Source: an uncultured Fretibacterium sp.
GTDB taxonomy: Bacteria; Synergistota; Synergistia; Synergistales; Aminobacteriaceae
Reading direction: 5' to 3'
DNA length: 64,000 bases
Assembly (NCBI GenBank): GCA_946183145.1
Contig: CAMGZM010000001.1
Span: 124,001 to 188,000 of the forward strand
The position numbers and the translations under genes are program-made. Below the pieces are notes generated by a model. The model saw only the letters and a list, made by a program, of their open reading frames with translations. It was not told where the DNA came from and searched no databases. Shown here one piece after another: positions 1 through 64,000 of the stretch (its first letter is position 1; each line of letters opens with the position of its first letter).

Positions 1-1509
1 TATCTCAAGCCTGAGAATCCTTTGCCCGGCTACGAGCTTGCAAGACGAAATTATGAGGGTTATGTCAGTGCAGACGGCGGAAATTTCAGAAACACATACC
101 CAGTTCAGCTTCCTGTGAATTTCATGACTCACAACGCTTACAGAGGACTCCCGGACTCGTCTAACCCCTACAATTATGACGCGGACAAAGACAACCGCCC
201 GCACATCACAAAAACTTGCCTCAACTGGGGGAATGATTACCCCGGTGCTTATGGCTGGGTAAACGGCAAAAGAGGACTCCCAGTCTCATACCTTGAGAAC
301 AGGAATTTGCGTTTGCAGGTTGAACGTGAAGCACTCATCAAGACATTACACTTCATCTACTACATTCAGAACGAACTCGGCGAGCCTTGGTCAGTCGCTG
401 ATGATGAATACGCAAACAGAATTTTGCCCGAAGCCGCAAGAAATCTCCCCCGTGAATGGCAGGAAATTGTACGGAGAATGCCGGTTATCCCCTACGTGAG
501 AGAATCACGTCGCATAATCGGAGCGCACACACTGACTTCACAGGAGCTTGCGTATAACTCATTGAGCTACAGGGACGGACATACGAGCCGGGAATTTTCC
601 GACGCAATAGCAATAGGGGGGTATATTCTAGATCTTCACGGGGCTAATACTGACGCTGACACTGAATATGATCTTGACGAAACTATGAGGCACCAGGAAA
701 TTAACAGGCCTCGCGGACCGTTCCAGGTTCCTATGAGCGTATTGATTCCGAATGAGACAGACGGATTCATAGCGGCGGAGAAAAATATTTCAGCCTCAAG
801 ACTCGCTGTCGGCACTCTGAGACTTCAGCCCATAACAATGATGACAGGACAGGCAGCCGGAGCTTTGGCCGCAATTTGTGTGAGGGAGAACAAACAGCCC
901 CGTCAGATTCACCCGATGACAGTACAGTGGGAGCTTCTGAAGTCGGGTGTATCGTTGTCGCTGTGCAAGTATTCAGACGTACCGCCGGAGCATTCTGTGA
1001 ACAAAGCCGTACAGATCTCAAACATGTACGGGATAATCACCCCTAACGAATATCCTCACGCGCCTTCATTCAACCTCCGTGATTTTGACAACCCCGTTTT
1101 AGAGATGGCAATCATCAAGGGAGCTGACAAGGGTTTATTCGGAGTGAATGACATTATTACGGGCGACTATTTAGCGGAAATTCTCACGAACGCGCAGAAG
1201 GTTATGAACATCAAGAGCGGTGAAAAACTTTCTGTTGAAGATTCCGAAAAACTTTTGTCGAGAAGCAATTTCGTGAAGGCTGTATGTGATGCGTTCCCTG
1301 CGCTGAAGGACATAAAACCCGCGAGAAAATCAAAGCCCCCTTTCAAGCTCGGAAAAAACAGAAATTACGAGAGCGCGGAACTTTTAGGCCGTCTCGGAGT
1401 GCTTGATATTTACGGCATAGAGGATGACTTTCATTACGGCTACCCGGTAACAAAGGGCGAGGCTTGCGACGTAATTGTGAGGGCGTGCATACTGACAGCG
1501 GGATTATGA
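1..1509 (+). CDS. FAD-dependent oxidoreductase, C-terminal part (5' end outside window)
   Basis: The reading frame is open from base 1, so the true start and the N-terminal dinucleotide-binding GxGxxG motif lie upstream of the window. A TTG at 22 could be mistaken for a start. The visible part has the family hallmark MTGQAAGALAAI (about 840-875), which in FAD_oxidored proteins packs against the flavin. The last 170 residues (about 1000-1509) look like a helical, SLH-like or EF-like appended region rather than flavin-binding core. Substrate cannot be told from the sequence. A 124-bp gap separates it from the next gene on the same strand. Family call fairly sure, specific function unknown. Confidence 0.7.
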   Translation, partial: YLKPENPLPGYELARRNYEGYVSADGGNFRNTYPVQLPVNFMTHNAYRGLPDSSNPYNYDADKDNRPHITKTCLNWGNDYPGAYGWVNGKRGLPVSYLENRNLRLQVEREALIKTLHFIYYIQNELGEPWSVADDEYANRILPEAARNLPREWQEIVRRMPVIPYVRESRRIIGAHTLTSQELAYNSLSYRDGHTSREFSDAIAIGGYILDLHGANTDADTEYDLDETMRHQEINRPRGPFQVPMSVLIPNETDGFIAAEKNISASRLAVGTLRLQPITMMTGQAAGALAAICVRENKQPRQIHPMTVQWELLKSGVSLSLCKYSDVPPEHSVNKAVQISNMYGIITPNEYPHAPSFNLRDFDNPVLEMAIIKGADKGLFGVNDIITGDYLAEILTNAQKVMNIKSGEKLSVEDSEKLLSRSNFVKAVCDAFPALKDIKPARKSKPPFKLGKNRNYESAELLGRLGVLDIYGIEDDFHYGYPVTKGEACDVIVRACILTAGL

Positions 1510-1633
1510 GAGGGGGAAAACATTTCAGCTTCATAGCTCTAGGCGGCGGGATGCTGAATTTGATTGCGCATATCAAGCCTGATAGAATAATTTTCATTCA
1601 CGGAATTCCATTAACAGGAGTGACTCTCACAAA

Positions 1634-2713
1634 ATGCACGAAACAATATCTCATGAACTCATTGACAGGTTCAGGGAATATCTTGACGCTGAAATAGATT
1701 GGCGGAAGAAAGCCAGAGAAGGAACACTCATGAGGAGCAGGGTAGATTACGCCGCACTTACGCGACTTTACTCCTGCGCGTCAAAGAATGAAGCAGCGTT
1801 TGAAGGACTCAAAAATTCAGGCGACAAAGATATAACACACTCGGTTGACTTCATACTAAACGCAGTGAGCATTGATGATTTTTCCGGGCTTCAGGAATGG
1901 GCCTCAAAGATGAAAGATTATGCCGCGCTTCTGGTGAAATTGCTGAATGAAGGAAGACCAGCCTTAACGGATAAGGAATTTGCCGGACTCGTCAAGCTCA
2001 AGCGTGAAGGAAGAATAACACTCTTGATGATTATGCTGCTGTTCTGCGAAATGTGCGGTGATGACTTTGCGCCTAAACCAATTCTCGCGGAGTATCTTGT
2101 CATTCTCAAGCCGGAAAAAGCACGGAACTTGTACAAAATGCTTCTTCTGACATTAGCCCCGAAACAGCAAGACACAGACTCACCGCAGGAGGACGAAACA
2201 CAGAATCATACTCAGGAGACTTCACCCGAAATTTCACAGCTGCGAGAACAGATTGATACCCTCAAAGCCGAGCTTGAAGGAGCATATATACGACTCAATT
2301 CCAGCGAGGAAGATTATGACCTTCTCCAGAAAGAGGGAAAAGAGGCCGCAATAAATGAAGTTTTGAGCCTCATGAACTCGAAAGAGTCGGGAATGTTAAT
2401 CGACCAGTTCGCAAAGTGTGAAAAGGCAATGAAAGATCTTTCCGCAAAAGGAATCGCATTGCCTCAAGAATATTCGTCCCTCTCGCTGTGCGTAAGAATC
2501 TTCATGCGTACAATGAGAAATATTTTCGGTGTATCACCTGTGCTTAAGCCCGGCGATGTTATAGAGATGACTCTTGACCAGGCCGAAAGATATATTTACA
2601 CCGGCTCAGATTTCCGGGATTCAGAAGAAGTGAAGAAAGTTGAGGTTACTTCTCCCGGGTGGAAAAGGAACGATGAAATATTTTCCCTTCCTCAGGTAAT
2701 GGAATGCCGCTGA
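1634..2713 (+). CDS. GrpE-like nucleotide exchange factor with extra N-terminal domain
   Basis: This 359-residue protein is encoded 26 bp upstream of an Hsp70 gene. Residues 1-185 are helical and unrecognised. A polar linker follows (about 186-205), then a coiled coil (about 206-240) and a C-terminal region resembling GrpE: a helix with INEVLSLMNS in the position of the GrpE dimer helices, and a final beta segment with SPGWKRNDEIFSLPQV that matches the GrpE ending (GY-x-D/N-x(2)-hydrophobic-RPA-x-V). GrpE proteins release ADP from Hsp70, so I infer this is the dedicated exchange factor of the neighbouring chaperone. AGGAG lies 13 nt before the ATG. The GrpE match is by eye and remote; the N-terminal half has no call. 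Confidence 0.5.
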   Translation: MHETISHELIDRFREYLDAEIDWRKKAREGTLMRSRVDYAALTRLYSCASKNEAAFEGLKNSGDKDITHSVDFILNAVSIDDFSGLQEWASKMKDYAALLVKLLNEGRPALTDKEFAGLVKLKREGRITLLMIMLLFCEMCGDDFAPKPILAEYLVILKPEKARNLYKMLLLTLAPKQQDTDSPQEDETQNHTQETSPEISQLREQIDTLKAELEGAYIRLNSSEEDYDLLQKEGKEAAINEVLSLMNSKESGMLIDQFAKCEKAMKDLSAKGIALPQEYSSLSLCVRIFMRTMRNIFGVSPVLKPGDVIEMTLDQAERYIYTGSDFRDSEEVKKVEVTSPGWKRNDEIFSLPQVMECR

Positions 2714-2739
2714 AAATTTCATGAAAGGAGAGATTTATT

Positions 2740-5427
2740 TTGCCGCGTAATCTTTACTTGGGCATTGACTTAGGCACAACAAATTCTGTTGCTGCGTGGA
2801 GTCAGGTCAACGACAACGGCAAATTTGTTACACGCGCTGTAGAACTCCGAGTCCTTGACGCAAACAAACGCGAGGCAAGGAAACCTATACTCCCCTCATG
2901 CGTTTACTTCAGGAGCAAGGACGATCCTCCCATCGTGGGAGAATTTGCGCGCTCAATGATTCGCACTCACGGAAGCCATGTCGTGAAATCCGTCAAGAGC
3001 CTTATGGGTACAGGAAAAACAATAGAGATTGACGGAAAAGAGTATACCCCCGCAGAAATATCATCAATCATACTCAGGCAGATAGCACAGTCATCAAAAC
3101 ATCAGAACTTGGGAATGATTCCCGATGATGCTGTTATAACTATACCGGCTTCATTCGACACAGACCAGAGAGAAGACACAAACGAGGCCGCAAGAATGGC
3201 AGGATTCCGCGTTACGGAGGATGACGGATCACCCCGAAATATTTTCCTGCGCGAACCTGTAGCAGCATTGTATGACTTCCTAAGCAGGCAGGACTCCGGC
3301 GAAATTTCAAAGTCCGTAGACTTCAACGAGCCTAAAACAGTACTCGTTTTCGACTTAGGCGGGGGGACGCTCGATATTTCACTCCATGAAGTAACGAGAA
3401 ACCCTGAAGGCAAACATTCGGCCATGCCCTACGATGTTAAACCGCTTGCAGTTTCACGACATACTTTAATGGGAGGTGATAAATTTGACGCACTTCTGAG
3501 GGATTTTTTCATCAGCAAGATTCCCAATTTCGACATCAACAGCATTGACGAAAGCAAACGGGAGCTTTTCATGAGTGAATTTCTTGATGAGGCTGAAGCG
3601 GCTAAAATCACGCTTAATTCTGACGCTGAGACTTACAGAATGCAGGGTGAGGATTACAGCGGTAAAGTCTCATACCCCGTTATGATGACATTCATCGGGA
3701 ACACCGACAAATCTTTTGACTACGATTTAACCCTTGAAGAGTACAGAGAGATAATGTCTCCTTACCTCGCGCCCGATCTCACAATGAAATCCCTCGAAAA
3801 TCTTGACGCACTTTCAGGACGAACAGAGAACATCATCTACCCTATACTTGACTTGCTGGACAAAGCAAAACGCGATCTCGGCCATGTACCGAAAATTGAC
3901 GCTGTATTGATGAACGGCGGAATGTCAAAACTTTTTGCCGTGCGTGAGAGAATACAAAAATTTTTCGGCTTTGAACCGCTTGAAGCCGGAGACCCTGATT
4001 TAGCAGTCGCAAGGGGGGCTTCAGTCTATCATTACTGGCGGCACTTGGGCATAAAGACATCAGAGATTCAGAATGACGACATCGGCATAGCCATAAAGGG
4101 CGGAAAAGTGCACAAGCTCATACTTGCGGGGACTCAACTGCCATTTGAGACGGAAATACTAGAGTTCGCGATACCTGAAGACGGAATTTTGTGGCTTGAT
4201 CTCCCGTTCTACAAAGGAACAAGAAACGACATTATGCCACCAAACAGGCGAATCGCTTCAAGGCGCATACGTTTCAACGCACCGCAGAAATCAGGCACTC
4301 CGATAAACATTCAGGCATCTGTTGACGAGGCCGGGACTCTAAGCCTCAAAGTGTGGAATCCTGAGTCGCCCGCTGATGATTTCACCGTCGAGAATATTCA
4401 CACTGATGTTGACGAGGCATATACACCGCCGGAATACATTGCGCCCCCCGGAGGCTTCATCAAGAAAGCTCCCGCACCTATAGCGCAGTCAGGAAAGACA
4501 GAAGATATTGCCTCGCTCATAAGGCAGTACACGAAAGCCGGAAAAGAGTTTGCCGATAACAGAATCCCCGTCAACACAGGAATTTACACAGCGAGACTCA
4601 AAGAGCTTGAAGCACGGATCGAGTCAGCCTCAAACAGCGGTGAAGCAGTTGACCTCATGGCCGGAATAATGAGCCTATACGGATATATTTCCGACAGAGC
4701 CGCAAGAATGTTAGGGAGATTAGCGCGTGTTTCATCTCCGAAATTCGCCGCAAAAGCTGTGAGATACCTCGAAAATTTTTGCGCCCCCGAACGCGTAAAG
4801 TTCAACATGTACGGGGCATCACAGAGAAAACTTCTTATTCAGGCGATGGCTATACAAGCCCTGAGTATGCTGAGAAGGCCGGAAGATGAAAAATTGTTCC
4901 TGTCAATAATGAAGCTGTCAAAAAATTTCCCCGTTGAAGCAATTGGCCGCGAACTGTGCTACGCTCTCGGACGCACGGGACATTCAGCGGAAGCCGTTTA
5001 CGCCGTATCAGAGTACATCACAAGCAGCAGAGTCGGCGAAAGAATCCCCGCTTACTGGGCATTAGGAAGAATCGCAAGCCGTGAGAGACAAGACAAATGC
5101 CCGGCTTCATGCCTCGAGGAAATTTTGCCGTCAATGTTCAGGCACTTGCGGACAGAAAATCACGGTGATATTTTGCGCAACGGTATATACGCTGTCGGTG
5201 AAATGTGCGACCAGAGAATACCGGGTGAAAAAGTCTCAGCAAGAATTAAGAGGCTCGCAGAAAATTTCCTTGAGGAGACTTCAGAGAGAATTTCAGCGTT
5301 CAGTGAAGGGAAATACAGACAGGCAAACGCTTTCCTCACAACATCACTAAGAATGATACAAGGTGAAGAACTCAGCACTCAGCAGAAAGAGAATTTACTC
5401 GCGCTGAGATCTTCATACGGAGATTGA
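2740..5427 (+). CDS. Hsp70-family chaperone with long C-terminal helical (HEAT-like) extension
   Basis: The TTG start is chosen because AAGGAGAG lies just upstream and the protein then begins MPRNLYLGIDLGTTNS, the phosphate-1 loop of Hsp70. Phosphate-2 is VFDLGGGTLDIS (near 3350) and the adenosine motif is MNGGMSKL (near 3910). Residues 1-440 form the ATPase, and about 440-570 look like a reduced beta substrate-binding domain. Residues about 590-895 are repeated helices, unlike the short lid of DnaK (DnaK is about 640 residues; this is 895). Some Hsp70 subfamilies have non-DnaK C-termini. With the GrpE-like gene it forms a two-gene chaperone unit. Clients are unknown. No DnaJ is nearby. Confidence 0.85.
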   Translation: MPRNLYLGIDLGTTNSVAAWSQVNDNGKFVTRAVELRVLDANKREARKPILPSCVYFRSKDDPPIVGEFARSMIRTHGSHVVKSVKSLMGTGKTIEIDGKEYTPAEISSIILRQIAQSSKHQNLGMIPDDAVITIPASFDTDQREDTNEAARMAGFRVTEDDGSPRNIFLREPVAALYDFLSRQDSGEISKSVDFNEPKTVLVFDLGGGTLDISLHEVTRNPEGKHSAMPYDVKPLAVSRHTLMGGDKFDALLRDFFISKIPNFDINSIDESKRELFMSEFLDEAEAAKITLNSDAETYRMQGEDYSGKVSYPVMMTFIGNTDKSFDYDLTLEEYREIMSPYLAPDLTMKSLENLDALSGRTENIIYPILDLLDKAKRDLGHVPKIDAVLMNGGMSKLFAVRERIQKFFGFEPLEAGDPDLAVARGASVYHYWRHLGIKTSEIQNDDIGIAIKGGKVHKLILAGTQLPFETEILEFAIPEDGILWLDLPFYKGTRNDIMPPNRRIASRRIRFNAPQKSGTPINIQASVDEAGTLSLKVWNPESPADDFTVENIHTDVDEAYTPPEYIAPPGGFIKKAPAPIAQSGKTEDIASLIRQYTKAGKEFADNRIPVNTGIYTARLKELEARIESASNSGEAVDLMAGIMSLYGYISDRAARMLGRLARVSSPKFAAKAVRYLENFCAPERVKFNMYGASQRKLLIQAMAIQALSMLRRPEDEKLFLSIMKLSKNFPVEAIGRELCYALGRTGHSAEAVYAVSEYITSSRVGERIPAYWALGRIASRERQDKCPASCLEEILPSMFRHLRTENHGDILRNGIYAVGEMCDQRIPGEKVSARIKRLAENFLEETSERISAFSEGKYRQANAFLTTSLRMIQGEELSTQQKENLLALRSSYGD

Positions 5428-5434
5428 TACGTTA

Positions 5435-5470
5435 AAGCCCTGCCCGTGAGATTAGGAGCAGGGTTTTTCT
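5435..5470 (+). terminator. Rho-independent terminator after Hsp70 gene
   Basis: A hairpin of CCCTGC (5438-5443) and GCAGGG (5458-5463) is followed directly by TTTTTCTTT. It closes the Hsp70 transcript and overlaps the last codons of the convergent symporter gene. Confidence 0.75.
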
Positions 5471-6852
5471 TTCGTCATCAGAACTTGAAGAGACATGACC
5501 GCAAACGACAATATTATCCCGCACGTTGAAGCATTGAGTCTCACGCCCATGACATCAATAAATCCGCCGAATCCCCCGAACGTCATATACACAGTCAATC
5601 CAGCACCCAATAACGCAGACATTACAGCACCCGCATTACTCGCACGATTCGTAAACAGCCCGAAAATTAACGGCGCAGAAAGTGATACGCTCATCAGCGA
5701 GTAAAATATAGTGAGAGCCGATATGATACTCTCAAGCCTCAACGCTGAAATCACGCCGATAACGCCGCAAATCACCGTAACAATTCTTGAGAGACGCAAT
5801 AATTTTTCATCGCCGATTTCAGGATTAATGAAGCGTTTGTAGATGTCATTCGTGATTGAGCCTGAAAGCATGTACAATACTGTATCAGCCGTGCTAACTT
5901 CAGCCGCGAAAATTCCCGCAAGCGCAAGACTCGCAGCTATGAACGGCATCATTTCTTTCATGGCCGAAGGAAGAGCCAAATCCGCCCGCGACAATCCCGG
6001 CAGACATGCCCCCGCGCACATTCCGATAATCACAGGTATAACAGCAAAAACCAGCTGAACGAGTCCGTTTAACGCAGTCCCGGCTTTTACGGAGCGTTCA
6101 TCTTTTGCCGCAAAAACTTTCCCGATTAACCCCGGCGATATGAAGAATGACGGAACAAGCATAACGATATAGCCGATAATCGCGCTCGCTCCCATTCCGA
6201 AAACGTCAAAATATTTCGGGTTATTCACTGCTGACTTTACGCCGTCAAAACCTCCCGCGTAACTCATCACATACGGAACAGCAACGACAAACCCCGCGAG
6301 AATCACAGCAACTTCAACGATATTCACGATTGCGCTTGAGAGGAGTCCGCCCGCCGCAAAATACAATGTCGTAACAACCGCTCCGATGATTACGCCCTGT
6401 GCTTTCGGGATTCCGGCTGCAACGTCAAGAATCCACGCGATTCCGAGCAATTGACCAGCAAAAAGCGCGAGAGTCCCGGCGGCCATCATTACAGAAATTA
6501 TGCCTGAAAATGCTTTGCTGTAACGGTCATCAAGATAATCACTCAGCGTGTAAAAATTTTTCTCCCGTGCAATACGCCATATCTTTGGCCCGACAATGTA
6601 CGCAAGAACCAGCGAGCCTATACCCGCGCTGCCTATCCACCACCATGCCGATACACCGTGCGTATAAGCCAGTGCCGTAACTCCTACGGTTGAACCTGCA
6701 CCGAGATTCGCCGCGATTAATGACGTGAAGAGAAGACCCGCCCCGAATTTCCGCCCGGCGACAAAGAAATCTGATGCTGATTTTGCCTTGCGACCGATTA
6801 TCGCCCCGATTGCTACGAGAATTACAGCATAAACGAATATGAACACTAACAT
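5452..6852 (-). CDS. sodium:solute symporter (SSS) family transporter
   Basis: This 466-residue polytopic membrane protein has about 13 hydrophobic segments, the number usual for SSS transporters. The early segment NLGAGSTVGVTALAY corresponds to the conserved TM1-TM2 region of the family, and the stretch ending in YTLSDYLDDRYSKAF matches the family's post-TM3 loop. SSS proteins import sugars, amino acids, pantothenate or carboxylates with sodium ions; the substrate cannot be read from this sequence. AGGAGG sits 8-13 nt upstream of the ATG. The gene lies just downstream of tRNA-Gln and its terminator and converges on the Hsp70 gene. Confidence 0.88.
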   Translation of the reverse strand: MLVFIFVYAVILVAIGAIIGRKAKSASDFFVAGRKFGAGLLFTSLIAANLGAGSTVGVTALAYTHGVSAWWWIGSAGIGSLVLAYIVGPKIWRIAREKNFYTLSDYLDDRYSKAFSGIISVMMAAGTLALFAGQLLGIAWILDVAAGIPKAQGVIIGAVVTTLYFAAGGLLSSAIVNIVEVAVILAGFVVAVPYVMSYAGGFDGVKSAVNNPKYFDVFGMGASAIIGYIVMLVPSFFISPGLIGKVFAAKDERSVKAGTALNGLVQLVFAVIPVIIGMCAGACLPGLSRADLALPSAMKEMMPFIAASLALAGIFAAEVSTADTVLYMLSGSITNDIYKRFINPEIGDEKLLRLSRIVTVICGVIGVISALRLESIISALTIFYSLMSVSLSAPLIFGLFTNRASNAGAVMSALLGAGLTVYMTFGGFGGFIDVMGVRLNASTCGIILSFAVMSLQVLMTKEKPCS

Positions 6853-6871
6853 GAATTTTCCTCCTGATATA

Positions 6872-6909
6872 CAAAAAACCCTGTCTAGATTCTTACGTCT
6901 AAACAGGGT
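6872..6909 (-). terminator. terminator of tRNA-Gln transcript
   Basis: On the minus strand an 11-bp stem with one mismatch (CCCTGTTTAGA / TCTAGACAGGG) is followed by TTTTTTGT. It lies between tRNA-Gln and the symporter, so the symporter probably depends on read-through or on a promoter close to its start. Confidence 0.8.
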
Positions 6910-6939
6910 GTAATTTCATCCGTCATCTTCAAAAAATTT

Positions 6940-7013
6940 TGGCTGGGAATCAGGGATTCGAACCCCAATTGCCTGATCCAGAGTCAGGTGTGCTGCCGTT
7001 GCACCAATTCCCA
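6940..7013 (-). tRNA. tRNA-Gln (anticodon CTG)
   Basis: The minus strand folds as a full cloverleaf. The acceptor stem is TGGGAAT / ATTCCCA with discriminator G and an encoded CCA. The anticodon stem CCTGA / TCAGG encloses loop CTCTGGA, so the anticodon is CTG (Gln). The T arm contains GGTTCGAATCC. It is 74 nt with CCA. Confidence 0.96.
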
Positions 7014-7034
7014 ACGCTCAATCAACAGGAAGAA

Positions 7035-7062
7035 ATTTTATCAGCAATCCTTAATTTGTCAA
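7035..7062 (-). promoter_or_regulatory. promoter of tRNA-Gln
   Basis: On the minus strand a perfect -35 TTGACA (7062-7057) is separated by 16 nt from -10 TAAAAT (7040-7035), placing the start of transcription about 15 nt upstream of the tRNA. The geometry matches the tRNA-Pro and purB promoters in this window. Confidence 0.8.
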
Positions 7063-7065
7063 CAA

Positions 7066-7182
7066 GTCTGCTATGAACTTCTTATGACCTAAAGGCCACA
7101 AGATTCGCAAGAAGTTTGACATTCGCCCTTATTCTTGCAGGCGTGTACACTCCGCCCCTACTGTATAGCTCCGAAAGGGACA
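7066..7182 (-). repeat. decayed dispersed repeat, copy A (possible IS200/IS605 right-end remnant)
   Basis: The 260 bases between tRNA-Gln and the sugar transferase gene hold no gene other than this repeat and the tRNA promoter. Read on the minus strand the repeat shares ordered blocks with the sequence at 8833-9012: TAGGGGCGGA, CACGCC, AGAATAAGG and TCAAACTTCT. It ends in a small hairpin (TGGCCTTTAGGTCA) like the terminal hairpins of IS200/IS605-type elements. The order of blocks shows the two copies are related; the link to a transposon is inference. Copy A lacks about 20 bases present in copy B. Confidence 0.45.
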
Positions 7183-7273
7183 CAACATTACTTTGCTTTT
7201 ATGTTATTATAACAAAAAAATTAGACATAAAATCATAAAATCTCACACACAAGAAAGGTTTTCACACACAAAA

Positions 7274-7873
7274 ATGTATAAGCTGTTCGGAAAAAGAATG
7301 CTTGATGTAATTCTGAGCCTCGTTGCGTTAATAGTATTAAGTCCCGTATTGATTGCGTGTATTTTCATCATAAAGCGCGAGGAGAAAGGCCCGGCATTTT
7401 TCACGCAGAAAAGAATCGGCATTCACAAAAAAACTTTCAGGATGTATAAATTCCGTTCGATGAAAATGAATACGCCTCATGATACACCGACTCACCTTCT
7501 CGAAAATCCTGAGCAGTATTTGCTGAAGTGCGGTAAATGGATGAGGAGATATTCACTTGATGAGCTTCCTCAAATCATAAACATTCTGATGGGTGATATG
7601 TCGATTGTAGGCCCCCGCCCTGCGTTGTGGAATCAGTATGACTTGATTGCAGAGAGGGACAAATACGGAGCGAATGACGTAAAGCCGGGGCTGACTGGAT
7701 GGGCGCAGATTAACGGGCGCGATGAGCTGGAAATCTCGCAGAAGGCAAAACTTGACGGGGAATATGTGAGGCGTGAGAGTCTTTCGTTCGATGTCATGTG
7801 CATATGGCGGACTGCGTTCAAAGTCGCCGGCCATGAAGGAGTCGTAGAGGGCGGAACGGGAGCGAGGAAATAA
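7274..7873 (+). CDS. undecaprenyl-phosphate sugar-1-phosphate transferase
   Basis: The ATG at 7274 is chosen over one at 7193, because from 7274 the protein begins MYKLFGKRMLDVILSL, the normal N-terminus of the family, and the earlier 27 residues are lysine-rich and unlike it. At 199 residues this is the short, monotopic type (one N-terminal membrane helix, then a cytoplasmic catalytic domain). Motifs visible are KFRSM, LDELPQIINIL, GDMSIVGPRP and PGLTGWAQINGR, all standard for bacterial sugar transferases. These enzymes start exopolysaccharide or glycan repeat units on the lipid carrier. The convergent epimerase 2 bp away suggests a small glycan locus; the Wza-like and YjbH-like genes at 14-18.5 kb may serve the same product. 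Confidence 0.9.
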   Translation: MYKLFGKRMLDVILSLVALIVLSPVLIACIFIIKREEKGPAFFTQKRIGIHKKTFRMYKFRSMKMNTPHDTPTHLLENPEQYLLKCGKWMRRYSLDELPQIINILMGDMSIVGPRPALWNQYDLIAERDKYGANDVKPGLTGWAQINGRDELEISQKAKLDGEYVRRESLSFDVMCIWRTAFKVAGHEGVVEGGTGARK

Positions 7874-7875
7874 TT

Positions 7876-8739
7876 TCACGCTTCTGACTCCTCTATGCTC
7901 GTTCGCAGATCATAGAGCCTGTAATTTTCGCGGTAATCACTCAGGCTCATATCATACGCGAGAGAACCGAAAGCCTTGTTTACGAGTCCCGAAAAACGCG
8001 CAAGAATCTTCAGCGGAATCTCGCAGCCCGGAATCACCGCGATATTTTTCCCGTGAGACTCCGCAATCATTCTCACCATGTCAGACGTATTTGTGTATTC
8101 GCCGTTCTGAGGCCAGAAGATTCCCCGCTCGCTGTTCTCAATTATCAACCGCACGAACTCAGCAAAATTTTTCACGTATAACATTGAGCGTTTATTCTTG
8201 ACTTTTGGGAATATTGGAAGCCTCCGGGCAATTTTCGACAAGACCGGGTAATTCCCCCGGCAGTTTTTCCCGTAAATCATAGGACAGCGCAACACACACA
8301 CCCGGAATTTATCACCGTCAAGAGTCGAAAGCATTTCTTCAGCTTTAACTTTGCTTTCACCGTAAAAGCTCTCAGGGTTTAACGGAGTCGAGCGGGTTAT
8401 GATTTTCTCATGGCCGATTGAGGCGGATTTCCCGTAAACGATTGACGAACTCATGAAGATGAACTGGCTCACTCCGTCATTCATTGCCTTCCTTGCTGTG
8501 TCAAATGCGAGCTGTGAATTTACGCGGAAATATGAGTCTTTGTCGCTTGATTTTGTGCTGTCATGCGCGAGTCCTGCTGTGTGAATCACGCTGTCGAATG
8601 CCGAAAAGTTTTCAGACTTCCACGAGTCATTACGGAGGCTGATTGATGAGACGTGATATTTTTCCGGCCATGATGAAAGATATTGCGTGATTGCGTTTCC
8701 TGTGTAGCTGTTTGCGCCTGTGATTAGTATTCTCTTCAT
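7876..8739 (-). CDS. NAD-dependent epimerase/dehydratase (extended SDR)
   Basis: The ATG at 8739 is chosen because GGGAGGA lies just before it and the protein then begins MKRILITGANSYTG, the nucleotide-binding fold. The catalytic pair YGESK (YxxxK) is present near residue 128, with an upstream SSIVYG segment that supplies the serine. Extended SDR enzymes of this kind act on nucleotide sugars such as UDP-galactose or UDP-N-acetyl sugars. The enzyme pairs with the adjacent sugar transferase in many polysaccharide loci. Exact sugar not assignable. Length (287 residues) is slightly short for UDP-glucose 4-epimerase. Confidence 0.85.
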   Translation of the reverse strand: MKRILITGANSYTGNAITQYLSSWPEKYHVSSISLRNDSWKSENFSAFDSVIHTAGLAHDSTKSSDKDSYFRVNSQLAFDTARKAMNDGVSQFIFMSSSIVYGKSASIGHEKIITRSTPLNPESFYGESKVKAEEMLSTLDGDKFRVCVLRCPMIYGKNCRGNYPVLSKIARRLPIFPKVKNKRSMLYVKNFAEFVRLIIENSERGIFWPQNGEYTNTSDMVRMIAESHGKNIAVIPGCEIPLKILARFSGLVNKAFGSLAYDMSLSDYRENYRLYDLRTSIEESEA

Positions 8740-8770
8740 GATGAAATTTCCTCCCGTCAAAAAAATCGGA

Positions 8771-8800
8771 CAAAAAACCCTCCCATTTTGCAGAGAGGGT
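8771..8800 (-). terminator. Rho-independent terminator
   Basis: On the minus strand ACCCTCTC and GAGGGT form a stem followed by TTTTTTGT. It lies about 360 bases after the cstA stop codon, with repeat copy B in between, and may be the original cstA terminator pushed away by the insertion. Confidence 0.7.
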
Positions 8801-8832
8801 GAAAATTTTTGTGAATTAATGAGCAGCGGCTA

Positions 8833-9012
8833 TATTCTTGCCAGCTTTTGCAGTAACTGAGCCTCCCCAAGCGGGGTTCTTGAGAAGTTTGATTTTAAGT
8901 CTCCACCTGAAAATACAGGCATCCTTATTCTCAAGGGCGTGGCCAGTCCGCCCCTACACGCTATCTTCTCACATATCGTGAGCCTTTTACGCTTACTTTT
9001 TTTACACCTTTT
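8833..9012 (-). repeat. decayed dispersed repeat, copy B (possible IS200/IS605 right-end remnant)
   Basis: The gap between the epimerase start and the cstA stop (8740-9162) holds this repeat, a terminator and otherwise nothing I recognise. On the minus strand it shares blocks with copy A at 7066-7182 and ends AGAACCCCGCTTGGGGAGGC, a short hairpin followed by a GGGGAGG-type tail as seen at the right ends of many TnpB-bearing elements. A 68-codon open frame (9036-8830) spans it but shows no complete domain. A bounded palindrome, GGGCGGACTGGCCACGCCC, lies in the middle and could instead be a REP-like sequence. Confidence 0.45.
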
Positions 9013-9162
9013 CTCATAGAACCCGTCATAGTTCACCTTTGTGCTACGCTGCGGCGAGAGGCAAGTGTTACCCCGTATTGCATTTGATAGTGTTGCTACA
9101 TTTTTGGTAACGCGGAACGACTAACCGCAACTGTATTATACTATATTGCGCCTTATATCCAC

Positions 9163-10836
9163 TTAGCTAAAGCTAGGGTTTTTTCGGCGAGTTTTCGATA
9201 ATTCCTTCCAGCAGTGAGACACAACGAGAACCGCAAGAGTCATCAATGCAACCGCTATTATCAGCTGAAGGCCGTCAACCATGAACACGAAACTTCCCGC
9301 GCCGATCTTCATCACAATGTTGTAGACGCTGATCACAAGCGCAGACATTGTTACGATGAACATAAACGTCATCGGTACATACAACATCCATCCTTTGCGC
9401 CCCGTAACCCTCAGGAAAACCGCAAGAGCCGTGAGAACTAACGCGCTCAAAAGCTGGTTAGCCGCTCCGAAAAGAGGCCAGATGCTTGCATAACCCGCGA
9501 GGCACAAAGCATATGCCAGCGCAAGAGAGATTATTGTTGCTACGTAGTCATTTGTTACGAACTTGACGAGGAGTCCGGGTTCTTCTCCTTCTGTCGTCAG
9601 CAATTCCTGCAATGACATTCTGCTTATCCTCGTAACAGCGTCGATTGTCGTCATGGCCAAAGCACTAACGCACATCATGATAACACACGCTGAGACATGA
9701 GCAGGAAGCCCGAACATAGTGAAGAAATTACCGACAGCATTCCCGAAAATCTGGAACGGAGTCCCGGTCGGCAATCCGCCGTCTTTTGACGCAGAGCACG
9801 CAATAACAAGCGCGACGATTCCGAGAAGAGTCTCAACTAACATTGCGCCGTAACCTACAGGAAGCATATCCGTTTCGTTCGAGATTGATTTTGATGATGT
9901 TCCTGATGATACGAGGCTGTGAAATCCTGAGACCGCCCCGCACGCAATCGTGATGAAAAGTATCGGGAACAATGGCTGATTCTTGACCGTCCAGCCCGCG
10001 AACATCGGCATTTGAATCTCAGGGTTTGCGACAATGATTCCGACTGCGCCGCCGAAAATCATTCCCAGAAGCAAAAATATGCTCAGATAATCACGCGGGT
10101 GTTTCAGGAGCCACATGGGAAGGACAGACGCGACAAAGCAATACGCAAAAACGACAAGCCGCCATGTGTGGCCGTCATAATACATAGGGTTAGCGATTCC
10201 AGCCCAGAGCATTCCGACAACGAGAACGACTCCGACAATGAACTTCGTCATTTCGCCGGACTTTATGAAGCGCATGAATACCCCGAACGCTAACGCCGCA
10301 AATATATATATCACCGAGATTGAAGCCGCTGAAGCCCCCGGAACATTCTGCGAGCCGTCTTTTGCGAATCCGTTGAAAGTCCCCGCTAAAATGTCAGCGA
10401 ACGCCGCAATAACAAGAAGCGTGAACAGCCAGCAGAACATGAGAAATAATTTGCGTCCTGTCTTGCCGATATAACGCTCAATGATTAATCCCATCGATTT
10501 GCCTTCATTCTTGACGGAAGCATACAGCGCGGTGAAATCCTGAACAGCTCCGAAGAATATCCCGCCCACAAGAAGCCACAAGAACGCCGGAAGCCATCCG
10601 AACATCGCCGCTATAATCGGGCCTGTTACCGGGCCTGCGCCGGCTATGCTGTTGAACTGGTGAGAAAATACTGTGAAGCGTGAAGCGGGTACGTAGTCTT
10701 TTCCGTCCTCGAAGCGGTAAGCGGGAGTTTTTTCTGACGGGTCAATGCCCCAAGTTTTTACGAGCCAGCGACCGTAAAGCAAATACGCAAGCCCAAGCAC
10801 AACAATTGCTATACCTACGAGAGTCAATCCGTTCAT
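9163..10836 (-). CDS. cstA: CstA-family carbon starvation protein / peptide or pyruvate transporter
   Basis: The ATG at 10836 is used because the protein then starts MNGLTLVGIAIVVLGLAYLL, directly in the first membrane helix, and AAAGAAGGA precedes it; the frame stays open 37 codons further upstream without family similarity. The 557-residue protein has about 16 hydrophobic segments and the family motif HQFNSIAGAGPVTGPIIAA. CstA proteins take up peptides, and the related BtsT imports pyruvate. At 557 residues it is shorter than E. coli CstA (about 700) but normal for the short branch of the family. It is monocistronic here. Confidence 0.92.
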   Translation of the reverse strand: MNGLTLVGIAIVVLGLAYLLYGRWLVKTWGIDPSEKTPAYRFEDGKDYVPASRFTVFSHQFNSIAGAGPVTGPIIAAMFGWLPAFLWLLVGGIFFGAVQDFTALYASVKNEGKSMGLIIERYIGKTGRKLFLMFCWLFTLLVIAAFADILAGTFNGFAKDGSQNVPGASAASISVIYIFAALAFGVFMRFIKSGEMTKFIVGVVLVVGMLWAGIANPMYYDGHTWRLVVFAYCFVASVLPMWLLKHPRDYLSIFLLLGMIFGGAVGIIVANPEIQMPMFAGWTVKNQPLFPILFITIACGAVSGFHSLVSSGTSSKSISNETDMLPVGYGAMLVETLLGIVALVIACSASKDGGLPTGTPFQIFGNAVGNFFTMFGLPAHVSACVIMMCVSALAMTTIDAVTRISRMSLQELLTTEGEEPGLLVKFVTNDYVATIISLALAYALCLAGYASIWPLFGAANQLLSALVLTALAVFLRVTGRKGWMLYVPMTFMFIVTMSALVISVYNIVMKIGAGSFVFMVDGLQLIIAVALMTLAVLVVSHCWKELSKTRRKNPSFS

Positions 10837-11018
10837 AGATATATATTCCTTCTTTCGTTTTTCGTGAAAAATTTTACGGAATATAACACTGTCAAAATTT
10901 TCTGTCAAACAAGCGCGTGAACGTTGAAATTTTTTCGTGAATGTCATCTTTTACCTGTTGAGATTCTCATCAATCCCCGCGATAATTCAGACACGAATCA
11001 AAAAGGGAGGACGCAGTC

Positions 11019-11369
11019 ATGAAACGCATAATTTCAGCAGCAATATTGACGCTCATACTTGCGGGCTCGGCTTTCGGACTAAGCGATAAGGAGTACACAC
11101 GAATGAAGAAATCGAGCAGAGCATTTCGGGAAGCTGACGAATTTATGACCGAGTGCTACAGGGAATGCAGAGACACTCTTCCGCGTTCACAGTTTCTTGA
11201 GATTCAGAAGGAACAGCGCGAATGGATAAAGTCCGGGCGCGATGAAGAAGCACAAATTTTTATTGAGGACGGAATGACACGCACGGAAGCATACACGAAA
11301 GTTACGGACATGCGGGGGGATACACTTCATCATTTCTGCGTAATATACAGGAACGCAAACTATAAGTAA
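11019..11369 (+). CDS. secreted LprI/DUF1311-like small protein
   Basis: The 116-residue product starts with a clear signal peptide (MKRIISAAILTLILAGSAFG) and is preceded by AGGGAGGA. The mature part contains FLEIQKEQREWIKSGRDEEA, which matches the L-x-x-AQRAWI-x-x-RD core of LprI-like proteins, and two cysteines (CYREC) early in the mature region plus a late one. LprI proteins inhibit lysozyme in mycobacteria; a periplasmic role is likely but the inhibitor function is not shown. It stands alone, convergent with the DUF2232 gene. Confidence 0.65.
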   Translation: MKRIISAAILTLILAGSAFGLSDKEYTRMKKSSRAFREADEFMTECYRECRDTLPRSQFLEIQKEQREWIKSGRDEEAQIFIEDGMTRTEAYTKVTDMRGDTLHHFCVIYRNANYK

Positions 11370-11393
11370 CAGACAGAAATATTTGCGGGGTGA

Positions 11394-12326
11394 TTATTCT
11401 CCTTTGAACTTGATCCTTTCACGGAGGCTTATAGTCATCTCGCACATTCCTACAACGATCAGCCAAGGCCAGAAGAACGGCACCGACAACACGCCGCATA
11501 TGAGAATTTTTGCGGACTTCCTGAGCTTGAAGCCGTCCATTATCCAGACAGCGACGGAAAATCCCTGAATGAACATCAAGACATTTGCGACAATCTGAAG
11601 GTTCAAGATGAACATTGCGCCCTCAAACCACGTATCAATGTCAACAAACAAGCCCAGCAAAAACCCTCCCAGCGAAGCAAAGAATAATGACGCGGGAAAT
11701 TTCCACAGCTTGAATGCAGGAAGCTCAGGGGGATAATTTTTAGTGTCAGGGAAAAATTTACGTACAACAGAGAAGCACAGCGAGTAATTCAGGTAAGACT
11801 CAATCACGGCATAAAGCACGAGCATTGAAGGCAGCATATGAGGGAATATCATCATGACTTGCTGCAAAGTTGCTTTGAGTTCGGGCTGTTCGCCGTACAT
11901 CTGCGTTAATGCTTCGCCCATTTGAACAGCATCGGGGAACATAATATTTTTCCCTGTGAAGAACCAGAACGCACCAATAAGAATAATCTTGAAGGCAATA
12001 GAAGCTCCGGTGCATACTATGAGGCTTTCACCGCCTGAGAGTTTCTTTGCGTCCCTGAAAGATTCCTGCGACAACGCGAAAAGACTCGCCGAAACAGGAG
12101 CGCACCCAAGCAGGAAATACGCGGCCAATGACGGAGAAACAGCGAGAAACAATGTCGCCTCAATCATAAGCTCTGCAACGCTCATAGACTTACGGCCGTC
12201 AACACAGCCCAAAACGCCCAAAGGAAGCGGGCATAACATGAGTCCGAAAAATCCGAAAAGGGGTAAAAAACTCCCTGCGAGCATCATAAAAAGTGTTATG
12301 ACTACGCAGGGAATTATACGTTTCAT
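11394..12326 (-). CDS. DUF2232 (YybS-like) integral membrane protein
   Basis: The 310-residue protein has about eight hydrophobic segments and no catalytic motif. It lies 5 bp after rpsR in the run rpsF-ssb-rpsR, the position in which DUF2232/YybS genes occur in Firmicutes and Synergistota-like genomes, so it is probably in the same transcript. The segment LPAFKLWKFPASLFFASLGGF matches the family's central motif. Function is not established; transport or membrane-scaffold roles have been suggested. Confidence 0.75.
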   Translation of the reverse strand: MKRIIPCVVITLFMMLAGSFLPLFGFFGLMLCPLPLGVLGCVDGRKSMSVAELMIEATLFLAVSPSLAAYFLLGCAPVSASLFALSQESFRDAKKLSGGESLIVCTGASIAFKIILIGAFWFFTGKNIMFPDAVQMGEALTQMYGEQPELKATLQQVMMIFPHMLPSMLVLYAVIESYLNYSLCFSVVRKFFPDTKNYPPELPAFKLWKFPASLFFASLGGFLLGLFVDIDTWFEGAMFILNLQIVANVLMFIQGFSVAVWIMDGFKLRKSAKILICGVLSVPFFWPWLIVVGMCEMTISLRERIKFKGE

Positions 12327-12331
12327 TATGA

Positions 12332-12619
12332 TTAATCGAGTGAATAGGGCAATAAGGCCATGTATCTTGCGCGCTTGATTGCCTCAGTGAGAAGCCTCTG
12401 ATGTTTGGCGCAATTTCCCGTAACGCGTCTGGGAATGATTTTGCCTCTCTCGCTGATGTACTTGCGGAGTTTCTCCACGTCTTTGTAGTCTACGTGTTCC
12501 TGCTTCTCAACGCAGTAATAGCAGAATTTCGGCCTGCGTCTTGATGCGCTTCTGCGGAGTCCGCCGTTCCTGGGGGCTGATGATTTGCCCTCGTGTTCTG
12601 TGTTTTCGCGCTCGTTCAT
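12332..12619 (-). CDS. rpsR: 30S ribosomal protein S18
   Basis: The 95-residue basic protein carries the S18 core ([17 protein letters not shown], then [15 protein letters not shown] and [20 protein letters not shown]). The cysteines CYYC and a third in TGNCAKHQR suggest a zinc-binding C+ form of S18. The N-terminal 25 residues are a charged extension. It sits between ssb and DUF2232 in the normal bacterial order. Confidence 0.97.
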
Positions 12620-12652
12620 TCTGTGTATATTCCTCCTTCTTGTGTCTGGTCT

Positions 12653-13189
12653 CTAGAACGGAATCCCGCTGTCTGCATTTCCATCGGGTGTCCCGCTGTT
12701 ATTGTCCGCGAATCCCTGCGTGAAGCCTTCTCCGCCGAATCCGCTGTCGCCTATGCTCTTGCCGAAATCGTCATCACTGGGAACATATCCGCCCGCTGTA
12801 CCGTAATCAGTGCCGACTGTCCCGGATGACTGATAGCCTGAGTCACCGCCTTGTCCGCGTGAACCGAGCATTATCATGTTGTCAACGTATATTTCTGTCG
12901 TGTACCTTTTGCCGGAACCGTCTTTTGCGTCATAGCTTCCTGTGCGTATACGGCCTTCAATTAGTACGGGGCTTCCCTTCTTGAGATATTTCCCGGCGTT
13001 TTCTGCATTATTGCCCCAAGCTACAACAGTAATATAGTCTGTGTTTTCTTGAAGTTCACCGTTAGCATTTTTCCATCGGTTACTTACTGCAACGGTGAAT
13101 CTTGCATAAGCTCTTTTGTTGACGGTGTACCTTACATCAGGGTCTCTTACAAGATTTCCGGCAATAATAGCGCGGTTGAATCCTCTCAT
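12653..13189 (-). CDS. ssb: single-stranded DNA-binding protein
   Basis: Residues 1-108 form the OB fold, beginning MRGFNRAIIAGNLVRDPDVR and including TDYITVVAWGNNAENAGKYL. A glycine/serine-rich linker follows, and the protein ends DSGIPF, the acidic tip (usually DDDIPF) that recruits replication and repair proteins. It lies 15 bp after rpsF and 33 bp before rpsR, as is typical. Length 178 is normal. Confidence 0.97.
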   Translation of the reverse strand: MRGFNRAIIAGNLVRDPDVRYTVNKRAYARFTVAVSNRWKNANGELQENTDYITVVAWGNNAENAGKYLKKGSPVLIEGRIRTGSYDAKDGSGKRYTTEIYVDNMIMLGSRGQGGDSGYQSSGTVGTDYGTAGGYVPSDDDFGKSIGDSGFGGEGFTQGFADNNSGTPDGNADSGIPF

Positions 13190-13204
13190 CGCAAAAAGCC
13201 TCCC

Positions 13205-13486
13205 TTACTCATCAACAACTGTCATAAGCTGACGGTAAATATTCGCTCTCAAACCGAGTATACGCCTAAGCTCAAATGTCTGCGAAGGCTCAAGCTCAAA
13301 GCTGAAAAGCACATAATATCCTTCTGTCTTTTTCCTTATGGGATAAGCTAAGGTACGTTTTCCCCAAGCATCTGACTTTGACACAGTTCCGCCGAGATTC
13401 TTTATTACTTCCTCGATTTTCGCTATTTCCTCGCTCTGATTCTCCGTTCCTGCGTCAAGAATGGCAAGCATCTCATATTTACGCAC
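13205..13486 (-). CDS. rpsF: 30S ribosomal protein S6
   Basis: The GTG at 13486 is used: GGAGG lies 9 nt upstream and the protein then starts VRKYEMLAILDAG, the S6 N-terminus, giving the expected 93 residues. The frame stays open far upstream through tRNA-Pro, but that part is not coding. Other S6 features are the NLGGTVSKSDAWGKRTLAYPI segment and the RRILGLRANIYRQL helix. First gene of the rpsF-ssb-rpsR-DUF2232 run. Confidence 0.96.
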   Translation of the reverse strand: MRKYEMLAILDAGTENQSEEIAKIEEVIKNLGGTVSKSDAWGKRTLAYPIRKKTEGYYVLFSFELEPSQTFELRRILGLRANIYRQLMTVVDE

Positions 13487-13581
13487 TCTTCTGCACCTCC
13501 TCCCTGTGGACTTAATCGGCCTTCCGTATTGTGCGTTTTCCCCGAAAGGCAGGGCGTGAATGATTATAGCATACACACGAA

Positions 13582-13619
13582 CAAAAAATGAGACCCTCAC
13601 AATTTTTGCAAGAGTCTCA
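13582..13619 (-). terminator. terminator of tRNA-Pro transcript
   Basis: On the minus strand TGAGACTCT and AGGGTCTCA form a stem with loop TGCAAAAATTGTG, followed by TTTTTTGT. It separates tRNA-Pro from rpsF. Confidence 0.8.
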
Positions 13620-13637
13620 CTGTTGATTTCTGATTTA

Positions 13638-13716
13638 TGGTCGGGACGAGAGGATTCGAACCTCCGACCCCCTGCACCCCATGCAGATGCGCTAAGCCAG
13701 ACTGCGCTACGTCCCG
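13638..13716 (-). tRNA. tRNA-Pro (anticodon GGG)
   Basis: On the minus strand the acceptor stem is CGGGACG / CGTCCCG with discriminator A and encoded CCA. The anticodon stem TCTGC / GCAGG (one G-U pair) encloses ATGGGGT, giving anticodon GGG. The T arm is GGAGGTTCGAATCCTCT. It is 79 nt with CCA. Confidence 0.95.
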
Positions 13717-13728
13717 TAACAGGAAAGT

Positions 13729-13756
13729 ATTTTAGCGCAATTTCCCGATACGTCAA
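13729..13756 (-). promoter_or_regulatory. promoter of tRNA-Pro
   Basis: The minus strand shows -35 TTGACG (13756-13751), a 16-nt spacer and -10 TAAAAT (13734-13729), 13 nt before the tRNA 5' end. It has the same spacing as the tRNA-Gln promoter. Confidence 0.8.
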
Positions 13757-13760
13757 GCCT

Positions 13761-14030
13761 TTACTCAACTGGACGTTTCATCACCGCAAAAAAAACATTA
13801 GGGTCAAACGTTGTGCGGACTGCAAAAATTTCTGCGATCTCCCAGCCGTCCGCGCCTTTTTCATTCAGCAAGCCTTCAACTTCTGCTGTTTTTGCGTTTG
13901 CGTTTTTGCTCTTCTGCAATGACGTTAATGAACCGAGCGGAACAATTTTGTACTCATACTTCACGCGCTCTGCATATGAACATCCCGAAAAGCACAATGC
14001 GATTATCACTGCTGCAATAATTTTCTTCAT
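13761..14030 (-). CDS. DUF4177-like small lipoprotein
   Basis: The 89-residue product begins with a lipoprotein signal (MKKIIAAVIIALCFSGC, lipobox FSGC). The mature domain has YEYKIVPL near its start and LLNEKGADGWEIAEIF in the middle, the two signatures of DUF4177-like domains. Membrane-anchored; function unknown. It lies 5 bp after the stop of the SLBB gene region on the same strand and may be its last cistron. Confidence 0.65.
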   Translation of the reverse strand: MKKIIAAVIIALCFSGCSYAERVKYEYKIVPLGSLTSLQKSKNANAKTAEVEGLLNEKGADGWEIAEIFAVRTTFDPNVFFAVMKRPVE

Positions 14031-14035
14031 GATTC

Positions 14036-16351
14036 TTATTTCCTCGTTGCGTTGATGACAACACCCGTCGCGACTGCTACACGATATATTACATCGATAG
14101 TATCCTTGAAGGACTCTATCCCCTGCCTGTCATTGTATTTTATCGGGACTACGATTGTGTCGCCTGGCTCAATTGACGCTGAGAAGCCTCGCGGGGGAGT
14201 CCATTTTTTGCTCGATAACATAGCCGTGCTTCTTGTGAGTCTAAGTGTAGTGCCGTCAGATTTTATGACGTAGACCATGCGCTTGTGTGCGTTTCTCAAT
14301 GCTCCTCCTGCCGCGCTTATGTAACCGTTTATGCCCATGTCAGGACGGTAAACTTGAGTCGTTGATGAATACACTGCTCCGAGAACGTTCACTGTCAAAG
14401 GCATCTGAGGGATTCCAAGATAATCGCCGTTCTGAAGCTCATAGTCCCAAACTGTATTCTTGATATTTGCAGGGGTATCTACTTTTGTTACTACACGGCC
14501 TATTATGTCCATGTGCCTCAAGTTGTCGATTAGCTGCTTTCTGCGCTGATATTCCTGATTTACTCCCTGAGCTGCTCCCGATGTATTTGCTACGACTGAT
14601 GTGTTCTGCGAGGACTCTAACAGTTCGCGCTCCATTCTGTCGGCCATCTGGTTTATAGATCTCCGCTGATCTGCCGCGACGCTCCTTCTCGTAAACACTG
14701 CACCCCTGAGAAATGCTTTCTGCGTGAATCCTCCTGCGCGTTCTATGAGGTCTGAAAGTTTTTCGCCGGGGAACATCGAGTAACTTCCGGGTCTGTGAAC
14801 TTCACCGGCTATTGTTACGCGGATCTGCTGCTTCCAGTCAGGAATTACCATCACTGTAATCTGATCCATATTCTCAAGCGTTATGTCGTGAACGGGATCT
14901 CCTGCCATCACCTGCGCAAGGTTAAGTGTGAAGCGTTCATTTACCGGGCCGTTGAGCGAGGGAGTTACGCGGGTAATTTCTACCATGTCGGAAGCTGTTA
15001 CTGTTGTTCCTCCAGCGCGTTTTACTATGTCAGAAAGTCTTGTCTGACCGGGAGTAATCGCGAATGTTCCCGGCCTCACTAACGGGCCTGTGATTAACAC
15101 TGTTGACGCAAGATTGAATATCGGGTAAAGCCTGATTATGTCCCCGTCTTTAAGCTCCCTGTCTGCAAAATCCTGAAGTGTTCCTTCTGTAGCATTTGCG
15201 TAAGTGTTATCTTGTATTCTGTAGTACTGAATGCGCCCCGTGAATGTCCTTGCGTTAAGTCCGCCCGCGATGTAAAGAAGATCCTGCACTCTTGTCGCGC
15301 CGTTAAGCTCATAGACTCCCGGCCTGTGAACTTCACCCGCGAGTCCAACGAGAGGCCCTACAGGAGGGATAAATATCACGTCGCCCGCCTGAAGGTTTAC
15401 ATCCTGAGTCTTGTCGCCCTGCAATAACATTGCGTACATGTCAAATACCGCTACTGTTTTTCCGCCGCGTTTAAGCTCTATGTTCCTTAATGTGCCGTTG
15501 CCTGAAGGCCCGCCCGAAGCTATTAACGCGTTTACGAGAGTCGAGAATGAAGAGATTGTATACGCGCCCGGCCTTACTGCATTTCCTGTAACATATATCA
15601 TTATGGAACTTAGACGGCCCATAGCAAGATTCATCTGGAAGCCCGTGTAATATTGTCCGAGCCTTGCGCTAATGATTCTCTCTGCCTCAGTGAGTGTATA
15701 TCCTGCGAGTCTAACCATTCCGATGTGAGGGATTGCGGCCATTCCGTCGCGGTTGACGCTGAAGCGGTAATTTCCTTCGTCAGGTATTCCCCAGACTGTG
15801 AGAGTCATCTCATCGCCGACTCCGATTCTGTAGCCCTGTGTTACGGGTACTGAATCACGCGGAGCATACGTTGAAGGCGGCCTGCGGAAAAATGACATTC
15901 CGTAACGAGGAAGTCTCCTGAACAAATTGCCCATAGGGTTGCCGGTTGTCCTTGAGGAAAGTATTTCGTCAAAATATGCGTTCACTTCGTCCTCTGTGAT
16001 TCTGTCGCTGTCATCCATCATTGTAATGTCGGAATTAGTCGTGTCTGCGTTGTTCTGGGACTGCTGTCTCTGCGTTGTGTCTATATTCTCGGTGCGTGTT
16101 GTTGACTGCGGCGCAGTAGGGTCAAGCCCCGAAAGGTCTAAACCTGTCTGCGGGATATTCGGCACATTCGGCACTGACGGAGCGTTGTTTGTTGACATTC
16201 CGTTGCTCCCTACAGGCATTGCCATCGGTGAAGGAGCTGCAAGAACTGCCGGGCCTCCAACATCTACCGCGCCTCCAACACTCGCGCCAAAAGCACACGG
16301 GCTTAAAGCAAGCACAAGAAGAACTGCTGACAAAAATTTTGCGTATCTCAA
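14036..16351 (-). CDS. Wza-like polysaccharide export protein with several SLBB domains
   Basis: The TTG at 16351 is chosen because GAGGTGA lies 6 nt upstream and the product then has a standard signal peptide (MRYAKFLSAVLLVLALSPCAFGA); a GTG three codons earlier overlaps that ribosome site. After a Q/N/T-rich linker (about 25-160), the Poly_export domain starts with YRIGVGDEMTLTVWG (about 175). At least four SLBB-type repeats follow, each with a (A/T)G-x-V-x-RPG motif: VTGNAVRPGAY, LAGEVHRPGVY, ITGPLVRPGTF, IAGEVHRPGSY. The protein should form a periplasmic/outer-membrane polysaccharide conduit. At 771 residues it is about twice Wza length. It lies just downstream of the YjbH-like gene. Confidence 0.92.
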   Translation of the reverse strand: MRYAKFLSAVLLVLALSPCAFGASVGGAVDVGGPAVLAAPSPMAMPVGSNGMSTNNAPSVPNVPNIPQTGLDLSGLDPTAPQSTTRTENIDTTQRQQSQNNADTTNSDITMMDDSDRITEDEVNAYFDEILSSRTTGNPMGNLFRRLPRYGMSFFRRPPSTYAPRDSVPVTQGYRIGVGDEMTLTVWGIPDEGNYRFSVNRDGMAAIPHIGMVRLAGYTLTEAERIISARLGQYYTGFQMNLAMGRLSSIMIYVTGNAVRPGAYTISSFSTLVNALIASGGPSGNGTLRNIELKRGGKTVAVFDMYAMLLQGDKTQDVNLQAGDVIFIPPVGPLVGLAGEVHRPGVYELNGATRVQDLLYIAGGLNARTFTGRIQYYRIQDNTYANATEGTLQDFADRELKDGDIIRLYPIFNLASTVLITGPLVRPGTFAITPGQTRLSDIVKRAGGTTVTASDMVEITRVTPSLNGPVNERFTLNLAQVMAGDPVHDITLENMDQITVMVIPDWKQQIRVTIAGEVHRPGSYSMFPGEKLSDLIERAGGFTQKAFLRGAVFTRRSVAADQRRSINQMADRMERELLESSQNTSVVANTSGAAQGVNQEYQRRKQLIDNLRHMDIIGRVVTKVDTPANIKNTVWDYELQNGDYLGIPQMPLTVNVLGAVYSSTTQVYRPDMGINGYISAAGGALRNAHKRMVYVIKSDGTTLRLTRSTAMLSSKKWTPPRGFSASIEPGDTIVVPIKYNDRQGIESFKDTIDVIYRVAVATGVVINATRK

Positions 16352-16382
16352 TATTATCACCTCAAAAAGTTATGTTTAATGC

Positions 16383-18536
16383 TTAATGGAAAATATATTC
16401 TAGTATGCTGCTTACTTCTTTATCACCTTCCGTATTGTCGTCATCGTAAGTGCAGTATTCATGAATCATTCTTGATACATTCTTCCTCATAGGAACGGGG
16501 CGGAGCTGGCCTATAAATCTTTCAGGCGTTCTCACTACCCCCCCCTCGCGCCCTGAATGAGTCATCCACGTAGAAAGAAGCATTGTGTCCTGCTCCCATA
16601 TATGCGCGCTTGAGTTCCCGAACCATGTCCCGAACCATTTATCAGCGGGAATCTCCATATGTACGCCTGCTTTCGTGAATCCCTTATCGGGTGCGTGAAT
16701 GTCTGTGTCAATATACCAAAAGCCTATAGCAGTATCATCCCAGTGTCTTGTAGCTGAGAGTTTCCAGCCCTTGTCATCGTCAGCAAAACGCCCGTATTCA
16801 GCCTGAACATCAAGATTCAAGTCCGTGAAGTGAAGTCCTGCCTGCGCCCAGACTAAATGCCGCCAAGGGCTAGCCTCTTCATCATCCTGCGCCCTCCCGT
16901 AACGGTACATGAGCTTTCCTCTTGTGAGTCCCGCGAATGTCCACGGATCTCTGTCGTGCATTGCCGCATATCTCGCGCCTATCCACCAGAGTCCCGATTT
17001 CCCGTAATATCTCAGCCACAAGTTAGCCCCGAACCATTCCTCATTGAGGTAACCGCCTTCACCGAAGAACCACGCCCGGCCGCTTCTGCCTAACTGATTC
17101 GCGTACATCATGGCCGCCTCCTGAATGCGTATCTTGCTGTTCAAATCAGGCTCCCACCACAAGCCCGTGATCGGTGATGTGTCTATTGCGTTGTAGACGG
17201 GGAAGCGTACATCTATCGCCGCGCCCCATCCGTTTGTGTAGCGTCCTCTGTATACCGCGTCAATATTCAGCCTGTCCATGTATGCTTTGTGAAGCGTCTG
17301 GTCTATTCGAGGCTCGTAAACTAACATTGCTTTGAGCTCATGCTCTGCTTTCGAGGCTAATACGTGTGAGTCTGGCTCTTCTATGTCGGAGCTTGCCCAT
17401 GAGAACACCGCGCTGTGTATTGGGTCTTCCTCATCTCTCAGTGTACGCGCTCTGAGGTCAAAAAGAAGCGTGCCGGGAAATTCTGCTTTCACGATTGGGA
17501 TTCCCGCGTTCTTTGCGATAAGGAGGAGTGAGTCTGTTTCAGGCATTATTGCAGAGAGGATGATTAATAGTCGCGACATGGCCTCAGCGTGTGAAGCATA
17601 GCCGTAATTTTCGTAGGACAATGATAATCTTCTTCCGTTTTCGTCTGACTCTTCAAGTTTCATTTCAACGTCGCGGACTCTCACAAACTTTTCGATTCCC
17701 GTCTTTATCCGCGCTAATAAGTCTCCTGACTCTATATCTTCCCAGTTCACGCTTCTGAAACCGCTGGGAATGTTGAATTTCTTGTGGCTGTCTCCGATTA
17801 TTGGGCCGTTGAGGTGAATTTTCTGTGAGATTGTGAACGCCCATTCATCACCGCGCTGATAGCTTACTGCGCCCTGCATGCCCCACGGAGCTTTGAGGAC
17901 TATTCCAGCGTTGAATTTTTCTGACGGAAGTTTTTCGAGCACCTGTTTTCCTGATACTTTGTCCTGTGCGTAATCCATCGGTGAATATTCAGCCTTGAAC
18001 GTAAGCCAGCTCGCAGCGTCCCATTCAATTCCGCCGTAAAATCCGTTGAGCCTGTCCGAACCATAGCCGAGAGTCAGCGCAAAGTTTCCGCTTCTCCATG
18101 TTGCCGCGCCGTAATACGCCTTCATCAACTCCGTACCCATCATATCAACAACGCCGATTGCGATTGATGGCATTATCCAGTTTTTTGGGGATTTAGAGTG
18201 CCAAAGCATTAATTTCAAGTCTATAGCTTTGTCCATATACCTGCGTGCGCCGTATGTTCCGCCATAAGCATCTGGAAGTGTTACGTCAACAGTATCAAAA
18301 GTTGAAAGCCTCGTGTTGATTTCGAGCCAGGGAAGCCACGCAAGATCTAAAAAGTAAAATTGATATGGTGAATTGTAAGTGAAACCGAATCGCCCGGCTC
18401 CGTCTTCGGGCATTTCAGCGTTAGGATATTCCCATAATCCCGTCAATCCTGTATTGCCTCCCGTCAAAGCTGAAGCACTAACTGAAAAAATAAATGTGAT
18501 GATTAAGACGAGACAACAAAGAATCACCCTTCGCAA
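16383..18536 (-). CDS. YjbH-like (DUF940) outer-membrane exopolysaccharide protein
   Basis: The 717-residue protein has a signal peptide ending VSASA. It is rich in alternating aromatic strands (WLEINTRLSTFDTVDV, WTGLWWEPD-like turns, WFFGEGGYLNEEWFGANLW), as expected for a beta-barrel. The early GLTGLWEYPNAEMPEDG segment is typical of YjbH proteins, which help export a polysaccharide in E. coli and occur with Wza/GfcC-type genes. Its position 31 bp upstream of the SLBB exporter supports a joint role. No GfcC homologue is visible in the window. Confidence 0.85.
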   Translation of the reverse strand: MRRVILCCLVLIITFIFSVSASALTGGNTGLTGLWEYPNAEMPEDGAGRFGFTYNSPYQFYFLDLAWLPWLEINTRLSTFDTVDVTLPDAYGGTYGARRYMDKAIDLKLMLWHSKSPKNWIMPSIAIGVVDMMGTELMKAYYGAATWRSGNFALTLGYGSDRLNGFYGGIEWDAASWLTFKAEYSPMDYAQDKVSGKQVLEKLPSEKFNAGIVLKAPWGMQGAVSYQRGDEWAFTISQKIHLNGPIIGDSHKKFNIPSGFRSVNWEDIESGDLLARIKTGIEKFVRVRDVEMKLEESDENGRRLSLSYENYGYASHAEAMSRLLIILSAIMPETDSLLLIAKNAGIPIVKAEFPGTLLFDLRARTLRDEEDPIHSAVFSWASSDIEEPDSHVLASKAEHELKAMLVYEPRIDQTLHKAYMDRLNIDAVYRGRYTNGWGAAIDVRFPVYNAIDTSPITGLWWEPDLNSKIRIQEAAMMYANQLGRSGRAWFFGEGGYLNEEWFGANLWLRYYGKSGLWWIGARYAAMHDRDPWTFAGLTRGKLMYRYGRAQDDEEASPWRHLVWAQAGLHFTDLNLDVQAEYGRFADDDKGWKLSATRHWDDTAIGFWYIDTDIHAPDKGFTKAGVHMEIPADKWFGTWFGNSSAHIWEQDTMLLSTWMTHSGREGGVVRTPERFIGQLRPVPMRKNVSRMIHEYCTYDDDNTEGDKEVSSILEYIFH

Positions 18537-18759
18537 AACAAATCTCTCCTCATGGAAAATTTTTGCTTATTTTACCAAAAATCCGCAAGAATACTCCCAC
18601 TTAGATGAATTGCGCCCATTTAACTTTTGTGTGCTATACTTCTTTTTCAGTTCACGTATATCGGATATACGGGGTGGCACGTTGAGAAATATCCGGGCAG
18701 AACGCAGACAAAATAAGAGAGTAACAAACCCAATACCACTGAGTCAGCAAGGAAATTGA

Positions 18760-19030
18760 CGCTTCCGAAGATGCCCGAAAAACCGCAAGCCAGCCACTAG
18801 GACAGCAGCTCGCTCCGTCGCAGAAGGAAAAAAGCACTCAAAAAGAATAATACCTATGGGACGCAGGAAACTTTTAACCCCGCCTTTGGAGAGGACGTAC
18901 AGCGCACTTCGTGTAAGACACGCTGATGAAAAATCAGAATGCAGCCTCGTTGAATTACTGCGTGCGCTACGCGACAGGAAGCTCTCATACCCGTAAGGGA
19001 GGGTAGTTCACACTAAATCGCTGAGAATCA
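18760..19030 (+). mobile_element. remnant of a TnpB-type (IS200/IS605 group) element, 3' end only
   Basis: The 570-base gap between the YjbH gene and purB holds no complete gene. From 18760 a frame runs through PMGRRKLLTPPLERTYSA to RKLSYP (stop at 18994). It resembles the variable C-terminal tail that follows the last catalytic aspartate of some TnpB proteins. It is followed by CCCGTAAGGGAGGGTAGTTC, the hairpin and GGGTAGTTCAC-type tail often found at right ends of such elements. The RuvC and zinc-finger parts are absent. Assignment is by resemblance only. Confidence 0.4.
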
Positions 19031-19037
19031 CGCAGCC

Positions 19038-19066
19038 TTGACGGAGTTTTGAGGCGCAATTAAAAT
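19038..19066 (+). promoter_or_regulatory. promoter of purB-miaB
   Basis: TTGACG (19038-19043), a 17-nt spacer and TAAAAT (19061-19066) place transcription start about 35 nt before the purB ATG. It lies directly after the element remnant, so the -35 could have been brought in or preserved at the junction. Confidence 0.75.
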
Positions 19067-19106
19067 CTTTTCATCACAAAATTCATAAAGCACTGGAGAA
19101 ATTTAC

Positions 19107-20402
19107 ATGATTGAAAGATATTCGGAGCGTGATATTTCGTCTTTGTGGGACGAGTATAACAGGCTCAAAGTTATGCTTGACGTTGAATTAGCTGTGTGTC
19201 AGGCTTGGTGCGAGCAGGGAAGAATCCCGGAAGAAGCGTTAGAAGATATTGTAGCTCATGCCTCATTTACGGTTGAGCGCGTTCAGGAAATCGAGAAGAA
19301 AACACAGCACGATGTTGTAGCGTTCGTCAGCGCAGTCGCCGAAAATGTCGGGGAAAACGGAAGGTATTTGCACTTGGGCATGACATCAAGCGATATTCTT
19401 GACACAGCAAGCTCGATAATGCTCCGGGACTCACTCGACATAATCATTAACGCGGTGAAAGAACTTGATGAAGCTGTTGTGGATTTGGCGAAAAAATACA
19501 AGCATCTTCCCACAATAGGAAGGACGCACGGCATACACGCAGAGCCAACATCATTGGGACTCAAATTCCTTAACTGGCACTCAGAAATTCTCCGCGACAT
19601 AGGCCGTCTCGAATATGCACGAAAAGACGTATCAGCCGGAAAAATCTCCGGGGCTGTAGGAACATACGCAATGTGCAATCCCAAACTTGAAGCGAGAGTC
19701 TGCGAACTGCTCGGCCTTGAACCCGCTAAAGTCTCAAACCAGATTTTGCAGAGAGACCGCCACGCAGGAGTCCTCAACGCCCTTGCGGTTATGGGGTCAA
19801 CGCTCGAACGAATCGCGCTTGAGATCCGCAACTTACAGCGCACGGAAGTACGTGAAGCCTTTGAACCGTTTGGAGTCGGCCAGAAAGGATCCTCGGCCAT
19901 GCCGCATAAACGCAATCCCGTAAAGTGTGAGCGAATCTGCGGAATGTCGCGGCTTCTGAGGGGCTATGCTTTGACGGGTATGGAGAATATAGCATTGTGG
20001 CACGAGAGGGACATATCACACTCATCAACCGAGCGCGTAATTTGGCCTGACGCTTTCAACATCGCGGCGTTCATGGTACGTAGCACGACGAAAATTTTAC
20101 GGGGATTAGTTGTTGACGAGTCGAGAGTCCGGCACAACATCAACCAGACAAACGGGCTTGTGTATTCTCAGAGGGTATTGACGTTCCTTCTTGACGAGCT
20201 GAAATTATCACGTGAGGACGCATACGCAATCGTTCAGGAGAACGCAATGAAGACGGCTTCAAGCGGGGTAGCGTTCCTTGACCTGTTATTGAGCGATGAA
20301 CGTATGAAGGCTGTTGACCCTGAGAGGCTGAAGGCACTTTTTGAGAATGATTTTTACCTGCGCTATGTTGATGAAATTTTTGCGCGCTTCTTTGAGGAGT
20401 AA
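19107..20402 (+). CDS. purB: adenylosuccinate lyase
   Basis: The 431-residue enzyme removes fumarate from SAICAR and from adenylosuccinate in purine synthesis. The fumarase/lyase signature GSSAMPHKRNPVK is present (near 19890), as are the other conserved regions TSSDILDTA and GRTHGIHAEP with the catalytic histidine. Length is normal. TGGAGAAATTTAC precedes the ATG. Its stop overlaps the miaB start by one base (TAATG), so the two are translationally coupled. The other purine genes of the window lie 20 kb away on the opposite strand. Confidence 0.97.
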   Translation: MIERYSERDISSLWDEYNRLKVMLDVELAVCQAWCEQGRIPEEALEDIVAHASFTVERVQEIEKKTQHDVVAFVSAVAENVGENGRYLHLGMTSSDILDTASSIMLRDSLDIIINAVKELDEAVVDLAKKYKHLPTIGRTHGIHAEPTSLGLKFLNWHSEILRDIGRLEYARKDVSAGKISGAVGTYAMCNPKLEARVCELLGLEPAKVSNQILQRDRHAGVLNALAVMGSTLERIALEIRNLQRTEVREAFEPFGVGQKGSSAMPHKRNPVKCERICGMSRLLRGYALTGMENIALWHERDISHSSTERVIWPDAFNIAAFMVRSTTKILRGLVVDESRVRHNINQTNGLVYSQRVLTFLLDELKLSREDAYAIVQENAMKTASSGVAFLDLLLSDERMKAVDPERLKALFENDFYLRYVDEIFARFFEE

Positions 20403-21739
20403 TGAACAGTAACAAAAAATTCTGCGTGAAAGTTTACGGCTGCCAGATGAATGTTTACGACGCTGACAGGGTAAGGACTGTTCTTTGTTCACGGGGCTGG
20501 AATGAAGTACCAGAGTCAGAAGCTGACGTGATAATGATTACGGGGTGCAGTGTCCGGGCAAAAGCAGAGCAAAAAGTCTGGAGCGAATTGGGACTCTACG
20601 ACTCATCGTGGAAGAAATCTCAGCGTCCTTTAGTCGCATTAACGGGATGTATCGCGCAGAGAATCGGAATCAACGCGCTTAACAGATTCCCATATGTGAG
20701 ACTTGTTGCGGGGCCTCGTCATATTGGGTTTCTGCCTGACGCAATAGAGCAGATTTTCACGCACCCTAAATCACGCATCAACCTTCTTGATGATGACCCA
20801 AGAGAATTTTACGGCCTGAATTTTGACAGCGACAACATAACCATCAAACGCGACAACAAGCGCAAAGCATACGTAACAATAGCGCACGGCTGTGATAATT
20901 TCTGCACGTATTGTATTGTGCCATATGTGCGGGGGCGTTTCGTCTCAAGAAATCCTGAAGATGTCATTGACGAGTGCAAGATGTTAATTGCTGACGGCGT
21001 GAAGGAAATTACGTTATTGGGTCAGAACGTCAACAGCTACGGAAAAGATATAGGACTCACGTTCGCGGGACTGCTTGAGAGAGTCGCAAAACTTGAAGGG
21101 ATTCGGCGCGTGAGATTCGTTACGTCATTGCCGCAGGATTTCACGGAAGATATTGCTGATGTCATGGCCGGGAATGAAACTGTATGCCCGTCGCTGAATC
21201 TGCCTGTCCAGTCAGGAAGCACGAGAATCTTGCGACTCATGAACCGCAAATATACCCGCGAGGAATATATAGAGAAAGTGAGAATGATACGCGGGAAAAT
21301 TCCGGGATTGGGACTCACAACGGACTTGATTGTAGGATTTCCCGGTGAGACTGAAGAGGATTTTGACGAGTCTATGAGCCTCTTGCGTGAGATTCGTTTT
21401 GACCTAGTACACAGCGCGGCATATTCTGAGCGTGACGGGACTCCTGCCGCGAAAATGGAGGGTGCTTTGCCTGTTGACTTGAGGCTTGAACGTCTCAACC
21501 GTCTTAATGCTCTTCAGGACGCAATAACGCTTGAGATTAACGAGGCACTGACGGGACAAACGTTCGAGATTTTAGCGGATGACTTTGCGCCAAAAGGTGA
21601 AGGACTCTTGCAGGGCCGGACTCCTTCAGACAAAGTTGTGATTTTTGAGGGAGATGAATCAATTCTCGGCCAGTTCGTGAAAGTGAGAATTACATCTGCT
21701 GAAGCGTGGTGCCTTCACGGTGAATTAGTTGCGTATTAG
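20402..21739 (+). CDS. miaB: tRNA-2-methylthio-N6-dimethylallyladenosine synthase
   Basis: This radical-SAM methylthiotransferase adds a methylthio group to i6A37 of tRNAs. The N-terminal UPF0004 domain has the three cluster cysteines (CQMN, TGCSVR, TGCIAQ). The radical-SAM motif is HGCDNFCTYCIVPYVRG. The C-terminal TRAM domain covers about the last 65 residues. The 445-residue length fits MiaB rather than RimO or MtaB, as does the CxxxCxxC context. It follows purB directly and converges with the cobyric acid synthase-like gene, overlapping its 3' end by 15 bp. Confidence 0.95.
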   Translation: MNSNKKFCVKVYGCQMNVYDADRVRTVLCSRGWNEVPESEADVIMITGCSVRAKAEQKVWSELGLYDSSWKKSQRPLVALTGCIAQRIGINALNRFPYVRLVAGPRHIGFLPDAIEQIFTHPKSRINLLDDDPREFYGLNFDSDNITIKRDNKRKAYVTIAHGCDNFCTYCIVPYVRGRFVSRNPEDVIDECKMLIADGVKEITLLGQNVNSYGKDIGLTFAGLLERVAKLEGIRRVRFVTSLPQDFTEDIADVMAGNETVCPSLNLPVQSGSTRILRLMNRKYTREEYIEKVRMIRGKIPGLGLTTDLIVGFPGETEEDFDESMSLLREIRFDLVHSAAYSERDGTPAAKMEGALPVDLRLERLNRLNALQDAITLEINEALTGQTFEILADDFAPKGEGLLQGRTPSDKVVIFEGDESILGQFVKVRITSAEAWCLHGELVAY

Positions 21740-22573
21740 TCTGAGAACGTAATCAATATCGAGAGAGTCCGACAGAACGCGGGCAATCTCATCAAAAGCG
21801 CAATCAATTCCGGCGGGTGTGAAAATTTCATCATGCTCGCCGTTTTTTTCTGCTCCTCTGCGTATCAAGCTGTCCTCTTCAGGAAGATTAACGCCCTTCA
21901 CGAACGGAACGACTCCCAAGACTTTAACGCCCGTGTAATTCTCCGTCCATTTCACAGCATCCGTGAACAATCCTATATCGCCCCGGAACATGTTGTAGAT
22001 TATGCCCTTCACGCGCTCCCTGTCATCACCCAGCAACGCGAGAGTCCCAACGACAGCCGCGAGAGATCCGCCCCGGTCAACATCAGCGACAAGAATCACA
22101 GGCACATTTGCTTCACGGGCTATTCTCATGTTGACGATCTCGGAGTGATTCAGGTTGACTTCTGCGGGGCTTCCTGCACCCTCGATGATTACGGCCTCGA
22201 AATTTTTGGCGATGTGTGCGAGTGCCTGACGTACTGCGTTAATTCCGGAGGTCTGCGTAAATTTCCGATAATCGGGATTTGAGTCCGCGTAAATTTTTCC
22301 GTTGAGAATGATTTGTGATGACTTGTCATTTTGCGGCTTCAGGAGAATCGGATTCATGAATGACTGCGGAATGAGGCGGGCGGCTTGTGCCTGAAGTGCC
22401 TGCGCTGATGCGATTTCGAATCCGTCATGAGTCAGCGTTGAGTTTCTGCTCATGTTCTGCGATTTGAACGGGCAGACGTGAATCCCTTTGTCCGACAAGA
22501 GGCGGCATAACCCCGTAACGATAAAAGTTTTTCCTGCTCCGCTTGATGTTCCCTGTATCATTATTCCGTTCAT
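21725..22573 (-). CDS. cobQ: cobyric acid synthase, ATPase domain only (amidotransferase domain absent)
   Basis: Residues 1-240 match the dethiobiotin-synthetase-like ATPase half of CobQ/CbiP: P-loop GTSSGAGKT, CPFKSQNMSRNS, MNPILLKP, VIIEGAGSPAEVNL, DVDRGGSLAAVVGTLALL and LPEEDSL. A normal CobQ has about 490-510 residues, with a 200-residue GATase_3 domain after LPEEDSL. Here a 20-residue linker leads straight into AFDEIARVLSDSLDIDYVLR, which resembles the extreme C-terminus of full-length enzymes. The glutaminase cysteine and its domain are missing, so any amidation would need free ammonia or a separate subunit. Last gene of the cobalamin run, with ATGA overlap to DUF3841. Confidence 0.85.
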   Translation of the reverse strand: MNGIMIQGTSSGAGKTFIVTGLCRLLSDKGIHVCPFKSQNMSRNSTLTHDGFEIASAQALQAQAARLIPQSFMNPILLKPQNDKSSQIILNGKIYADSNPDYRKFTQTSGINAVRQALAHIAKNFEAVIIEGAGSPAEVNLNHSEIVNMRIAREANVPVILVADVDRGGSLAAVVGTLALLGDDRERVKGIIYNMFRGDIGLFTDAVKWTENYTGVKVLGVVPFVKGVNLPEEDSLIRRGAEKNGEHDEIFTPAGIDCAFDEIARVLSDSLDIDYVLRLIRN

Positions 22574-23145
22574 CTTTTGCCCTCCGTGATAAATGGCGTG
22601 AAGCTCCGTATATTTTCCCGCCGCAATTCCCAGAATGTAGCCTGTATATTTTCGCCTCTAGTCATCCAGTCATTATTAACCGGCTTAAGGTCAAATACAC
22701 CTTCCCAATTTTTGGCGCGAAATTCATTCTTTTCTTCAGTGCTGAGAGATTCATAAATTTTGTCTAGTTTGTCGCTTTTATCTTCAGAATCAGCAAGAAG
22801 GCCATCATTCAGAATAATACCCCACGCATCAAAGTCATGAAGGAGAACTTTGTCATCAGGGATTTCAATTTCAAGCCTGTAGAATTTTGCTCCTTTTGGC
22901 CAGCAATACCAGCGTTCACACCTTAAATCAGGCTTTTTCCTTCCCTTGCGCCATTGATGCCACGCCCAGACGGGATATTTCACGCCTTCAGGAGGAGGGC
23001 CGATACGTTTCTTCATCTGCGAGACAAGCCAGTCATATTGATAGGCAAAATCCTTCATTCCTGATTTCGACAAATCGCACCTGTAAACGCCCCGTTTGTA
23101 TATGAGCCTGAATACCCGCTCAGGCTGAATCGTCAACAGTATCAT
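22570..23145 (-). CDS. DUF3841 protein
   Basis: The 191-residue protein has the family signatures: an N-terminal LTIQPERVFRLI strand, PVWAWHQWRKGRKKPDLR in the middle and a late aromatic helix. No catalytic function is known. It overlaps both neighbours by 4 bp (ATGA at 23142-23145 with cobD and at 22570-22573 with the cobQ-like gene), so it is translated as part of the cobalamin run although DUF3841 proteins usually occur alone. Confidence 0.75.
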   Translation of the reverse strand: MILLTIQPERVFRLIYKRGVYRCDLSKSGMKDFAYQYDWLVSQMKKRIGPPPEGVKYPVWAWHQWRKGRKKPDLRCERWYCWPKGAKFYRLEIEIPDDKVLLHDFDAWGIILNDGLLADSEDKSDKLDKIYESLSTEEKNEFRAKNWEGVFDLKPVNNDWMTRGENIQATFWELRRENIRSFTPFITEGKR

Positions 23146-24134
23146 TCACATTCTCCCTTCATGGCCGCGACAAGCATATTATTCTCCTCCGGGCTTCTCG
23201 TCGCAACACGTATATATGAGCCGAATAACCCTGCAAAATTCCTCGTGTGCCTCACTGCTATTCCCTTCAACAGCAAACGCCGTATGATCTCTGCATCATC
23301 ATTCACTCTCACCAGGAAATAATGTACGTCAGAGTCCATTACGCAAAATCCCGCATTCCTGAGTCCTTCCATAAACAGCGGAGTATTAGCGCGGTAAAAT
23401 TCTCTCGTTCGTCCGCAAAATTCCCCGTCAGCAAAAAATCTCAACGCTAACTCCTGCGCAAAAGCATTAACGCTCCATGAAGGCATACGATTCTTCAGCG
23501 CGTCAATGATATTATCATCCGCAATCACATAGCCTATTCTCGCCCCTGAAAGATGAAATATTTTCGTGAGAGACCGCAATATTACCGCGTTGTGAAAGCC
23601 CGTGAGCCTATCAGGTTTCAATCTTGTGAGGAAGTCTATATATGCCTCGTCAATGATGAAAAGTGTATCAGGATATTTTGCGATTGTATGTGAAAGATCC
23701 GGGATGAATTTTCCTGTCGGGTTGTTGGGATTGCAGATTATTACGTGTGAGAATTTCCCAGCGTCATCAAGCGTGAAAATGCTTTGAGCGTCCGTAAATG
23801 CCCGTTCGTATTCTGTGTAGCACGGCTGTAATATCGCTGTGTCATCCGGGAAAATTCCTGCGAGCAAAAATATAGCCTGATTGATTCCGTTCGTGAATAG
23901 TATCCTTGACGGTGATATATTTTCGCGTGATGAAATGATTTCGCGGAGTCTTGCGCATTCCGAATCAGGGTAATTTGACGCTAGAGTCTCAATGTCAACA
24001 TCACAAAAATTTTGCGGCCATGAAAGTACGTTCGTATTAGTGCTGAAGTCGATAATTTTTCCCGGCGGCTTAATGCTGAAGGCTGCGTAAAGATTCTGCG
24101 GGTTAGCTCCGTGAATTGGGACTGTGATTTTCAT
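23142..24134 (-). CDS. cobD: L-threonine-O-3-phosphate decarboxylase (PLP-dependent)
   Basis: The ATG at 24134 is used because it overlaps the cbiB stop (ATGA) and the protein then begins MKITVPIHGANPQNLY, the usual HGGN-like N-terminus of CobD enzymes; the frame runs 25 codons further into cbiB without similarity. Family features are IIDFSTNTNVL, CNPNNPTGKFIP, the FIIDEAYIDF aspartate and SLTKIFHLSGARIGY with the PLP lysine. It makes (R)-1-aminopropan-2-ol phosphate for the nucleotide loop of cobalamin. HisC-type transaminase is the alternative, but the context with cbiB favours CobD. 330 residues. Confidence 0.88.
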   Translation of the reverse strand: MKITVPIHGANPQNLYAAFSIKPPGKIIDFSTNTNVLSWPQNFCDVDIETLASNYPDSECARLREIISSRENISPSRILFTNGINQAIFLLAGIFPDDTAILQPCYTEYERAFTDAQSIFTLDDAGKFSHVIICNPNNPTGKFIPDLSHTIAKYPDTLFIIDEAYIDFLTRLKPDRLTGFHNAVILRSLTKIFHLSGARIGYVIADDNIIDALKNRMPSWSVNAFAQELALRFFADGEFCGRTREFYRANTPLFMEGLRNAGFCVMDSDVHYFLVRVNDDAEIIRRLLLKGIAVRHTRNFAGLFGSYIRVATRSPEENNMLVAAMKGECE

Positions 24135-25060
24135 GCGGCTATTATAGCAATCATGACGGAAATCCAGCATGAGACATCGAGGACTCGCCATGCCCTTACT
24201 ATGTCGCAAACTTTCGGAACATTCCCGCGTTCGTTGAGGAAATATCCCGGCTCAAATTCACCGCCGTAAAACGCGCCTCCCCCCAGTCTAACGCCTAATA
24301 CGCCGGCAAATGCGCTTTCACCGTGCGCGCTGTTGGGACTCTTGTGCTTCAGCCTGTCAGACATGAATACCCTGAAAGCCTCCGTGAAATTTCCGCCCGT
24401 AAAAGCTCCTGCAATGATGATGATTATCCCTGCGATTCTTGCGGGAATGAAATTCAGAATGTCATCGAGTCTTGCTGACGGAGTGCCGAATTTCCCGAAT
24501 GACTCATAGCCGAGCATAGAGTCAAGTGTGCTTGCTGACTTGAATAGCCACACACTTACGCACATTCCGTAATCATGATTCAGAACATGGCCGATTACAG
24601 CAAAGAATATGACTGACATAACCCCGTCAACAGAATTTTCTGCTACAGTCTCAATGACAGCGCGTGTGATTTCTGATTCGTTAAGAGTCTGTGTATCACG
24701 TCCGACAACGAACGACAAAAATTTTCTCGCGTCATCAATATTATGATTCATGAGCGACAAGAACACGGGCAAAGTTTCATCCTTGAGATCCCGCCACGCT
24801 ATAGCCGAATATAGCAGGTAAACTTGAAGAATGATATTCCCTCCCGTAACATGAATAACCGCATCAACAAAAAGCCCCGCCGTCATGAGAGTCATAATGA
24901 CAACAGCGAGGCCATGAAAGAAGGAGTTTTGCGTGAAAAATAATTTTTGCCAGAAAGCTATAACATTCCCGATGAGCCTTACGGGGTGAGGAAAATTCCG
25001 GGGGTCTCCGAGAATCTCATCAAGAATTACTGCGAGTAACAATATCAGCGCGAACTTCAC
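24131..25060 (-). CDS. cbiB: adenosylcobinamide-phosphate synthase
   Basis: The 309-residue membrane protein begins MKFALILLLAVILDEILGDP, with the conserved LGDPRNFPHPVRLIG segment. Other family markers are SEITRAVIETVAENSVDGV, FGTPSARLDDILNFIPARI and NSAHGESAFAGVLGVRLGG. CbiB joins aminopropanol phosphate, the CobD product, to adenosylcobyric acid. It is the first gene of the run cbiB-cobD-DUF3841-cobQ. No cobalamin riboswitch was seen upstream, where the preceding gene ends 3 bp away. Confidence 0.95.
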   Translation of the reverse strand: MKFALILLLAVILDEILGDPRNFPHPVRLIGNVIAFWQKLFFTQNSFFHGLAVVIMTLMTAGLFVDAVIHVTGGNIILQVYLLYSAIAWRDLKDETLPVFLSLMNHNIDDARKFLSFVVGRDTQTLNESEITRAVIETVAENSVDGVMSVIFFAVIGHVLNHDYGMCVSVWLFKSASTLDSMLGYESFGKFGTPSARLDDILNFIPARIAGIIIIIAGAFTGGNFTEAFRVFMSDRLKHKSPNSAHGESAFAGVLGVRLGGGAFYGGEFEPGYFLNERGNVPKVCDIVRAWRVLDVSCWISVMIAIIAA

Positions 25061-25063
25061 GGG

Positions 25064-25807
25064 CTAATCGTTATCCGTCCTTCTGCCCTCAAAAAGTTCA
25101 ACGCGGTATACAGTGCCTTCTGCGTCATTACCTTCACGGCGTTCGAGGACTGAGAGAGTCATATCTCTGTCGTCAAGCTCATAGTACAGGAAGCTGCATT
25201 CAGGAGTGTCATACGGAGTTTCGCGGAATGTGGGAGTGCCGAGCTTTGAGCGTACTTCCGGCTGACTCCATCCTATGAGGTCAACGCCCAAAAATTCGCG
25301 GCAAATTCTGTAATCGCTTGTCGAGAAAAATACATCTTTGACTCCTCTTCTGCCTTCTGAGACTTTGAATGTTGCATCGCCTGTCCTGCCGTTAGTCTCG
25401 TAAACTGTAACGCCGTCTTCATCTCTTGATGACCAGCCGTCAGAATTTCTCATAACTTTTTGGCGTGCTTTTGCGTAATTTCTGAGAAGGTTTGTCGCTA
25501 ATTTGCTTTTTCCGCCCATCTTGAGCAATATACCGTTCTGAGGGAGCCAGCCTGTTTTGCCGTTTACGCTGACTTTGTACCACAAAAAATTTTCGTCATC
25601 TCTTACTGCGCTGGGTACGCTGATCCATTTTTGCGGCATTCGGATTTCTTCAGCGCGTGAATTTCCGTCTGCTTTCCTGTGAAGATTCATGTATTCTTCG
25701 AGGGGGTAAGCCCATTGTCCTTTTGACGGTGCGGAGGGCATAGCAAAAGCTGAGGACGCGAATATTATTGCGAGGATTAATGCGGGTAAAACTGCTTTCC
25801 TTGCCAT
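25064..25807 (-). CDS. secreted protein with SH3-like domain
   Basis: The 247-residue product starts with a signal peptide (cleavage after SSAFA). A segment about residues 28-105 has the spacing of a bacterial SH3 domain, with KWISVPSAV, FLWYKVSVNGKTGWLPQNG. The second half (about 150-235) has the pattern of a small outer-membrane lipoprotein-like or SmpA-like fold (FLGVDLIGWSQPEVRSKLG then TPTFRETPYD). Function is unknown; a cell-wall location is likely. The stop is 3 bp from the cbiB start, so it may lead that transcript. Confidence 0.65.
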   Translation of the reverse strand: MARKAVLPALILAIIFASSAFAMPSAPSKGQWAYPLEEYMNLHRKADGNSRAEEIRMPQKWISVPSAVRDDENFLWYKVSVNGKTGWLPQNGILLKMGGKSKLATNLLRNYAKARQKVMRNSDGWSSRDEDGVTVYETNGRTGDATFKVSEGRRGVKDVFFSTSDYRICREFLGVDLIGWSQPEVRSKLGTPTFRETPYDTPECSFLYYELDDRDMTLSVLERREGNDAEGTVYRVELFEGRRTDND

Positions 25808-25854
25808 GATAGAGCACTCCTTTTGTGAATGGATTTTGCGAGATTATATACGTG

Positions 25855-26469
25855 TTAAGGATCGATGCCAATTAGTATAACGGGTACAGAAGGATTTGAC
25901 CTGCCTTCTCGGACGATATTGGCGAGTTCGTTTTCATACCACGCAACGCCGGAAGACATTTGCGACATCATTTTGTGCGTTGGGATAATTTCGACTCCAA
26001 CGTCAATATCACCCCGCTCGTAAAAGAATGTGTGCTTTACGTGCAAATCATACTGAACAGAAAAATATTTGCCGAACTGCACTTCAACCGCAGCCCTGTC
26101 TTTAACAAAGTCAACCTGATTATACGTCCTGTAAGCTGTGAATCCCCGCTCCTGAATTATCCGCCTCTGCTCGTCTTTGTCCTGAAGGTGAACGATTGCG
26201 CGTGCCGTATTCAAGTCCTCATTCACAAAGTAATCATGCCGTACTTCATGCCATCCGTAAGAATTGAATTGCGCCTGAAATAATTTGTTGAGCTTTGAAG
26301 GTGAGTACAAAATTTTTCCTGCCATTGTTTTTTCGCGGCTCACTTTGTCGAATGCTAAACCCGCGTCAACATTCCGTATTGCGTCCTGAATCTCCTGCCA
26401 TAATTCCGGCTTCCGCACTAACATAAATTCCAGCCCGTTCAAGTGCGAATATACGTTAGCTATTTCCAT
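25855..26469 (-). CDS. type II restriction endonuclease, BglII/BstYI family
   Basis: The 204-residue protein shows the family active site in order: DFVKDRAAVEVQFGKYFSVQY, in which the aspartate of FVKD, the glutamate of AAVEVQ and the lysine of FGKY align with the D-x(n)-ExQ catalytic pattern of BglII and BstYI. The late GVEIIPTHKMMSQMSSGVAWY segment is also family-like. BstYI cuts RGATCY and BglII AGATCT; the actual site here is not readable. It overlaps the downstream end of the methyltransferase by 10 bp and is translated after it, so the protective enzyme comes first. Confidence 0.85.
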   Translation of the reverse strand: MEIANVYSHLNGLEFMLVRKPELWQEIQDAIRNVDAGLAFDKVSREKTMAGKILYSPSKLNKLFQAQFNSYGWHEVRHDYFVNEDLNTARAIVHLQDKDEQRRIIQERGFTAYRTYNQVDFVKDRAAVEVQFGKYFSVQYDLHVKHTFFYERGDIDVGVEIIPTHKMMSQMSSGVAWYENELANIVREGRSNPSVPVILIGIDP

Positions 26470-27407
26470 TCTTCCGGCCTCTGAGCTATTTTGTCATCAG
26501 GGGAAGGCTCATATATTGCGCGGTATATCGGCCTCGTAATTAACGTACCTTCTTTGAGCCTCTCTATTCTCTCATTTCCTATGTCAACATATTCTTTCAC
26601 ATGCTCGCTGCCTAATGCTTTGCGCTCATTCTTCAGCGCTGCAATAAGAGTCGAACCGACTCCCGCAAAAGGATCATATACACAGTCGCCCTTGTCGGTT
26701 AATGCGAGTATGCACCGTTCAGCGAGTTCAACGGGATATTGGCAGGGGTGATTGAGCTTCTCCGGGTGATTGTTCTTGACGTTCGGAATGTCCCAGATTT
26801 TCGCGTCCCAGTCATCAATTAATCTCTCTATTGTCATTTCCCAAAGGTCTTCGGGATTTTTGCCTTTAGGGTTTCCGCTGAGAGTTCCTTTTTTCGCGCC
26901 CTTGAAGTATTTTTTGCCGGGATATTTTGACGGTATTCGGACATCATCAAGGTTGAATGTGTAATTGTCCGATTTCGTGAACCATAGAATAACCTCATAT
27001 CGACCGCTGAATCTCTTTGAGCAGTGCAAACCGTGCCCGAAATGCCATATGATTCTGTTGCGGAGTTTCAAGCCGTGTGATTTGAACATGGGATAAAAAT
27101 ATATATCGAGCGGGAAAATTTCACCGTCATCAACAAAATTCCCAACCTGCCAGCAAATACTGCCGTCATCAGCAAGCATTCTCACAAGCTCAGTGATTAA
27201 CGCCTCAAAGCCCGATATATATTCCTCAATGTTTCTGCGAGTCTCGTACTGCGTGCGTTTCTCGTAGGATTTTCCGATGTTATAGGGCGGAGAAGTCATG
27301 ACAAGCTTCACAGACTCAGCCGGAAGAGTCCGTGAAAACTCTAAAGCATCAGCGCATTGATACGTGTATTCGGGAAGGTCTGAGAGTCCCAGTGTGAACT
27401 GGCTCAT
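26460..27407 (-). CDS. site-specific DNA methyltransferase (N4-cytosine or N6-adenine), partner of the BstYI-like enzyme
   Basis: The catalytic motif IV is TSPPYNIGKSY, near the N-terminus, and the AdoMet motif I is DPFAGVGSTLIAA, near the C-terminus, so the order is that of beta-class enzymes. SPPY favours N4-methylcytosine, as in M.BstYI, but N6-adenine is possible. Between them lies the target-recognition region (about 130-215). It is 315 residues. The stop overlaps the endonuclease ATG, and the start overlaps the nucleoside kinase stop by 4 bp (ATGA). Confidence 0.92.
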   Translation of the reverse strand: MSQFTLGLSDLPEYTYQCADALEFSRTLPAESVKLVMTSPPYNIGKSYEKRTQYETRRNIEEYISGFEALITELVRMLADDGSICWQVGNFVDDGEIFPLDIYFYPMFKSHGLKLRNRIIWHFGHGLHCSKRFSGRYEVILWFTKSDNYTFNLDDVRIPSKYPGKKYFKGAKKGTLSGNPKGKNPEDLWEMTIERLIDDWDAKIWDIPNVKNNHPEKLNHPCQYPVELAERCILALTDKGDCVYDPFAGVGSTLIAALKNERKALGSEHVKEYVDIGNERIERLKEGTLITRPIYRAIYEPSPDDKIAQRPEEWK

Positions 27408-29083
27408 ACATCGAGGCAGCTCCCGCCAATAAACTCACGTATAACCGAGTTGTTCGGAATCCCGTCATTATTCAGCGCAGGAACGAACCGCAGTATATTC
27501 AGCAGCCTTAACGCCTCACTGAAGACGCTCGAATTTTCGTCAACAGTGTGCAATAACGGCTCAACATACGGTTTCAGGACTCCAAGCTCATACGGCAATG
27601 ACGAATTGAATATAGCATTAGCCCGGCTCCTGTATGGGAATATATATTTTTTCGCGCCGCGTATAACTTTCGGGTAAACTTCAAGAGTTACCTGCGCCGA
27701 TTTCCCCCGTGTCCTGTAATCGCGTATTATCCTCCGTAATAATCTGTTGTCGCTCGTGCTTGTCCTGTTGTGAGGGTCAATACAAATCCCCGTTAAAGGT
27801 GAGACAAATACACCGTAACGCCCTGCAGACGGTATCATGTCAAGTATCTGGTCATTGAGTCCGTGTATGCCCTCCATTATGAGAACGTCTGAAGGTTTCA
27901 GCTTGATGATTTTCCCCGGCTCTTTCTTGCCTGTGATGAAATTGTAGACGGGCGTAACAACTTCTTCTCCCGCTAAAATTCTCGTCAGGTTATCCCCTAA
28001 AAGTTCGAGGTCTAATGCGTCGAGTCTCTCATAGTCATATTCACCGGTTTCGTCTTTCGGTGAGTCTTCACGTTCCTTGAAGTAGTTATCGAGGGGCAAT
28101 GTTACGGGAGTTTTTCCGCAAACCATGAGCTGAACTTTGAGACGTTCCGAGAATGTTGTCTTTCCTGATCCTGAAGGGCCTGCAATCGTAACGACTTTCA
28201 CGGGCTTTGCGGCTATGTCCTCTGCGATATTGCCGAGACTCTGAGAATGGAACGCTTCCGCAATGAGTACAAGCTCCTGTATTCTTCCTTCTGTAACGCG
28301 CTTGTGAAGTTTGTTGAGATAATTGAGATCCAGAACTTGAAGCCAGTGCGCATAGTCGAAAAATACTTTTCCCATTGACGGATCTAATTTCAGCTCCGGC
28401 ATTTTGTCGGGCGCATCAGGACGTGGGAATCGCAACAACATTCCCTGCTCGTAAAGCACAACGTCAAACATACGCAGCGCACCTGTTGACGACGCTAACG
28501 GGCCGCCGCAAAAATATCCGTAACGTTCGCCGCAGCGATATACTTCAACGGGATCAAGATTCGCTCTCACAAAAAGCTCTGCGATTTCGGGTTCTCCCTG
28601 ACGCTGAAAGACTCTGCGGGCTTTGTCGATTGTGAGAATTTCACGGGTTATTGCTGAGTCACGGCGTATTATGTCGCTCATTTCGGCCTTGATTCTGTCA
28701 ACGTCAGACTGAGTCACGGGGCCGTCTTCAAACTCCCAATAATGCGAGTCAGCGATTGAATGACGCAATATTGCCTTTCGTCCCAAGACTCTCGCACACG
28801 CGATAATCAACACGAATCCTAATGTGCGCTTGTAGATTCTCTGTCCTGTCGGTGAAGTTGATGTGATAAATTCTACGGTTGCGTCCTCATCTACAACCCA
28901 ATCAAGAGGGCGCGTGTAATTATTCACGAACCATGCTATGACTCTCCGCTGCGGCATGTCGTGCTTGGTGATCATTTCCTCCATTACGTCATGGCCGGTT
29001 ACTGGTGCTTCTCCTGCTATGTAGCTGGCTATGTATGTGTCTCGTTTCGTTGCTGCTGTTAATACGCAAACTGTGAATGCCAT
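27404..29083 (-). CDS. nucleoside kinase with ThrRS-like N-terminal domain
   Basis: The C-terminal half is a uridine-kinase-like P-loop kinase: GPSGSGKTTFSERL (near 28180), then LPLDNYFKER and VLIMEGIHGLND. The N-terminal half (about 1-250) matches the TGS/second additional domain of threonyl-tRNA synthetase, with a HSIADSHYWEFEDG metal-binding segment. This fused architecture is a known family in Firmicutes and Thermotogae annotated as nucleoside kinase; the exact nucleoside is uncertain. 559 residues, first gene of the run that leads into the restriction system. Confidence 0.88.
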   Translation of the reverse strand: MAFTVCVLTAATKRDTYIASYIAGEAPVTGHDVMEEMITKHDMPQRRVIAWFVNNYTRPLDWVVDEDATVEFITSTSPTGQRIYKRTLGFVLIIACARVLGRKAILRHSIADSHYWEFEDGPVTQSDVDRIKAEMSDIIRRDSAITREILTIDKARRVFQRQGEPEIAELFVRANLDPVEVYRCGERYGYFCGGPLASSTGALRMFDVVLYEQGMLLRFPRPDAPDKMPELKLDPSMGKVFFDYAHWLQVLDLNYLNKLHKRVTEGRIQELVLIAEAFHSQSLGNIAEDIAAKPVKVVTIAGPSGSGKTTFSERLKVQLMVCGKTPVTLPLDNYFKEREDSPKDETGEYDYERLDALDLELLGDNLTRILAGEEVVTPVYNFITGKKEPGKIIKLKPSDVLIMEGIHGLNDQILDMIPSAGRYGVFVSPLTGICIDPHNRTSTSDNRLLRRIIRDYRTRGKSAQVTLEVYPKVIRGAKKYIFPYRSRANAIFNSSLPYELGVLKPYVEPLLHTVDENSSVFSEALRLLNILRFVPALNNDGIPNNSVIREFIGGSCLDV

Positions 29084-29124
29084 TGAATTAAACCTTTCTG
29101 TGAAAATTTCTGCTATTATAATCT

Positions 29125-29604
29125 ATGATGAAACAAAGCATATTGGACGGAGGAATAATCATCACAAAAATTTATCTCGATAACTGCTGCTTTAACAGGC
29201 CGTATGATGATCAAAGATTTCTGCGGATATACTTTGAGTCGCAGGCAAAAATTCATGTTCAGGAAATGATAAGGGACGGAAGGCTTCAGCTTGTTACGTC
29301 GTATATCTTGAGCTACGAAAATTCCTGCAATCCCTTTACGGTTCGGCGAATAGCGATAGAAAAATTCCTGAGAACTTACAGCTCATATCATGTAGGAGCA
29401 GACAAAGCCGGAAAGATAAAGCATATTGCAGACTCCGTTATGTCATGCGGCGTGAAAATGAAGGACGCTTATCATGTAGCCTGTGCTTTAGAGGCTGAAT
29501 GCAAATACTTTCTGTCGACAGATGACAGGCTGATAAAGAAATATAATTCAGAAAGAATGCTATTGCTGAACCCTGTAGATTTTGTGATGCTGGAGGATGA
29601 ATAA
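29125..29604 (+). CDS. PIN-domain protein (VapC-like nuclease)
   Basis: The PIN fold is recognised from KIYLDNCCFNRPYDD (first acidic residue) and KMKDAYHVACALEAECKYFLSTDD, which holds the second and third acidic clusters. The start is unclear: ATG codons at 29125 and 29128 overlap the TATAAT-like -10 (29117-29122), whereas GGAGGA at 29149-29154 would serve a non-ATG start (ATA/ATC) just after it, giving a protein beginning near KIYLDN. The 71-codon gene just downstream is its probable partner. Toxin role is inferred from the family. Confidence 0.75.
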   Translation: MMKQSILDGGIIITKIYLDNCCFNRPYDDQRFLRIYFESQAKIHVQEMIRDGRLQLVTSYILSYENSCNPFTVRRIAIEKFLRTYSSYHVGADKAGKIKHIADSVMSCGVKMKDAYHVACALEAECKYFLSTDDRLIKKYNSERMLLLNPVDFVMLEDE

Positions 29605-29605
29605 A

Positions 29606-29821
29606 ATGACAGCCGGAACAGTTGAGATTATAGAACGCGGAATGCAGTGCCTTGTTCAGGGACTCGGAGATATTGAAGCCGAGAAATTCATAGCGGCGGT
29701 TAAGCGAGAGAGATTCGACTATACAGAATGGCAGAGAGATTTTTTTGACGGCATGAGCGCGGAAGACTTTAATTCTTGTGCTGCCGAATATGACATCAAG
29801 CACCCTTTCACAAAAAATTAA
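29606..29821 (+). CDS. small uncharacterised protein, possible PIN-domain partner (antitoxin)
   Basis: The ATG at 29606 is chosen over 29597 because GGAGG (29592-29596) sits 9 nt before it. The 71-residue product is acidic and helical, with MQCLVQGLGDIEAEKF and DYTEWQRDFFDGMSAEDF. I do not recognise a named family with certainty. It directly follows the PIN gene, so a toxin-antitoxin pairing is plausible, although toxin-first order is the less common arrangement for VapBC. No DNA-binding motif is visible. Confidence 0.55.
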   Translation: MTAGTVEIIERGMQCLVQGLGDIEAEKFIAAVKRERFDYTEWQRDFFDGMSAEDFNSCAAEYDIKHPFTKN

Positions 29822-29886
29822 CTCTCCTCACAAAATGATGATGTGAAAAATTCATGAGAAGGCACAAAAAAAGATAAGGCTTTGTG

Positions 29887-29893
29887 CTATAAT
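29887..29893 (+). promoter_or_regulatory. candidate extended -10 promoter for the pilin gene, with long leader
   Basis: TGCTATAAT (29885-29893) is an extended -10 with no clear -35. It would give a leader of about 240 nt before the pilin. In the 320-base gap (29822-30140) I also see an 18-bp inverted repeat TTACCT-TATCTG-AGGTAA (29950-29967), followed by TTATAAC. Nothing else is recognised there. Confidence 0.4.
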
Positions 29894-30140
29894 ATTCTCG
29901 CTTACAAAATAATATGCACATGATTATGAGTATACTCCTCCATAATTGTTTACCTTATCTGAGGTAATTATAACACATGGCGGGGTATGTGGTTAATAGT
30001 TGTGTGCAAAAATTTTTTCCCGTTTCACAAAGCAACAAGCAACAAGCGTTAAGGGGTTTGCAGTAACCATTCTGCAAGAGGCTTCATCTGTAATAGGCGG
30101 CGGATGAAAGAAGGAAAAAATAACAGGAGGAAAAATCATA

Positions 30141-30722
30141 ATGAAGAAAGCACGCAAAGGATTCACGCTCGTAGAATTAGTGATCGTAATGGGAATAATG
30201 GGGCTGCTCGGCACAATGGGAATGATGGCAGGACAGCAGGCAACAGACGCGGCAAAAGCATCAAACATAGCGGATAATCTTGAGAGGGCATCAAGCGCAA
30301 TGATGTCATACTATATCAATAACCACGAGACAATAGACGTAAAGGGCGCGAAAATTGCAGACGTTGTGAAAGGCGCAAACGCTTATCTCAAGAAAGGTTC
30401 ACTCGTAGCAGGTACTTCAACAGAGGCCGCAGCTACAAAAGGTTCGTACTCAGTAGTTATTTCTACAGAGGGTGATGGCACTAACGCGAATGATACAGCT
30501 GCAACTGCGACATGGTACGTGGCCTATAGACTGCTTGACGCTGAAGCAAACGGGAATGTAGGAGCGGCCTTAGCGAACAAGGCAACAAGAATGCAGCTAA
30601 AAGATGGTGTTGTAGAGAAAGCGGCTGTAACAGCAGATCCAGATAATGGTGTTGAAGCTCAAGATGCTGTAGAAATTCACCCTTATGACGGCGGAGAGAT
30701 AGTTTACATGTTTGTCCGCTAG
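30141..30722 (+). CDS. type IV pilin-like protein (major-pseudopilin type)
   Basis: The prepilin leader ends KKARKG, and the mature protein starts FTLVELVIVMGIMGLLG with phenylalanine at +1 and glutamate at +5, the exact signature for PilD processing. The N-terminal hydrophobic helix is followed by a globular region of about 140 residues without cysteines, rich in Ala, Thr and Asp and low in aromatics. It is secreted or surface-assembled. AGGAGGAAAAATCATA precedes the ATG. No other pilus gene is nearby. Base use is like that of the neighbours. Confidence 0.88.
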   Translation: MKKARKGFTLVELVIVMGIMGLLGTMGMMAGQQATDAAKASNIADNLERASSAMMSYYINNHETIDVKGAKIADVVKGANAYLKKGSLVAGTSTEAAATKGSYSVVISTEGDGTNANDTAATATWYVAYRLLDAEANGNVGAALANKATRMQLKDGVVEKAAVTADPDNGVEAQDAVEIHPYDGGEIVYMFVR

Positions 30723-30790
30723 TCTCACACGAACAAACGACAAACCTACCGTAGGCGCGTAAGCGATAACCAAACAACACAATATAAATT

Positions 30791-30826
30791 GAGTCCCCTC
30801 GCCTATAAGGGGACTCTTCTCTTATG
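30791..30826 (+). terminator. terminator after pilin gene
   Basis: GAGTCCCCT (30791-30799) and AGGGGACTC (30808-30816) form a 9-bp stem followed by TTCTCTT. It closes the pilin transcript just before the convergent restriction gene. Confidence 0.8.
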
Positions 30827-30829
30827 TTC

Positions 30830-31705
30830 TTATGCTGTGAAAGTGTAAGGGATATTGAGACGGTCAAGAATTTTCACGAAATCAGGAATGATCCGGGAAT
30901 TTCCGCGCAAAGTGAGATATTCCGTTCCGCGTTCTTTGAGCTGTGATTGTGATTGCTCGCTTAGTGTGTCAGCTATGAATATGTCCGTGTCCCGTGCTAT
31001 CGTCATGTCTGCGCTCTCAGGATTTCCCCTGCCCATCAATTTGACTTCAACGCGGTAAGTTTTTCCCGAAATGCTTTTGAGCCTGTAATCTGTTTCGCGG
31101 TCATACGGCAAATTTCTATCACGCCGGAAATTTTCCCTGTCAATAAATTCCTCAGGAACTCTCGCACGCCTGCATAATTCATCAACTAACGGCTTCTCGA
31201 CTCTCTTGCCTATCGCGCTCCATGCTCCGCCGCGGATCTGAAGTTTCTTTGTCGCCAATGCGTTAATCACTAAAAGGCTTTCAGTCAGCGATAATCTTAC
31301 AGTAACATCATTACGGCTTATGCTTATTGTTACGGCTAAATCATTTTGCGAGTCATTCTCTAATTCATCAAGCATATCACGAAGGTACGCAAAATTATTC
31401 CTCGCAGCGTCAATCATAATTTCTCGCGACGAAGAACCGTACATATTCGTGATTGTCTTCCTGTTAAGCCCGGCATAAATTACAGCGTCTTCAGGAGAAA
31501 CATTATCACCGTCAATGAAATGTTCTCTGTACCATTCCAGATTAATATCATGGCCGTAAAATTTTGCGTCAACAATCTCATGAAAAAATTTCAGCGTGAA
31601 GTCAAAAAATTCTGCGTTCACCGCGTTAATCACTTCATCACGGTAATCATTCCCAGATAGTAATTTGCTGACTGCGCTTTTTACTGCTTCTTCCCCGAAC
31701 GTCAT
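30830..31705 (-). CDS. type II restriction endonuclease, CfrBI family
   Basis: The ATG at 31705 is used; GGTGGA precedes it, and the 38 residues upstream in frame overlap the methyltransferase and look like noise. The 291-residue protein has IRGGAWSAIGKRVEKPLVDELC, then YRVEVKLMGRGNPESADM, in which the E-x-K of EVK is the PD-(D/E)XK active site. CfrBI enzymes cut CCWWGG. The gene overlaps the 3' end of the methyltransferase by 59 bp, a compact arrangement usual in such systems. Family call is by motif memory; cleavage site not verified. Confidence 0.7.
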   Translation of the reverse strand: MTFGEEAVKSAVSKLLSGNDYRDEVINAVNAEFFDFTLKFFHEIVDAKFYGHDINLEWYREHFIDGDNVSPEDAVIYAGLNRKTITNMYGSSSREIMIDAARNNFAYLRDMLDELENDSQNDLAVTISISRNDVTVRLSLTESLLVINALATKKLQIRGGAWSAIGKRVEKPLVDELCRRARVPEEFIDRENFRRDRNLPYDRETDYRLKSISGKTYRVEVKLMGRGNPESADMTIARDTDIFIADTLSEQSQSQLKERGTEYLTLRGNSRIIPDFVKILDRLNIPYTFTA

Positions 31706-32834
31706 AATATCCACCGCTTTCACTCTCGATAATATTCGCGTAATCCTCGTTAATCTCACAGAGAACGGGAATCCTTCCCATTTTCCGCGCCGCTCTTCCG
31801 AATGTCCCAGAACCCGCAAAAGGATCTAGCACCGCATCCCCCTCGAACGAATAATAACGCAAAACTTTCCGGCATAATTCTTCCGGGAAAACAGCCGGGT
31901 GATTCTTGTCGTATTTCGGAGCAATGTGCCAGCAGTTTGTCGTGTCTATTGGTTCGTCGTCGTGCCTGTCGTAATCGTCATATGCCTTCATGTTACGGTC
32001 AAGCAGGAACGCGCATTCCTTGCGGTAAACCATGAGGCTCTCTGTTATGCAGTTGGGCTTGTAGGATAACGGCTTGCGGGTCTGCCTGTAACCGCTCACC
32101 CTGTCAGGCACTGAAGGCTCAGGCTTGACCCACAAAATTTCGTCAACAAAATAATATCCCGTCTGTGTCAAAACTCTGTGCAAGTCGTAATGTATCGGGT
32201 ATCTTATGCTCTCGAACTCGCGACCGGGGCGGCGTGTTATGACTGGTGAAACGTTCACGATGATGAAGCGTCCGTCCTCTAATACACGGTTGCACGCGTA
32301 AAATGTTCCGGCCATTTTCGACAGGTATACGGCGTATGATGAATAGTCTGAATACTCGCGGGCGTTGTAATACGGCGGGGACGTGAATATGAGCTGAATT
32401 GAGTTTGACGGAAGAGTTTTGAGAGTCTCTGTGTTGTCGCCAATCAGTAAAAGCGGAGATGTAATTTTGTTTGCGGGGCGTTGCTTTTCTTTTTGCTGAC
32501 GGAAGTTGTAATACTCGTTCATTTTGCTGATAATCTCATTGTCCCAAAAAGTTATCATCTCATCACGAAGGCGCGAAAATCTTTCATCATCTTTGCTTCT
32601 GTATAGGCACGTTCGGAACATCTGATATATCAATTCCATCGGGTTATCTCTGCTGAATGCTTCCTCCCTCAGAAAGTCATATATCCTGGTGCTGTCGTTA
32701 TGCCGTCCGATAGATGATACTGCCTCGCGACGGACATCAATATTTTCATCTGACCTGAATATTTCAAGAAGTGTGCCAAAACTTTCCGGCGTTCTGATTT
32801 TTGCGAGTGCTTTAACTTTTTCGACCGTGTACAT
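31647..32834 (-). CDS. DNA methyltransferase (N4-cytosine type) with HEAT-repeat-like N-terminus
   Basis: Residues about 1-100 form short helical repeats (TLLEIFRSDENIDVRREAVSSIG), like PBS-lyase/HEAT repeats, an unusual addition. The methyltransferase follows, with TSPPYYNAREYSD (motif IV) near residue 150 and DPFAGSGTFGRAA (motif I) near 360, so beta-class order. M.CfrBI is an N4-cytosine enzyme, which agrees with SPPY. It is 395 residues, against about 300 for the core. It is the cognate of the CfrBI-like endonuclease. The start lies 30 bp from the stub of macB. Confidence 0.88.
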   Translation of the reverse strand: MYTVEKVKALAKIRTPESFGTLLEIFRSDENIDVRREAVSSIGRHNDSTRIYDFLREEAFSRDNPMELIYQMFRTCLYRSKDDERFSRLRDEMITFWDNEIISKMNEYYNFRQQKEKQRPANKITSPLLLIGDNTETLKTLPSNSIQLIFTSPPYYNAREYSDYSSYAVYLSKMAGTFYACNRVLEDGRFIIVNVSPVITRRPGREFESIRYPIHYDLHRVLTQTGYYFVDEILWVKPEPSVPDRVSGYRQTRKPLSYKPNCITESLMVYRKECAFLLDRNMKAYDDYDRHDDEPIDTTNCWHIAPKYDKNHPAVFPEELCRKVLRYYSFEGDAVLDPFAGSGTFGRAARKMGRIPVLCEINEDYANIIESESGGYYDVRGRSSKKRSQQITIWE

Positions 32835-32864
32835 TTAGTGCTTTGCTTCGCTGTCTATTGCTCG

Positions 32865-32963
32865 TCAAATCTCAGTTTCTGAGTCTACACCGTCAAGAGC
32901 ACGTAATTCTATGCCGCCCGTAACATAAACTTTCGTCAGGTCTTGTACTGCTATTATGCTCAT
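32865..32963 (-). pseudogene. macB: macB stub: first 32 codons of an ABC-transporter ATPase
   Basis: Directly after macA (stop and ATG share one base in TAATG) a frame encodes MSIIAVQDLTKVYVTG, then IELRALDGVD, and ends at a TGA after 32 codons. This matches the N-terminus of MacB-type ATPases up to the point where the Walker A loop would follow, and nothing of the remaining 600 residues is found downstream. The restriction-modification cassette begins at once, so it probably replaced or interrupted the rest of macB. MacA therefore lacks its permease here. Confidence 0.8.
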
Positions 32964-34234
32964 TATCTCGACCTTCCTCCGCCCATGCGCCCTATTCCCC
33001 TCGGAGCCCCGCCGAATAATCCGCCGCTAGTTTGCCTTCCTGTCTTGACTCCTTTTTGCGCGTTCGTTACGAGTTCGACTCCCTCGCGCAATGCAGGACG
33101 TTTTCTGTCAGAGCTTTCTTTTACCAGCTCAACCCATCGGCTGTCGGTTATCCCTGTAACAACCTGAACAGGCCTCATCATGAAACCGTTTCTTTCAGGC
33201 CACAAGATTCCCGAATGAAGAGTCCTTTTCGCCGTCAAAATTTCGCGGTCAAATGAGATTGTCGCAAGCAAATCTTCAGGAGGCGTGAATCTCAATGCCG
33301 CTACGGGGATTCGCAATGCGTTGTCAGCTTTTGCAGTCTCGATTGAAACATTTGCTGTCATTCCCGGCTTAAGTTTAAGCTCGTCATTGTTCACGTGAAT
33401 TATCACAGTATACGTTACGACATTCTCGCTTGAGTTAGGGGCTATTCTGACCTGCACAACCTTCCCGGAAAATGTTTCGTCAGGGAATGCGTCAACACGA
33501 AATGTTACGTTTTGTCCCTCTGCTACCGTTCCTATGTCGGCCTCGTCTACTTTTGCCTCAATCTTCATGCGTGTGAGATCTTCAGCTATCTTGAAGAGTG
33601 TCGGAGCCTGCAAACTTGCCGCTACTGTCTGCCCTGCGTCTACCTGTCTGTCAATAACGACTCCGTCCACGGGGGATTTTATCTGCGTGTAATTGAGATT
33701 TGTACGTGCGCGTTCTAATGCTGCTTTTGCCTGCTTTACGCGGGATTGTGCTTCCTGCAATGAAGCTTTCTTCATCTCTACGTCTGCTTCACTAGTATCA
33801 ACTTCACTGCGTGCGATAAGTTTGCGGCTGAATAGTTCCTTGTTGCGCGTGTATTTTCTCTGTGAATCGGTTAATGCTGCCTGTGCGCTTTTCACGGCTG
33901 ATTCATTCACTGCGAGTGAGGCTTGTGCTTCGTTGAGAGTCAGACGCAGGACAGAAGGATCTATCAGCGCGATTATTTGTCCGGCTTTCACGGGCGTGTT
34001 GAAGTCAACATAAATCTCCTGCACCGTTCCTGATACCTGAGTTCCGACTTGCACGACTGTTAGCGCGTTAAGCTCGCCTGTTGCTGTAACTTCTGAGACT
34101 ATATCACCGCGAGTTATTGCTGACGTTGTGAGGCCGTAATTCACGTGTTCGGGCTTGAAGAAATATTCCCATATTAGCCAGCAAAGCCCCGCAAAGATTC
34201 CCAGTATCAATAACTTTTTGAGTCCCGCTCTCAT
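32963..34234 (-). CDS. macA: MacA-like periplasmic adaptor of a tripartite efflux pump
   Basis: The 423-residue protein has an N-terminal membrane anchor (LLILGIFAGLCWLIWEY). The lipoyl half motif ATGELNALTVVQVGTQVSG follows, then a long alpha-helical hairpin rich in Ala/Gln/Lys (about 100-185), and the second half motif SPVDGVVIDRQVDAGQTV. The C-terminus ends in a Gly/Arg-rich tail (GIGRMGGGRSR). MacA links MacB to a TolC-type channel; the TolC gene lies upstream in the same run, but MacB is truncated. It may work with a permease elsewhere. Confidence 0.9.
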   Translation of the reverse strand: MRAGLKKLLILGIFAGLCWLIWEYFFKPEHVNYGLTTSAITRGDIVSEVTATGELNALTVVQVGTQVSGTVQEIYVDFNTPVKAGQIIALIDPSVLRLTLNEAQASLAVNESAVKSAQAALTDSQRKYTRNKELFSRKLIARSEVDTSEADVEMKKASLQEAQSRVKQAKAALERARTNLNYTQIKSPVDGVVIDRQVDAGQTVAASLQAPTLFKIAEDLTRMKIEAKVDEADIGTVAEGQNVTFRVDAFPDETFSGKVVQVRIAPNSSENVVTYTVIIHVNNDELKLKPGMTANVSIETAKADNALRIPVAALRFTPPEDLLATISFDREILTAKRTLHSGILWPERNGFMMRPVQVVTGITDSRWVELVKESSDRKRPALREGVELVTNAQKGVKTGRQTSGGLFGGAPRGIGRMGGGRSR

Positions 34235-34235
34235 G

Positions 34236-35081
34236 TTACAGCCCCCGCAATATGCTCAAGCGTTCGTAGCCTATATTTTCGTTGTCGGAATTAAGTCGTC
34301 CTAATGGTATTGCCTTGTTCGTTCCGTGATAGTCGCTTCCTCCTGAGACCAACAGCCCAAAAGTTTCGGCGGTCATGGCCAGCTCTTTGCATTTCTTCAC
34401 GGGATATTTCGAGTACCAGCACTCCAAGCCCTTTATGCCGTATGAAATCAATTCGCGCAATGTGATTCGGAACTGCTCTTCTGTCGATTCCTTTTCGCCC
34501 TCACCGCCTAAAGGATGCGCCCAAACTGCAATCCCTCCAGCAGAATTTATTGACCTCACAGCCTGACGCGCCGGGATTCTCGTTGAGCCTGTTATACATT
34601 TGTCGATATAGCGTTCTATTGCGTCCTGTATGTTGTCAGCGAGTCCCTTCATCACCATCATGTTAGCTATGTGAGGCTTGCCCACACTCGGAATGCTGAG
34701 AAGCGATGTTATTTCGTCATCAGTAAACGTTATCCCGAAATTTTCACGCAATAACTTTATTCGCAGATGAAACTTTTGATGACGCAGATTATCACCCGTC
34801 ATTAATGCTTCCTTGAAATCAGGATTGTATTCATCATATCCCAGTCCCAATATATGACACTTTGTCCCGCTGTCAGTTACGCATGAGAACTCCACGCCCT
34901 GAATGAACTTTATCCCCGGCGGAATTATCTTCTTCATTCTCAGCGCGCCCTTTATTGTGTCATGGTCGGTTATCGCAAAAATCGTTATTCCGGCCTTCTG
35001 AATGTTCCACAACAATTGCTCCGGCGAGTCCGTCCCGTCTGAAGCGTTTGTGTGAATGTGCAAGTCTACCGTTCCTGCCAT
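34236..35081 (-). CDS. PHP-domain phosphoesterase (YciV/RnaAM-like)
   Basis: The PHP metal motif is HIHTNASDGTDSPEQL near residue 8, with further metal ligands in FAITDHDT, IQGVEFSC, AVWAHPLGG and GSDYHG. This set is typical for 5'-3' nucleotide or 3',5'-bisphosphate phosphatases (RNase AM, formerly YciV/TrpH). It is 281 residues, of normal length. It sits between tolC and macA with a 16-bp overlap to tolC, so it is co-transcribed with efflux genes for no obvious reason. Confidence 0.88.
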   Translation of the reverse strand: MAGTVDLHIHTNASDGTDSPEQLLWNIQKAGITIFAITDHDTIKGALRMKKIIPPGIKFIQGVEFSCVTDSGTKCHILGLGYDEYNPDFKEALMTGDNLRHQKFHLRIKLLRENFGITFTDDEITSLLSIPSVGKPHIANMMVMKGLADNIQDAIERYIDKCITGSTRIPARQAVRSINSAGGIAVWAHPLGGEGEKESTEEQFRITLRELISYGIKGLECWYSKYPVKKCKELAMTAETFGLLVSGGSDYHGTNKAIPLGRLNSDNENIGYERLSILRGL

Positions 35082-36382
35082 AATTCTTGTCTCCCTTCGA
35101 TTTCTTGCGGAAAATGCCCTAATGCCTCGTCAAGATTCGCTCTTGCTGTCTGCGCGTCATATATTGCTGTGTAATACGTGTGCTTTGAGTCCGCGAGTGC
35201 TGAAACTGCGTCGCTTACTTCTACAGAGTTCCCGACTCCTACGCTGTAACGGCCGTTCGCAAGCTCTAAATTTTCCTCAGAATATTTTACGGCCTCTTCT
35301 GCTGCTTTTGCCCGGTCTTTTGCGTTGATGAGTGATAATGCCGCGCTCATTACTCCGTATGTGATACTCTGCCTCAATGCGTCAACATCCGCGTATACCT
35401 GCTCAAGCTGTATTCTTGCGCGTGTGATGTTTGCTTTCGTCTCGCCTCCGTCAACAACAGGTACATTCACATTCACGCCCGCGTAATAATTCGTGTCTGT
35501 CGTTCCGTGCTGCCTATTGCTTAGTGATGTGCCTGCCTGCCCCGTAACAGTCGGTGAATTTGCCCTCGCTGTATCTTTTATCGTCAATTCGCCCGCTGTT
35601 ATGTCGTGCATTAATTTTCGGAAGTCTGGACGGTCTGACAACGCGACATCAACAAGTGAGTCAAAATTTTCCGGCAGTGAAGGCAGCAATAACTCTTTCG
35701 GCACCGTGATATTGAACGTGCTGTGAATCTCCGTACCCATTGCGACTTTCAGGGCTTCCTGAGCGAGTAATATATCATTGTTAGCCTTGAGGAGTGATAC
35801 TCTTGCTGATGATAGATCTGACTGCGCTTTTGTTACGTCAATGTACGGACTGTTGCCGACATCATATAAACCCTGCGCGCGCGTCAAATGTTCCTCAAGG
35901 TTATTCACTCTTTCTTGCTGTAAATCACGGTCAAGAAATTTCAGCACTAAGTCATAATATTTGCGTTTTGCTTCTGCTGTTACGGTTGTCATAGTGCGCT
36001 GATGAGTTTCATGCGAGGCTTTGAGATTTTCATCACGAATCTGACGCTGAATTTTGTTGCGGCTGTTGTCGTAAATTAATTTCGTTGCGCTGAGTGTTAT
36101 TGACTCGTTGTGGTAATTGTCGCTGAAGTAATCATAATCACCGTTGTAACGCGCTGAGCCTGTGAGAGTAACTTTGACTCTTTTTGCGGCTCTGAGGGAT
36201 TCTATTTGCGCCTCGATGTCTTTTGCTGATGCTTTTGTCTTACGGAGTGAGGGGTGATTGTTCAGTGAAAGTATCAGGCATTCTTCAAGCGATAACCCGG
36301 AAATATCCGGCGAAATATTTTGTGCATAAGAGGCTGTGAAGGATAATAATATTAATGTGAGAGTGAGAAAAATTCCGCGCAT
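35066..36382 (-). CDS. TolC-family outer-membrane efflux protein
   Basis: The product has a signal peptide (cleavage after ASYA) and begins the mature part with ISPDISGLSLEECLILSLNNHPSL, the TolC start. Two repeats of long Ala/Gln/Ser/Asp helices follow (residues about 45-215 and about 255-430), with the LDEALG box near the end. It forms a trimeric channel in the outer membrane. 438 residues, normal length. First gene of the tolC-PHP-macA-(macB) run. Confidence 0.92.
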   Translation of the reverse strand: MRGIFLTLTLILLSFTASYAQNISPDISGLSLEECLILSLNNHPSLRKTKASAKDIEAQIESLRAAKRVKVTLTGSARYNGDYDYFSDNYHNESITLSATKLIYDNSRNKIQRQIRDENLKASHETHQRTMTTVTAEAKRKYYDLVLKFLDRDLQQERVNNLEEHLTRAQGLYDVGNSPYIDVTKAQSDLSSARVSLLKANNDILLAQEALKVAMGTEIHSTFNITVPKELLLPSLPENFDSLVDVALSDRPDFRKLMHDITAGELTIKDTARANSPTVTGQAGTSLSNRQHGTTDTNYYAGVNVNVPVVDGGETKANITRARIQLEQVYADVDALRQSITYGVMSAALSLINAKDRAKAAEEAVKYSEENLELANGRYSVGVGNSVEVSDAVSALADSKHTYYTAIYDAQTARANLDEALGHFPQEIEGRQELWQER

Positions 36383-36404
36383 AACTAAGACTCCTGCAAA
36401 TAAA

Positions 36405-36446
36405 ATTAAACCCCGTGAATTAGATTTTACACTAAATCACAGGGTC
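36405..36446 (-). terminator. terminator after the hydroxyacid dehydrogenase gene
   Basis: On the minus strand CCCTGTGATTTAG and CTAATTCACGGGG pair with small mismatches, followed by TTTAATTTTATTT. It lies between the dehydrogenase stop and the tolC start. Confidence 0.7.
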
Positions 36447-36480
36447 AAGTATATTCGCTTTGCTTGAAGACTTTGTGAAG

Positions 36481-37377
36481 TTACCCGCGTGTTATCTCCG
36501 TGTTTGCCATTTTCTCATAGACTTTTGCGAGCGCGCTGTGATCTTCCTGCCCGCAGCCGTCGCCGTGAAGAATCTTCATCATTTCCGCAACCTGTACCGT
36601 TAAAGGTATCGGACTGTCTACAGCTTTAGCCGCGTCCATGACATTCGCCAAGTCCTTGATGTGAAGATCGATCTTGAAGCCGGGCTTGAAGTTGCGATCC
36701 ATAATCATCGGTGCTTTTGCGTCCATAACTGTAGAGCCTGCGAGTCCTCCGCGTATTGCCTGATAGATGGCCTCAGGATTAACACCTGCTTTCTTGCCGA
36801 GCATTAACGCTTCACTTACTGCCGCGATGTTTACAGCAACAACAATCTGATTGCAGAGTTTCGTAACATTTCCCGCGCCGATTTCACCGCATAATACGAC
36901 ACTTGAACCCATAGCCTTTAACACCGGCTCGAATTTCGCAAAGACTTCTTTCTTTCCTCCGACCATGAAACTCAATGTACCGTCAATAGCTTTAGGTTCA
37001 CCGCCTGAAACAGGAGCGTCAAGCATATCGATTCCCTTTTTGGCTAATGCGTCTGCAATTTCGCGGCTCGCAATGGGATTGATTGATGACATATCTATGA
37101 ATGCCGCGCCTTTCTCCATGTGGTCGGCTACTTTGTCATCCTCAAGCATAACGCTTTTTACGTGGGGCGAATTGGGGAGCATCGTCAAAACAAGCTCGAC
37201 TCCCTTTGCTGCGTCTACAGCGTTGGCGGCCTTTACGGCTTTTCCCTTCGCGAACTCTACAACCTCATCTGCTACTGCTGCTGTGCGGTCATAAACGCGT
37301 AACTCATGGCCGGCTTTGACGAGATTTTTAGCCATAGGTTTGCCCATGATGCCAAGTCCGATAAATCCTATTTTCAT
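36481..37377 (-). CDS. garR: 2-hydroxy-3-oxopropionate / 3-hydroxyisobutyrate-type dehydrogenase
   Basis: The ATG at 37377 follows AGAGAGG, and the protein then begins MKIGFIGLGIMGKPMAKNL, the NAD(P)-binding GxGxxG loop. The substrate-binding DAPVSGGEPKAIDG and catalytic lysine region GAGNVTKLCNQI identify the beta-hydroxyacid dehydrogenase family. The set of residues fits tartronate semialdehyde reductase (GarR), but 3-hydroxyisobutyrate dehydrogenase cannot be excluded. 298 residues. It follows the PP2C gene after 40 bp, with which it may share a transcript. Confidence 0.88.
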   Translation of the reverse strand: MKIGFIGLGIMGKPMAKNLVKAGHELRVYDRTAAVADEVVEFAKGKAVKAANAVDAAKGVELVLTMLPNSPHVKSVMLEDDKVADHMEKGAAFIDMSSINPIASREIADALAKKGIDMLDAPVSGGEPKAIDGTLSFMVGGKKEVFAKFEPVLKAMGSSVVLCGEIGAGNVTKLCNQIVVAVNIAAVSEALMLGKKAGVNPEAIYQAIRGGLAGSTVMDAKAPMIMDRNFKPGFKIDLHIKDLANVMDAAKAVDSPIPLTVQVAEMMKILHGDGCGQEDHSALAKVYEKMANTEITRG

Positions 37378-37417
37378 TTTTGTGTTGCCTCTCTTTTTGT
37401 GGAATGAATGTATTATA

Positions 37418-38203
37418 TCAGACTGCAATATCAATCACTATGCAAGTAACGTTATCGACTCCGCCTTTCATGAGCGCGGCTTCTGTGAGGGCGTTCACGG
37501 TGTCTTCAGGCGAGTCATAATTCTTCATGAGACCCGAAATTTCGCGGTGAGTCAGCATCTTGTTGAGACCGTCAGAGCAGAGAAGGACTCTTTTGTTCTC
37601 GTCATACCCTAAGAGGCCGTAAATGTCGGGTGATGAGTCTGCTTTATCCGCTCCCATTCCTATATAGCGCGTGAGTACGTTGCTCCATCGTGAGTTTTCT
37701 GCGTTCTTTGCGCTGAGGCGGCCTTCCTGTATCATCTCTTCTGCTACTGTGTGATCGTAATTGACGCGTAATAATGTTCCGTTTCTGTCGAGCCTGTGAC
37801 AACGCGAGTCGCCTAAGTTGTATGCGGTGAAAAAGTTTTTTCCGAACACAGCAAGTATCATCGTCGTGCCAGTCTGAATATTACGCTCGTTCATCAAGGC
37901 TGTGAGTTTTGAGTTAGCGTCTTTCACGAAAGAGTCTACTGCTTCATGTTCGCACGTAAGAATCTCATGAAAATTCTGCGACAAAGTTTCAGCCGCCGTT
38001 AATGAAGCAATTTCCCCGCAGTCATGGCCGCCCATACCGTCAAAAACAGCAAAGACACAAGGAACATCAGCGACTCCCTTCATGAAAAAAGGCTTGTCAT
38101 ATTCTGAAGGTGTCATGAAAATACCGTTGCAGAAAAAATTATCCTCGTTGTTCGTTCTTACTTTGCCGACATCTGAACGCACAGCAAATTTCACGCCCGC
38201 CAT
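37418..38203 (-). CDS. PP2C-family protein serine/threonine phosphatase
   Basis: The ATG at 38203 is preferred over a GTG at 38215, because AGGTGA sits just before and overlaps the latter. The N-terminus MAGVKFAVRSDVGKVRTNNEDNF carries the DxGxxRxxNED metal motif, with VFDGMGGHDCGEIAS, RCHRLD and LCSDGLNKML as further PP2C motifs. It is soluble, 261 residues. In bacteria these act with Ser/Thr kinases; no kinase is nearby. It is 12 bp after the CsgG-like gene. Confidence 0.92.
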   Translation of the reverse strand: MAGVKFAVRSDVGKVRTNNEDNFFCNGIFMTPSEYDKPFFMKGVADVPCVFAVFDGMGGHDCGEIASLTAAETLSQNFHEILTCEHEAVDSFVKDANSKLTALMNERNIQTGTTMILAVFGKNFFTAYNLGDSRCHRLDRNGTLLRVNYDHTVAEEMIQEGRLSAKNAENSRWSNVLTRYIGMGADKADSSPDIYGLLGYDENKRVLLCSDGLNKMLTHREISGLMKNYDSPEDTVNALTEAALMKGGVDNVTCIVIDIAV

Positions 38204-38215
38204 GATGATTTTCAC

Positions 38216-39097
38216 CTAACGTGATTGCGCAAAACCGTTTTTCTTGAGTGCTTTAAGCTCTATAGCGTTTACGGGAAAAACTTTGTCGCCCTCTTCTACG
38301 AGTGATATATTTCCCATTCCCTTTTCAGCCCGCACGGCCTTGCATGAGTTCTCCGTCGCATAAGTAACTTTCACGACAGCGAGATTCATCTCTTCATCTC
38401 CTGAGACTGTGTATATCCGGTAATAGCCTCCTTTGTTCGCTCCGTTCATTGTCCCCAAGTCTATTGTGATTTCTTTGCCTTCTTTTTGTGTTACTGTCGG
38501 GAAATATCCTGTTAATTTTTCGAGGACTTTGAGAGTCAATTTTGATGATAATTCTGATATTGCGCCCGCGTCCATTCCGCTCAAGTTTGAACTCCCTTTT
38601 GAGACTCCGTAAATGCTGATATTGTTTCCTCCCTGTGCCGCCCGTCCGAAGGCTGAGTCTGACATTACTTCTTTTCCCGTCTCAGTGTCATAAACTTTTA
38701 TCTCTGCTTCTGCGCGTGTTTCTTCTTTGTGAGAACTTACGATAACGATTCCGCTGTTCTTTGAAGTCCGCTTGAAACTTGTTACTGTTCCGGCGATGAC
38801 ATATTTGCATTTCGCGAGCTTTCCGATTTGGATTGCTGTCTCTTTTGAGATATTTCCCGCCAAAGGAATAGTATTCTGCGTTGCGATCATCATCATCTGT
38901 TCGGTACTCATGACAGAAAATTTCTCAGAAAGTCCGAGCATCTGCGCAAACGTATCACTTACCGCCGCGGCAAATCCTCCCTCAATTCCTGCGCTGCTCT
39001 GAAACCTCAGGACACCCGCACGGATTCTTTCGTCAGCCTCGGCAGTGAATGAAGTGCATAAAACGACAGCCAGCAATGAAAACGCTAACTTCTTCAT
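38216..39097 (-). CDS. CsgG-like secreted protein
   Basis: The ATG at 39097 follows AGGAGGAAAG; the 24 residues upstream in frame are not a signal. The product has a signal peptide (MKKLAFSLLAVVLCTSFTAEA) and then RIRAGVLRFQSSAG, with KYVIAGTVTSFKR and ETRAEAEIKVYDTETGKEV, the core strands of CsgG/curli-assembly-type proteins, which are also seen in penicillin-binding-protein activators. 293 residues. Location is periplasm or outer membrane. The C-terminus has extra beta segments. Confidence 0.75.
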   Translation of the reverse strand: MKKLAFSLLAVVLCTSFTAEADERIRAGVLRFQSSAGIEGGFAAAVSDTFAQMLGLSEKFSVMSTEQMMMIATQNTIPLAGNISKETAIQIGKLAKCKYVIAGTVTSFKRTSKNSGIVIVSSHKEETRAEAEIKVYDTETGKEVMSDSAFGRAAQGGNNISIYGVSKGSSNLSGMDAGAISELSSKLTLKVLEKLTGYFPTVTQKEGKEITIDLGTMNGANKGGYYRIYTVSGDEEMNLAVVKVTYATENSCKAVRAEKGMGNISLVEEGDKVFPVNAIELKALKKNGFAQSR

Positions 39098-39167
39098 GAA
39101 AATCTTTCCTCCTGAAAAAAAATTTGTGATAATGACGGATATTCTAACAGAAAGTACAATAACGGCC

Positions 39168-39788
39168 ATGAATAAATTAAACCGCGATTTTTATTCGCAT
39201 GATGCTTGTTACGTTGCAGAGAAATTAATCGGTAAAATTCTCGTTCACGAATCGAATGACGGGCTCACATCGGGAATTATCGTAGAGGCTGAAGCGTACA
39301 GAGGCCCGGAGGACAAAGCAGCTCACAGTTACGCCGGAAAACGAACATCACGAACCGAAATCATGTATCACGAAGGCGGGCTCGCGTATGTATATCTCAT
39401 CTACGGAATGTATTACTGCTTCAACGTTACTGCGAGTTATCCGGGAAAACCTGAGGCTGTATTGATACGCGCAATAGAACCGCTTGAAGGAATCGAGCTG
39501 ATGATTCGCAGACGCAAAATTTCTCGTGTGATTGATTTGTGCAACGGGCCGGGAAAATTGTGCAGTGCGATGGGAATAACGAGGGAGCATTACGGAATCG
39601 ATTTGTGCGGTGATGAGCTGTACATTACGGAGGGCGTGAAAGATTTTCGGGTTAAGACTTCGGAACGGGTTAATATTGATTACGCTGAAGAGTGCAGAAA
39701 ATTCTTGTGGCGTTACTTTGCTGACGGGAATAAATTTGTCTCAAAGGTAAAAGAAAACCGCCCGCAAATTTCTACGGACGGCAATTAA
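39168..39788 (+). CDS. DNA-3-methyladenine glycosylase (Mpg/AAG family)
   Basis: The protein begins MNKLNRDFYSHDACYVAEKLIG. Its active site is VEAEAYRGPEDKAAHSYAG (catalytic Glu), followed by MYHEGGLAYVYLIYGMYYCFNV and the VLIRAIEP segment of the AAG family. It removes alkylated purines from DNA. An alternative ATG at 39132 would add 12 residues; neither has a strong ribosome site. At 206 residues it is normal for bacterial AAG. Divergent from the CsgG-like gene, from which it is separated by about 70 bp. Confidence 0.92.
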   Translation: MNKLNRDFYSHDACYVAEKLIGKILVHESNDGLTSGIIVEAEAYRGPEDKAAHSYAGKRTSRTEIMYHEGGLAYVYLIYGMYYCFNVTASYPGKPEAVLIRAIEPLEGIELMIRRRKISRVIDLCNGPGKLCSAMGITREHYGIDLCGDELYITEGVKDFRVKTSERVNIDYAEECRKFLWRYFADGNKFVSKVKENRPQISTDGN

Positions 39789-39821
39789 TTTTTGCTGTTA
39801 CGATTCTTTTTGCGTCAAAAT

Positions 39822-40463
39822 TTATTCGGGATCTTTTCCCCATAAACCTTTCTTTTGTTCGCGCGCTTCTCTCTGAATGTAGACGAATATATTTGAGTAC
39901 CGGGAGTTAGGCTGTACCGTCATAAGCTGTGCATATCCTCCCTCAAGAAGTATTGCGTTGAACATGTACTTGCGGATTGCGGACTCATCATCAAGCTGTT
40001 TCTTTGTTGGTTCTTTGAGCCATACATAAGCGAGCATTCTGTCGTAACGGTCTCTGACTCCCACGTCAGTTTGAAGCCATACAGTTTTACCGTCAAGTTG
40101 AGACTTCGTGAAGTTGCTTGCCTCTTTGCCGTAATAGCCTACTGGTTTTGTTGGGTGAACTGTTTCGGGGGTATCAACACCGAGCATTCTCACGCGCTCT
40201 TTAAGGTACTTGCTTCCGTCGTCAAAAAGGAATGAGATAATCATCGTGTCGCCGTCAACGACTCTCTCAACCTTTGCTTTGTAGACGGTGTTGCGCCGAA
40301 TTTCGAGGGACTCTAAAGCGTTAGGGCCTTTGTGGTAATGATATTCGCCTGTTTCCTTGTCGTAATGCCCGCCGTTTTTGTCGAGCTTCCCCGGATGAGC
40401 GGAGGCCGTTAATGTCATGGCCAGTACGAGAATTGCAGAGAGAATGAATCTTAACTTACGCAT
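39822..40463 (-). CDS. secreted thermonuclease (SNase-like) with YHYH N-terminus
   Basis: A signal peptide (cleavage after LTASA) is followed by GGHYDKETGEYHYHKGP, a YHYH-type motif found before many SNase domains. The nuclease domain has AKVERVVDGDTMII, RVRMLGVDTPE and a late REAREQKKGLW, the family ending; the catalytic arginines, aspartate and glutamate are in place. 213 residues. It should act on extracellular or periplasmic DNA or RNA. Stands alone. Confidence 0.92.
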   Translation of the reverse strand: MRKLRFILSAILVLAMTLTASAHPGKLDKNGGHYDKETGEYHYHKGPNALESLEIRRNTVYKAKVERVVDGDTMIISFLFDDGSKYLKERVRMLGVDTPETVHPTKPVGYYGKEASNFTKSQLDGKTVWLQTDVGVRDRYDRMLAYVWLKEPTKKQLDDESAIRKYMFNAILLEGGYAQLMTVQPNSRYSNIFVYIQREAREQKKGLWGKDPE

Positions 40464-40523
40464 GAATGAATCAATCCTTTCACAGAAAATTGAAACGGGA
40501 AATATAATAGCACAGTGATAATT

Positions 40524-41294
40524 TCACGCTGACAAATCATAAATCACCCTCACAAAGAACAATGCAAGAACAACAAGTATCACAGGCCGGACAGCTTTTG
40601 AGCCGCCCTTCTCGAAGAACTTTGCGCCGATGTAATTTCCTGCGATGCTGAAGAGTCCCGCAATGATTCCGATTGGGATATTCACTTTGTCATTCATTAG
40701 GTAGACAGCAAGAGCTGAGACTCCCGTCGCAAAATTTATCGCCTTTGTTACGCCGTTAGCTTTCTGAACGCTGAGACCTGCTGCCCCGGCCATGAGCAAC
40801 AACATAAACGTTCCCGCGCCCGGCCCGTAAAAGCCGTCGTAAAACCCCGTGCTTAACGCCACAAGAGCGCAGATAATGTACGTTCGTGATGTGATTACGT
40901 CAGCAGAGTCTTTATGTTCGCGCAATAAGTCCTGACTCCTGAAGACGTACCAAGCTGTTACGGGAATGATTGCGAGCATAAGAATCTTGAACGCGTAATC
41001 GTCAATCAACAGTGCGGTTTTTGCGCCGAGTGAAGAGCCTATGAACGCGAAAATTATTCCGACAGCAGAAAGTTTCAGGGGCATATAGCCATCACGCAGG
41101 AACTTCATTAACGCCGTGAATGTTCCCATTGCCGAGCTGATTTTGTTTGTGCCGATCGCGAAAATCACGGGGAAGCCTGAAATGATGTACGCAGGAAGAG
41201 TGATTAATCCTCCGCCCCCGCCTATTGCGTCAACGACTCCGCCGATGAATATCAACGGGCAAATTATGAATAGCTGTGATAATGTCCAGTCCAT
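40524..41294 (-). CDS. TauE/SafE-family sulfite/anion exporter
   Basis: The 256-residue protein has eight hydrophobic segments and the duplicated signature: GGVVDAIGGGGGLITLPA near the N-terminus and GFYDGFYGPGAGTFMLL in the second half. Members export sulfite, sulfoacetate or related anions; substrate not assignable. Its ATG shares one base with the purD stop (TAATG), so it is translated with purD at the end of the purine run. Confidence 0.9.
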   Translation of the reverse strand: MDWTLSQLFIICPLIFIGGVVDAIGGGGGLITLPAYIISGFPVIFAIGTNKISSAMGTFTALMKFLRDGYMPLKLSAVGIIFAFIGSSLGAKTALLIDDYAFKILMLAIIPVTAWYVFRSQDLLREHKDSADVITSRTYIICALVALSTGFYDGFYGPGAGTFMLLLMAGAAGLSVQKANGVTKAINFATGVSALAVYLMNDKVNIPIGIIAGLFSIAGNYIGAKFFEKGGSKAVRPVILVVLALFFVRVIYDLSA

Positions 41295-42550
41295 TAACAG
41301 CCGCCTATGTCCGAACGGTAACGCATTCCGTCAAAAGAAATTTTGCTGACTGCCTCATATGCTTTTGAGCGCGCCGACTCTAAATCGTCATCAACGGCAT
41401 TAACGGCTAAGACTCTTCCGCCTGATGTGAAAAATTTTCCGTCCTCCGATTTTGTTCCCGCGTGGAAGATCTCAACGCCCGGAATTTTCCCAGCGTCCCC
41501 GAAATCAATCGGGTAACCAGTGAGATATGACCCGGGATAACCAGCAGACGCGCACACAACACAGCATGAAGCACCCTTGCGGAATTTCACCGGGCAATCG
41601 GATAATTTTTCCTCACGTACGGCAATCATAACATCAAGCAAATCTGACTCCATCAATGGCAAAACGGCTTCTGCTTCTGGGTCTCCGAATCTGCAATTGT
41701 ATTCGATAACTTTCGGGCCTTCATTCGTGAGCATGAGACCGAAATACAAGCAGCCTTTGAAGGTTCGTCCTTCTTTGTTCATTGCGTTGATTGTGGGAAG
41801 AAATATCGTCCTCATACATTCGTCAGCAATTTCGGGAGTGTAATACGGGTTCGGTGCGATTACTCCCATTCCGCCGGTGTTAGGGCCTTTGTTGCCGTCA
41901 TAAGCGCGCTTGTGATCCATTGATGAGACCATAGGGACAATCGTTTTGCCGTCAGTGAACGCAAGCACAGTAACTTCATGGCCGGATAAGCATTCCTCAA
42001 TCAAAATTTTCTCACCGCTTGCGCCGAATGATTTATCCTTCATGCACGAGATTATTGCGTCTTTTGCCTGCTGGAAATTTTCTGCGACCGTAACGCCTTT
42101 TCCCTTTGCGAGGCCGTCAGCCTTAATGACGATGGGACAATCTGATAACGCCGCGTGTGATAATGCCTTGTCGATGTCGGAAAAAATTTTGTAGCCTGCT
42201 GTGGGAATGTGATATTTTGTCATGAGTTTTTTTGCAAAAATCTTGCTGCTCTCAATTAATGCTGCTTTCTTTGTGGGGCCGAAACATTTAACGCCTTCAG
42301 CCTCTAATCTGTCTACAGCTCCCAAAGCTAAAGGGTCATCGGGTGCGACGATTGCGAAATCGATTGCGTGAGTGTGAACGAATGAGATTATGCCGTCAAT
42401 GTCTTCTGCTGAAATTTTGACGCATTCAGCGAGCTGAGATATTCCGCCGTTGCCTGGAAGGGCGTAAATCTTGCTGACTTTGGGATTCTTTGCGATTAGG
42501 GAGGTGATAACGTGTTCGCGTCCGCCTCCGCCGATTATTAGTATGTTCAT
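41294..42550 (-). CDS. purD: phosphoribosylamine-glycine ligase
   Basis: This ATP-grasp enzyme makes GAR from phosphoribosylamine. The N-terminus MNILIIGGGGREHVITS, the KADGLAKGKGVTVA loop, MVSSMDHKRAYDGNKGPNTGGMG and YNCRFGDPEAEAVLPLM are all PurD hallmarks. 418 residues, normal. GAAAGAAGG precedes the ATG. Part of the 5' end is repeated just upstream (43024-43100). Confidence 0.97.
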   Translation of the reverse strand: MNILIIGGGGREHVITSLIAKNPKVSKIYALPGNGGISQLAECVKISAEDIDGIISFVHTHAIDFAIVAPDDPLALGAVDRLEAEGVKCFGPTKKAALIESSKIFAKKLMTKYHIPTAGYKIFSDIDKALSHAALSDCPIVIKADGLAKGKGVTVAENFQQAKDAIISCMKDKSFGASGEKILIEECLSGHEVTVLAFTDGKTIVPMVSSMDHKRAYDGNKGPNTGGMGVIAPNPYYTPEIADECMRTIFLPTINAMNKEGRTFKGCLYFGLMLTNEGPKVIEYNCRFGDPEAEAVLPLMESDLLDVMIAVREEKLSDCPVKFRKGASCCVVCASAGYPGSYLTGYPIDFGDAGKIPGVEIFHAGTKSEDGKFFTSGGRVLAVNAVDDDLESARSKAYEAVSKISFDGMRYRSDIGGC

Positions 42551-42572
42551 GTTGAGCCTTCTTTCTTTAGGG

Positions 42573-42809
42573 TTATGAAAGACCTAATATTTTTTCAGCT
42601 TCATCAGCAGGGATAAATTCATGACAGTCTTTATCCTGTTCAATTTCCGCCAGCATCTGCAAGTCAAATTCATCTGGTTCTGTTTCTGGTATGCTGTACC
42701 AGTCTGCCGAATGAGCAAACTCGTTTGTGATAAACTCCCACAACTTTAAAGCAGATGCGTTATCCATTACGGTAACAGCTCCGAATATTCGTTCCTTAAT
42801 TGCGTTCAA
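42573..42809 (-). CDS. probable antitoxin of a RelE-type toxin-antitoxin pair
   Basis: The TTG at 42809 is used, with AGAGGA ten bases upstream. The 78-residue product is acidic; the C-terminal part EFDLQMLAEIEQDKDCHEFIPADEAEKILG matches short antitoxins that wrap RelE-like toxins, although no DNA-binding domain is evident. It lies 6 bp after the toxin gene, in toxin-first order. It is inserted between purH and purD. Confidence 0.65.
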   Translation of the reverse strand: MNAIKERIFGAVTVMDNASALKLWEFITNEFAHSADWYSIPETEPDEFDLQMLAEIEQDKDCHEFIPADEAEKILGLS

Positions 42810-42815
42810 TCAGTT

Positions 42816-43031
42816 TTATCCTCTTTTATTAATGAAAATGATATGGCCGTCATGGTCGAAAATCACTCTGTAACTTCCGACCCGTAACCTGTAGCCATTT
42901 CTGCCCTGAAGTTTTATGATGTCGCCCTCTGGAATTTGCTTTATTGCCTGCACGATAAGTTGACGAATACGCAAGGGCTGTTTATTCAGGAATTTGATTG
43001 CCTGCTTTGAGTACTGAATCTCATTAAGCAT
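42816..43031 (-). CDS. RelE/ParE-family toxin, short C-terminus
   Basis: The 71-residue protein has the RelE core: YSKQAIKFLNKQPLRIRQLI, then GRNGYRLRVGSYRVIFD with basic residues that act on mRNA. The usual end (RGDVYK-like) is missing after FINKRG, so it is about 15 residues short and may be weak or inactive. Its ATG overlaps the stop of a 19-codon copy of the purD start (GATGCTTAA), which probably supplies its ribosome loading. Partner antitoxin follows. Confidence 0.75.
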   Translation of the reverse strand: MLNEIQYSKQAIKFLNKQPLRIRQLIVQAIKQIPEGDIIKLQGRNGYRLRVGSYRVIFDHDGHIIFINKRG

Positions 43032-43100
43032 CTTCTGCGATTGTGTGTTCGCGTCCGCCTCCGCTGATTATGAACATGTTCATGTGATTGCTTCTTTCGT
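43024..43100 (-). repeat. partial duplicate of the purD 5' end with its ribosome site
   Basis: On the minus strand ACGAAAGAAGCAATCAC is followed by ATGAACATGTTCATAATC and GGAGGCGGACGCGAACAC, nearly the same as AAAGAAAGAAGGCTCAAC and the first 13 codons of purD at 42550. The copy encodes a 19-residue peptide starting MNMFIISGGGREHT and stops inside the toxin start codon. It looks like a scar left when the toxin-antitoxin pair entered the purD start. Confidence 0.75.
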
Positions 43101-44230
43101 TAGTGATGGAACAATCTCCTGCCCGTCATAACCATAGCCATCCCGTAATCATCGCAAGCCTTAATCACTAAGTCATCGCGGATTGATCCTCCCGGCTGCG
43201 CTACAAACTTCACACCGCTCAACCTCGCACGCTCTATACTGTCAGGGAACGGGAAGAAAGCATCACTTCCGAGACTCGCGCCTGCATTCTGTGAGATGAA
43301 GCTCCGTTTTTCGTCAGCACTCAGAAAATCACCGCCAAGCATTGACGATATAGCGTTGTCCCTTTCAGGCCGTCCCAAATCATCGCGGAACTCAAGCTCC
43401 AACACTTTCGGATGTTCACGGAGCAAACGCAAGTCTGCCTTATCACACGCAAGCCTCACACAGTGCAATCTTGACTGCTGACCAGCCCCGACTCCTAACG
43501 TCTGTCCGTCCTTCGTAACACATACTGAGTTTGACTGCGTATATTTCAGCGTGATTAGTGCGAGAGTCAAATCTCTTCTTGCGGATTCGGGAATGTCTTT
43601 GCGGACTGTTACGGGCGAGTCATATTTCGACGGCTCAATTACGGGTGCTGTGTTCCGTCCCTGCTCAAACGTTATCCCGAAAATGTCGCGGGTTTCTGTT
43701 GACACTGGCTCATAATCCGGGTCAATCTTAACGACTGCGTAATTTCCTTTGCGTTTTGACTTGAGAATTTCGAGGGCTTCTGGAGTGTATGAAGGCGCGA
43801 TTATTCCGTCTGAGACTTCACGCTTGATGAACATCGCGGTTATCTCGTCGCATTCGTCGCTCAACGCTATCCAGTCCCCGAATGATGACAATCTGTCTGT
43901 GCCTCTTGCGCGCACATATGCACAAGCCAGCGGGGAGTCGTTTATGCTGAGATTTGAGTCGACAAAGAAGAGTTTTCGTTCTGTTTCTGTGAGAGGGAGT
44001 CCGATTGCTGCGCCTGCGGGACTCACGTGCTTGAATGAAGCTGCTGACGGAAGATTGAGACTCGCTTTCAGTTCGCGGACTAACTGCCACGAGTTGAGAG
44101 CGTCAAGAAAATTTATGTAGCCCGGCCTGCCGTTGAAAATTTCGATGGGCAATTCGCTTCCGTCCCTCATGAAAATTTTTGCTGGTGTCTGATTCGGATT
44201 CGTTCCGTATTTCAGCTCGTATTCTTTCAT
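43100..44230 (-). CDS. purH: stand-alone AICAR transformylase (PurH formyltransferase domain)
   Basis: The 376-residue protein consists only of the AICARFT domain; the MGS-type IMP cyclohydrolase domain that precedes it in normal PurH (about 510-525 residues) is absent. The KYGTNPNQTPAKIF start and SFKHVSPAGAAIG, with the catalytic Lys-His, are typical, as are KYTQSNSVCV and GAGQQSRLHCVRLA. It formylates AICAR to FAICAR. The missing cyclohydrolase activity is most likely supplied by the PurO-like domain fused to PurN in the same gene run. Confidence 0.92.
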   Translation of the reverse strand: MKEYELKYGTNPNQTPAKIFMRDGSELPIEIFNGRPGYINFLDALNSWQLVRELKASLNLPSAASFKHVSPAGAAIGLPLTETERKLFFVDSNLSINDSPLACAYVRARGTDRLSSFGDWIALSDECDEITAMFIKREVSDGIIAPSYTPEALEILKSKRKGNYAVVKIDPDYEPVSTETRDIFGITFEQGRNTAPVIEPSKYDSPVTVRKDIPESARRDLTLALITLKYTQSNSVCVTKDGQTLGVGAGQQSRLHCVRLACDKADLRLLREHPKVLELEFRDDLGRPERDNAISSMLGGDFLSADEKRSFISQNAGASLGSDAFFPFPDSIERARLSGVKFVAQPGGSIRDDLVIKACDDYGMAMVMTGRRLFHH

Positions 44231-44255
44231 TGATTTTCACTGCTACGTAAAAAGT

Positions 44256-44450
44256 GTTATTTCGTGTTACCGACACTTTTTCGACCGTTCCTCATTCTTT
44301 CCGTATTTCTACAGCATTTCCTGCCCTCGTTCGCCGTAGCTAATAGAGTTGGTTCGGCAGTCCAGAGGCTTTTACTTCCCGCGTAGCCCGCGGTAGCTAT
44401 GTTTCCATAGAATTTTCATTTTATTGGTCGTTTTGCATCTCACACCCCGG
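44256..44450 (-). mobile_element. solo end of a TnpB-type element, internally deleted
   Basis: The 305-base gap 44231-44535 has no complete gene. Read on the minus strand it holds GGGGTGTGAGATGC, like the GGAGGTGTGAGAATGC at the tnpB start (50255-50270). Then come GGGAAGTAAAAGCCTCTGGA, TTAGCTACGGCGAACGAGGGC and GAATGAGGAACG, which match in order GGGGAGTTGAAGCCTCTGGA, TTAGTAGCGAGTAAC and GAATGAGGAAGGAACG after the intact tnpB (51475-51560). The reading frame between is lost. So this is a related element reduced to its ends, in the middle of the purine run. Confidence 0.6.
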
Positions 44451-44535
44451 CACGTAGCAGATTATTCCTCCTTTTATCTTTTGTCAAGGTGCTGTGAGTA
44501 ACACTAATTATCATAATTTTTCTCAAAAATAGGAG

Positions 44536-45165
44536 CTAGATATGTCTCCTTATTGCGTTTATTATTGTGTCTCTGAGATTGTCATAATCTGTCTCAATTG
44601 CTCCAAGAGATTTTATTCGGTTAAGCGTGATTATCTTCTGCATTCCGACTCCGGCTTCAATTGAACGAGTCAGAAGCACAAAGAATTTCCATTGCGACAA
44701 GTCCAGAATATTAAGGCTCTCCTGTTCGATGTGATTGTGAAAGCAGAAAACATATACATCAGAATCCCGCGTGAGTTCATCAGCATATGTACTTGTCTCC
44801 ATGTCCCACGAATGAGCCGGACGAATCGAGAAACTTACGGACGATAATTTTTCCTGCGGCCATACCTGAATATATCCTGACGCTTTGACCTCTATTTTGA
44901 TTCCTTCAGGCGAAAGAACATCATAGCTTTTCCAGCTTTGGCGGACTGTATCAGACTCATTCATTGCCGTGTGAACTAGAAACTCCGCGAATGCTGCCCG
45001 CTCTGTGTTGTCGATTAATGCCGAATGCGCCCATGACCAATAATCTGTCAGCCGTAATTCTGTGCCTGTGATTCTTCCATGGCCGGTTAACGCTTCTGAC
45101 TCAATCAGCGGATATTTATGCTGTCTGCGTGTTGTACAGCTTATCCCGATATTTTTCACCGTCAT
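44536..45165 (-). CDS. PD-(D/E)XK-like uncharacterised protein
   Basis: The 209-residue protein contains SYDVLSPEGIKIEVKASGYIQVW, in which D, E and K fit a PD-(D/E)XK nuclease site. It is preceded by TDYWSWAHSALIDNTERAAFAEFLV, a stretch I have seen in a widespread unnamed family. It has no membrane segment. The 5' end overlaps the purN gene by 50 bp; the ATG at 45165 is the only plausible one but weak. Its role between purine genes is unclear: it may be a passenger nuclease or a remnant of a defence gene. Confidence 0.55.
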   Translation of the reverse strand: MTVKNIGISCTTRRQHKYPLIESEALTGHGRITGTELRLTDYWSWAHSALIDNTERAAFAEFLVHTAMNESDTVRQSWKSYDVLSPEGIKIEVKASGYIQVWPQEKLSSVSFSIRPAHSWDMETSTYADELTRDSDVYVFCFHNHIEQESLNILDLSQWKFFVLLTRSIEAGVGMQKIITLNRIKSLGAIETDYDNLRDTIINAIRRHI

Positions 45166-46345
45166 AATATCTCACGTAAAGCGCAACACGGTAATCCTCG
45201 CCGAGTTCACGCCACAATGACTCCGCAAAGTGATTCATGTCATCAGGGATATTCACCTCTCGCGGTTCTCCCTCAAATGAAGGCAGGACTCCTCCGGGCA
45301 TTACGTCATGATCATACGTGTGAATGAATCTTCCTTTTCCCGGCGTGTATTCATACTCGTAGAAATATTTTCCGGCTCTCTTCAGTATGCTCTGCTTGTG
45401 GCCTGAAGGTGTCATTATCGCGCTGATTCTTGGCGTGTAGTGCGGCGCGTCAGGCTCATATTCCCGTGTCCTCAATGCCTCCTCGAATGTTCCGCCGTTC
45501 TTGAGCGAGTCATATATTGTGTCTGTCTGGTCGCCGTTCGTGATGATTATGTTGCCGCCGATTATGCGCAAAGGAGAATACAGAATCAATGACGGGTCAA
45601 AATTTTTGTCATCGCGAGTCAGTTTTATGATGAGATTATCCCCGGAACGCTCAAAGATCCGTGCCTTGCTTGAAACACTCCGTCCCATGATGAAATACGC
45701 AAGCACTTTCCCGCCTGAAGGACTCATCCCCGTAATGATTCCCCGGCCTGCATATTTCTGCGGATGAGGGAAAATTTTCGGCTCAATCTTCCTGCATACA
45801 GTCTCAACAGCACGGGGCAATATTACCCATTCGCAATTCTCCATCACTCTGCGCTGTAAAACTTCCGGCGTGTCATTGGGAAGAATGTCTATTGCTTTCT
45901 GCGCAATAATCTCCCCTCCGTCTGGAATCTCGTTCACAAAATGCACAGTCGCACCCGTAACTTTCACTCCCGATTTCAACACAGCCTCATGAACTTTCAG
46001 GCCGTAAAAACCTTTTCCGCAAAATGACGGTATCAATGACGGGTGAATGTTCACGATTGGGACTTTAACGCGGTCAAGAAATTCTTTCGTCAATATCTTC
46101 ATGTACCCAGCAAGAATTATCATATCCGGCTTCACAGTCTCAAGCACAGAAATTATTTCAGACTCATTTTTTGCGACTGTTGAAGGAATGCCCGCATTTT
46201 TCGCACGGGCTAAAGCGTAAGCATCTTCACAGCTCGATATGACGTGAATAACCCTTCCCGATGACAATACGCCGTTGTTCTGAGCGTCAATTAACGCCTG
46301 AAGGTTTGTTCCTCCTCCTGACACCATTACAGCAATTTTCAGCAA
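45116..46345 (-). CDS. purN: PurN (GAR transformylase) fused to PurO-like IMP cyclohydrolase
   Basis: The TTG at 46345 is used because GGGAGG lies about 9 nt upstream and the protein then starts MLKIAVMVSGGGTNLQ. Residues 1-200 are PurN, with VNIHPSLIPSFCGKG and VHFVNEIPDGGEII holding catalytic Asn, His and Asp. From about 205 to 409 follows a domain with RGIITGMSPSGGKVLAYFIMG, SLILYSPLRIIGGNIIITNG, DQTDTIYDSL, REYEPDAPHYTPRIS and LPSFEGEPREVNIPDD, which match the archaeal-type IMP cyclohydrolase (PurO family). Both enzymes act in purine synthesis, and this supplies the step missing from the stand-alone AICAR transformylase. Overlaps purM by 7 bp. Confidence 0.88.
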   Translation of the reverse strand: MLKIAVMVSGGGTNLQALIDAQNNGVLSSGRVIHVISSCEDAYALARAKNAGIPSTVAKNESEIISVLETVKPDMIILAGYMKILTKEFLDRVKVPIVNIHPSLIPSFCGKGFYGLKVHEAVLKSGVKVTGATVHFVNEIPDGGEIIAQKAIDILPNDTPEVLQRRVMENCEWVILPRAVETVCRKIEPKIFPHPQKYAGRGIITGMSPSGGKVLAYFIMGRSVSSKARIFERSGDNLIIKLTRDDKNFDPSLILYSPLRIIGGNIIITNGDQTDTIYDSLKNGGTFEEALRTREYEPDAPHYTPRISAIMTPSGHKQSILKRAGKYFYEYEYTPGKGRFIHTYDHDVMPGGVLPSFEGEPREVNIPDDMNHFAESLWRELGEDYRVALYVRYYDGEKYRDKLYNTQTA

Positions 46346-47358
46346 AGTATTAGTCCTCCCTCGCCTTTCACAATTTCGCCTGCTACACATGAGCCGTCAA
46401 CAGCCCTCAAAATTTCGTCAGCATTATCACGCGAACAAATTATCATCATTCCCGCGCCCATGTTGAAAACGTGATACATTTCTTCGCGGCTGATATTTCC
46501 AGTCCTCATTATCACGTCAAAAATCGCAGGAGTATTTATCGATCGTGTATCAATTTTCGCTGACAGTCCTTCAGGAATCGCACGCGGGATATTCTCCCAG
46601 AAGCCTCCGCCCGTAATATGTGCGAGACTCTTAACACGGCGGATTATCGGCAATACATCTTTGACGTAAATTCTTGTCGGTGTCAGAAGCTCATCGCCTA
46701 ATGTCCGTCCCAATTCATCAATGTACGTGTGAATGTCAGTCTCTGCAAAAACTTTTCGCACCAGTGAGAAGCCGTTTGAATGGACTCCCGATGAAGGAAT
46801 AGCGATAACCACATCTCCGGCCATGACGTTATGAGGGTCAAGAATTTCATCACGTTCCGCAACTCCAACGCAGAACCCAGCAATGTCATATTCATTCTCA
46901 GGGTAAAATCCCGGCATTTCAGCAGTTTCACCGCCGATTAGCGCACATTGAGACTGCACGCAGCCTTCAGCGACTCCCGAAACGATTTCGGCGACTCTCT
47001 CAGGAATATTTTTGCCGACAGCTACATAGTCCAGAAAGAATAACGGCCTCGCACCGCAGCAAAGTACATCATTCGCGCACATTGCAACGCAGTCAACGCC
47101 GACAGTGTTATGACGGTTCATCATGAACGCAATCTTGAGCTTTGTCCCGACTCCGTCAGTCCCGGAAACCAGCACAGGATTTTTCATCCCGGACGGAAGC
47201 TCGAACATTCCCCCGAAACCGCCGAGACTCCCAATCACGCCGGGAATCATTGTGCGTTCGACATGGCCGCGCATGAGTCTTACTGCGTCATATCCCGCCT
47301 GAACATTCACGCCCGACTCTTTGTAGCTATTGCTGACTGTATTTCGCTCTGATGTCAT
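46339..47358 (-). CDS. purM: phosphoribosylformylglycinamidine cyclo-ligase
   Basis: The 339-residue AIR synthetase begins MTSERNTVSNSYKESGVNV; an ATG five codons earlier is possible. Family features are SYKESGVNVQAGYDAV, VSGTDGVGTKLKIA, GGETAEMPGFY and LAHITGGGFWENIPRAIPEG. It overlaps purE by 32 bp and purN by 7 bp. Length is normal. Confidence 0.97.
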   Translation of the reverse strand: MTSERNTVSNSYKESGVNVQAGYDAVRLMRGHVERTMIPGVIGSLGGFGGMFELPSGMKNPVLVSGTDGVGTKLKIAFMMNRHNTVGVDCVAMCANDVLCCGARPLFFLDYVAVGKNIPERVAEIVSGVAEGCVQSQCALIGGETAEMPGFYPENEYDIAGFCVGVAERDEILDPHNVMAGDVVIAIPSSGVHSNGFSLVRKVFAETDIHTYIDELGRTLGDELLTPTRIYVKDVLPIIRRVKSLAHITGGGFWENIPRAIPEGLSAKIDTRSINTPAIFDVIMRTGNISREEMYHVFNMGAGMMIICSRDNADEILRAVDGSCVAGEIVKGEGGLILC

Positions 47359-47824
47359 TGTCTTTCTGGTCAACCCTTTCTGCCATCTTCACAGCCTCTT
47401 CATCAAGCCTCATGAATAATCCTTCATCATCAACCGCAAGAATCCTCCCTGCAAGCCACGCTGAATTTTCCCCGCCGTTAATCGCAACACACGCAACAGG
47501 AATCCCCGGAGGCATTTGCACTGTCGACAAAAGCGCGTCCATTCCGCCCAAATCATCAGACTTAACCGGGACTCCTATCACAGGGACTCTCGTATGAGCC
47601 GCCAACACTCCCGCAAGTGCCGCCGATTTTCCTGCGATTGCGATAATTACGCCGATGTTATTGGCTCGGGCATTGAGGGCAAAATCACGGGCTTTTTCGG
47701 GCGTTCTGTGAGCTGAGATTACGCGGACTTCATGAGGGATATTGAGACGGGTCAAGACTGTGATACATTTTTCGGCAACGGGCAAATCTGAATCGCTTCC
47801 GAGAATTATTGCAACAGTCTTCAT
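47327..47824 (-). CDS. purE: N5-carboxyaminoimidazole ribonucleotide mutase (class I PurE)
   Basis: The ATG at 47824 overlaps the csrA stop (ATGA); the longer upstream frame is csrA read out of phase. The protein starts MKTVAIILGSDSDLPVAEK and contains VISAHRTPEKA (catalytic His region), AIAGKSAALAGVLAAHT and PVIGVPVKSDDLGGMDALL. 165 residues, normal. PurK is not in the window, so it is unclear whether it works with N5-CAIR or directly with CO2. Confidence 0.96.
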   Translation of the reverse strand: MKTVAIILGSDSDLPVAEKCITVLTRLNIPHEVRVISAHRTPEKARDFALNARANNIGVIIAIAGKSAALAGVLAAHTRVPVIGVPVKSDDLGGMDALLSTVQMPPGIPVACVAINGGENSAWLAGRILAVDDEGLFMRLDEEAVKMAERVDQKDNDIRAKYSQQ

Positions 47825-48102
47825 GATTGGCTGCTCACTTTCACGGTTGGAATCTTGCTGAGTTTTGAGAACGCTGAAAGAGGCAATGCGGGTGTTGCTT
47901 TGAGGTCTGCTGATTTGGGAGCTTCTGAAGCTGTCCTGTTCTCCTTCACGATTACGTCCCACAGCTCTTTTCGCCAAATCTGAGTCGACTGCGGAGCCGT
48001 TATCCCTAATCTTACGACATCACCGCGCACATCAATCACCATTATCTCAATGTCCGTGCCTATCTGTATGCTTTCGTTGACTCTCCTGCTTAAGACTAAC
48101 AT
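47821..48102 (-). CDS. csrA: carbon storage regulator CsrA with extended C-terminus
   Basis: The RNA-binding core is MLVLSRRVNESIQIG, IEIMVIDVRGDVVRLGI with the second RNA-binding segment APQSTQIWRKELWD. CsrA is usually about 60-75 residues; here 93, with a Ser/Ala/Lys-rich tail (about 60-93). It overlaps the fliW stop by one base and purE by 4 bp, so it is translationally coupled to purine genes. FliW binds and restrains CsrA, so the pair is intact. Confidence 0.95.
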   Translation of the reverse strand: MLVLSRRVNESIQIGTDIEIMVIDVRGDVVRLGITAPQSTQIWRKELWDVIVKENRTASEAPKSADLKATPALPLSAFSKLSKIPTVKVSSQS

Positions 48103-48587
48103 TATTTCCCGCCTCCGTTCTTGTATGCAGAGGCTTTCATTTTTTCGCGGACATCTTCAGGAAAAACGACATGCCTTATCGGGTACTCTTCATTGAGGGC
48201 GATTATCTGTACGGCTTTGTGAGTCTTGAGGTTTATGAGGATTGGCGCGCGCAAGTTCGCAGTCATGTTCCACGGGGCTGACTCAGGAATCGACACGACA
48301 ATCAACAGTGCCAAGTCTGAATAGTTCATGCTGCCTATGAGCCGTAATTCGTCCTCCGGGATTCTTGCGTTGTAGTCGGGCTGTATTGCGTCGGGTGAAG
48401 TTACCGGGAGAGCGAGTGATGGATCGTCAACAGACTGAAGCCATTTCACCGCGCTGTCATCACTGCCGATTAATATCCAGCTGTGTTTTGTCTCGAATGC
48501 AGGAATACCGCGGGGGAAAAACAATATTTCCTCCTGTGTATATGAGACTTCGCCAAAACGTTCGGTCTCTAATTTCATGTCTGACAT
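48102..48587 (-). CDS. fliW: flagellar assembly factor FliW (CsrA antagonist)
   Basis: The 161-residue protein has LETERFGEVSYTQEEILFFPRGIPAFE near its N-terminus, LQSVDDPSLALPVTSP and the LTANLRAPILIN-like segment, the FliW core. FliW binds flagellin and CsrA; here it adjoins csrA without any flagellar gene in the window. It is the first gene of the csrA-purine run. An extended -10 (TGCTATTAT on the minus strand near 48645) may be its promoter. Confidence 0.92.
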   Translation of the reverse strand: MSDMKLETERFGEVSYTQEEILFFPRGIPAFETKHSWILIGSDDSAVKWLQSVDDPSLALPVTSPDAIQPDYNARIPEDELRLIGSMNYSDLALLIVVSIPESAPWNMTANLRAPILINLKTHKAVQIIALNEEYPIRHVVFPEDVREKMKASAYKNGGGK

Positions 48588-48700
48588 GTTTTGTATCTGC
48601 TGCCTTTCAGTTAATGGAAATTTACGCGCATAATAATAGCATGTCGCTTAATCTCTATCATTGCTAACTTTCAGAATTGTTGCTAAACTGACTGGCTATT

Positions 48701-50176
48701 ATGGAGCAGGATTTATTTAGCTGGCTTAATTCCCAGAAAAAAACAAATGATACAGGTCTTCTTGTTGCGCCTTTGAGTCAAAATTCGGAGTCGCCGCTTG
48801 AGAATCACGCGCACGAAAATCAAATCACCGTCCCAGACTCACAACAGCAAGATACAAACGCATATTTTCAGAATCACGACTCAGAATCTCAACAGCAAGA
48901 TTTTTCCGCGTATATCAATGACGAGTCAGCAAAAGATTTTCAGCGGCATGAAGATACGAGCGCATACACTCAGGATTACGACTCAGAATCACAACAGCAA
49001 GATTCATCCGCGTATGTCAATGACGAGCCAGCAAAAGATTTTCAGCGGCATGAAGATACGAACGCATACCCTCAGGATTACGACACAGAAGCACGACAGC
49101 AAGATTTTTCCGTATATGTCAATGATGAGTCAGCAAAAAGTTTTCAGCGGCATGAAGATACAAGCGCATATTCTCAGAATCTCGCACCAGAATCACGACA
49201 GGAAGAATCGCCCGCATATGTCAATGATGAGCCAGCAAATGAAGATGATATTTTGCAGACTCTTCCGCCTGAAGCAGTCTCATACGGAGATGACGAAATC
49301 CCGCAGGATCACGACTGGCAGGAACGCGCAACGGGCTTCACACTGAGCCTTGACGAACCGCCCCCGGAACTCTGGACACACATCAATGATGATGACCCTG
49401 ACCCAGAATATGAAGCTACAGACAGTTTGCAGGGAGCAGCGTATGTTCAGATACATGGCCGGAATTTTACGGAGCGTCTGCACCACACGTTAAAGCACAG
49501 GAAAGAACGTGCAGAGGAACGGGCGCAGGCTGAAAACGATAATCCCCCGTCAAAAACTCTCATGCAGATAGCTGTGATTCTCTGCGGAACTCTCGTTATC
49601 GTTATGGGATTCGCTTGCCTCTCTTTGTGGTTCGTATGGCGTGAGACTCCTGACGGCATGAAACGAAGGGCAGAGTCATTCATCGAGTCAGGGAATTTTG
49701 ACGAGGCATCAGAGATTTACAGGAAGGCGCACAGGCGTTACCCGAATGAAGCGGAATTTCTCGCACGTCTCTCGGAGTCGTCAGAAAAGGCCGGGCATCA
49801 TCAGACCGCAAAGGCAGCCCGTGAAGAGTACCAGAACAAAACAGAAAGCAAAGACATTCCCCCAAAACCTGAAATCAAGCCTCAAACTTTCACCCGTCAT
49901 ATTATCCCGGAAGAAAAGCCGATGACGTTCAAAGATTATCTTGACGAGGGGAATTACGCCTACAATATAGGGATGTACAACAGGGCGGTGATATATTTTT
50001 CGCGGGCAATGAGCATTAACAGTAGGGACATACGGCCATATTTGGGACTCGCCGCATGTTACAGGATGAAGGGTATGTATTTCGACTCGAACCGCATACT
50101 TGAGGAGGCACGGCGGATTTTCGGAAGGAGTCCGGCTATTGATATGGGCATTTACTTTTTGAGGGAGGCTAAGTAA
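48701..50176 (+). CDS. membrane-anchored TPR protein with 34-residue repeats
   Basis: Residues about 1-180 are polar and repetitive. Four copies of a 34-residue unit, with AYxQDYDSESQQQD, AYVNDEPAKDFQRHEDT, lie at about 54-190. A transmembrane segment (IAVILCGTLVIVMGFACLSLWFVW) is at about 288-311. After it come TPR-like helices: AESFIESGNFDEASEIYRKA and YAYNIGMYNRAVIYFSRAM. So the repeats should be cytoplasmic and the TPR part periplasmic, or the reverse. No signal peptide and no clear ribosome site. Function unknown; scaffolding is an inference. Confidence 0.75.
   Translation: MEQDLFSWLNSQKKTNDTGLLVAPLSQNSESPLENHAHENQITVPDSQQQDTNAYFQNHDSESQQQDFSAYINDESAKDFQRHEDTSAYTQDYDSESQQQDSSAYVNDEPAKDFQRHEDTNAYPQDYDTEARQQDFSVYVNDESAKSFQRHEDTSAYSQNLAPESRQEESPAYVNDEPANEDDILQTLPPEAVSYGDDEIPQDHDWQERATGFTLSLDEPPPELWTHINDDDPDPEYEATDSLQGAAYVQIHGRNFTERLHHTLKHRKERAEERAQAENDNPPSKTLMQIAVILCGTLVIVMGFACLSLWFVWRETPDGMKRRAESFIESGNFDEASEIYRKAHRRYPNEAEFLARLSESSEKAGHHQTAKAAREEYQNKTESKDIPPKPEIKPQTFTRHIIPEEKPMTFKDYLDEGNYAYNIGMYNRAVIYFSRAMSINSRDIRPYLGLAACYRMKGMYFDSNRILEEARRIFGRSPAIDMGIYFLREAK
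48860..49267 (+). repeat. tandem 102-bp repeats within the TPR gene
   Basis: Three full units and one partial unit of 102 bp in frame encode the 34-residue motif of the TPR protein. The nucleotide identity between units is high (GATGACGAG(T/C)CAGCAAAAGA-type blocks recur), so the array may vary in copy number between strains. Confidence 0.85.
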
Positions 50177-50188
50177 CAGCTAATAAAT

Positions 50189-51587
50189 CTTACAAAAAGT
50201 TGTAAATTCCTTATTATTTTGTAAGTTTTCTCACTGCCGTATAATAAAAATGAAGGAGGTGTGAGAATGCTTAAGACTTTGCGGGTTATGTTAATTCCTA
50301 ATGACAGGCAGCAGACACGATTATTCCAATTTGCAGGCAGCGCGAGATTTGCATACAACTGGGCATTATCTGAGGAAAAGAAAAATCATGCTGAGAGCGG
50401 GAATTTCATCAATGACTATGAGCTTCGCAAACGCTTTACGTTATTCAAGAACGAGCCGGGAAATGAATGGCTTTATACGATAAGCAACAACGTATGCAAG
50501 CAGGCAGTCAAGGATGCAATAAAAGCATATGAAAAGTTTTTCAAAGGATTGGCGCAATTTCCGAAATATAAAAGCCGTAAGCACAGCAAGCCGAGTTTTT
50601 ATGCTGATCCTGTAAAGATAAAGTTTACGGGAACACACGTAAAACTTGAGAACATAGCGCAATGTAAAAGAAAGAACCGACAGGGTGCAAACTGGTTCAG
50701 ATTGGCAGAACATAATCGAATACCGACAAATGCAAAATATAGTAATCCGCGAATAAGTTTCGATGGGCTGAATTGGTTTCTCACAGTCGGAATTAAGTTT
50801 GAAGCTCCCGAACTGACAGCAAAAACAAATAACGGTATTGGTATTGATTTAGGGATTAAGGACTTGGCAATATGCAGCAGCGGCCATGTCTACAGGAACA
50901 TCAACAAGACAAGCCGTGTGAGACGGTTAAAGAAGAAACAGCGAAGGTTGCAGCGCAAAAACTCACGTAAATACGAGAAAAACAAGAAAGGAGAAAGTTA
51001 TCAGAAGACATGCAACATTGTAAAGAGTGAAAAGCAGCTTTTACGAATAACCCACAGGCTAACGAACATCAGAACGAATTACATTCAGCAGGTTACAACC
51101 GAGATAATAAAGCGAGAACCAAGTTTTATTGTCATGGAAGATTTGAATGTATCAGGAATGATGAAGGACAAACATCTGGCAAAAGCCATTCAGGAGCAAA
51201 AATTTGCAGAGTTCTACAGGATAATGCAATACAAATGTTCATGGCACGGCATAAGGCTAATCACGGCGGACAGGTTTTACGCAAGCAGCAAGACATGTTC
51301 AATCTGCGGGAATATCAAGAAAGACCTGAAACTCTCAGACAGGATATATCACTGTGAAAAATGCGGAGCTGTTATAGATCGGGATATGAATGCCAGCATA
51401 AATTTGTATCAATATGGGAAATCAATCATTAACCACTGAGAAGGAATTATTGATATGTACCCGTACGTTAGCGGGGAGTTGAAGCCTCTGGAGCGTTACA
51501 CCAAACGTTAGTAGCGAGTAACACCAGCAAAAGCGGACGCAGTGAATGAGGAAGGAACGCATAAAAGTTAATAGCTTTTTATAAGTC
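50189..51587 (+). mobile_element. IS200/IS605-group (IS1341-type) element with tnpB only
   Basis: The left side has a 9-bp inverted repeat (CTTACAAAA / TTTTGTAAG, 50189-50225), then TATAAT at 50240. The single gene is tnpB. After its stop, a 145-bp non-coding tail contains GGGGAGTTGAAGCCTCTGGA and ends in a palindrome (CATAAAAGTTAATAGCTTTTTATA, 51560-51587). There is no TnpA transposase, so mobility would depend on another copy. Ends are estimated. Confidence 0.65.
50267..51439 (+). CDS. tnpB: TnpB RNA-guided endonuclease (IS1341 type)
   Basis: AAGGAGGT precedes the ATG at 50267; a GTG six bases upstream is also in frame. RuvC residues are intact: GIGIDLGIKDLA (Asp), IVMEDLNVSGM (Glu) and VIDRDMNASINL (Asp). 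The zinc finger between the last two is CSICGN...CEKCGA. The N-terminal domain has the usual RFAYNWALSEEKK and WLYTISNNVCKQAVKDA. TnpB proteins cut DNA guided by an omega RNA from the element's own 3' end. 390 residues, typical, so probably active. The protein ends soon after the last catalytic Asp. Confidence 0.93.
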   Translation: MLKTLRVMLIPNDRQQTRLFQFAGSARFAYNWALSEEKKNHAESGNFINDYELRKRFTLFKNEPGNEWLYTISNNVCKQAVKDAIKAYEKFFKGLAQFPKYKSRKHSKPSFYADPVKIKFTGTHVKLENIAQCKRKNRQGANWFRLAEHNRIPTNAKYSNPRISFDGLNWFLTVGIKFEAPELTAKTNNGIGIDLGIKDLAICSSGHVYRNINKTSRVRRLKKKQRRLQRKNSRKYEKNKKGESYQKTCNIVKSEKQLLRITHRLTNIRTNYIQQVTTEIIKREPSFIVMEDLNVSGMMKDKHLAKAIQEQKFAEFYRIMQYKCSWHGIRLITADRFYASSKTCSICGNIKKDLKLSDRIYHCEKCGAVIDRDMNASINLYQYGKSIINH

Positions 51588-51590
51588 TTC
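51440..51590 (+). ncRNA. candidate omega RNA / right end of the tnpB element
   Basis: The sequence after tnpB shares ordered blocks with the solo element end at 44256-44450, though no reading frame is conserved. In TnpB systems the guide RNA scaffold is made from this region with the guide from beyond the element. So conservation without coding supports an RNA scaffold. The exact 3' boundary is near 51587. Confidence 0.4.
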
Positions 51591-51602
51591 TGTAACGGCA
51601 AA

Positions 51603-52256
51603 ATGAAAATGGTACACGAGAACGTAATACGCGCAAATGAAATCATCGGCAATGACATTGTGAAGGCACTAAAGCGCAGGGGCTTCGGTGCTGAATATGT
51701 CGCGACAAGTGAAGAGGCTCTGAAGAGAGTCATGGAGATTATCCCGTCAGACGCTACTGTAGGAATCCCCGGCACAATCACAGTGAGGGACATCGGAGCA
51801 TTGGACGCGCTCAAAGCGAGAGGCAATACAGTCTTCCAGCACTGGGGAAAAATGTCGAACGAGGAACGCAGAGCCGCAAGATTCCGCGAGAACACAGCGG
51901 ATGTATTTCTGACGAGCGCGAACGCAGTAACAAGAGACGGGCGAATCATCAACATTGACGGAACAGGGAACAGAGTCGCGGGAATGGCTTGGGGAAATGG
52001 CCTCGTGCTTTTCGTGATCGGTCTCAACAAGTTAGCGTTTGACCTTGAGGACGGACTCAAGCGTGCGAAATCCGCGACGATTCCCAACGCAATACGCCAG
52101 AACGTAGAGACAGCATGCGTAAAGGCCGGGCATTGTGTGAACTGCTCGACAGCAGGAGATGAAGACTCAATGTGCCGCGCGATTCTCATCCTTGAAGAAG
52201 CCGTTAAAGGCCGGGACTATCACGTGATAATTGTCGGTGAAGATTTAGGATACTAA
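51603..52256 (+). CDS. LUD-domain (LutC/DUF162-like) protein
   Basis: The 217-residue protein contains DATVGIPGTITVRDIGALDALKARG, ADVFLTSANAVTRDGRIINIDGTGNRVAGM and FVIGLNKL, which match the LUD/LutC fold. Such proteins take part in lactate oxidation (LutABC), but LutA and LutB are absent. A C-terminal cysteine group, HCVNCSTAGDEDSMC, could bind metal. It lacks a good ribosome site and starts 16 bp after the tnpB element end, so the element may have displaced its promoter. Confidence 0.82.
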   Translation: MKMVHENVIRANEIIGNDIVKALKRRGFGAEYVATSEEALKRVMEIIPSDATVGIPGTITVRDIGALDALKARGNTVFQHWGKMSNEERRAARFRENTADVFLTSANAVTRDGRIINIDGTGNRVAGMAWGNGLVLFVIGLNKLAFDLEDGLKRAKSATIPNAIRQNVETACVKAGHCVNCSTAGDEDSMCRAILILEEAVKGRDYHVIIVGEDLGY

Positions 52257-52270
52257 CCAGAAATTTCAAG

Positions 52271-52303
52271 CCCTCCTGACAAAATCGGGAGGGTATTATT
52301 CTT
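52271..52303 (+). terminator. terminator after LUD gene
   Basis: CCCTCC (52271-52276) and GGAGGG (52288-52293) form a stem followed by TATTATTCTTT. Moderate strength. Confidence 0.55.
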
Positions 52304-52318
52304 TAGGAGGTTATATAA

Positions 52319-53305
52319 ATGGAGAACAGGGACAAGATAGTAGTATTGTTAGCTGGAGGAAGAATAGTACAGCGTCAGGACGGCTCAGAAATGAAAAACG
52401 AGGAATTATACGCATTATTGCCGGATGATGTGAAAGATCATGTAGTATTTCAGCAATGGAGCTTTCAGCCAGTGAGCAATTACACACTGAGAATGTGCGG
52501 TGAATTAATCAACATGGCGCGGGGATATGTTCATGATGACGGAGCGAGGGGAGTAGTTGTTACTTGCGGCATTCCGTTATTGGCGGAGCTTGCGTATTTC
52601 GCTGACTTGGTTTGGGATTTGAATCCTCCGCTGATATTCACAAGCTCAATCTTCAACGCAGGGAGTCAGAACAGCGAGACGGTCATGAGACTGACTCAAT
52701 CAACACGCGCGGCATTGTCGGGACTATGCACGGGAAAAGGCGCGTTAATCTGCATTCAGGACGCTATATATGCACCTGCTGATGTCCTGAGAATCTCAAA
52801 CTTCAACAGAGCCGGATTGCTCGCATTTCCTGAGTCGCCGTTAGGAGTCTTCAGCCAGCCTTCAGGGAACTATATCTCGCTGAGATTTCCGCGTCATAGA
52901 TACATTCAGAAGATGGCCGAGCCTCTAGCGCGTAACATTCCAGTGATTGTCGCGTCATTGGGTGATGGTGATGTGATACTGCGCGCGTTTCTCGACAAGA
53001 GATTTGAGGAGCTTGACGGGCTTGTGATTTCGGGACTTGGTGACGGAGATGTTCCAAGCTCGTGGGTTCCCATGCTGCGTAAGTTAATGAAGTCGGGATT
53101 TCCTATTGTGCTGACATCAAGATACCCTGACGGAATAGTACAGGCGACAGAAAATTACGAGGGAAGCGCGGCGCAATTGCTCGAAATGGGACTCATTAAC
53201 GGCGGAATGTTATCACCGTATCAGGCGCGTATAAAACTTGCTGTAGGAATGTCGGCGGGGCTGAAAGGCTCTGAGCTTTCTGACTACATATCGGGGAGGC
53301 AGTAA
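52319..53305 (+). CDS. asparaginase-fold protein lacking catalytic motifs
   Basis: TAGGAGG precedes the ATG. Order of segments follows L-asparaginase: N-terminal strand KIVVLLAGGRIVQR, then GVVVTCGIPLLAELAYF, then PLIFTSSIF and a C-terminal small domain with GDGDVILRAF and GLVISGLGDGDVPSSW. In active enzymes the first motif is GGTI with the nucleophilic Thr and the second HGTDT; here they read GGRI and VVTCGIP, so the Thr, Asp and Lys used in catalysis are not where expected. It is probably not an asparaginase; a binding role is an inference. It lies 63 bp after the LUD gene and 2 bp before der. Confidence 0.7.
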   Translation: MENRDKIVVLLAGGRIVQRQDGSEMKNEELYALLPDDVKDHVVFQQWSFQPVSNYTLRMCGELINMARGYVHDDGARGVVVTCGIPLLAELAYFADLVWDLNPPLIFTSSIFNAGSQNSETVMRLTQSTRAALSGLCTGKGALICIQDAIYAPADVLRISNFNRAGLLAFPESPLGVFSQPSGNYISLRFPRHRYIQKMAEPLARNIPVIVASLGDGDVILRAFLDKRFEELDGLVISGLGDGDVPSSWVPMLRKLMKSGFPIVLTSRYPDGIVQATENYEGSAAQLLEMGLINGGMLSPYQARIKLAVGMSAGLKGSELSDYISGRQ

Positions 53306-53307
53306 TC

Positions 53308-54630
53308 ATGTCAGGGATCGTGGCGATAATAGGCCGTCCGAACGCGGGAAAGTCATCACTCTTCAACAGACTCACTGGGACAAAAGATGCGATTGTTGAC
53401 GACATGCCCGGAGTAACACGCGACAGGTTATACGGTGAATGCGAATACGGCGGGAGAAATTTCTACGTTGTTGACACCGGCGGAATATTCGGGGAGGACT
53501 CGGACTTCAGCGCGGGGATTAAGTCTCATGTTGAGTCAGCTGTGAAGGAATGCGACGCTGTAATCTTTCTTGTTGACGGAAAAGCGGGTGTTACTGGCTC
53601 TGATGAAGAGATTGCAGACTTCATACGGCGGGGAGGCAGCAAGCCCGTTATTGTCGCTGTGAACAAGCTCGATGACCCCAAGCATGACGACATTGCTAAC
53701 GACGCATACATATTAGGCTTTGAGACTGTTATCCCTATAAGCGCGGTGCATAAGCGGGGACTGTATGAACTTCTTGACGCAGTAACAGAGATTTTGCCTT
53801 CAGATGAAAACGGTGAAGATGATTCAGACTCTGACGAGATAAGACTCGTAATCGCGGGCAAGCCTAATGTCGGAAAATCCTCAATGCTCAATAAGATTCT
53901 CGGCTCTGAACGCTCGCTTGTGAGTCCGATTGCGGGGACAACAAGAGACCCTGTAGACACACACGCAGAAATTGACGGACAGAGATTCAGGATAATAGAC
54001 ACAGCGGGATTAAGACGGCGTGCGAAATTTGACGGTGATTTGGAGTATTACTCATTTGTGAGGACGTTGGCGGCGGTTGACAGGGCTGATGTCGCATTGA
54101 TGTTGATGGACGCTGAAGACCCATGCACGGATCAAGACAAGAGAATCGCCGGGCATGTTGTGAGAAAAGGCAAGGGGATAATAATTGTCGTCAACAAATG
54201 GGACTTGATGAGCGGCGAAAAGAAAGCGGACGAAATCACGAGGAAGATACGCGACGAAATGCCGTTCCTGAGTTATGCGCCGATAATATTCACGTCAGCA
54301 TTAAGCGGGAGGGGCGTGGGAAAAATTTTGCAGTCAGCAATCACAATCAATAACAACCGAAAAAAACATATCGCAACGAATCAGCTCAACAGACTCATGA
54401 GAGACGTATTAGCGTTTGACCGTTTGCCCTCAGACAGAAAGGGACGAACGCTGAAGGTGTATTACTGCTCACAGGCAGAGGGGGAGCCGCCGACGTTTAT
54501 ATTTTTCGTGAACAATCCTGCGCTCGTGAATAACGGTTTCGAGAATCATGTGAAGAATAAGATTCGTGAGCTTGAAGATTTTTCCGGGACTCCGATTCGT
54601 ACGTTTTGGAGGGGGAAGGATAAAGAGTAA
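53308..54630 (+). CDS. der: ribosome biogenesis GTPase Der (EngA)
   Basis: Two GTPase domains are evident: GRPNAGKSSLFNRL with DTGGIFG, and GKPNVGKSSMLNKIL with DTAGLRRRAK, plus NKLD and NKWD specificity motifs. The C-terminal KH-like domain covers about the last 90 residues (LPSDRKGRTLKVYYCSQ). It assists 50S assembly. 440 residues, normal. It follows the asparaginase-like gene closely and may be co-transcribed. Confidence 0.97.
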   Translation: MSGIVAIIGRPNAGKSSLFNRLTGTKDAIVDDMPGVTRDRLYGECEYGGRNFYVVDTGGIFGEDSDFSAGIKSHVESAVKECDAVIFLVDGKAGVTGSDEEIADFIRRGGSKPVIVAVNKLDDPKHDDIANDAYILGFETVIPISAVHKRGLYELLDAVTEILPSDENGEDDSDSDEIRLVIAGKPNVGKSSMLNKILGSERSLVSPIAGTTRDPVDTHAEIDGQRFRIIDTAGLRRRAKFDGDLEYYSFVRTLAAVDRADVALMLMDAEDPCTDQDKRIAGHVVRKGKGIIIVVNKWDLMSGEKKADEITRKIRDEMPFLSYAPIIFTSALSGRGVGKILQSAITINNNRKKHIATNQLNRLMRDVLAFDRLPSDRKGRTLKVYYCSQAEGEPPTFIFFVNNPALVNNGFENHVKNKIRELEDFSGTPIRTFWRGKDKE

Positions 54631-54635
54631 GTGCA

Positions 54636-54983
54636 ATGCAGAGTGAGCTTGAGCTTTACAGACAGGAAGAGGAACGCTTGAAAGCAGCACTTTAACGCAA
54701 AGAAGAAGCCCTGAAGGCAGCAGAAGAGGCACGGAAAAGAGCAGAAACTCAACGCGCAATAGCAGAGAAAACAAAGCCCTCACCTAAATTTCCGGCGATG
54801 AGTGATTCAGATTTTATGAATCTGTGCAAATCAGGCAATACCGCAAAGATTGAAGCAGCCATAAAGAACGGCGCGGAAGTAAACGCTAAGAACAATAAAG
54901 GTTTGACAGCTTTAAGTTATGCGACAAAGAGAGGCTACACGTATACAGCACAGCTTCTGCGCAAATACGGCGCGACAAAATAA
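54636..54983 (+). pseudogene. ankyrin-repeat protein gene broken by an in-frame stop
   Basis: From ATG 54636 the frame reads MQSELELYRQEEERLKAAL, then TAA (54693-54695), then continues in the same frame as RKEEALKAAEEARKRAETQ and ends at 54983. The stop replaces what is probably a CAA glutamine. After the coiled coil, residues MSDSDFMNLCKSGNTAKI and AIKNGAEVNAKNNKGLTALSYA form one to two ankyrin repeats. An ATG at 54798 could restart a 61-residue ankyrin product. Confidence 0.75.
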
Positions 54984-54999
54984 TTTTGGGTGATACATA

Positions 55000-55623
55000 T
55001 TGAGACTTAAAGATTTCGAGTCAATGCTTCCTCCTTCACAGCGATGGGAGAATCTGACTCTCGCAAATGATTTTCTTTTCGGCAGGATTATGCGCGATGA
55101 AGGGTTATGCACGGAAATGATTCGCCGCATACTTCCTCATATCGACATAGGGCATATTGAGTTCACGCACACGCAGAAATCAGCAAAGTATTCATTCGAC
55201 ACACGCGGAGTAAGATTTGATGTCTACGCGAAATCAGACAGCCGCAAAATTTTTGACTGCGAAGTTCAGACGACCGACAAGAAAGACCTTTCCCGGCGTT
55301 CGAGAGCTTATCACAGCATGATAGGACTTGAGGCTTTAGAGTCTGACACGCTCATAAAGTCAGGAACGTATAACACAATGCCGGACGCTTATGTGATATT
55401 CATATGCACGTTTGACCCGTTCAAACTTGGGCGGCACATCTACACATTCAGCAGTGTGTGCGAGGAAGCAAGCGGGCTGAAACTCAATGACGGAGCTGTT
55501 ACAATATTCCTCAACACGCGGGGAAAATCTGACGACATCAGCGGGGAGCTTAAAGCGTTTCTTGACTTCATGATGGGGAAGGCGAGCAGAGATCCGTTTG
55601 TAATGGAACTTGAGAGCGCGTGA
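55000..55623 (+). CDS. Rpn-family PD-(D/E)XK nuclease/transposase-like protein, N-terminal part
   Basis: A TTG start with GGGTGAT upstream gives MRLKDFESMLPPSQRWENL. The nuclease fold shows TLANDFLFGRIM, RGVRFDVYAKSDSRKIFDCEVQ (the D and E-x-Q of the active site) and RSRAYHSMIGLEAL. It is 207 residues; intact members continue for another 60-100 residues in one frame. Here the remainder is encoded by the overlapping next gene. Rpn proteins promote recombination and appear to be phage-defence or mobile-linked. Confidence 0.8.
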   Translation: MRLKDFESMLPPSQRWENLTLANDFLFGRIMRDEGLCTEMIRRILPHIDIGHIEFTHTQKSAKYSFDTRGVRFDVYAKSDSRKIFDCEVQTTDKKDLSRRSRAYHSMIGLEALESDTLIKSGTYNTMPDAYVIFICTFDPFKLGRHIYTFSSVCEEASGLKLNDGAVTIFLNTRGKSDDISGELKAFLDFMMGKASRDPFVMELESA

Positions 55624-55874
55624 AGATAGCGAAACTTAATGCAAAATGGAGGCGGGTTTATATGTTGCAGACGTTGTATGAATGGGAAAAAATTAATGAA
55701 GGACGTGAAGAAGGACGTGCAGAAGGACTTGCAGAGGGACATACAAAAGGACTTGCAGAAGGTCGCTCAGAAGGTCGCTCAGAGATGTTAAACGATGTCG
55801 TAGAATACTTGAAATCTGAGGGCATGAACAGCGAACAGATAGACAGGCTCAGAAATTTACTCTCAAAACCATAA
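55620..55874 (+). CDS. C-terminal tail of the Rpn-family protein, separated by a frameshift
   Basis: The GTG at 55620 overlaps the preceding stop (GTGA). The 84-residue product begins with KLNAKWRRVYMLQTLYEW, which in relatives follows the nuclease domain in one protein. It continues with EGREEGRAEGLAEG-type repeats and ends in a helix KSEGMNSEQIDRLRNLLS. So a one-base change has split the gene, although the overlap allows coupled translation. Confidence 0.7.
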   Translation: MKIAKLNAKWRRVYMLQTLYEWEKINEGREEGRAEGLAEGHTKGLAEGRSEGRSEMLNDVVEYLKSEGMNSEQIDRLRNLLSKP

Positions 55875-55896
55875 ACAGGAGGCGGGGTTATAATCC

Positions 55897-57183
55897 ATGA
55901 AGAAAATATTATGCGTAATTCTTATGACACTTCTGTGCGTTCCGGCAAATGCAAAATCATCCGTAACACTCGCGGAATTATCCGGCACTGTCGGCGTTCA
56001 GATGGAAGAATTTGTACGCGACACCATAAGGCAGTCAGAACTTGACGGCGACTCACTCATCATCTTTCAGCTCGACACACCCGGCGGACTCGTTGAGGCA
56101 ATGCGGGGAATCGTTCAGTCTATATTGTCGTCTCAAGTCCCCGTTGCTGTATGGATTCCACCCGGCGGAAGGGCGGCAAGCGCAGGAGCTTTCATCGTAC
56201 AGTCTGCACACATCGCGGCCATGTCCCCAGGCACTAACATAGGCGCGGCTCATCCCGTAACAGGAGGCGGCGAAAATATCCCAGAAGGCGACATGAACAA
56301 GAAAGTCATGAATGACCTCAAGGCACAAATGCGTTCAGTCGTTCAGCTCAGAGGACGCAACGTTGACACAGCAGAAGCAATGATTACCGACAGCGTTTCA
56401 CTCACGGCGGACGAGGCATTACGCGAAGGAGCAATCGACATCATAGCGGGCGACATCAATTCACTCATCAAAGCAATATCAGGAAGAAGAGTCAAAAACG
56501 GCTCGCACTCCGTCAGAATCAATTTTGATGACGAAATCACAGTATCACGCGTAAATATGTCATTCACGGAGCAGATCATTCAGTTCGTCTCAAGCCCCGA
56601 AGTTGCGTACTTGTTGCTTTCAGGCGGAATGATGGCGATATTCTTCGAGGTTATTACGCCGGGAGGATTCATTCTAGGCACTACAGGCGGCGTAATGTTA
56701 TTGCTTGGTGCTATCGGTCTCAAAATGCTTCCGTTCAACTGGGCCGGGGTTATTCTGGTCATCGCGGGGATAATCTTAATGTGCGCTGACTTGATTGCGG
56801 GGACTTCAGGAGTCTTGATGCTTTTGGGGATTCCTGTTATGTGTCTCGGCGGCGTGTTTCTCTTCCGCGCTCCGGGAGGAGAACTGCTGCAAATCTCAAT
56901 GACTTTCATCGCGGGGATTGCTATTGCTCTCGGTATATGTTTCGGGTTAATGGCGTATTTCATCGTGAAGGGACTCAGGCGCAAAGTCTCAACAGGCTCT
57001 CAGGGCATGATAGGCCTCACAGTCGAAATAATTTCTGACGTAAGCGAAAATGTTACCGGGCAGGTAAAATGCCACGGCGAAATTTGGCGGGCAAAATCTG
57101 ACGGAGAAGAAATTTCTTCAGGCCATCAAGGAGTCGTAAAAGCTGTTCACGGTATGACACTCATAATTTCACAGAAGCAATAA
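55897..57183 (+). CDS. NfeD-family membrane serine protease
   Basis: The 428-residue protein has a signal peptide (cleavage after PANA), then a ClpP-like protease domain: LDTPGGLVEAMRG, PPGGRAASAGAFIVQS with the nucleophilic serine, and SPGTNIGAAHPVTG. Four to five membrane helices follow (about 230-365), then a soluble OB-fold NfeD domain (about 365-428, with GMIGLTVEIISD and GQVKCHGEIWRAKS). It may degrade stomatin-like proteins. No stomatin gene is adjacent, which is unusual for this family. Confidence 0.92.
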   Translation: MKKILCVILMTLLCVPANAKSSVTLAELSGTVGVQMEEFVRDTIRQSELDGDSLIIFQLDTPGGLVEAMRGIVQSILSSQVPVAVWIPPGGRAASAGAFIVQSAHIAAMSPGTNIGAAHPVTGGGENIPEGDMNKKVMNDLKAQMRSVVQLRGRNVDTAEAMITDSVSLTADEALREGAIDIIAGDINSLIKAISGRRVKNGSHSVRINFDDEITVSRVNMSFTEQIIQFVSSPEVAYLLLSGGMMAIFFEVITPGGFILGTTGGVMLLLGAIGLKMLPFNWAGVILVIAGIILMCADLIAGTSGVLMLLGIPVMCLGGVFLFRAPGGELLQISMTFIAGIAIALGICFGLMAYFIVKGLRRKVSTGSQGMIGLTVEIISDVSENVTGQVKCHGEIWRAKSDGEEISSGHQGVVKAVHGMTLIISQKQ

Positions 57184-57201
57184 TTTTCACGCACAAAAAA
57201 C

Positions 57202-57247
57202 GCAGTGCCGGATTTTTATTCATTTTCTGACACTGCAATTTTTTTTT
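57202..57247. terminator. bidirectional terminator between nfeD and DUF362 genes
   Basis: GCAGTG (57202-57207) and CACTGC (57231-57236) pair, with TTTTTTTT on the plus side and GTTTTTTG on the minus side. It can serve both convergent genes. Confidence 0.7.
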
Positions 57248-57250
57248 CCC

Positions 57251-58315
57251 CTAAAACATTTCAGCTATACTCTTTGCGCTCGGAGGACAGCCCTTCACGT
57301 TTCTTTTTGCTGACGAACAGCAACGCCCAATCCCTAACGCACCATCAGGAATATTTTTTCCGCGCCAGCCTTGACCGATATATATCTCCTGCCCTCGTCC
57401 TTTCCTCTCTGTGTGAAGCGCACGAATCAACGCCGCATAGCACGCGGAACACGCAGAGTCTTCATGAATATTTTTCGCGAGATTTGCGACTCTTCCCGAC
57501 GGCCTAGGATATTTCCCGGCGTTCTCAGGTTCATTCAGGTTAATGATGTCTTCAGGATTGAATCGCGTTGTCCCTGCTCCGAATTTTTCCGCAAGCCCTA
57601 TATATGGAACGCTGAACAAATCAAGACCCATCAGGCTCGCACCGTATGAATCAATCATAACAGGATCAGTCCCGCAAAACATTCTGTTAGTGTGTACAGG
57701 ATTCCCGCCTTCCTCAAAGTCCAAATCTCCGCAAATGCTGTCAACGATGATTAACCCGGGCTTAATCACGCTCCCTAACGCCGCAATAGGCCGGGTGAGT
57801 CCCAATGCGTGAAAGCGGCTCTTCTCTCTGTCAGGCAAGCACCCTTTGAGATTCTTCAAGGCACATGTCATTTTCGTCTGGCAATGTCCTTTCAAGACAG
57901 GAAGATTCACAAGAAATTTTGCGTCCAATGCAAGCGAGCATACTTCAAGAGGCCCAATCGGTGAGTCAACCTTTCGAGTCTTCTCGTGCTTCATGTCGAT
58001 GAACTTCACATTGTAGCGTCTGCAAACTTCATCATATCCCGCCCGTTTCATGGCCGGAAGAGTCGCCGCTCCTACCCAGCTTCCCTCAGCTATCGTTATG
58101 TCGTTGATACCGTTCTCACGGAAATATTCTATGCAGCCTGAGAGGACTCCCGCGTGAGTCGTTGCTCCGTTTTCGGGAGAACCTGCGACAACAAGATTCG
58201 GTTTGAGGATTATATTTGCGCCTGACGGAACGAGATTAGCGGCTTCAATTTTTTCCAGAAGAGAGAGAGTCATTGCGTGCGAGTCTGTTCCGTAAATGTT
58301 GTAGATTTTCGGCAT
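57251..58315 (-). CDS. DUF362 protein
   Basis: The 354-residue protein starts MPKIYNIYGTDSHAM. The family core has ILKPNLVVAGSPENGATTH, LVNLPVLKGHCQTKMTCALKNLKG and IVDSICGDLDFEEGG. The C-terminal 60 residues carry seven cysteines (CSACYAAL and CCSSAKRNVKGC), in positions that could hold an iron-sulfur cluster. Function is unknown. It sits between the nfeD gene and the GIY-YIG gene. Confidence 0.85.
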   Translation of the reverse strand: MPKIYNIYGTDSHAMTLSLLEKIEAANLVPSGANIILKPNLVVAGSPENGATTHAGVLSGCIEYFRENGINDITIAEGSWVGAATLPAMKRAGYDEVCRRYNVKFIDMKHEKTRKVDSPIGPLEVCSLALDAKFLVNLPVLKGHCQTKMTCALKNLKGCLPDREKSRFHALGLTRPIAALGSVIKPGLIIVDSICGDLDFEEGGNPVHTNRMFCGTDPVMIDSYGASLMGLDLFSVPYIGLAEKFGAGTTRFNPEDIINLNEPENAGKYPRPSGRVANLAKNIHEDSACSACYAALIRALHTERKGRGQEIYIGQGWRGKNIPDGALGIGRCCSSAKRNVKGCPPSAKSIAEMF

Positions 58316-58331
58316 AAAAATTTATCATCTC

Positions 58332-59159
58332 CTAATTGTCATTGTAACCGTATTTTTCATCGCGTGAGAGCATGACACCTTTCCAGAAATTTTCACGCTC
58401 TATTATGTACTCGTCAAAAGCCGCCGCAGGATGAATTTCAAGAAGTGTAAACTTGAAGTTGCTCATGTATCCTTCGCCATGATTTTCATACAGTTTTATG
58501 AGTTCAGAATTTCCGCCGTGAAAAGAATTGATGTAATTCTGCCATCTTCCCCATATGCCTCCGTCCCCGTATGCAGAGCCGATATATCTTTTTCCGTTGT
58601 TAAGGTCTGTGAGCATATAGACTCCCTTCACGCTTGAGAGTGCCGCTTTCCAGTCTGGAGTATTGCTGCTGATTACACGCCTTATTTCCGAGAAAGCGCA
58701 GTCAATATTTTCATAGCCCGGAAAATTTCTCTGCCTGTACGGGGCTTCAAATATCTCTAACACTTCGAGGTCGTCATAATATTTCTCAAGTTTCACTACT
58801 GTCGGCCTTCCTGTGTAAGGAGTACTTATCCTGAGTCTGCCGATTAATTCCTTGTAATCTTCAGTGAGCTTTACGTCATAAAATTCTGCTGGGTTATCCT
58901 TTGCATTTTTCCAGTGTATATTCAGCACCTCAAATATTCCGCCGAACAATGAGCTTCCCGGCTTCGGGTAAAAATCCATGAAGGAAATCACGTATCTGAC
59001 CGGGAAACGATTTCTGCCTCTGTAGCATTTCTGCCAGTTCTCCCAATGACTGAACGAGTCAAGATAAGCATCGAGCGGCTCGCTTCCGTTACTTTTTTTC
59101 GCAATGTGAAGCCTGTACGATTCGGAATCATCGAGCCTAATTATGTCCTTGAGCTTCAT
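58332..59159 (-). CDS. GIY-YIG nuclease-domain protein
   Basis: The 275-residue protein has an unrecognised N-terminal domain (1-170). The C-terminal half begins KGVYMLTDLNNGKRYIGSA, a GIY-YIG-type motif (here GVY...YIG), followed by WGRWQNYINSFHGGNSEL. The catalytic Arg and Glu would be in that part. Such proteins occur as orphan nucleases in bacterial genomes. It ends 16 bp upstream of the DUF362 start. Confidence 0.75.
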   Translation of the reverse strand: MKLKDIIRLDDSESYRLHIAKKSNGSEPLDAYLDSFSHWENWQKCYRGRNRFPVRYVISFMDFYPKPGSSLFGGIFEVLNIHWKNAKDNPAEFYDVKLTEDYKELIGRLRISTPYTGRPTVVKLEKYYDDLEVLEIFEAPYRQRNFPGYENIDCAFSEIRRVISSNTPDWKAALSSVKGVYMLTDLNNGKRYIGSAYGDGGIWGRWQNYINSFHGGNSELIKLYENHGEGYMSNFKFTLLEIHPAAAFDEYIIERENFWKGVMLSRDEKYGYNDN

Positions 59160-59303
59160 GTTTTAATGTTCTCCTTGTGAAATGTTGATACATTTTAGCA
59201 TTTAGGATGTAAATTCTTGCGCGGCATTATCACTTTGAAGAGTCAAAATAACAAGCTCTCTTGCCTTTGGTAAAATATCAGCTCATAGGATGGTGAAATA
59301 AAA

Positions 59304-59930
59304 ATGATACAAAAAGTAACAAGCGAGAAAGTAAAAATCTCAAACACAGGTTCAGGAATGGAGCACGCTCTCACAGTTGCGGAACAGACAGCGGGCTTCA
59401 TGAAGATCTCTGCGAAAGACCGTCTCAGAATGCGTTTGCTTGCGGAGGAAATGTTCAGCATGGTGCGCACGGTCGCGGGAAATTTCAGCGCGGATTTCTG
59501 GATTGAGGCTGAAGAGAAATCATGCACTCTTCATCTTGACGCAAAATCTGAGCTTGATTACCCCAAACAGCAGGAGCTAATCTCAGTTTCAACGAGCGGG
59601 AAAAATTCTGCGAAGCTCGGAATCATGGACAAGATTCGCGGGATGATTGAAGCCGGGCTTTATGGGATTGAGGAAAGTTTTGCGCTTCAGGCCGAATACG
59701 GAACGGGATTTATGCCTTACGGGGCAATCGGAGTCCCTGATGACGGAATGACGGACTCGCTTTATGCGTGGTCAATGAGCCAGTACAAACATGACGTTGA
59801 AGCCGAAAAGGATGAAGATCCCGACTCGTATGATGAGCTAGAGAAATCTATAATCGCAAATGTTGCTGATGACGTGAAAGTAGGAATCAACAAGGGCAGC
59901 ATTGAGATTGAGATAACGAAAAAATTTTAG
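59304..59930 (+). CDS. GHKL-type ATPase-like protein (anti-sigma / HATPase_c-like)
   Basis: AGGATGG lies upstream of the ATG. The first half has ISNTGSGMEHALTVAEQTAG and DRLRMRLLAEEMFSMVRTVAG, where the helix LLAEEMFSMV matches the N-box of GHKL ATPases (E-x2-x-N-like). FWIEAEEKSCTLHLDAKS follows as the beta sheet, but the G1 box DxGxG is weak or absent. The rest is acidic. No membrane segment. It leads the run of four solute-binding-like genes, with which it is probably co-transcribed. Family call is tentative. Confidence 0.5.
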   Translation: MIQKVTSEKVKISNTGSGMEHALTVAEQTAGFMKISAKDRLRMRLLAEEMFSMVRTVAGNFSADFWIEAEEKSCTLHLDAKSELDYPKQQELISVSTSGKNSAKLGIMDKIRGMIEAGLYGIEESFALQAEYGTGFMPYGAIGVPDDGMTDSLYAWSMSQYKHDVEAEKDEDPDSYDELEKSIIANVADDVKVGINKGSIEIEITKKF

Positions 59931-59942
59931 GAGGTTTTTACA

Positions 59943-60857
59943 GTGAAGAAAGTATTATGCGCGTTCGTTCTCGTGATGATAATGTGCGTTTCAGTCATGG
60001 CCGCAGAGAAGGTAGACTCAGGAATCCTCACATACTTGGGAACGACTGAGGGCGAATTTCAGGAAGCACTTGACGATTTGCGGAAGGCATTAACGCCGCT
60101 TCTCACGGAAGAGTCAGCAAAACAGGAATGGGAAGATTATGATTTGCTTGACGGATTTTTGTCGGAGCTTGTGAGGGCGAGAAGGGTTGTGCATTTCTAC
60201 GACTCACTGATAGCTATGCAGATGGCACTGAAGTCAAAGCGTATTGATGAGATGGTGCTCCCTGAGCCTGTAGTGATGTACTTGATGGCAAAGAATCCGC
60301 AGGACTACGAGATTCAGTTTTCGCTTAACATGATGCCGTCAACAATATCATTCGGCTTCAAGGCAGGGAATACCGCGCTCAAGAAAGATTTTGACGCTGC
60401 AATTTCGGCCATGAAGAAAGACGGAACACTAATGACGATTCAGGACAAATTCATAACGAGCGTCGGAGCAAATGATCCTGAAGAAGTAAAATTCACCGAG
60501 TTCAAAGGGTCAACGCCGATAAAAGTCGCAGTAACAGGAGATCTTCCCCCTATCGACTACATAGCAGCAGACGGCCACGCAACAGGCTACAACACCGCTA
60601 TACTCTCGGAAATCGGCAAAAGGCTTAAGCGCAACATTCGCGTAATCAGCGTTGAGGCAGGCGGAAGGTCATCGGCTTTAGCGTCAGGAAGGGCTGATGT
60701 CGTATTCTGGTACCGCAACACTGAGGGCATACAGACTCCCAAGAAGCTCGGCAAAAACCTCAAAAGCGTAATGGTTGACTCACCCGCAAAAGGCGTGATT
60801 CTCTCTGAGCCTTATTACGAATGGGACACAGATTTAGTTGTCGGAAGGTCAAATTAA
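59943..60857 (+). CDS. secreted circularly permuted SBP_bac_3-like protein, copy 1
   Basis: The GTG start follows TAGGAGG. A signal peptide (cleavage after SVMAA) is followed by GILTYLGTTEGEFQ, which resembles VGVLQGTTQETF in the second lobe of HisJ-type binding proteins. Then come FYDSLIAMQMALKSKRID and FGFKAGNTALKKDFDAAI with MKKDGTLMTIQDKF, features of the end of SBP_bac_3. Only then follows the usual N-terminal lobe: IKVAVTGDLPPIDYIAADG, ATGYNTAILSEIGKRL, SALASGRADVVFW and ILSEPYYEWDTDLVV. So lobe order is swapped. 304 residues, periplasmic. No permease adjoins. Confidence 0.7.
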   Translation: MKKVLCAFVLVMIMCVSVMAAEKVDSGILTYLGTTEGEFQEALDDLRKALTPLLTEESAKQEWEDYDLLDGFLSELVRARRVVHFYDSLIAMQMALKSKRIDEMVLPEPVVMYLMAKNPQDYEIQFSLNMMPSTISFGFKAGNTALKKDFDAAISAMKKDGTLMTIQDKFITSVGANDPEEVKFTEFKGSTPIKVAVTGDLPPIDYIAADGHATGYNTAILSEIGKRLKRNIRVISVEAGGRSSALASGRADVVFWYRNTEGIQTPKKLGKNLKSVMVDSPAKGVILSEPYYEWDTDLVVGRSN

Positions 60858-60858
60858 C

Positions 60859-61731
60859 ATGAAGAGGATAATTTTTGCGCTTCTGCTTGTGATTTGCGTC
60901 TGCACGTCATCATTTGCCCTCGAAAAACGCGTTATCACACTCGGAATGCTTGAGAAGCTGAACACAACGGAAGACTCATTCTCGCAGGAATGGCAGAAAT
61001 CTTTTGCTCCTCACAATGAGCTTCTTGAAGTCCGCGTGAAATTCTACCCTAACTTGAATGCGCTTCAAATGGCACTAAACGCTGACGACGTAAAGCACAT
61101 AGTTTTGCCGGAAGTTACAGCCGAGTACCTGATGAATCAGAATCCCGAATATGAGTCAGTCCTCGTGCTTCACTCGAAAGGAATGGGACTCGCATTCGGT
61201 TTCCGTTCAGACAATGAAGGACTCAGGGACAAATTCAGCCGTGCAATAACGTCAATGCGCGACGACTGGACATTATCCGCGCTTGAAGGAATGTACCTCG
61301 CTAGAGCCGGAATAAATCCCCCTAAGCCCGTAGAGTTTCAGAGCTTCAAGGGAGCCGGGACAATCCGCGCAGCAGTAACGGGAGATTTGCCGCCTGTCGA
61401 TTTCATGGCCGATGACGGAACGCCAGCAGGATTCAGCACAGCAGTACTCGCTGAAGTCGGGAAAAGAATCGGAGTGAACATTGAGCTGATGAACATTGAG
61501 TCAGCCGCAAGAAGTTCCGCGCTTGCGTCGGGGCGTGCTGATGTCGTCTTCTGGTACGAGGTCGCTAAAGGCTCGGAGAATCAGCCGGATATACCTGAAG
61601 GAGTCATAGTGTCTGAGACATATTACGACTGGGAGAAGTTCATTCACTTGCGCAAGAATCCTAACAAGGGAAAATCATGGGGATGGAATATTTTTACCCG
61701 CGATTTTCTTGACTTCTACATTCACAACTAA
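60859..61731 (+). CDS. secreted circularly permuted SBP_bac_3-like protein, copy 2
   Basis: The ATG at 60859 is one base after the previous stop, with GGAAGG upstream. Signal peptide ends near SSFA. Order of segments as in copy 1: ITLGMLEKLNTTEDSF, NLNALQMALNADDVKHIVLP, AFGFRSDNEGLRDKFSRAI with MRDDWTLSALE, then IRAAVTGDLPPVDFMADDG, PAGFSTAVLAEVGKRI, SALASGRADVVFWYEV and VIVSETYYDWEKFI. The C-terminus carries about 25 extra residues rich in Lys, Trp and Phe (KNPNKGKSWGWNIFTRDF). 290 residues. Confidence 0.7.
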   Translation: MKRIIFALLLVICVCTSSFALEKRVITLGMLEKLNTTEDSFSQEWQKSFAPHNELLEVRVKFYPNLNALQMALNADDVKHIVLPEVTAEYLMNQNPEYESVLVLHSKGMGLAFGFRSDNEGLRDKFSRAITSMRDDWTLSALEGMYLARAGINPPKPVEFQSFKGAGTIRAAVTGDLPPVDFMADDGTPAGFSTAVLAEVGKRIGVNIELMNIESAARSSALASGRADVVFWYEVAKGSENQPDIPEGVIVSETYYDWEKFIHLRKNPNKGKSWGWNIFTRDFLDFYIHN

Positions 61732-61744
61732 AGGAGCTGAGAAC

Positions 61745-62608
61745 GTGAAGAAAATATTTTTTGCGCTCATAATTGCGGCCATGATGCTTGGGACTGCGTA
61801 TGCTGATGATGATTATGTGGGACTTCTTGCGCGTCTGCGGACGACCCCGGAAGAGTATTTCAACCTCATGCGAAACACTTGGGCGACACAGGGCTGGTCA
61901 ATTCTCGGAAATGATCACACGACAAGCAAAGCGCGATTCTATGACTCACTGCCTCAAATGCTTATGGCATTGTCGCGGGGGGATATTAACGAGATGATTC
62001 TCCCTGATTTCGTTGCTGAGTATCTCATGAAGATTAACCCGTCATACGTTCCCTGCTGTGTGTCAAATTCAGGGCAGATGACATTATGCTTTGGATTCAT
62101 GAAGAACCGCCAGCACCTTTTAGCCCGCTGGAATCAAGCAATACTCTCAATGAGAAATGATTACACGCTTTCGGGATTGTTCCAGAAGTACGTGAAGAAT
62201 TTTCCGCCCGATGAAAGCTATGATGCGATTTACGGAATCTCACAGAAGCAAAGACGCAGGCAGAGGCGAATAACGTTTGATGTTTTTCCCAGTGCGCAGA
62301 CGGTGAAAGTTGCTGTTACTGGTGATTTGCCGCCCGTTGATTTCGTTGATGATGAGGGATTTGCGGCGGGTTACAGCACTGCGGTTCTTGCGGAAATCGG
62401 ACGGAGGCTCAAGCTCAACATTGAGATTGTTCAGGTTGATACGGCCTCGCGTACTGCCGCTATAGTTTCGGGAAAAGCTGATGTAGTTTTCTGGTACGAG
62501 GTCAGCAAGATGACAGATGAATATCTTGATGTCCCTAAAGAAATATTAATCTCAGAGCCTTATCTCGAATGGAACACATTTATACACCTGACATTTGACG
62601 AAAAATAA
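61745..62608 (+). CDS. secreted circularly permuted SBP_bac_3-like protein, copy 3
   Basis: The GTG at 61745 follows AAGGAGCTG; the frame upstream overlaps copy 2. Signal peptide ends near GTAYA. Segments: GLLARLRTTPEEYF, FYDSLPQMLMALSRGDINEMILP, LCFGFMKNRQHLLARWNQAI with MRNDYTLSGLFQK, then a basic insertion (QKQRRRQRR), then VKVAVTGDLPPVDFVDDEG, AAGYSTAVLAEIGRRL, GKADVVFWYEV and LISEPYLEWNTFI. Two cysteines (PCCV) sit before FGF. 287 residues, less similar than the other copies in the middle part. Confidence 0.7.
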   Translation: MKKIFFALIIAAMMLGTAYADDDYVGLLARLRTTPEEYFNLMRNTWATQGWSILGNDHTTSKARFYDSLPQMLMALSRGDINEMILPDFVAEYLMKINPSYVPCCVSNSGQMTLCFGFMKNRQHLLARWNQAILSMRNDYTLSGLFQKYVKNFPPDESYDAIYGISQKQRRRQRRITFDVFPSAQTVKVAVTGDLPPVDFVDDEGFAAGYSTAVLAEIGRRLKLNIEIVQVDTASRTAAIVSGKADVVFWYEVSKMTDEYLDVPKEILISEPYLEWNTFIHLTFDEK

Positions 62609-62621
62609 AGGAGGATTACCC

Positions 62622-63476
62622 ATGAAAAAATTTTTGTGTGCGCTAATTGCATTGCTCGTTTTTGTTCCGGCATCATTTGCGGGAGACTCGCACAAAGTCG
62701 GAATGGTTGAACGACTCAATGTTACGCCCAAAGAGTTCAGCAGAATGATAGCGAGCGCGGATCATGTTATAGTTCTGGCAAACAACCCTGTGAGGCCGGA
62801 ATTTTTCTTTTACCGCTCAATGAGTCAAATGATTATGGCTCTCAACGCGGGAGAAATTGACGAGATACTTATGCCCGAAAGTGTTGCAGAATATTTCCTC
62901 AACGTTAATTCGGATTACACCGTGAATTGTGTCGTTATGACTCCTAAAGATCCGTATTTGCTTTCGTTCGGATTCAATCAGGATCACAAAGCACTCTGCG
63001 AGTCGTTCGACAAAACTATAGCCGAGATGAAACGGGACGGGACTCTTGTAACTCTTCAGGCGAAATACATTCTCGGAGTTGATACGGCAGTGATGGAAGA
63101 AAAGCATATCACTAACCCCGATTTGCAGCAGAACGCGCCCGTAATGTTCAGGAATTTCCCCGGCGCGCCCGAAATCAAAGCAGCTGTAACAGGAGACATG
63201 CCGCCAATCGACTACATAGCCCCGGACGGTTCAGCAGAAGGTTTCAACGCCGCAATTCTCGCGGAAATCGCCGGGAGACTCGGACTCAACGTGAAGTTAC
63301 AGAATATCGAGTCAAACGCAAGAGCCGCTATGCTTTCGTCGGGAAGATCTGATGTCGTATTCTGGTTCGAGCATAAGCGCAAGGGAGGAAAAATGCACGA
63401 TGTCCCCGAAGGCGTAATACTCTCAGAACCTTATTACCAGTTCGACACGTTTTATCACTTGAAGCCAGTGAAGTAA
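62622..63476 (+). CDS. secreted circularly permuted SBP_bac_3-like protein, copy 4
   Basis: The ATG at 62622 follows AAGGAGG. Signal peptide ends PASFA. Segments: VGMVERLNVTPKEFSRM, FYRSMSQMIMALNAGEIDEILMP, LLSFGFNQDHKALCESFDKTI with MKRDGTLVTLQAKYI, then IKAAVTGDMPPIDYIAPDG, AEGFNAAILAEIAGRL, MLSSGRSDVVFWFEH and ILSEPYYQFDTFYHL. 284 residues, no C-terminal extension. It ends the operon. Confidence 0.7.
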   Translation: MKKFLCALIALLVFVPASFAGDSHKVGMVERLNVTPKEFSRMIASADHVIVLANNPVRPEFFFYRSMSQMIMALNAGEIDEILMPESVAEYFLNVNSDYTVNCVVMTPKDPYLLSFGFNQDHKALCESFDKTIAEMKRDGTLVTLQAKYILGVDTAVMEEKHITNPDLQQNAPVMFRNFPGAPEIKAAVTGDMPPIDYIAPDGSAEGFNAAILAEIAGRLGLNVKLQNIESNARAAMLSSGRSDVVFWFEHKRKGGKMHDVPEGVILSEPYYQFDTFYHLKPVK

Positions 63477-63477
63477 C

Positions 63478-63515
63478 GCAAAAAAAAACGGGGAGTGAGA
63501 TTATTCCCATTCCCC
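63478..63515 (-). terminator. terminator downstream of the DUF3574-like gene
   Basis: On the minus strand CGGGGAATGGGAATA and TCTCACTCCCCG form a stem (63488-63515) followed by TTTTTTTTTT. It stops the minus-strand gene and could also slow plus-strand transcription from the SBP run. Confidence 0.75.
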
Positions 63516-63537
63516 GCAAAATTTCAGAAAATCTCAG

Positions 63538-63942
63538 CTAGTAATCACCGCCGTAAAACTCACTCTCAACTTTAGACCGCTCAACAAGAATACTATTCTG
63601 ACGGAAAACTTTTAACGCCTCGTTCATGAGATTTTTCACAGACTCTTCTGACGCGTCAACAATAACGCAGACCAGAGTCTTTTCGCTGAATGTCTTTTCG
63701 TCCTCGTGCCAGAATCCTTCAGCTTCATACACCGTATAGCCGTCAACAAATTTCCCCGCAATGTTCACAAGCATTTTTCTTGCGTCGCTGAGTTCGTATG
63801 TCGGCCTGCCTGTTTTGCCGTCATTCATCCCAATGTACAGCGTGTATTTTGTGTGAGTCTGAAACTTTAGCGCGGAAAATGCCGGAACTGTCAAAATCAT
63901 GATGAGGAATGCCGATGTGATAAGCCTGAAAATTTTTCGCAT
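63538..63942 (-). CDS. secreted DUF3574-like small protein
   Basis: A signal peptide (cleavage after PAFSA) precedes YTLYIGMNDGKTGRPTYELS, FVDGYTVYEAEGFWHEDEKT and LVCVIVDASEESVKNLMNEA, which match DUF3574-type proteins. It is 134 residues. Function unknown. A TATAAT -10 (63981-63976) lies about 35 bases upstream on the minus strand. It converges with the SBP run. Confidence 0.65.
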   Translation of the reverse strand: MRKIFRLITSAFLIMILTVPAFSALKFQTHTKYTLYIGMNDGKTGRPTYELSDARKMLVNIAGKFVDGYTVYEAEGFWHEDEKTFSEKTLVCVIVDASEESVKNLMNEALKVFRQNSILVERSKVESEFYGGDY

Positions 63943-63975
63943 GGACTGTTACCCCCTGAAAATTTTTGCGCGTTC

Positions 63976-63981
63976 ATTATA
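63976..63981 (-). promoter_or_regulatory. -10 element for the DUF3574-like gene
   Basis: TATAAT on the minus strand, about 34 nt upstream of the ATG. No -35 can be placed with confidence before the window edge. Confidence 0.45.
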
Positions 63982-64000
63982 ATATACGCAATATTTCACG

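Follow-up and report, generated by a model that had tools for sequence, protein, structure and literature searches.

A gene-less relative of IS607-type TnpB elements between the Shine-Dalgarno site and the start codon of a purH-like gene, and a candidate split ribosome-binding site

A non-coding stretch directly in front of a purine gene raises two questions, namely what it is and how the gene behind it might still be translated. The window, which is the whole stretch of 64,000 nucleotides analyzed here from an uncultured Fretibacterium sp., carries a run of purine genes, as the first-pass annotation had recognized, in which this stretch is followed by an AICARFT/IMPCHase-like gene and preceded by a fused formyltransferase and IMP-cyclohydrolase gene. 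That annotation noted sequence blocks shared with the start and tail of the tnpB element at 50.2-51.6 kb and proposed a non-autonomous element or an orphan omega-RNA-like scaffold; insertion between a Shine-Dalgarno (SD) site and a start codon, and the internal SD and helix module described below, are absent from it. The features that define the locus are as follows.

44240-44545, minus strand: whole non-autonomous element, 306 bp, seen as an insert against the empty site of L046
44546-44551, minus strand: TAM AAGGAG, the original SD site of the purH-like gene, from the empty-site comparison with L046 and the published TAM AGGAG (PMC11061315)
43100-44230, minus strand: purH-like gene (AICARFT/IMPCHase), whose start codon lies 9 nt past the right end of the element
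44536-45165, minus strand: ORF of 209 aa within the purine run, without a Pfam match, its stop codon supplied by the element

The stretch can be read as an insert by comparison with L046, the closest named relative, in which the DNA before the purH-like gene reads AATAAGGAG and then TGAAAGCAAATG (also written CGCAATAAGGAG and then TGAAAGCAAATG) with no insert. The same place in the target reads CGCAATAAGGAG, then an element running from ACATATCTAG to ACGTAGCAG, then TGAAAATCAATG. Because this empty site and exact matching place the bounds at 44545 and 44240, the extent of 44256-44450 first given to the region is too narrow. As the TAM AAGGAG is the SD site, the element parts that site from the purH start codon, leaving 9 nt between its right end and the ATG. 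There is no target-site duplication, and filled and empty sites share at most a 2-bp exchange core; this core is GG for IS607 in the passages of PMC10711439 and PMC6188088 that describe it, and exchange would have taken place at AG in subfamily 1 and at GG in subfamily 2 of the elements described below. A shorter element, with CTGCTACGT as its left end and the internal AAAGGAGG as its TAM, was considered and rejected, since L046 puts the left end 85 nt further out; the left-end motif of the target is also similar, by eye, in other copies. No ORF of at least 60 aa lies wholly within 44240-44545, and one overlaps the left edge. In L046, a homologue of the 209-aa ORF is only partly present at that place. 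Most named relatives in which this gene has an orthologue are Synergistaceae/Fretibacterium MAGs from ruminants. At the level of sequence comparison, the target site, the boundaries and the conserved SD and pairing are established.

Copies in the same genome help to identify the parent system. A 265-nt query matches seven places in the 2.5-Mb genome: the target itself, two that align at 81% along almost all of the query, and four that align with parts of it. One of these, on contig C9, forms the tail of a tnpB gene. This C9 element and the target end in the same 23 nt. In blastn with the query 44535-44238, which leaves out 10 nt at the left end and takes in 2 nt past the right end, the C9 tail matches at E 9e-9 over 25/25 nt, comprising those 23 nt and two flanking bases, and again at E 3e-8 over 71 nt at 75%. 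The C9 TnpB has 404 aa, no internal stop and the expected TnpB domains; no resolvase-type gene was found at C9, and the C9 element itself seems to be without tnpA. This uninterrupted tnpB with an identical end, together with many gene-less sisters, fits the idea of a non-autonomous element. The tnpB element of the window, with which the first-pass annotation had compared the stretch, gives only a weak match to the target (blastn E 0.008) and belongs to a second subfamily, the C9 subfamily being nearer. Its features are the following.

50161-50168, plus strand: GAGGGAGG, presumed TAM/SD site of the window tnpB element, from its sequence and from GAGGG as the second published TAM (PMC11061315)
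50169-51598, plus strand: tnpB element of the second subfamily, with a left boundary placed from the TAM
50261-51439, plus strand: tnpB ORF, 392 aa, GTG start as listed
50984-51009, plus strand: SD-like AAGAAAGGAG and strand GTTATCAGAAGAC within tnpB, complementary to the right end with a small interruption
51485-51553, plus strand: RAGATH-18 core of this element, Rfam 65.2 bits
51585-51598, plus strand: right end GTCTTCTGTAACGG, the LUD gene beginning at 51603

Of the blocks said to be shared between the target and this element, the scaffold tail stands, as a RAGATH-18-like sequence at 44368-44306. The supposed start block does not: it is a chance 9-mer, since the longest common word of 9 nt is equalled in 239/2000 shuffles, and by eye it is unconserved in sister copies. 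In two second-subfamily relatives (L183 and L189), TnpB is preceded by a TnpA that has MerR and Resolvase domains, and the family is therefore IS607 proper; the system is IS607/RAGATH-18 and not IS605. In the genome studied here (G000), a matching TnpA was not found, its sole resolvase-domain gene having an N-terminal resolvase domain and no MerR match, and the target is non-coding, with no serine recombinase TnpA with a MerR-like N-terminus in it. The genome has 18 places with a TnpB C-terminal domain, twelve of which score 36-48 bits, far under the other six, and probably represent other TnpB families. Beside the window tnpB element, the last codons and stop of a TPR-domain ORF (48701-50176), GAGGCTAAGTAA, include bases of the element, and this insertion probably altered the C-terminus of that ORF.

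The non-coding parts of the target resemble those of a guide-RNA locus, with the following features.

44306-44368, minus strand: RAGATH-18-like scaffold core, from Rfam RF03064 and covariance model R1
44379-44393, minus strand: 5' hairpin with a GGCTA loop capable of pairing with the right end, like the published PK2
44249-44281, minus strand: terminal hairpin AAAAAGTGT...ACACTTTTT
44240-44248, minus strand: right end ACGTAGCAG, right strand of helix P1 and partner in PK2
44459-44487, minus strand: promoter-like site TTGACA-17-TAATCT inside the element
44220-44239, minus strand: predicted 20-nt guide, host sequence to the right of the element including the purH ATG, expected from the architecture in PMC11061315 and the empty-site sequence of L046

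RF03064 matches at 44368-44306 with 21.4 bits and E 0.12, below its gathering score of 44.9, and the target aligns along its length with sister scaffolds. Covariance model R1, built from eight copies with the target among them, has eight hits in this genome and also hits 31/43 genomes of the genus and 34/185 of the phylum. TTGACA, with at most one mismatch, stands 16-18 nt before the -10 in 27/35 subfamily-1 copies that have the module described below. PK2 can form between loop GGCTA and TAGC, or between CGTTA and TAACG. In L178 the PK2 loop and right end have changed together (CGCTA with TAGCG), and in L192 both are altered with the outer pair unrestored. According to Ren et al. (PMC11061315), RAGATH-18 RNA guides IS607-type TnpB, with AGGAG as TAM in 18/22 strains and GAGGG in 4/22, and 64% (10,258/16,029) of RAGATH-18 RNAs adjoin an IS607 TnpB. 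The locus has its two ends, a TAM, a scaffold and a promoter-like site, which agrees well with the proposed orphan scaffold in a non-autonomous element. It is almost certainly non-autonomous and related to IS607-type TnpB elements that use a RAGATH-18 guide RNA, having inserted at the AAGGAG that served as the SD site of the purH-like gene.

A search of 44200-44540 against Rfam at E up to 1 matched no family except RAGATH-18, and assignment as HEARO or a riboswitch was rejected. A regulatory RNA of the host that serves the purine operon and has no link to transposons would fit the place of the stretch before a biosynthetic gene in that operon; the empty sites refute this, as relatives lack the stretch at the orthologous site and many genomes have the same element in front of unrelated genes, and we assign this reading practically no probability. 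It is quite likely, to judge from its layout, that the promoter-like site of the element could yield a scaffold with a guide from the purH start, and that a TnpB from elsewhere in the genome could use it. We infer here transcription, processing and use in trans by TnpB. TnpB equipped with such a target-derived guide would cut uninterrupted alleles, and the element would thereby be kept.

AGGAG is the core of the Shine-Dalgarno sequence, and the position of the element between an SD site and a start codon recurs in related copies. We considered 88 copies, consisting of 80 among the matches listed for other genomes, with those away from contig ends preferred, and the eight of this genome; L163 and L184, with unparsed right ends, and one copy with less than 250 nt downstream were dropped. 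Within the genus, the right end is followed after 3-18 nt by the start codon of an ORF of 50 aa or more in 75/85 copies against 13.9% of 4250 random positions, and after 5-13 nt in 69/85 against 7.9%, these copies being related by descent and the counts not independent. The strict TAM pattern is present at 24/35 sister solos as opposed to 515/2960 random windows. In Firmicutes, where the Rfam model found copies in 3/40 and then in 24/200 genomes, a start codon lies 2-13 nt past the right end in 24/30 copies, the 30 being 33 loci minus L301, L304 and L310, whose right ends were not found; L262, also left out, has no ORF start near its right end. A further 20 copies, 13 of them from G130, a genome of another genus of the family, were viewed by eye outside these counts, and in G130 a start codon lies 1-15 nt past the right end in 13/13 copies fetched. 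Many of these G130 copies (L268-L280) have decayed tnpB and short tandem duplications GGATGAAGAAGGAAAAATAAGGATGAAGAAGG near the right end. In G026, G027 and G039, several copies share the same offset from the end of a MAG contig; the repeat seems to interrupt assembly, and the true number of copies is probably higher.

Start codons behind the copies include those of rpsK, rpsO, gatB and nusB. Pfam confirms S11, S15, GatB, Lgt, NifU/IscU, KhpA, NusB and a RaiA-like protein among the products of the genes struck, and we take MurC, DnaJ, Era, PfkA and others, as read from sequence, to be among them as well. In the genome studied here, rpsK has an element after CAGGAG and before GTAATCAAAAAGTG, and the scaffold core words are absent from 420 nt upstream in 27/27 readable rpsK loci elsewhere in the genus (L209 and L212 having been dropped from 30); rpsK has a single match per genome in 40/43 genus genomes, namely the 40 with any. 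At the purH of another species, a second-subfamily element with right end CTGTAACAG follows CAGGAGG, and relatives such as L048 and L050 have CAGGAGG-N8-ATG uninterrupted at the purH site. Both purH and the raiA-like gene have been struck by both subfamilies in different species. For the raiA-like gene, the subfamily-1 element is in this genome and the subfamily-2 element in another species (L014, L182); L014 and L182 are two independent insertions before one start codon. The gap between SD and AUG as the usual landing site of this family was not found in the literature searched, most subscription journals being outside that search.

Two further features inside the element bear on how the gene behind it might be translated.

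44467-44475, minus strand: internal SD-like AAAAGGAGG, conserved beside the P1 strand in gene-less copies
44452-44460, minus strand: P1 left strand CTGCTACGT, complementary to the right end

The middle of a subfamily-1 element without a gene reads TTGACA, then AAAGGAGG, NTTAAT and CTGCTACGT, where CTGCTACGT complements right end ACGTAGCAG; subfamily 2 has AAAGGAGGT...CCGTTACAG with right end CTGTAACGG. Between the two subfamilies, four of the nine P1 pairs are changed on both sides and still paired. Copies were called gene-less when no ORF near the scaffold matched the TnpB zinc-finger-end pattern, and eight that were too short upstream, some being cut tnpB tails, were left out. With a pairing score of at least 7 and an SD site 2-12 nt upstream as the test, the module is present in 36/40 copies of subfamily 1 and 16/18 of subfamily 2 (52/58), and in 4/1600 and 0/720 mononucleotide shuffles, respectively. 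The test fails in the other six (L110, L120, L164, L178, L194 and L199), with a variant in L164. Among the 36 is L133, in which CTGCTAC is lost and the match is apparently due to chance. The distance from SD to P1 is exactly 6 nt in 31/36 subfamily-1 copies, and the path that skips the loop measures 14-17 nt in 25/36 of these and 11-23 nt in subfamily 2. L015 has the module but no ORF start within 38 nt. A leader peptide read from the internal SD was rejected, as a start codon lies in reach, 4-12 nt after it, in only 0/36 copies of subfamily 1 and 1/16 of subfamily 2.

An alignment of P1 from 35 subfamily-1 sequences has 98% of cells paired, with nine cells altered on both sides (G-C to A-U or C-G, U-A to A-U) and a covariation score that none of the 500 shuffles and no slid version reaches. 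Five of ten pairs are invariant within subfamily 1; the count of pairs changed on both sides, two, is reached in 91/500 shuffles, and that of further pair types in 145/500. Another two-sided change is visible by eye in L282, where CTGCTGCGT goes with ACGCAGCAG. The mean pair probability of P1 in the target is 0.99 in pseudoknot-free folding, in which P1 cannot be weighed against PK2.

Complementary strands near the ends of a transposon could instead be inverted repeats bound on DNA by the TnpA recombinase, and IS607 ends do have imperfect repeats at varying distance from the ends, as described in part of PMC6188088. We consider this very improbable, because the left strand, near the left end in solos, lies 430-530 nt before the stop in tnpB copies, far from both ends, whereas TnpA footprints of IS1535 reach about 75 bp from the left end in the same part of PMC6188088. 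A more serious alternative is that of an ordinary mini-element with an orphan scaffold and no role in translation, in which the SD-like sequence and its complement would be a promoter spacer or a relic of tnpB. As a spacer, AAAGGAGG does fall within that of TTGACA-17-TAATCT in subfamily 1, where the -10 overlaps the P1 left strand; in subfamily 2, however, a TATAAT- or TAAAAT-like site is seen by eye downstream of the module, and AAAGGAGG is therefore no promoter spacer there. As a relic, the module might have been left by deletion from a tnpB of the same family, which has a similar stretch at a fixed place and in which the TnpB-loop residues KKGE or RKE yield AAAGGAG through codon choice. A relic should decay, yet the constant gap of 6 nt described above and the pairing kept in two subfamilies that differ on both sides at four of nine pairs speak against this, as does the match of synonymous codons in tnpB described next. 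This alternative, spacer and relic taken together, appears unlikely to us, though with appreciable weight.

Within tnpB, 19/19 copies (ORF of at least 180 aa; L185, a 56-aa fragment, was dropped) contain AAGGAG, or a sequence close to it, at 430-530 nt upstream of the stop and behind it the complement of their own right end in gapped duplexes, and a scan of the whole ORF places the best site there in 18/19. The lack of the module in tnpB copies suggested by a first count (1/8, 1/12) was an artefact of requiring unbroken pairing near the very end. Mean dG with right ends of the same group is -17.5 in subfamily 1 and -13.3 or -15.8 in the two forms of subfamily 2, as compared with -4.1 to -6.8 with right ends of the other subfamily. 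In subfamily 2, a synonymous choice of Lys codon, AAA or AAG, tracks T or C in the right end in 11/11 copies, and the swapped combinations are weaker (-9.6 vs -13.3 and -13.3 vs -15.8). Against synonymous shuffles, single sites are modest, 1 to 136 of 300 shuffles being as low, and of the 18 sites in the usual position, 10 reach 5% or lower. Among 23 readable tnpB ORFs of Firmicutes, the motif falls in the set window in 14, with a mean dG of -12.9 for cognate, -5.7 for non-cognate and -8.3 for synonymous comparisons, and 7/14 are at or below the 5% level. The strict SD motif is absent in the other 9/23, five of which keep the pairing strand behind a purine-rich variant such as AAAGGGGA, and in four the pairing strand is not clear.

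Placed into the context of the operon, these observations suggest how ribosomes might still reach the interrupted gene. In mRNA read through from the purine genes upstream, the internal AAAGGAGG would stand 6 nt upstream of the P1 left strand, the partner of the right end, and P1 would loop out about 200 nt, leaving AAAGGAGG, the helix, 9 nt and the ATG in series, with the helix ending at the last base of the element; ribosomes could then start on purH from the SD of the element. That the helix lets ribosomes start in this way is evenly balanced in our estimate, because the path is long. Bacteria can also begin translation without pairing between mRNA and rRNA, as stated in part of PMC7043885, which counts against the need for a split site.

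The same right-end bases serve P1 and PK2, so that mRNA and guide RNA should be mutually exclusive, and each transcript might become either a translatable mRNA or a guide RNA according to which pairing holds these bases. Transcripts from the internal promoter-like site of subfamily 1 would, because its -10 lies over the P1 left strand, begin past most of that strand and be destined for guide RNA. These features would also suit a P1 that acts only as a timing switch for guide-RNA maturation, hiding the right end from PK2 in long transcripts, with the SD-like sequence incidental or holding ribosomes: P1 and PK2 compete for the right-end bases, and internal transcripts would miss most of the left strand. 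Such a switch leaves unexplained both the strong SD at a fixed distance before P1 in non-coding copies and the end of P1 at the junction with the start-codon region, and we regard it as doubtful. Translation by way of the split ribosome-binding site, and the switch between the two fates, are what we infer from this arrangement. Taken together, element identity, guide RNA and split ribosome-binding site form what we narrowly believe to be the best explanation overall. For the class as a whole, we propose tentatively, at slightly less than an even chance, that IS607 TnpB/RAGATH-18 elements land on SD sites and hide a replacement SD, partly through synonymous tnpB codons, which a long-range helix would place at the interrupted start codon, the same right-end bases choosing between translation and guide RNA.

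Comparison with known systems places these proposals. ISFba1 and relatives, IS607 TnpB elements in PMC11061315, have a RAGATH-18 scaffold, a hairpin on its 5' flank that pairs through PK2 with the end of the scaffold, AGGAG or GAGGG as TAM and a guide taken from sequence to the right of the element. The target resembles them in its TAM, in its RAGATH-18-like core and in the predicted PK2 and guide, but is gene-less and scores too low for the Rfam threshold. Searched for "Shine", "ribosome" or "start codon", the main text of PMC11061315 gives 0 uses. In T4 genes 38 and 25, RNA structure between SD and AUG shortens the spacing from 22 to 5 and from 27 to 11 nt, according to passages of PMC3014915, and the pairing predicted here would similarly bring an SD and an AUG to working distance. 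The T4 structures described there are local, whereas the helix here would reach across about 200 to 600 nt and be supplied by a mobile element, with a skipped-loop path mostly longer than the 5 and 11 nt of T4.

If true, the split ribosome-binding site could explain how TnpB elements stand before essential single-copy genes such as rpsK without silencing them, would place an RNA signal inside a nuclease gene through synonymous choice, and would make a conflict between host mRNA and guide RNA open to concrete test. Even without rescue, the gap between SD and AUG is the usual landing site of the family in two phyla, a simple fact that can be checked. If true, the arrangement would also parallel self-splicing IStrons at the level of translation.

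Stand-alone omega-RNA loci of IscB also have a scaffold without a nuclease gene, as found here, although the nuclease family and the scaffold are different. In IStrons, splicing conflicts with the formation of guide RNA. IStrons self-splice via a group I intron, whereas no splicing is proposed here; as in the IStrons described in part of PMC4227781, a mobile element would nevertheless carry an RNA device that makes its insertion harmless.
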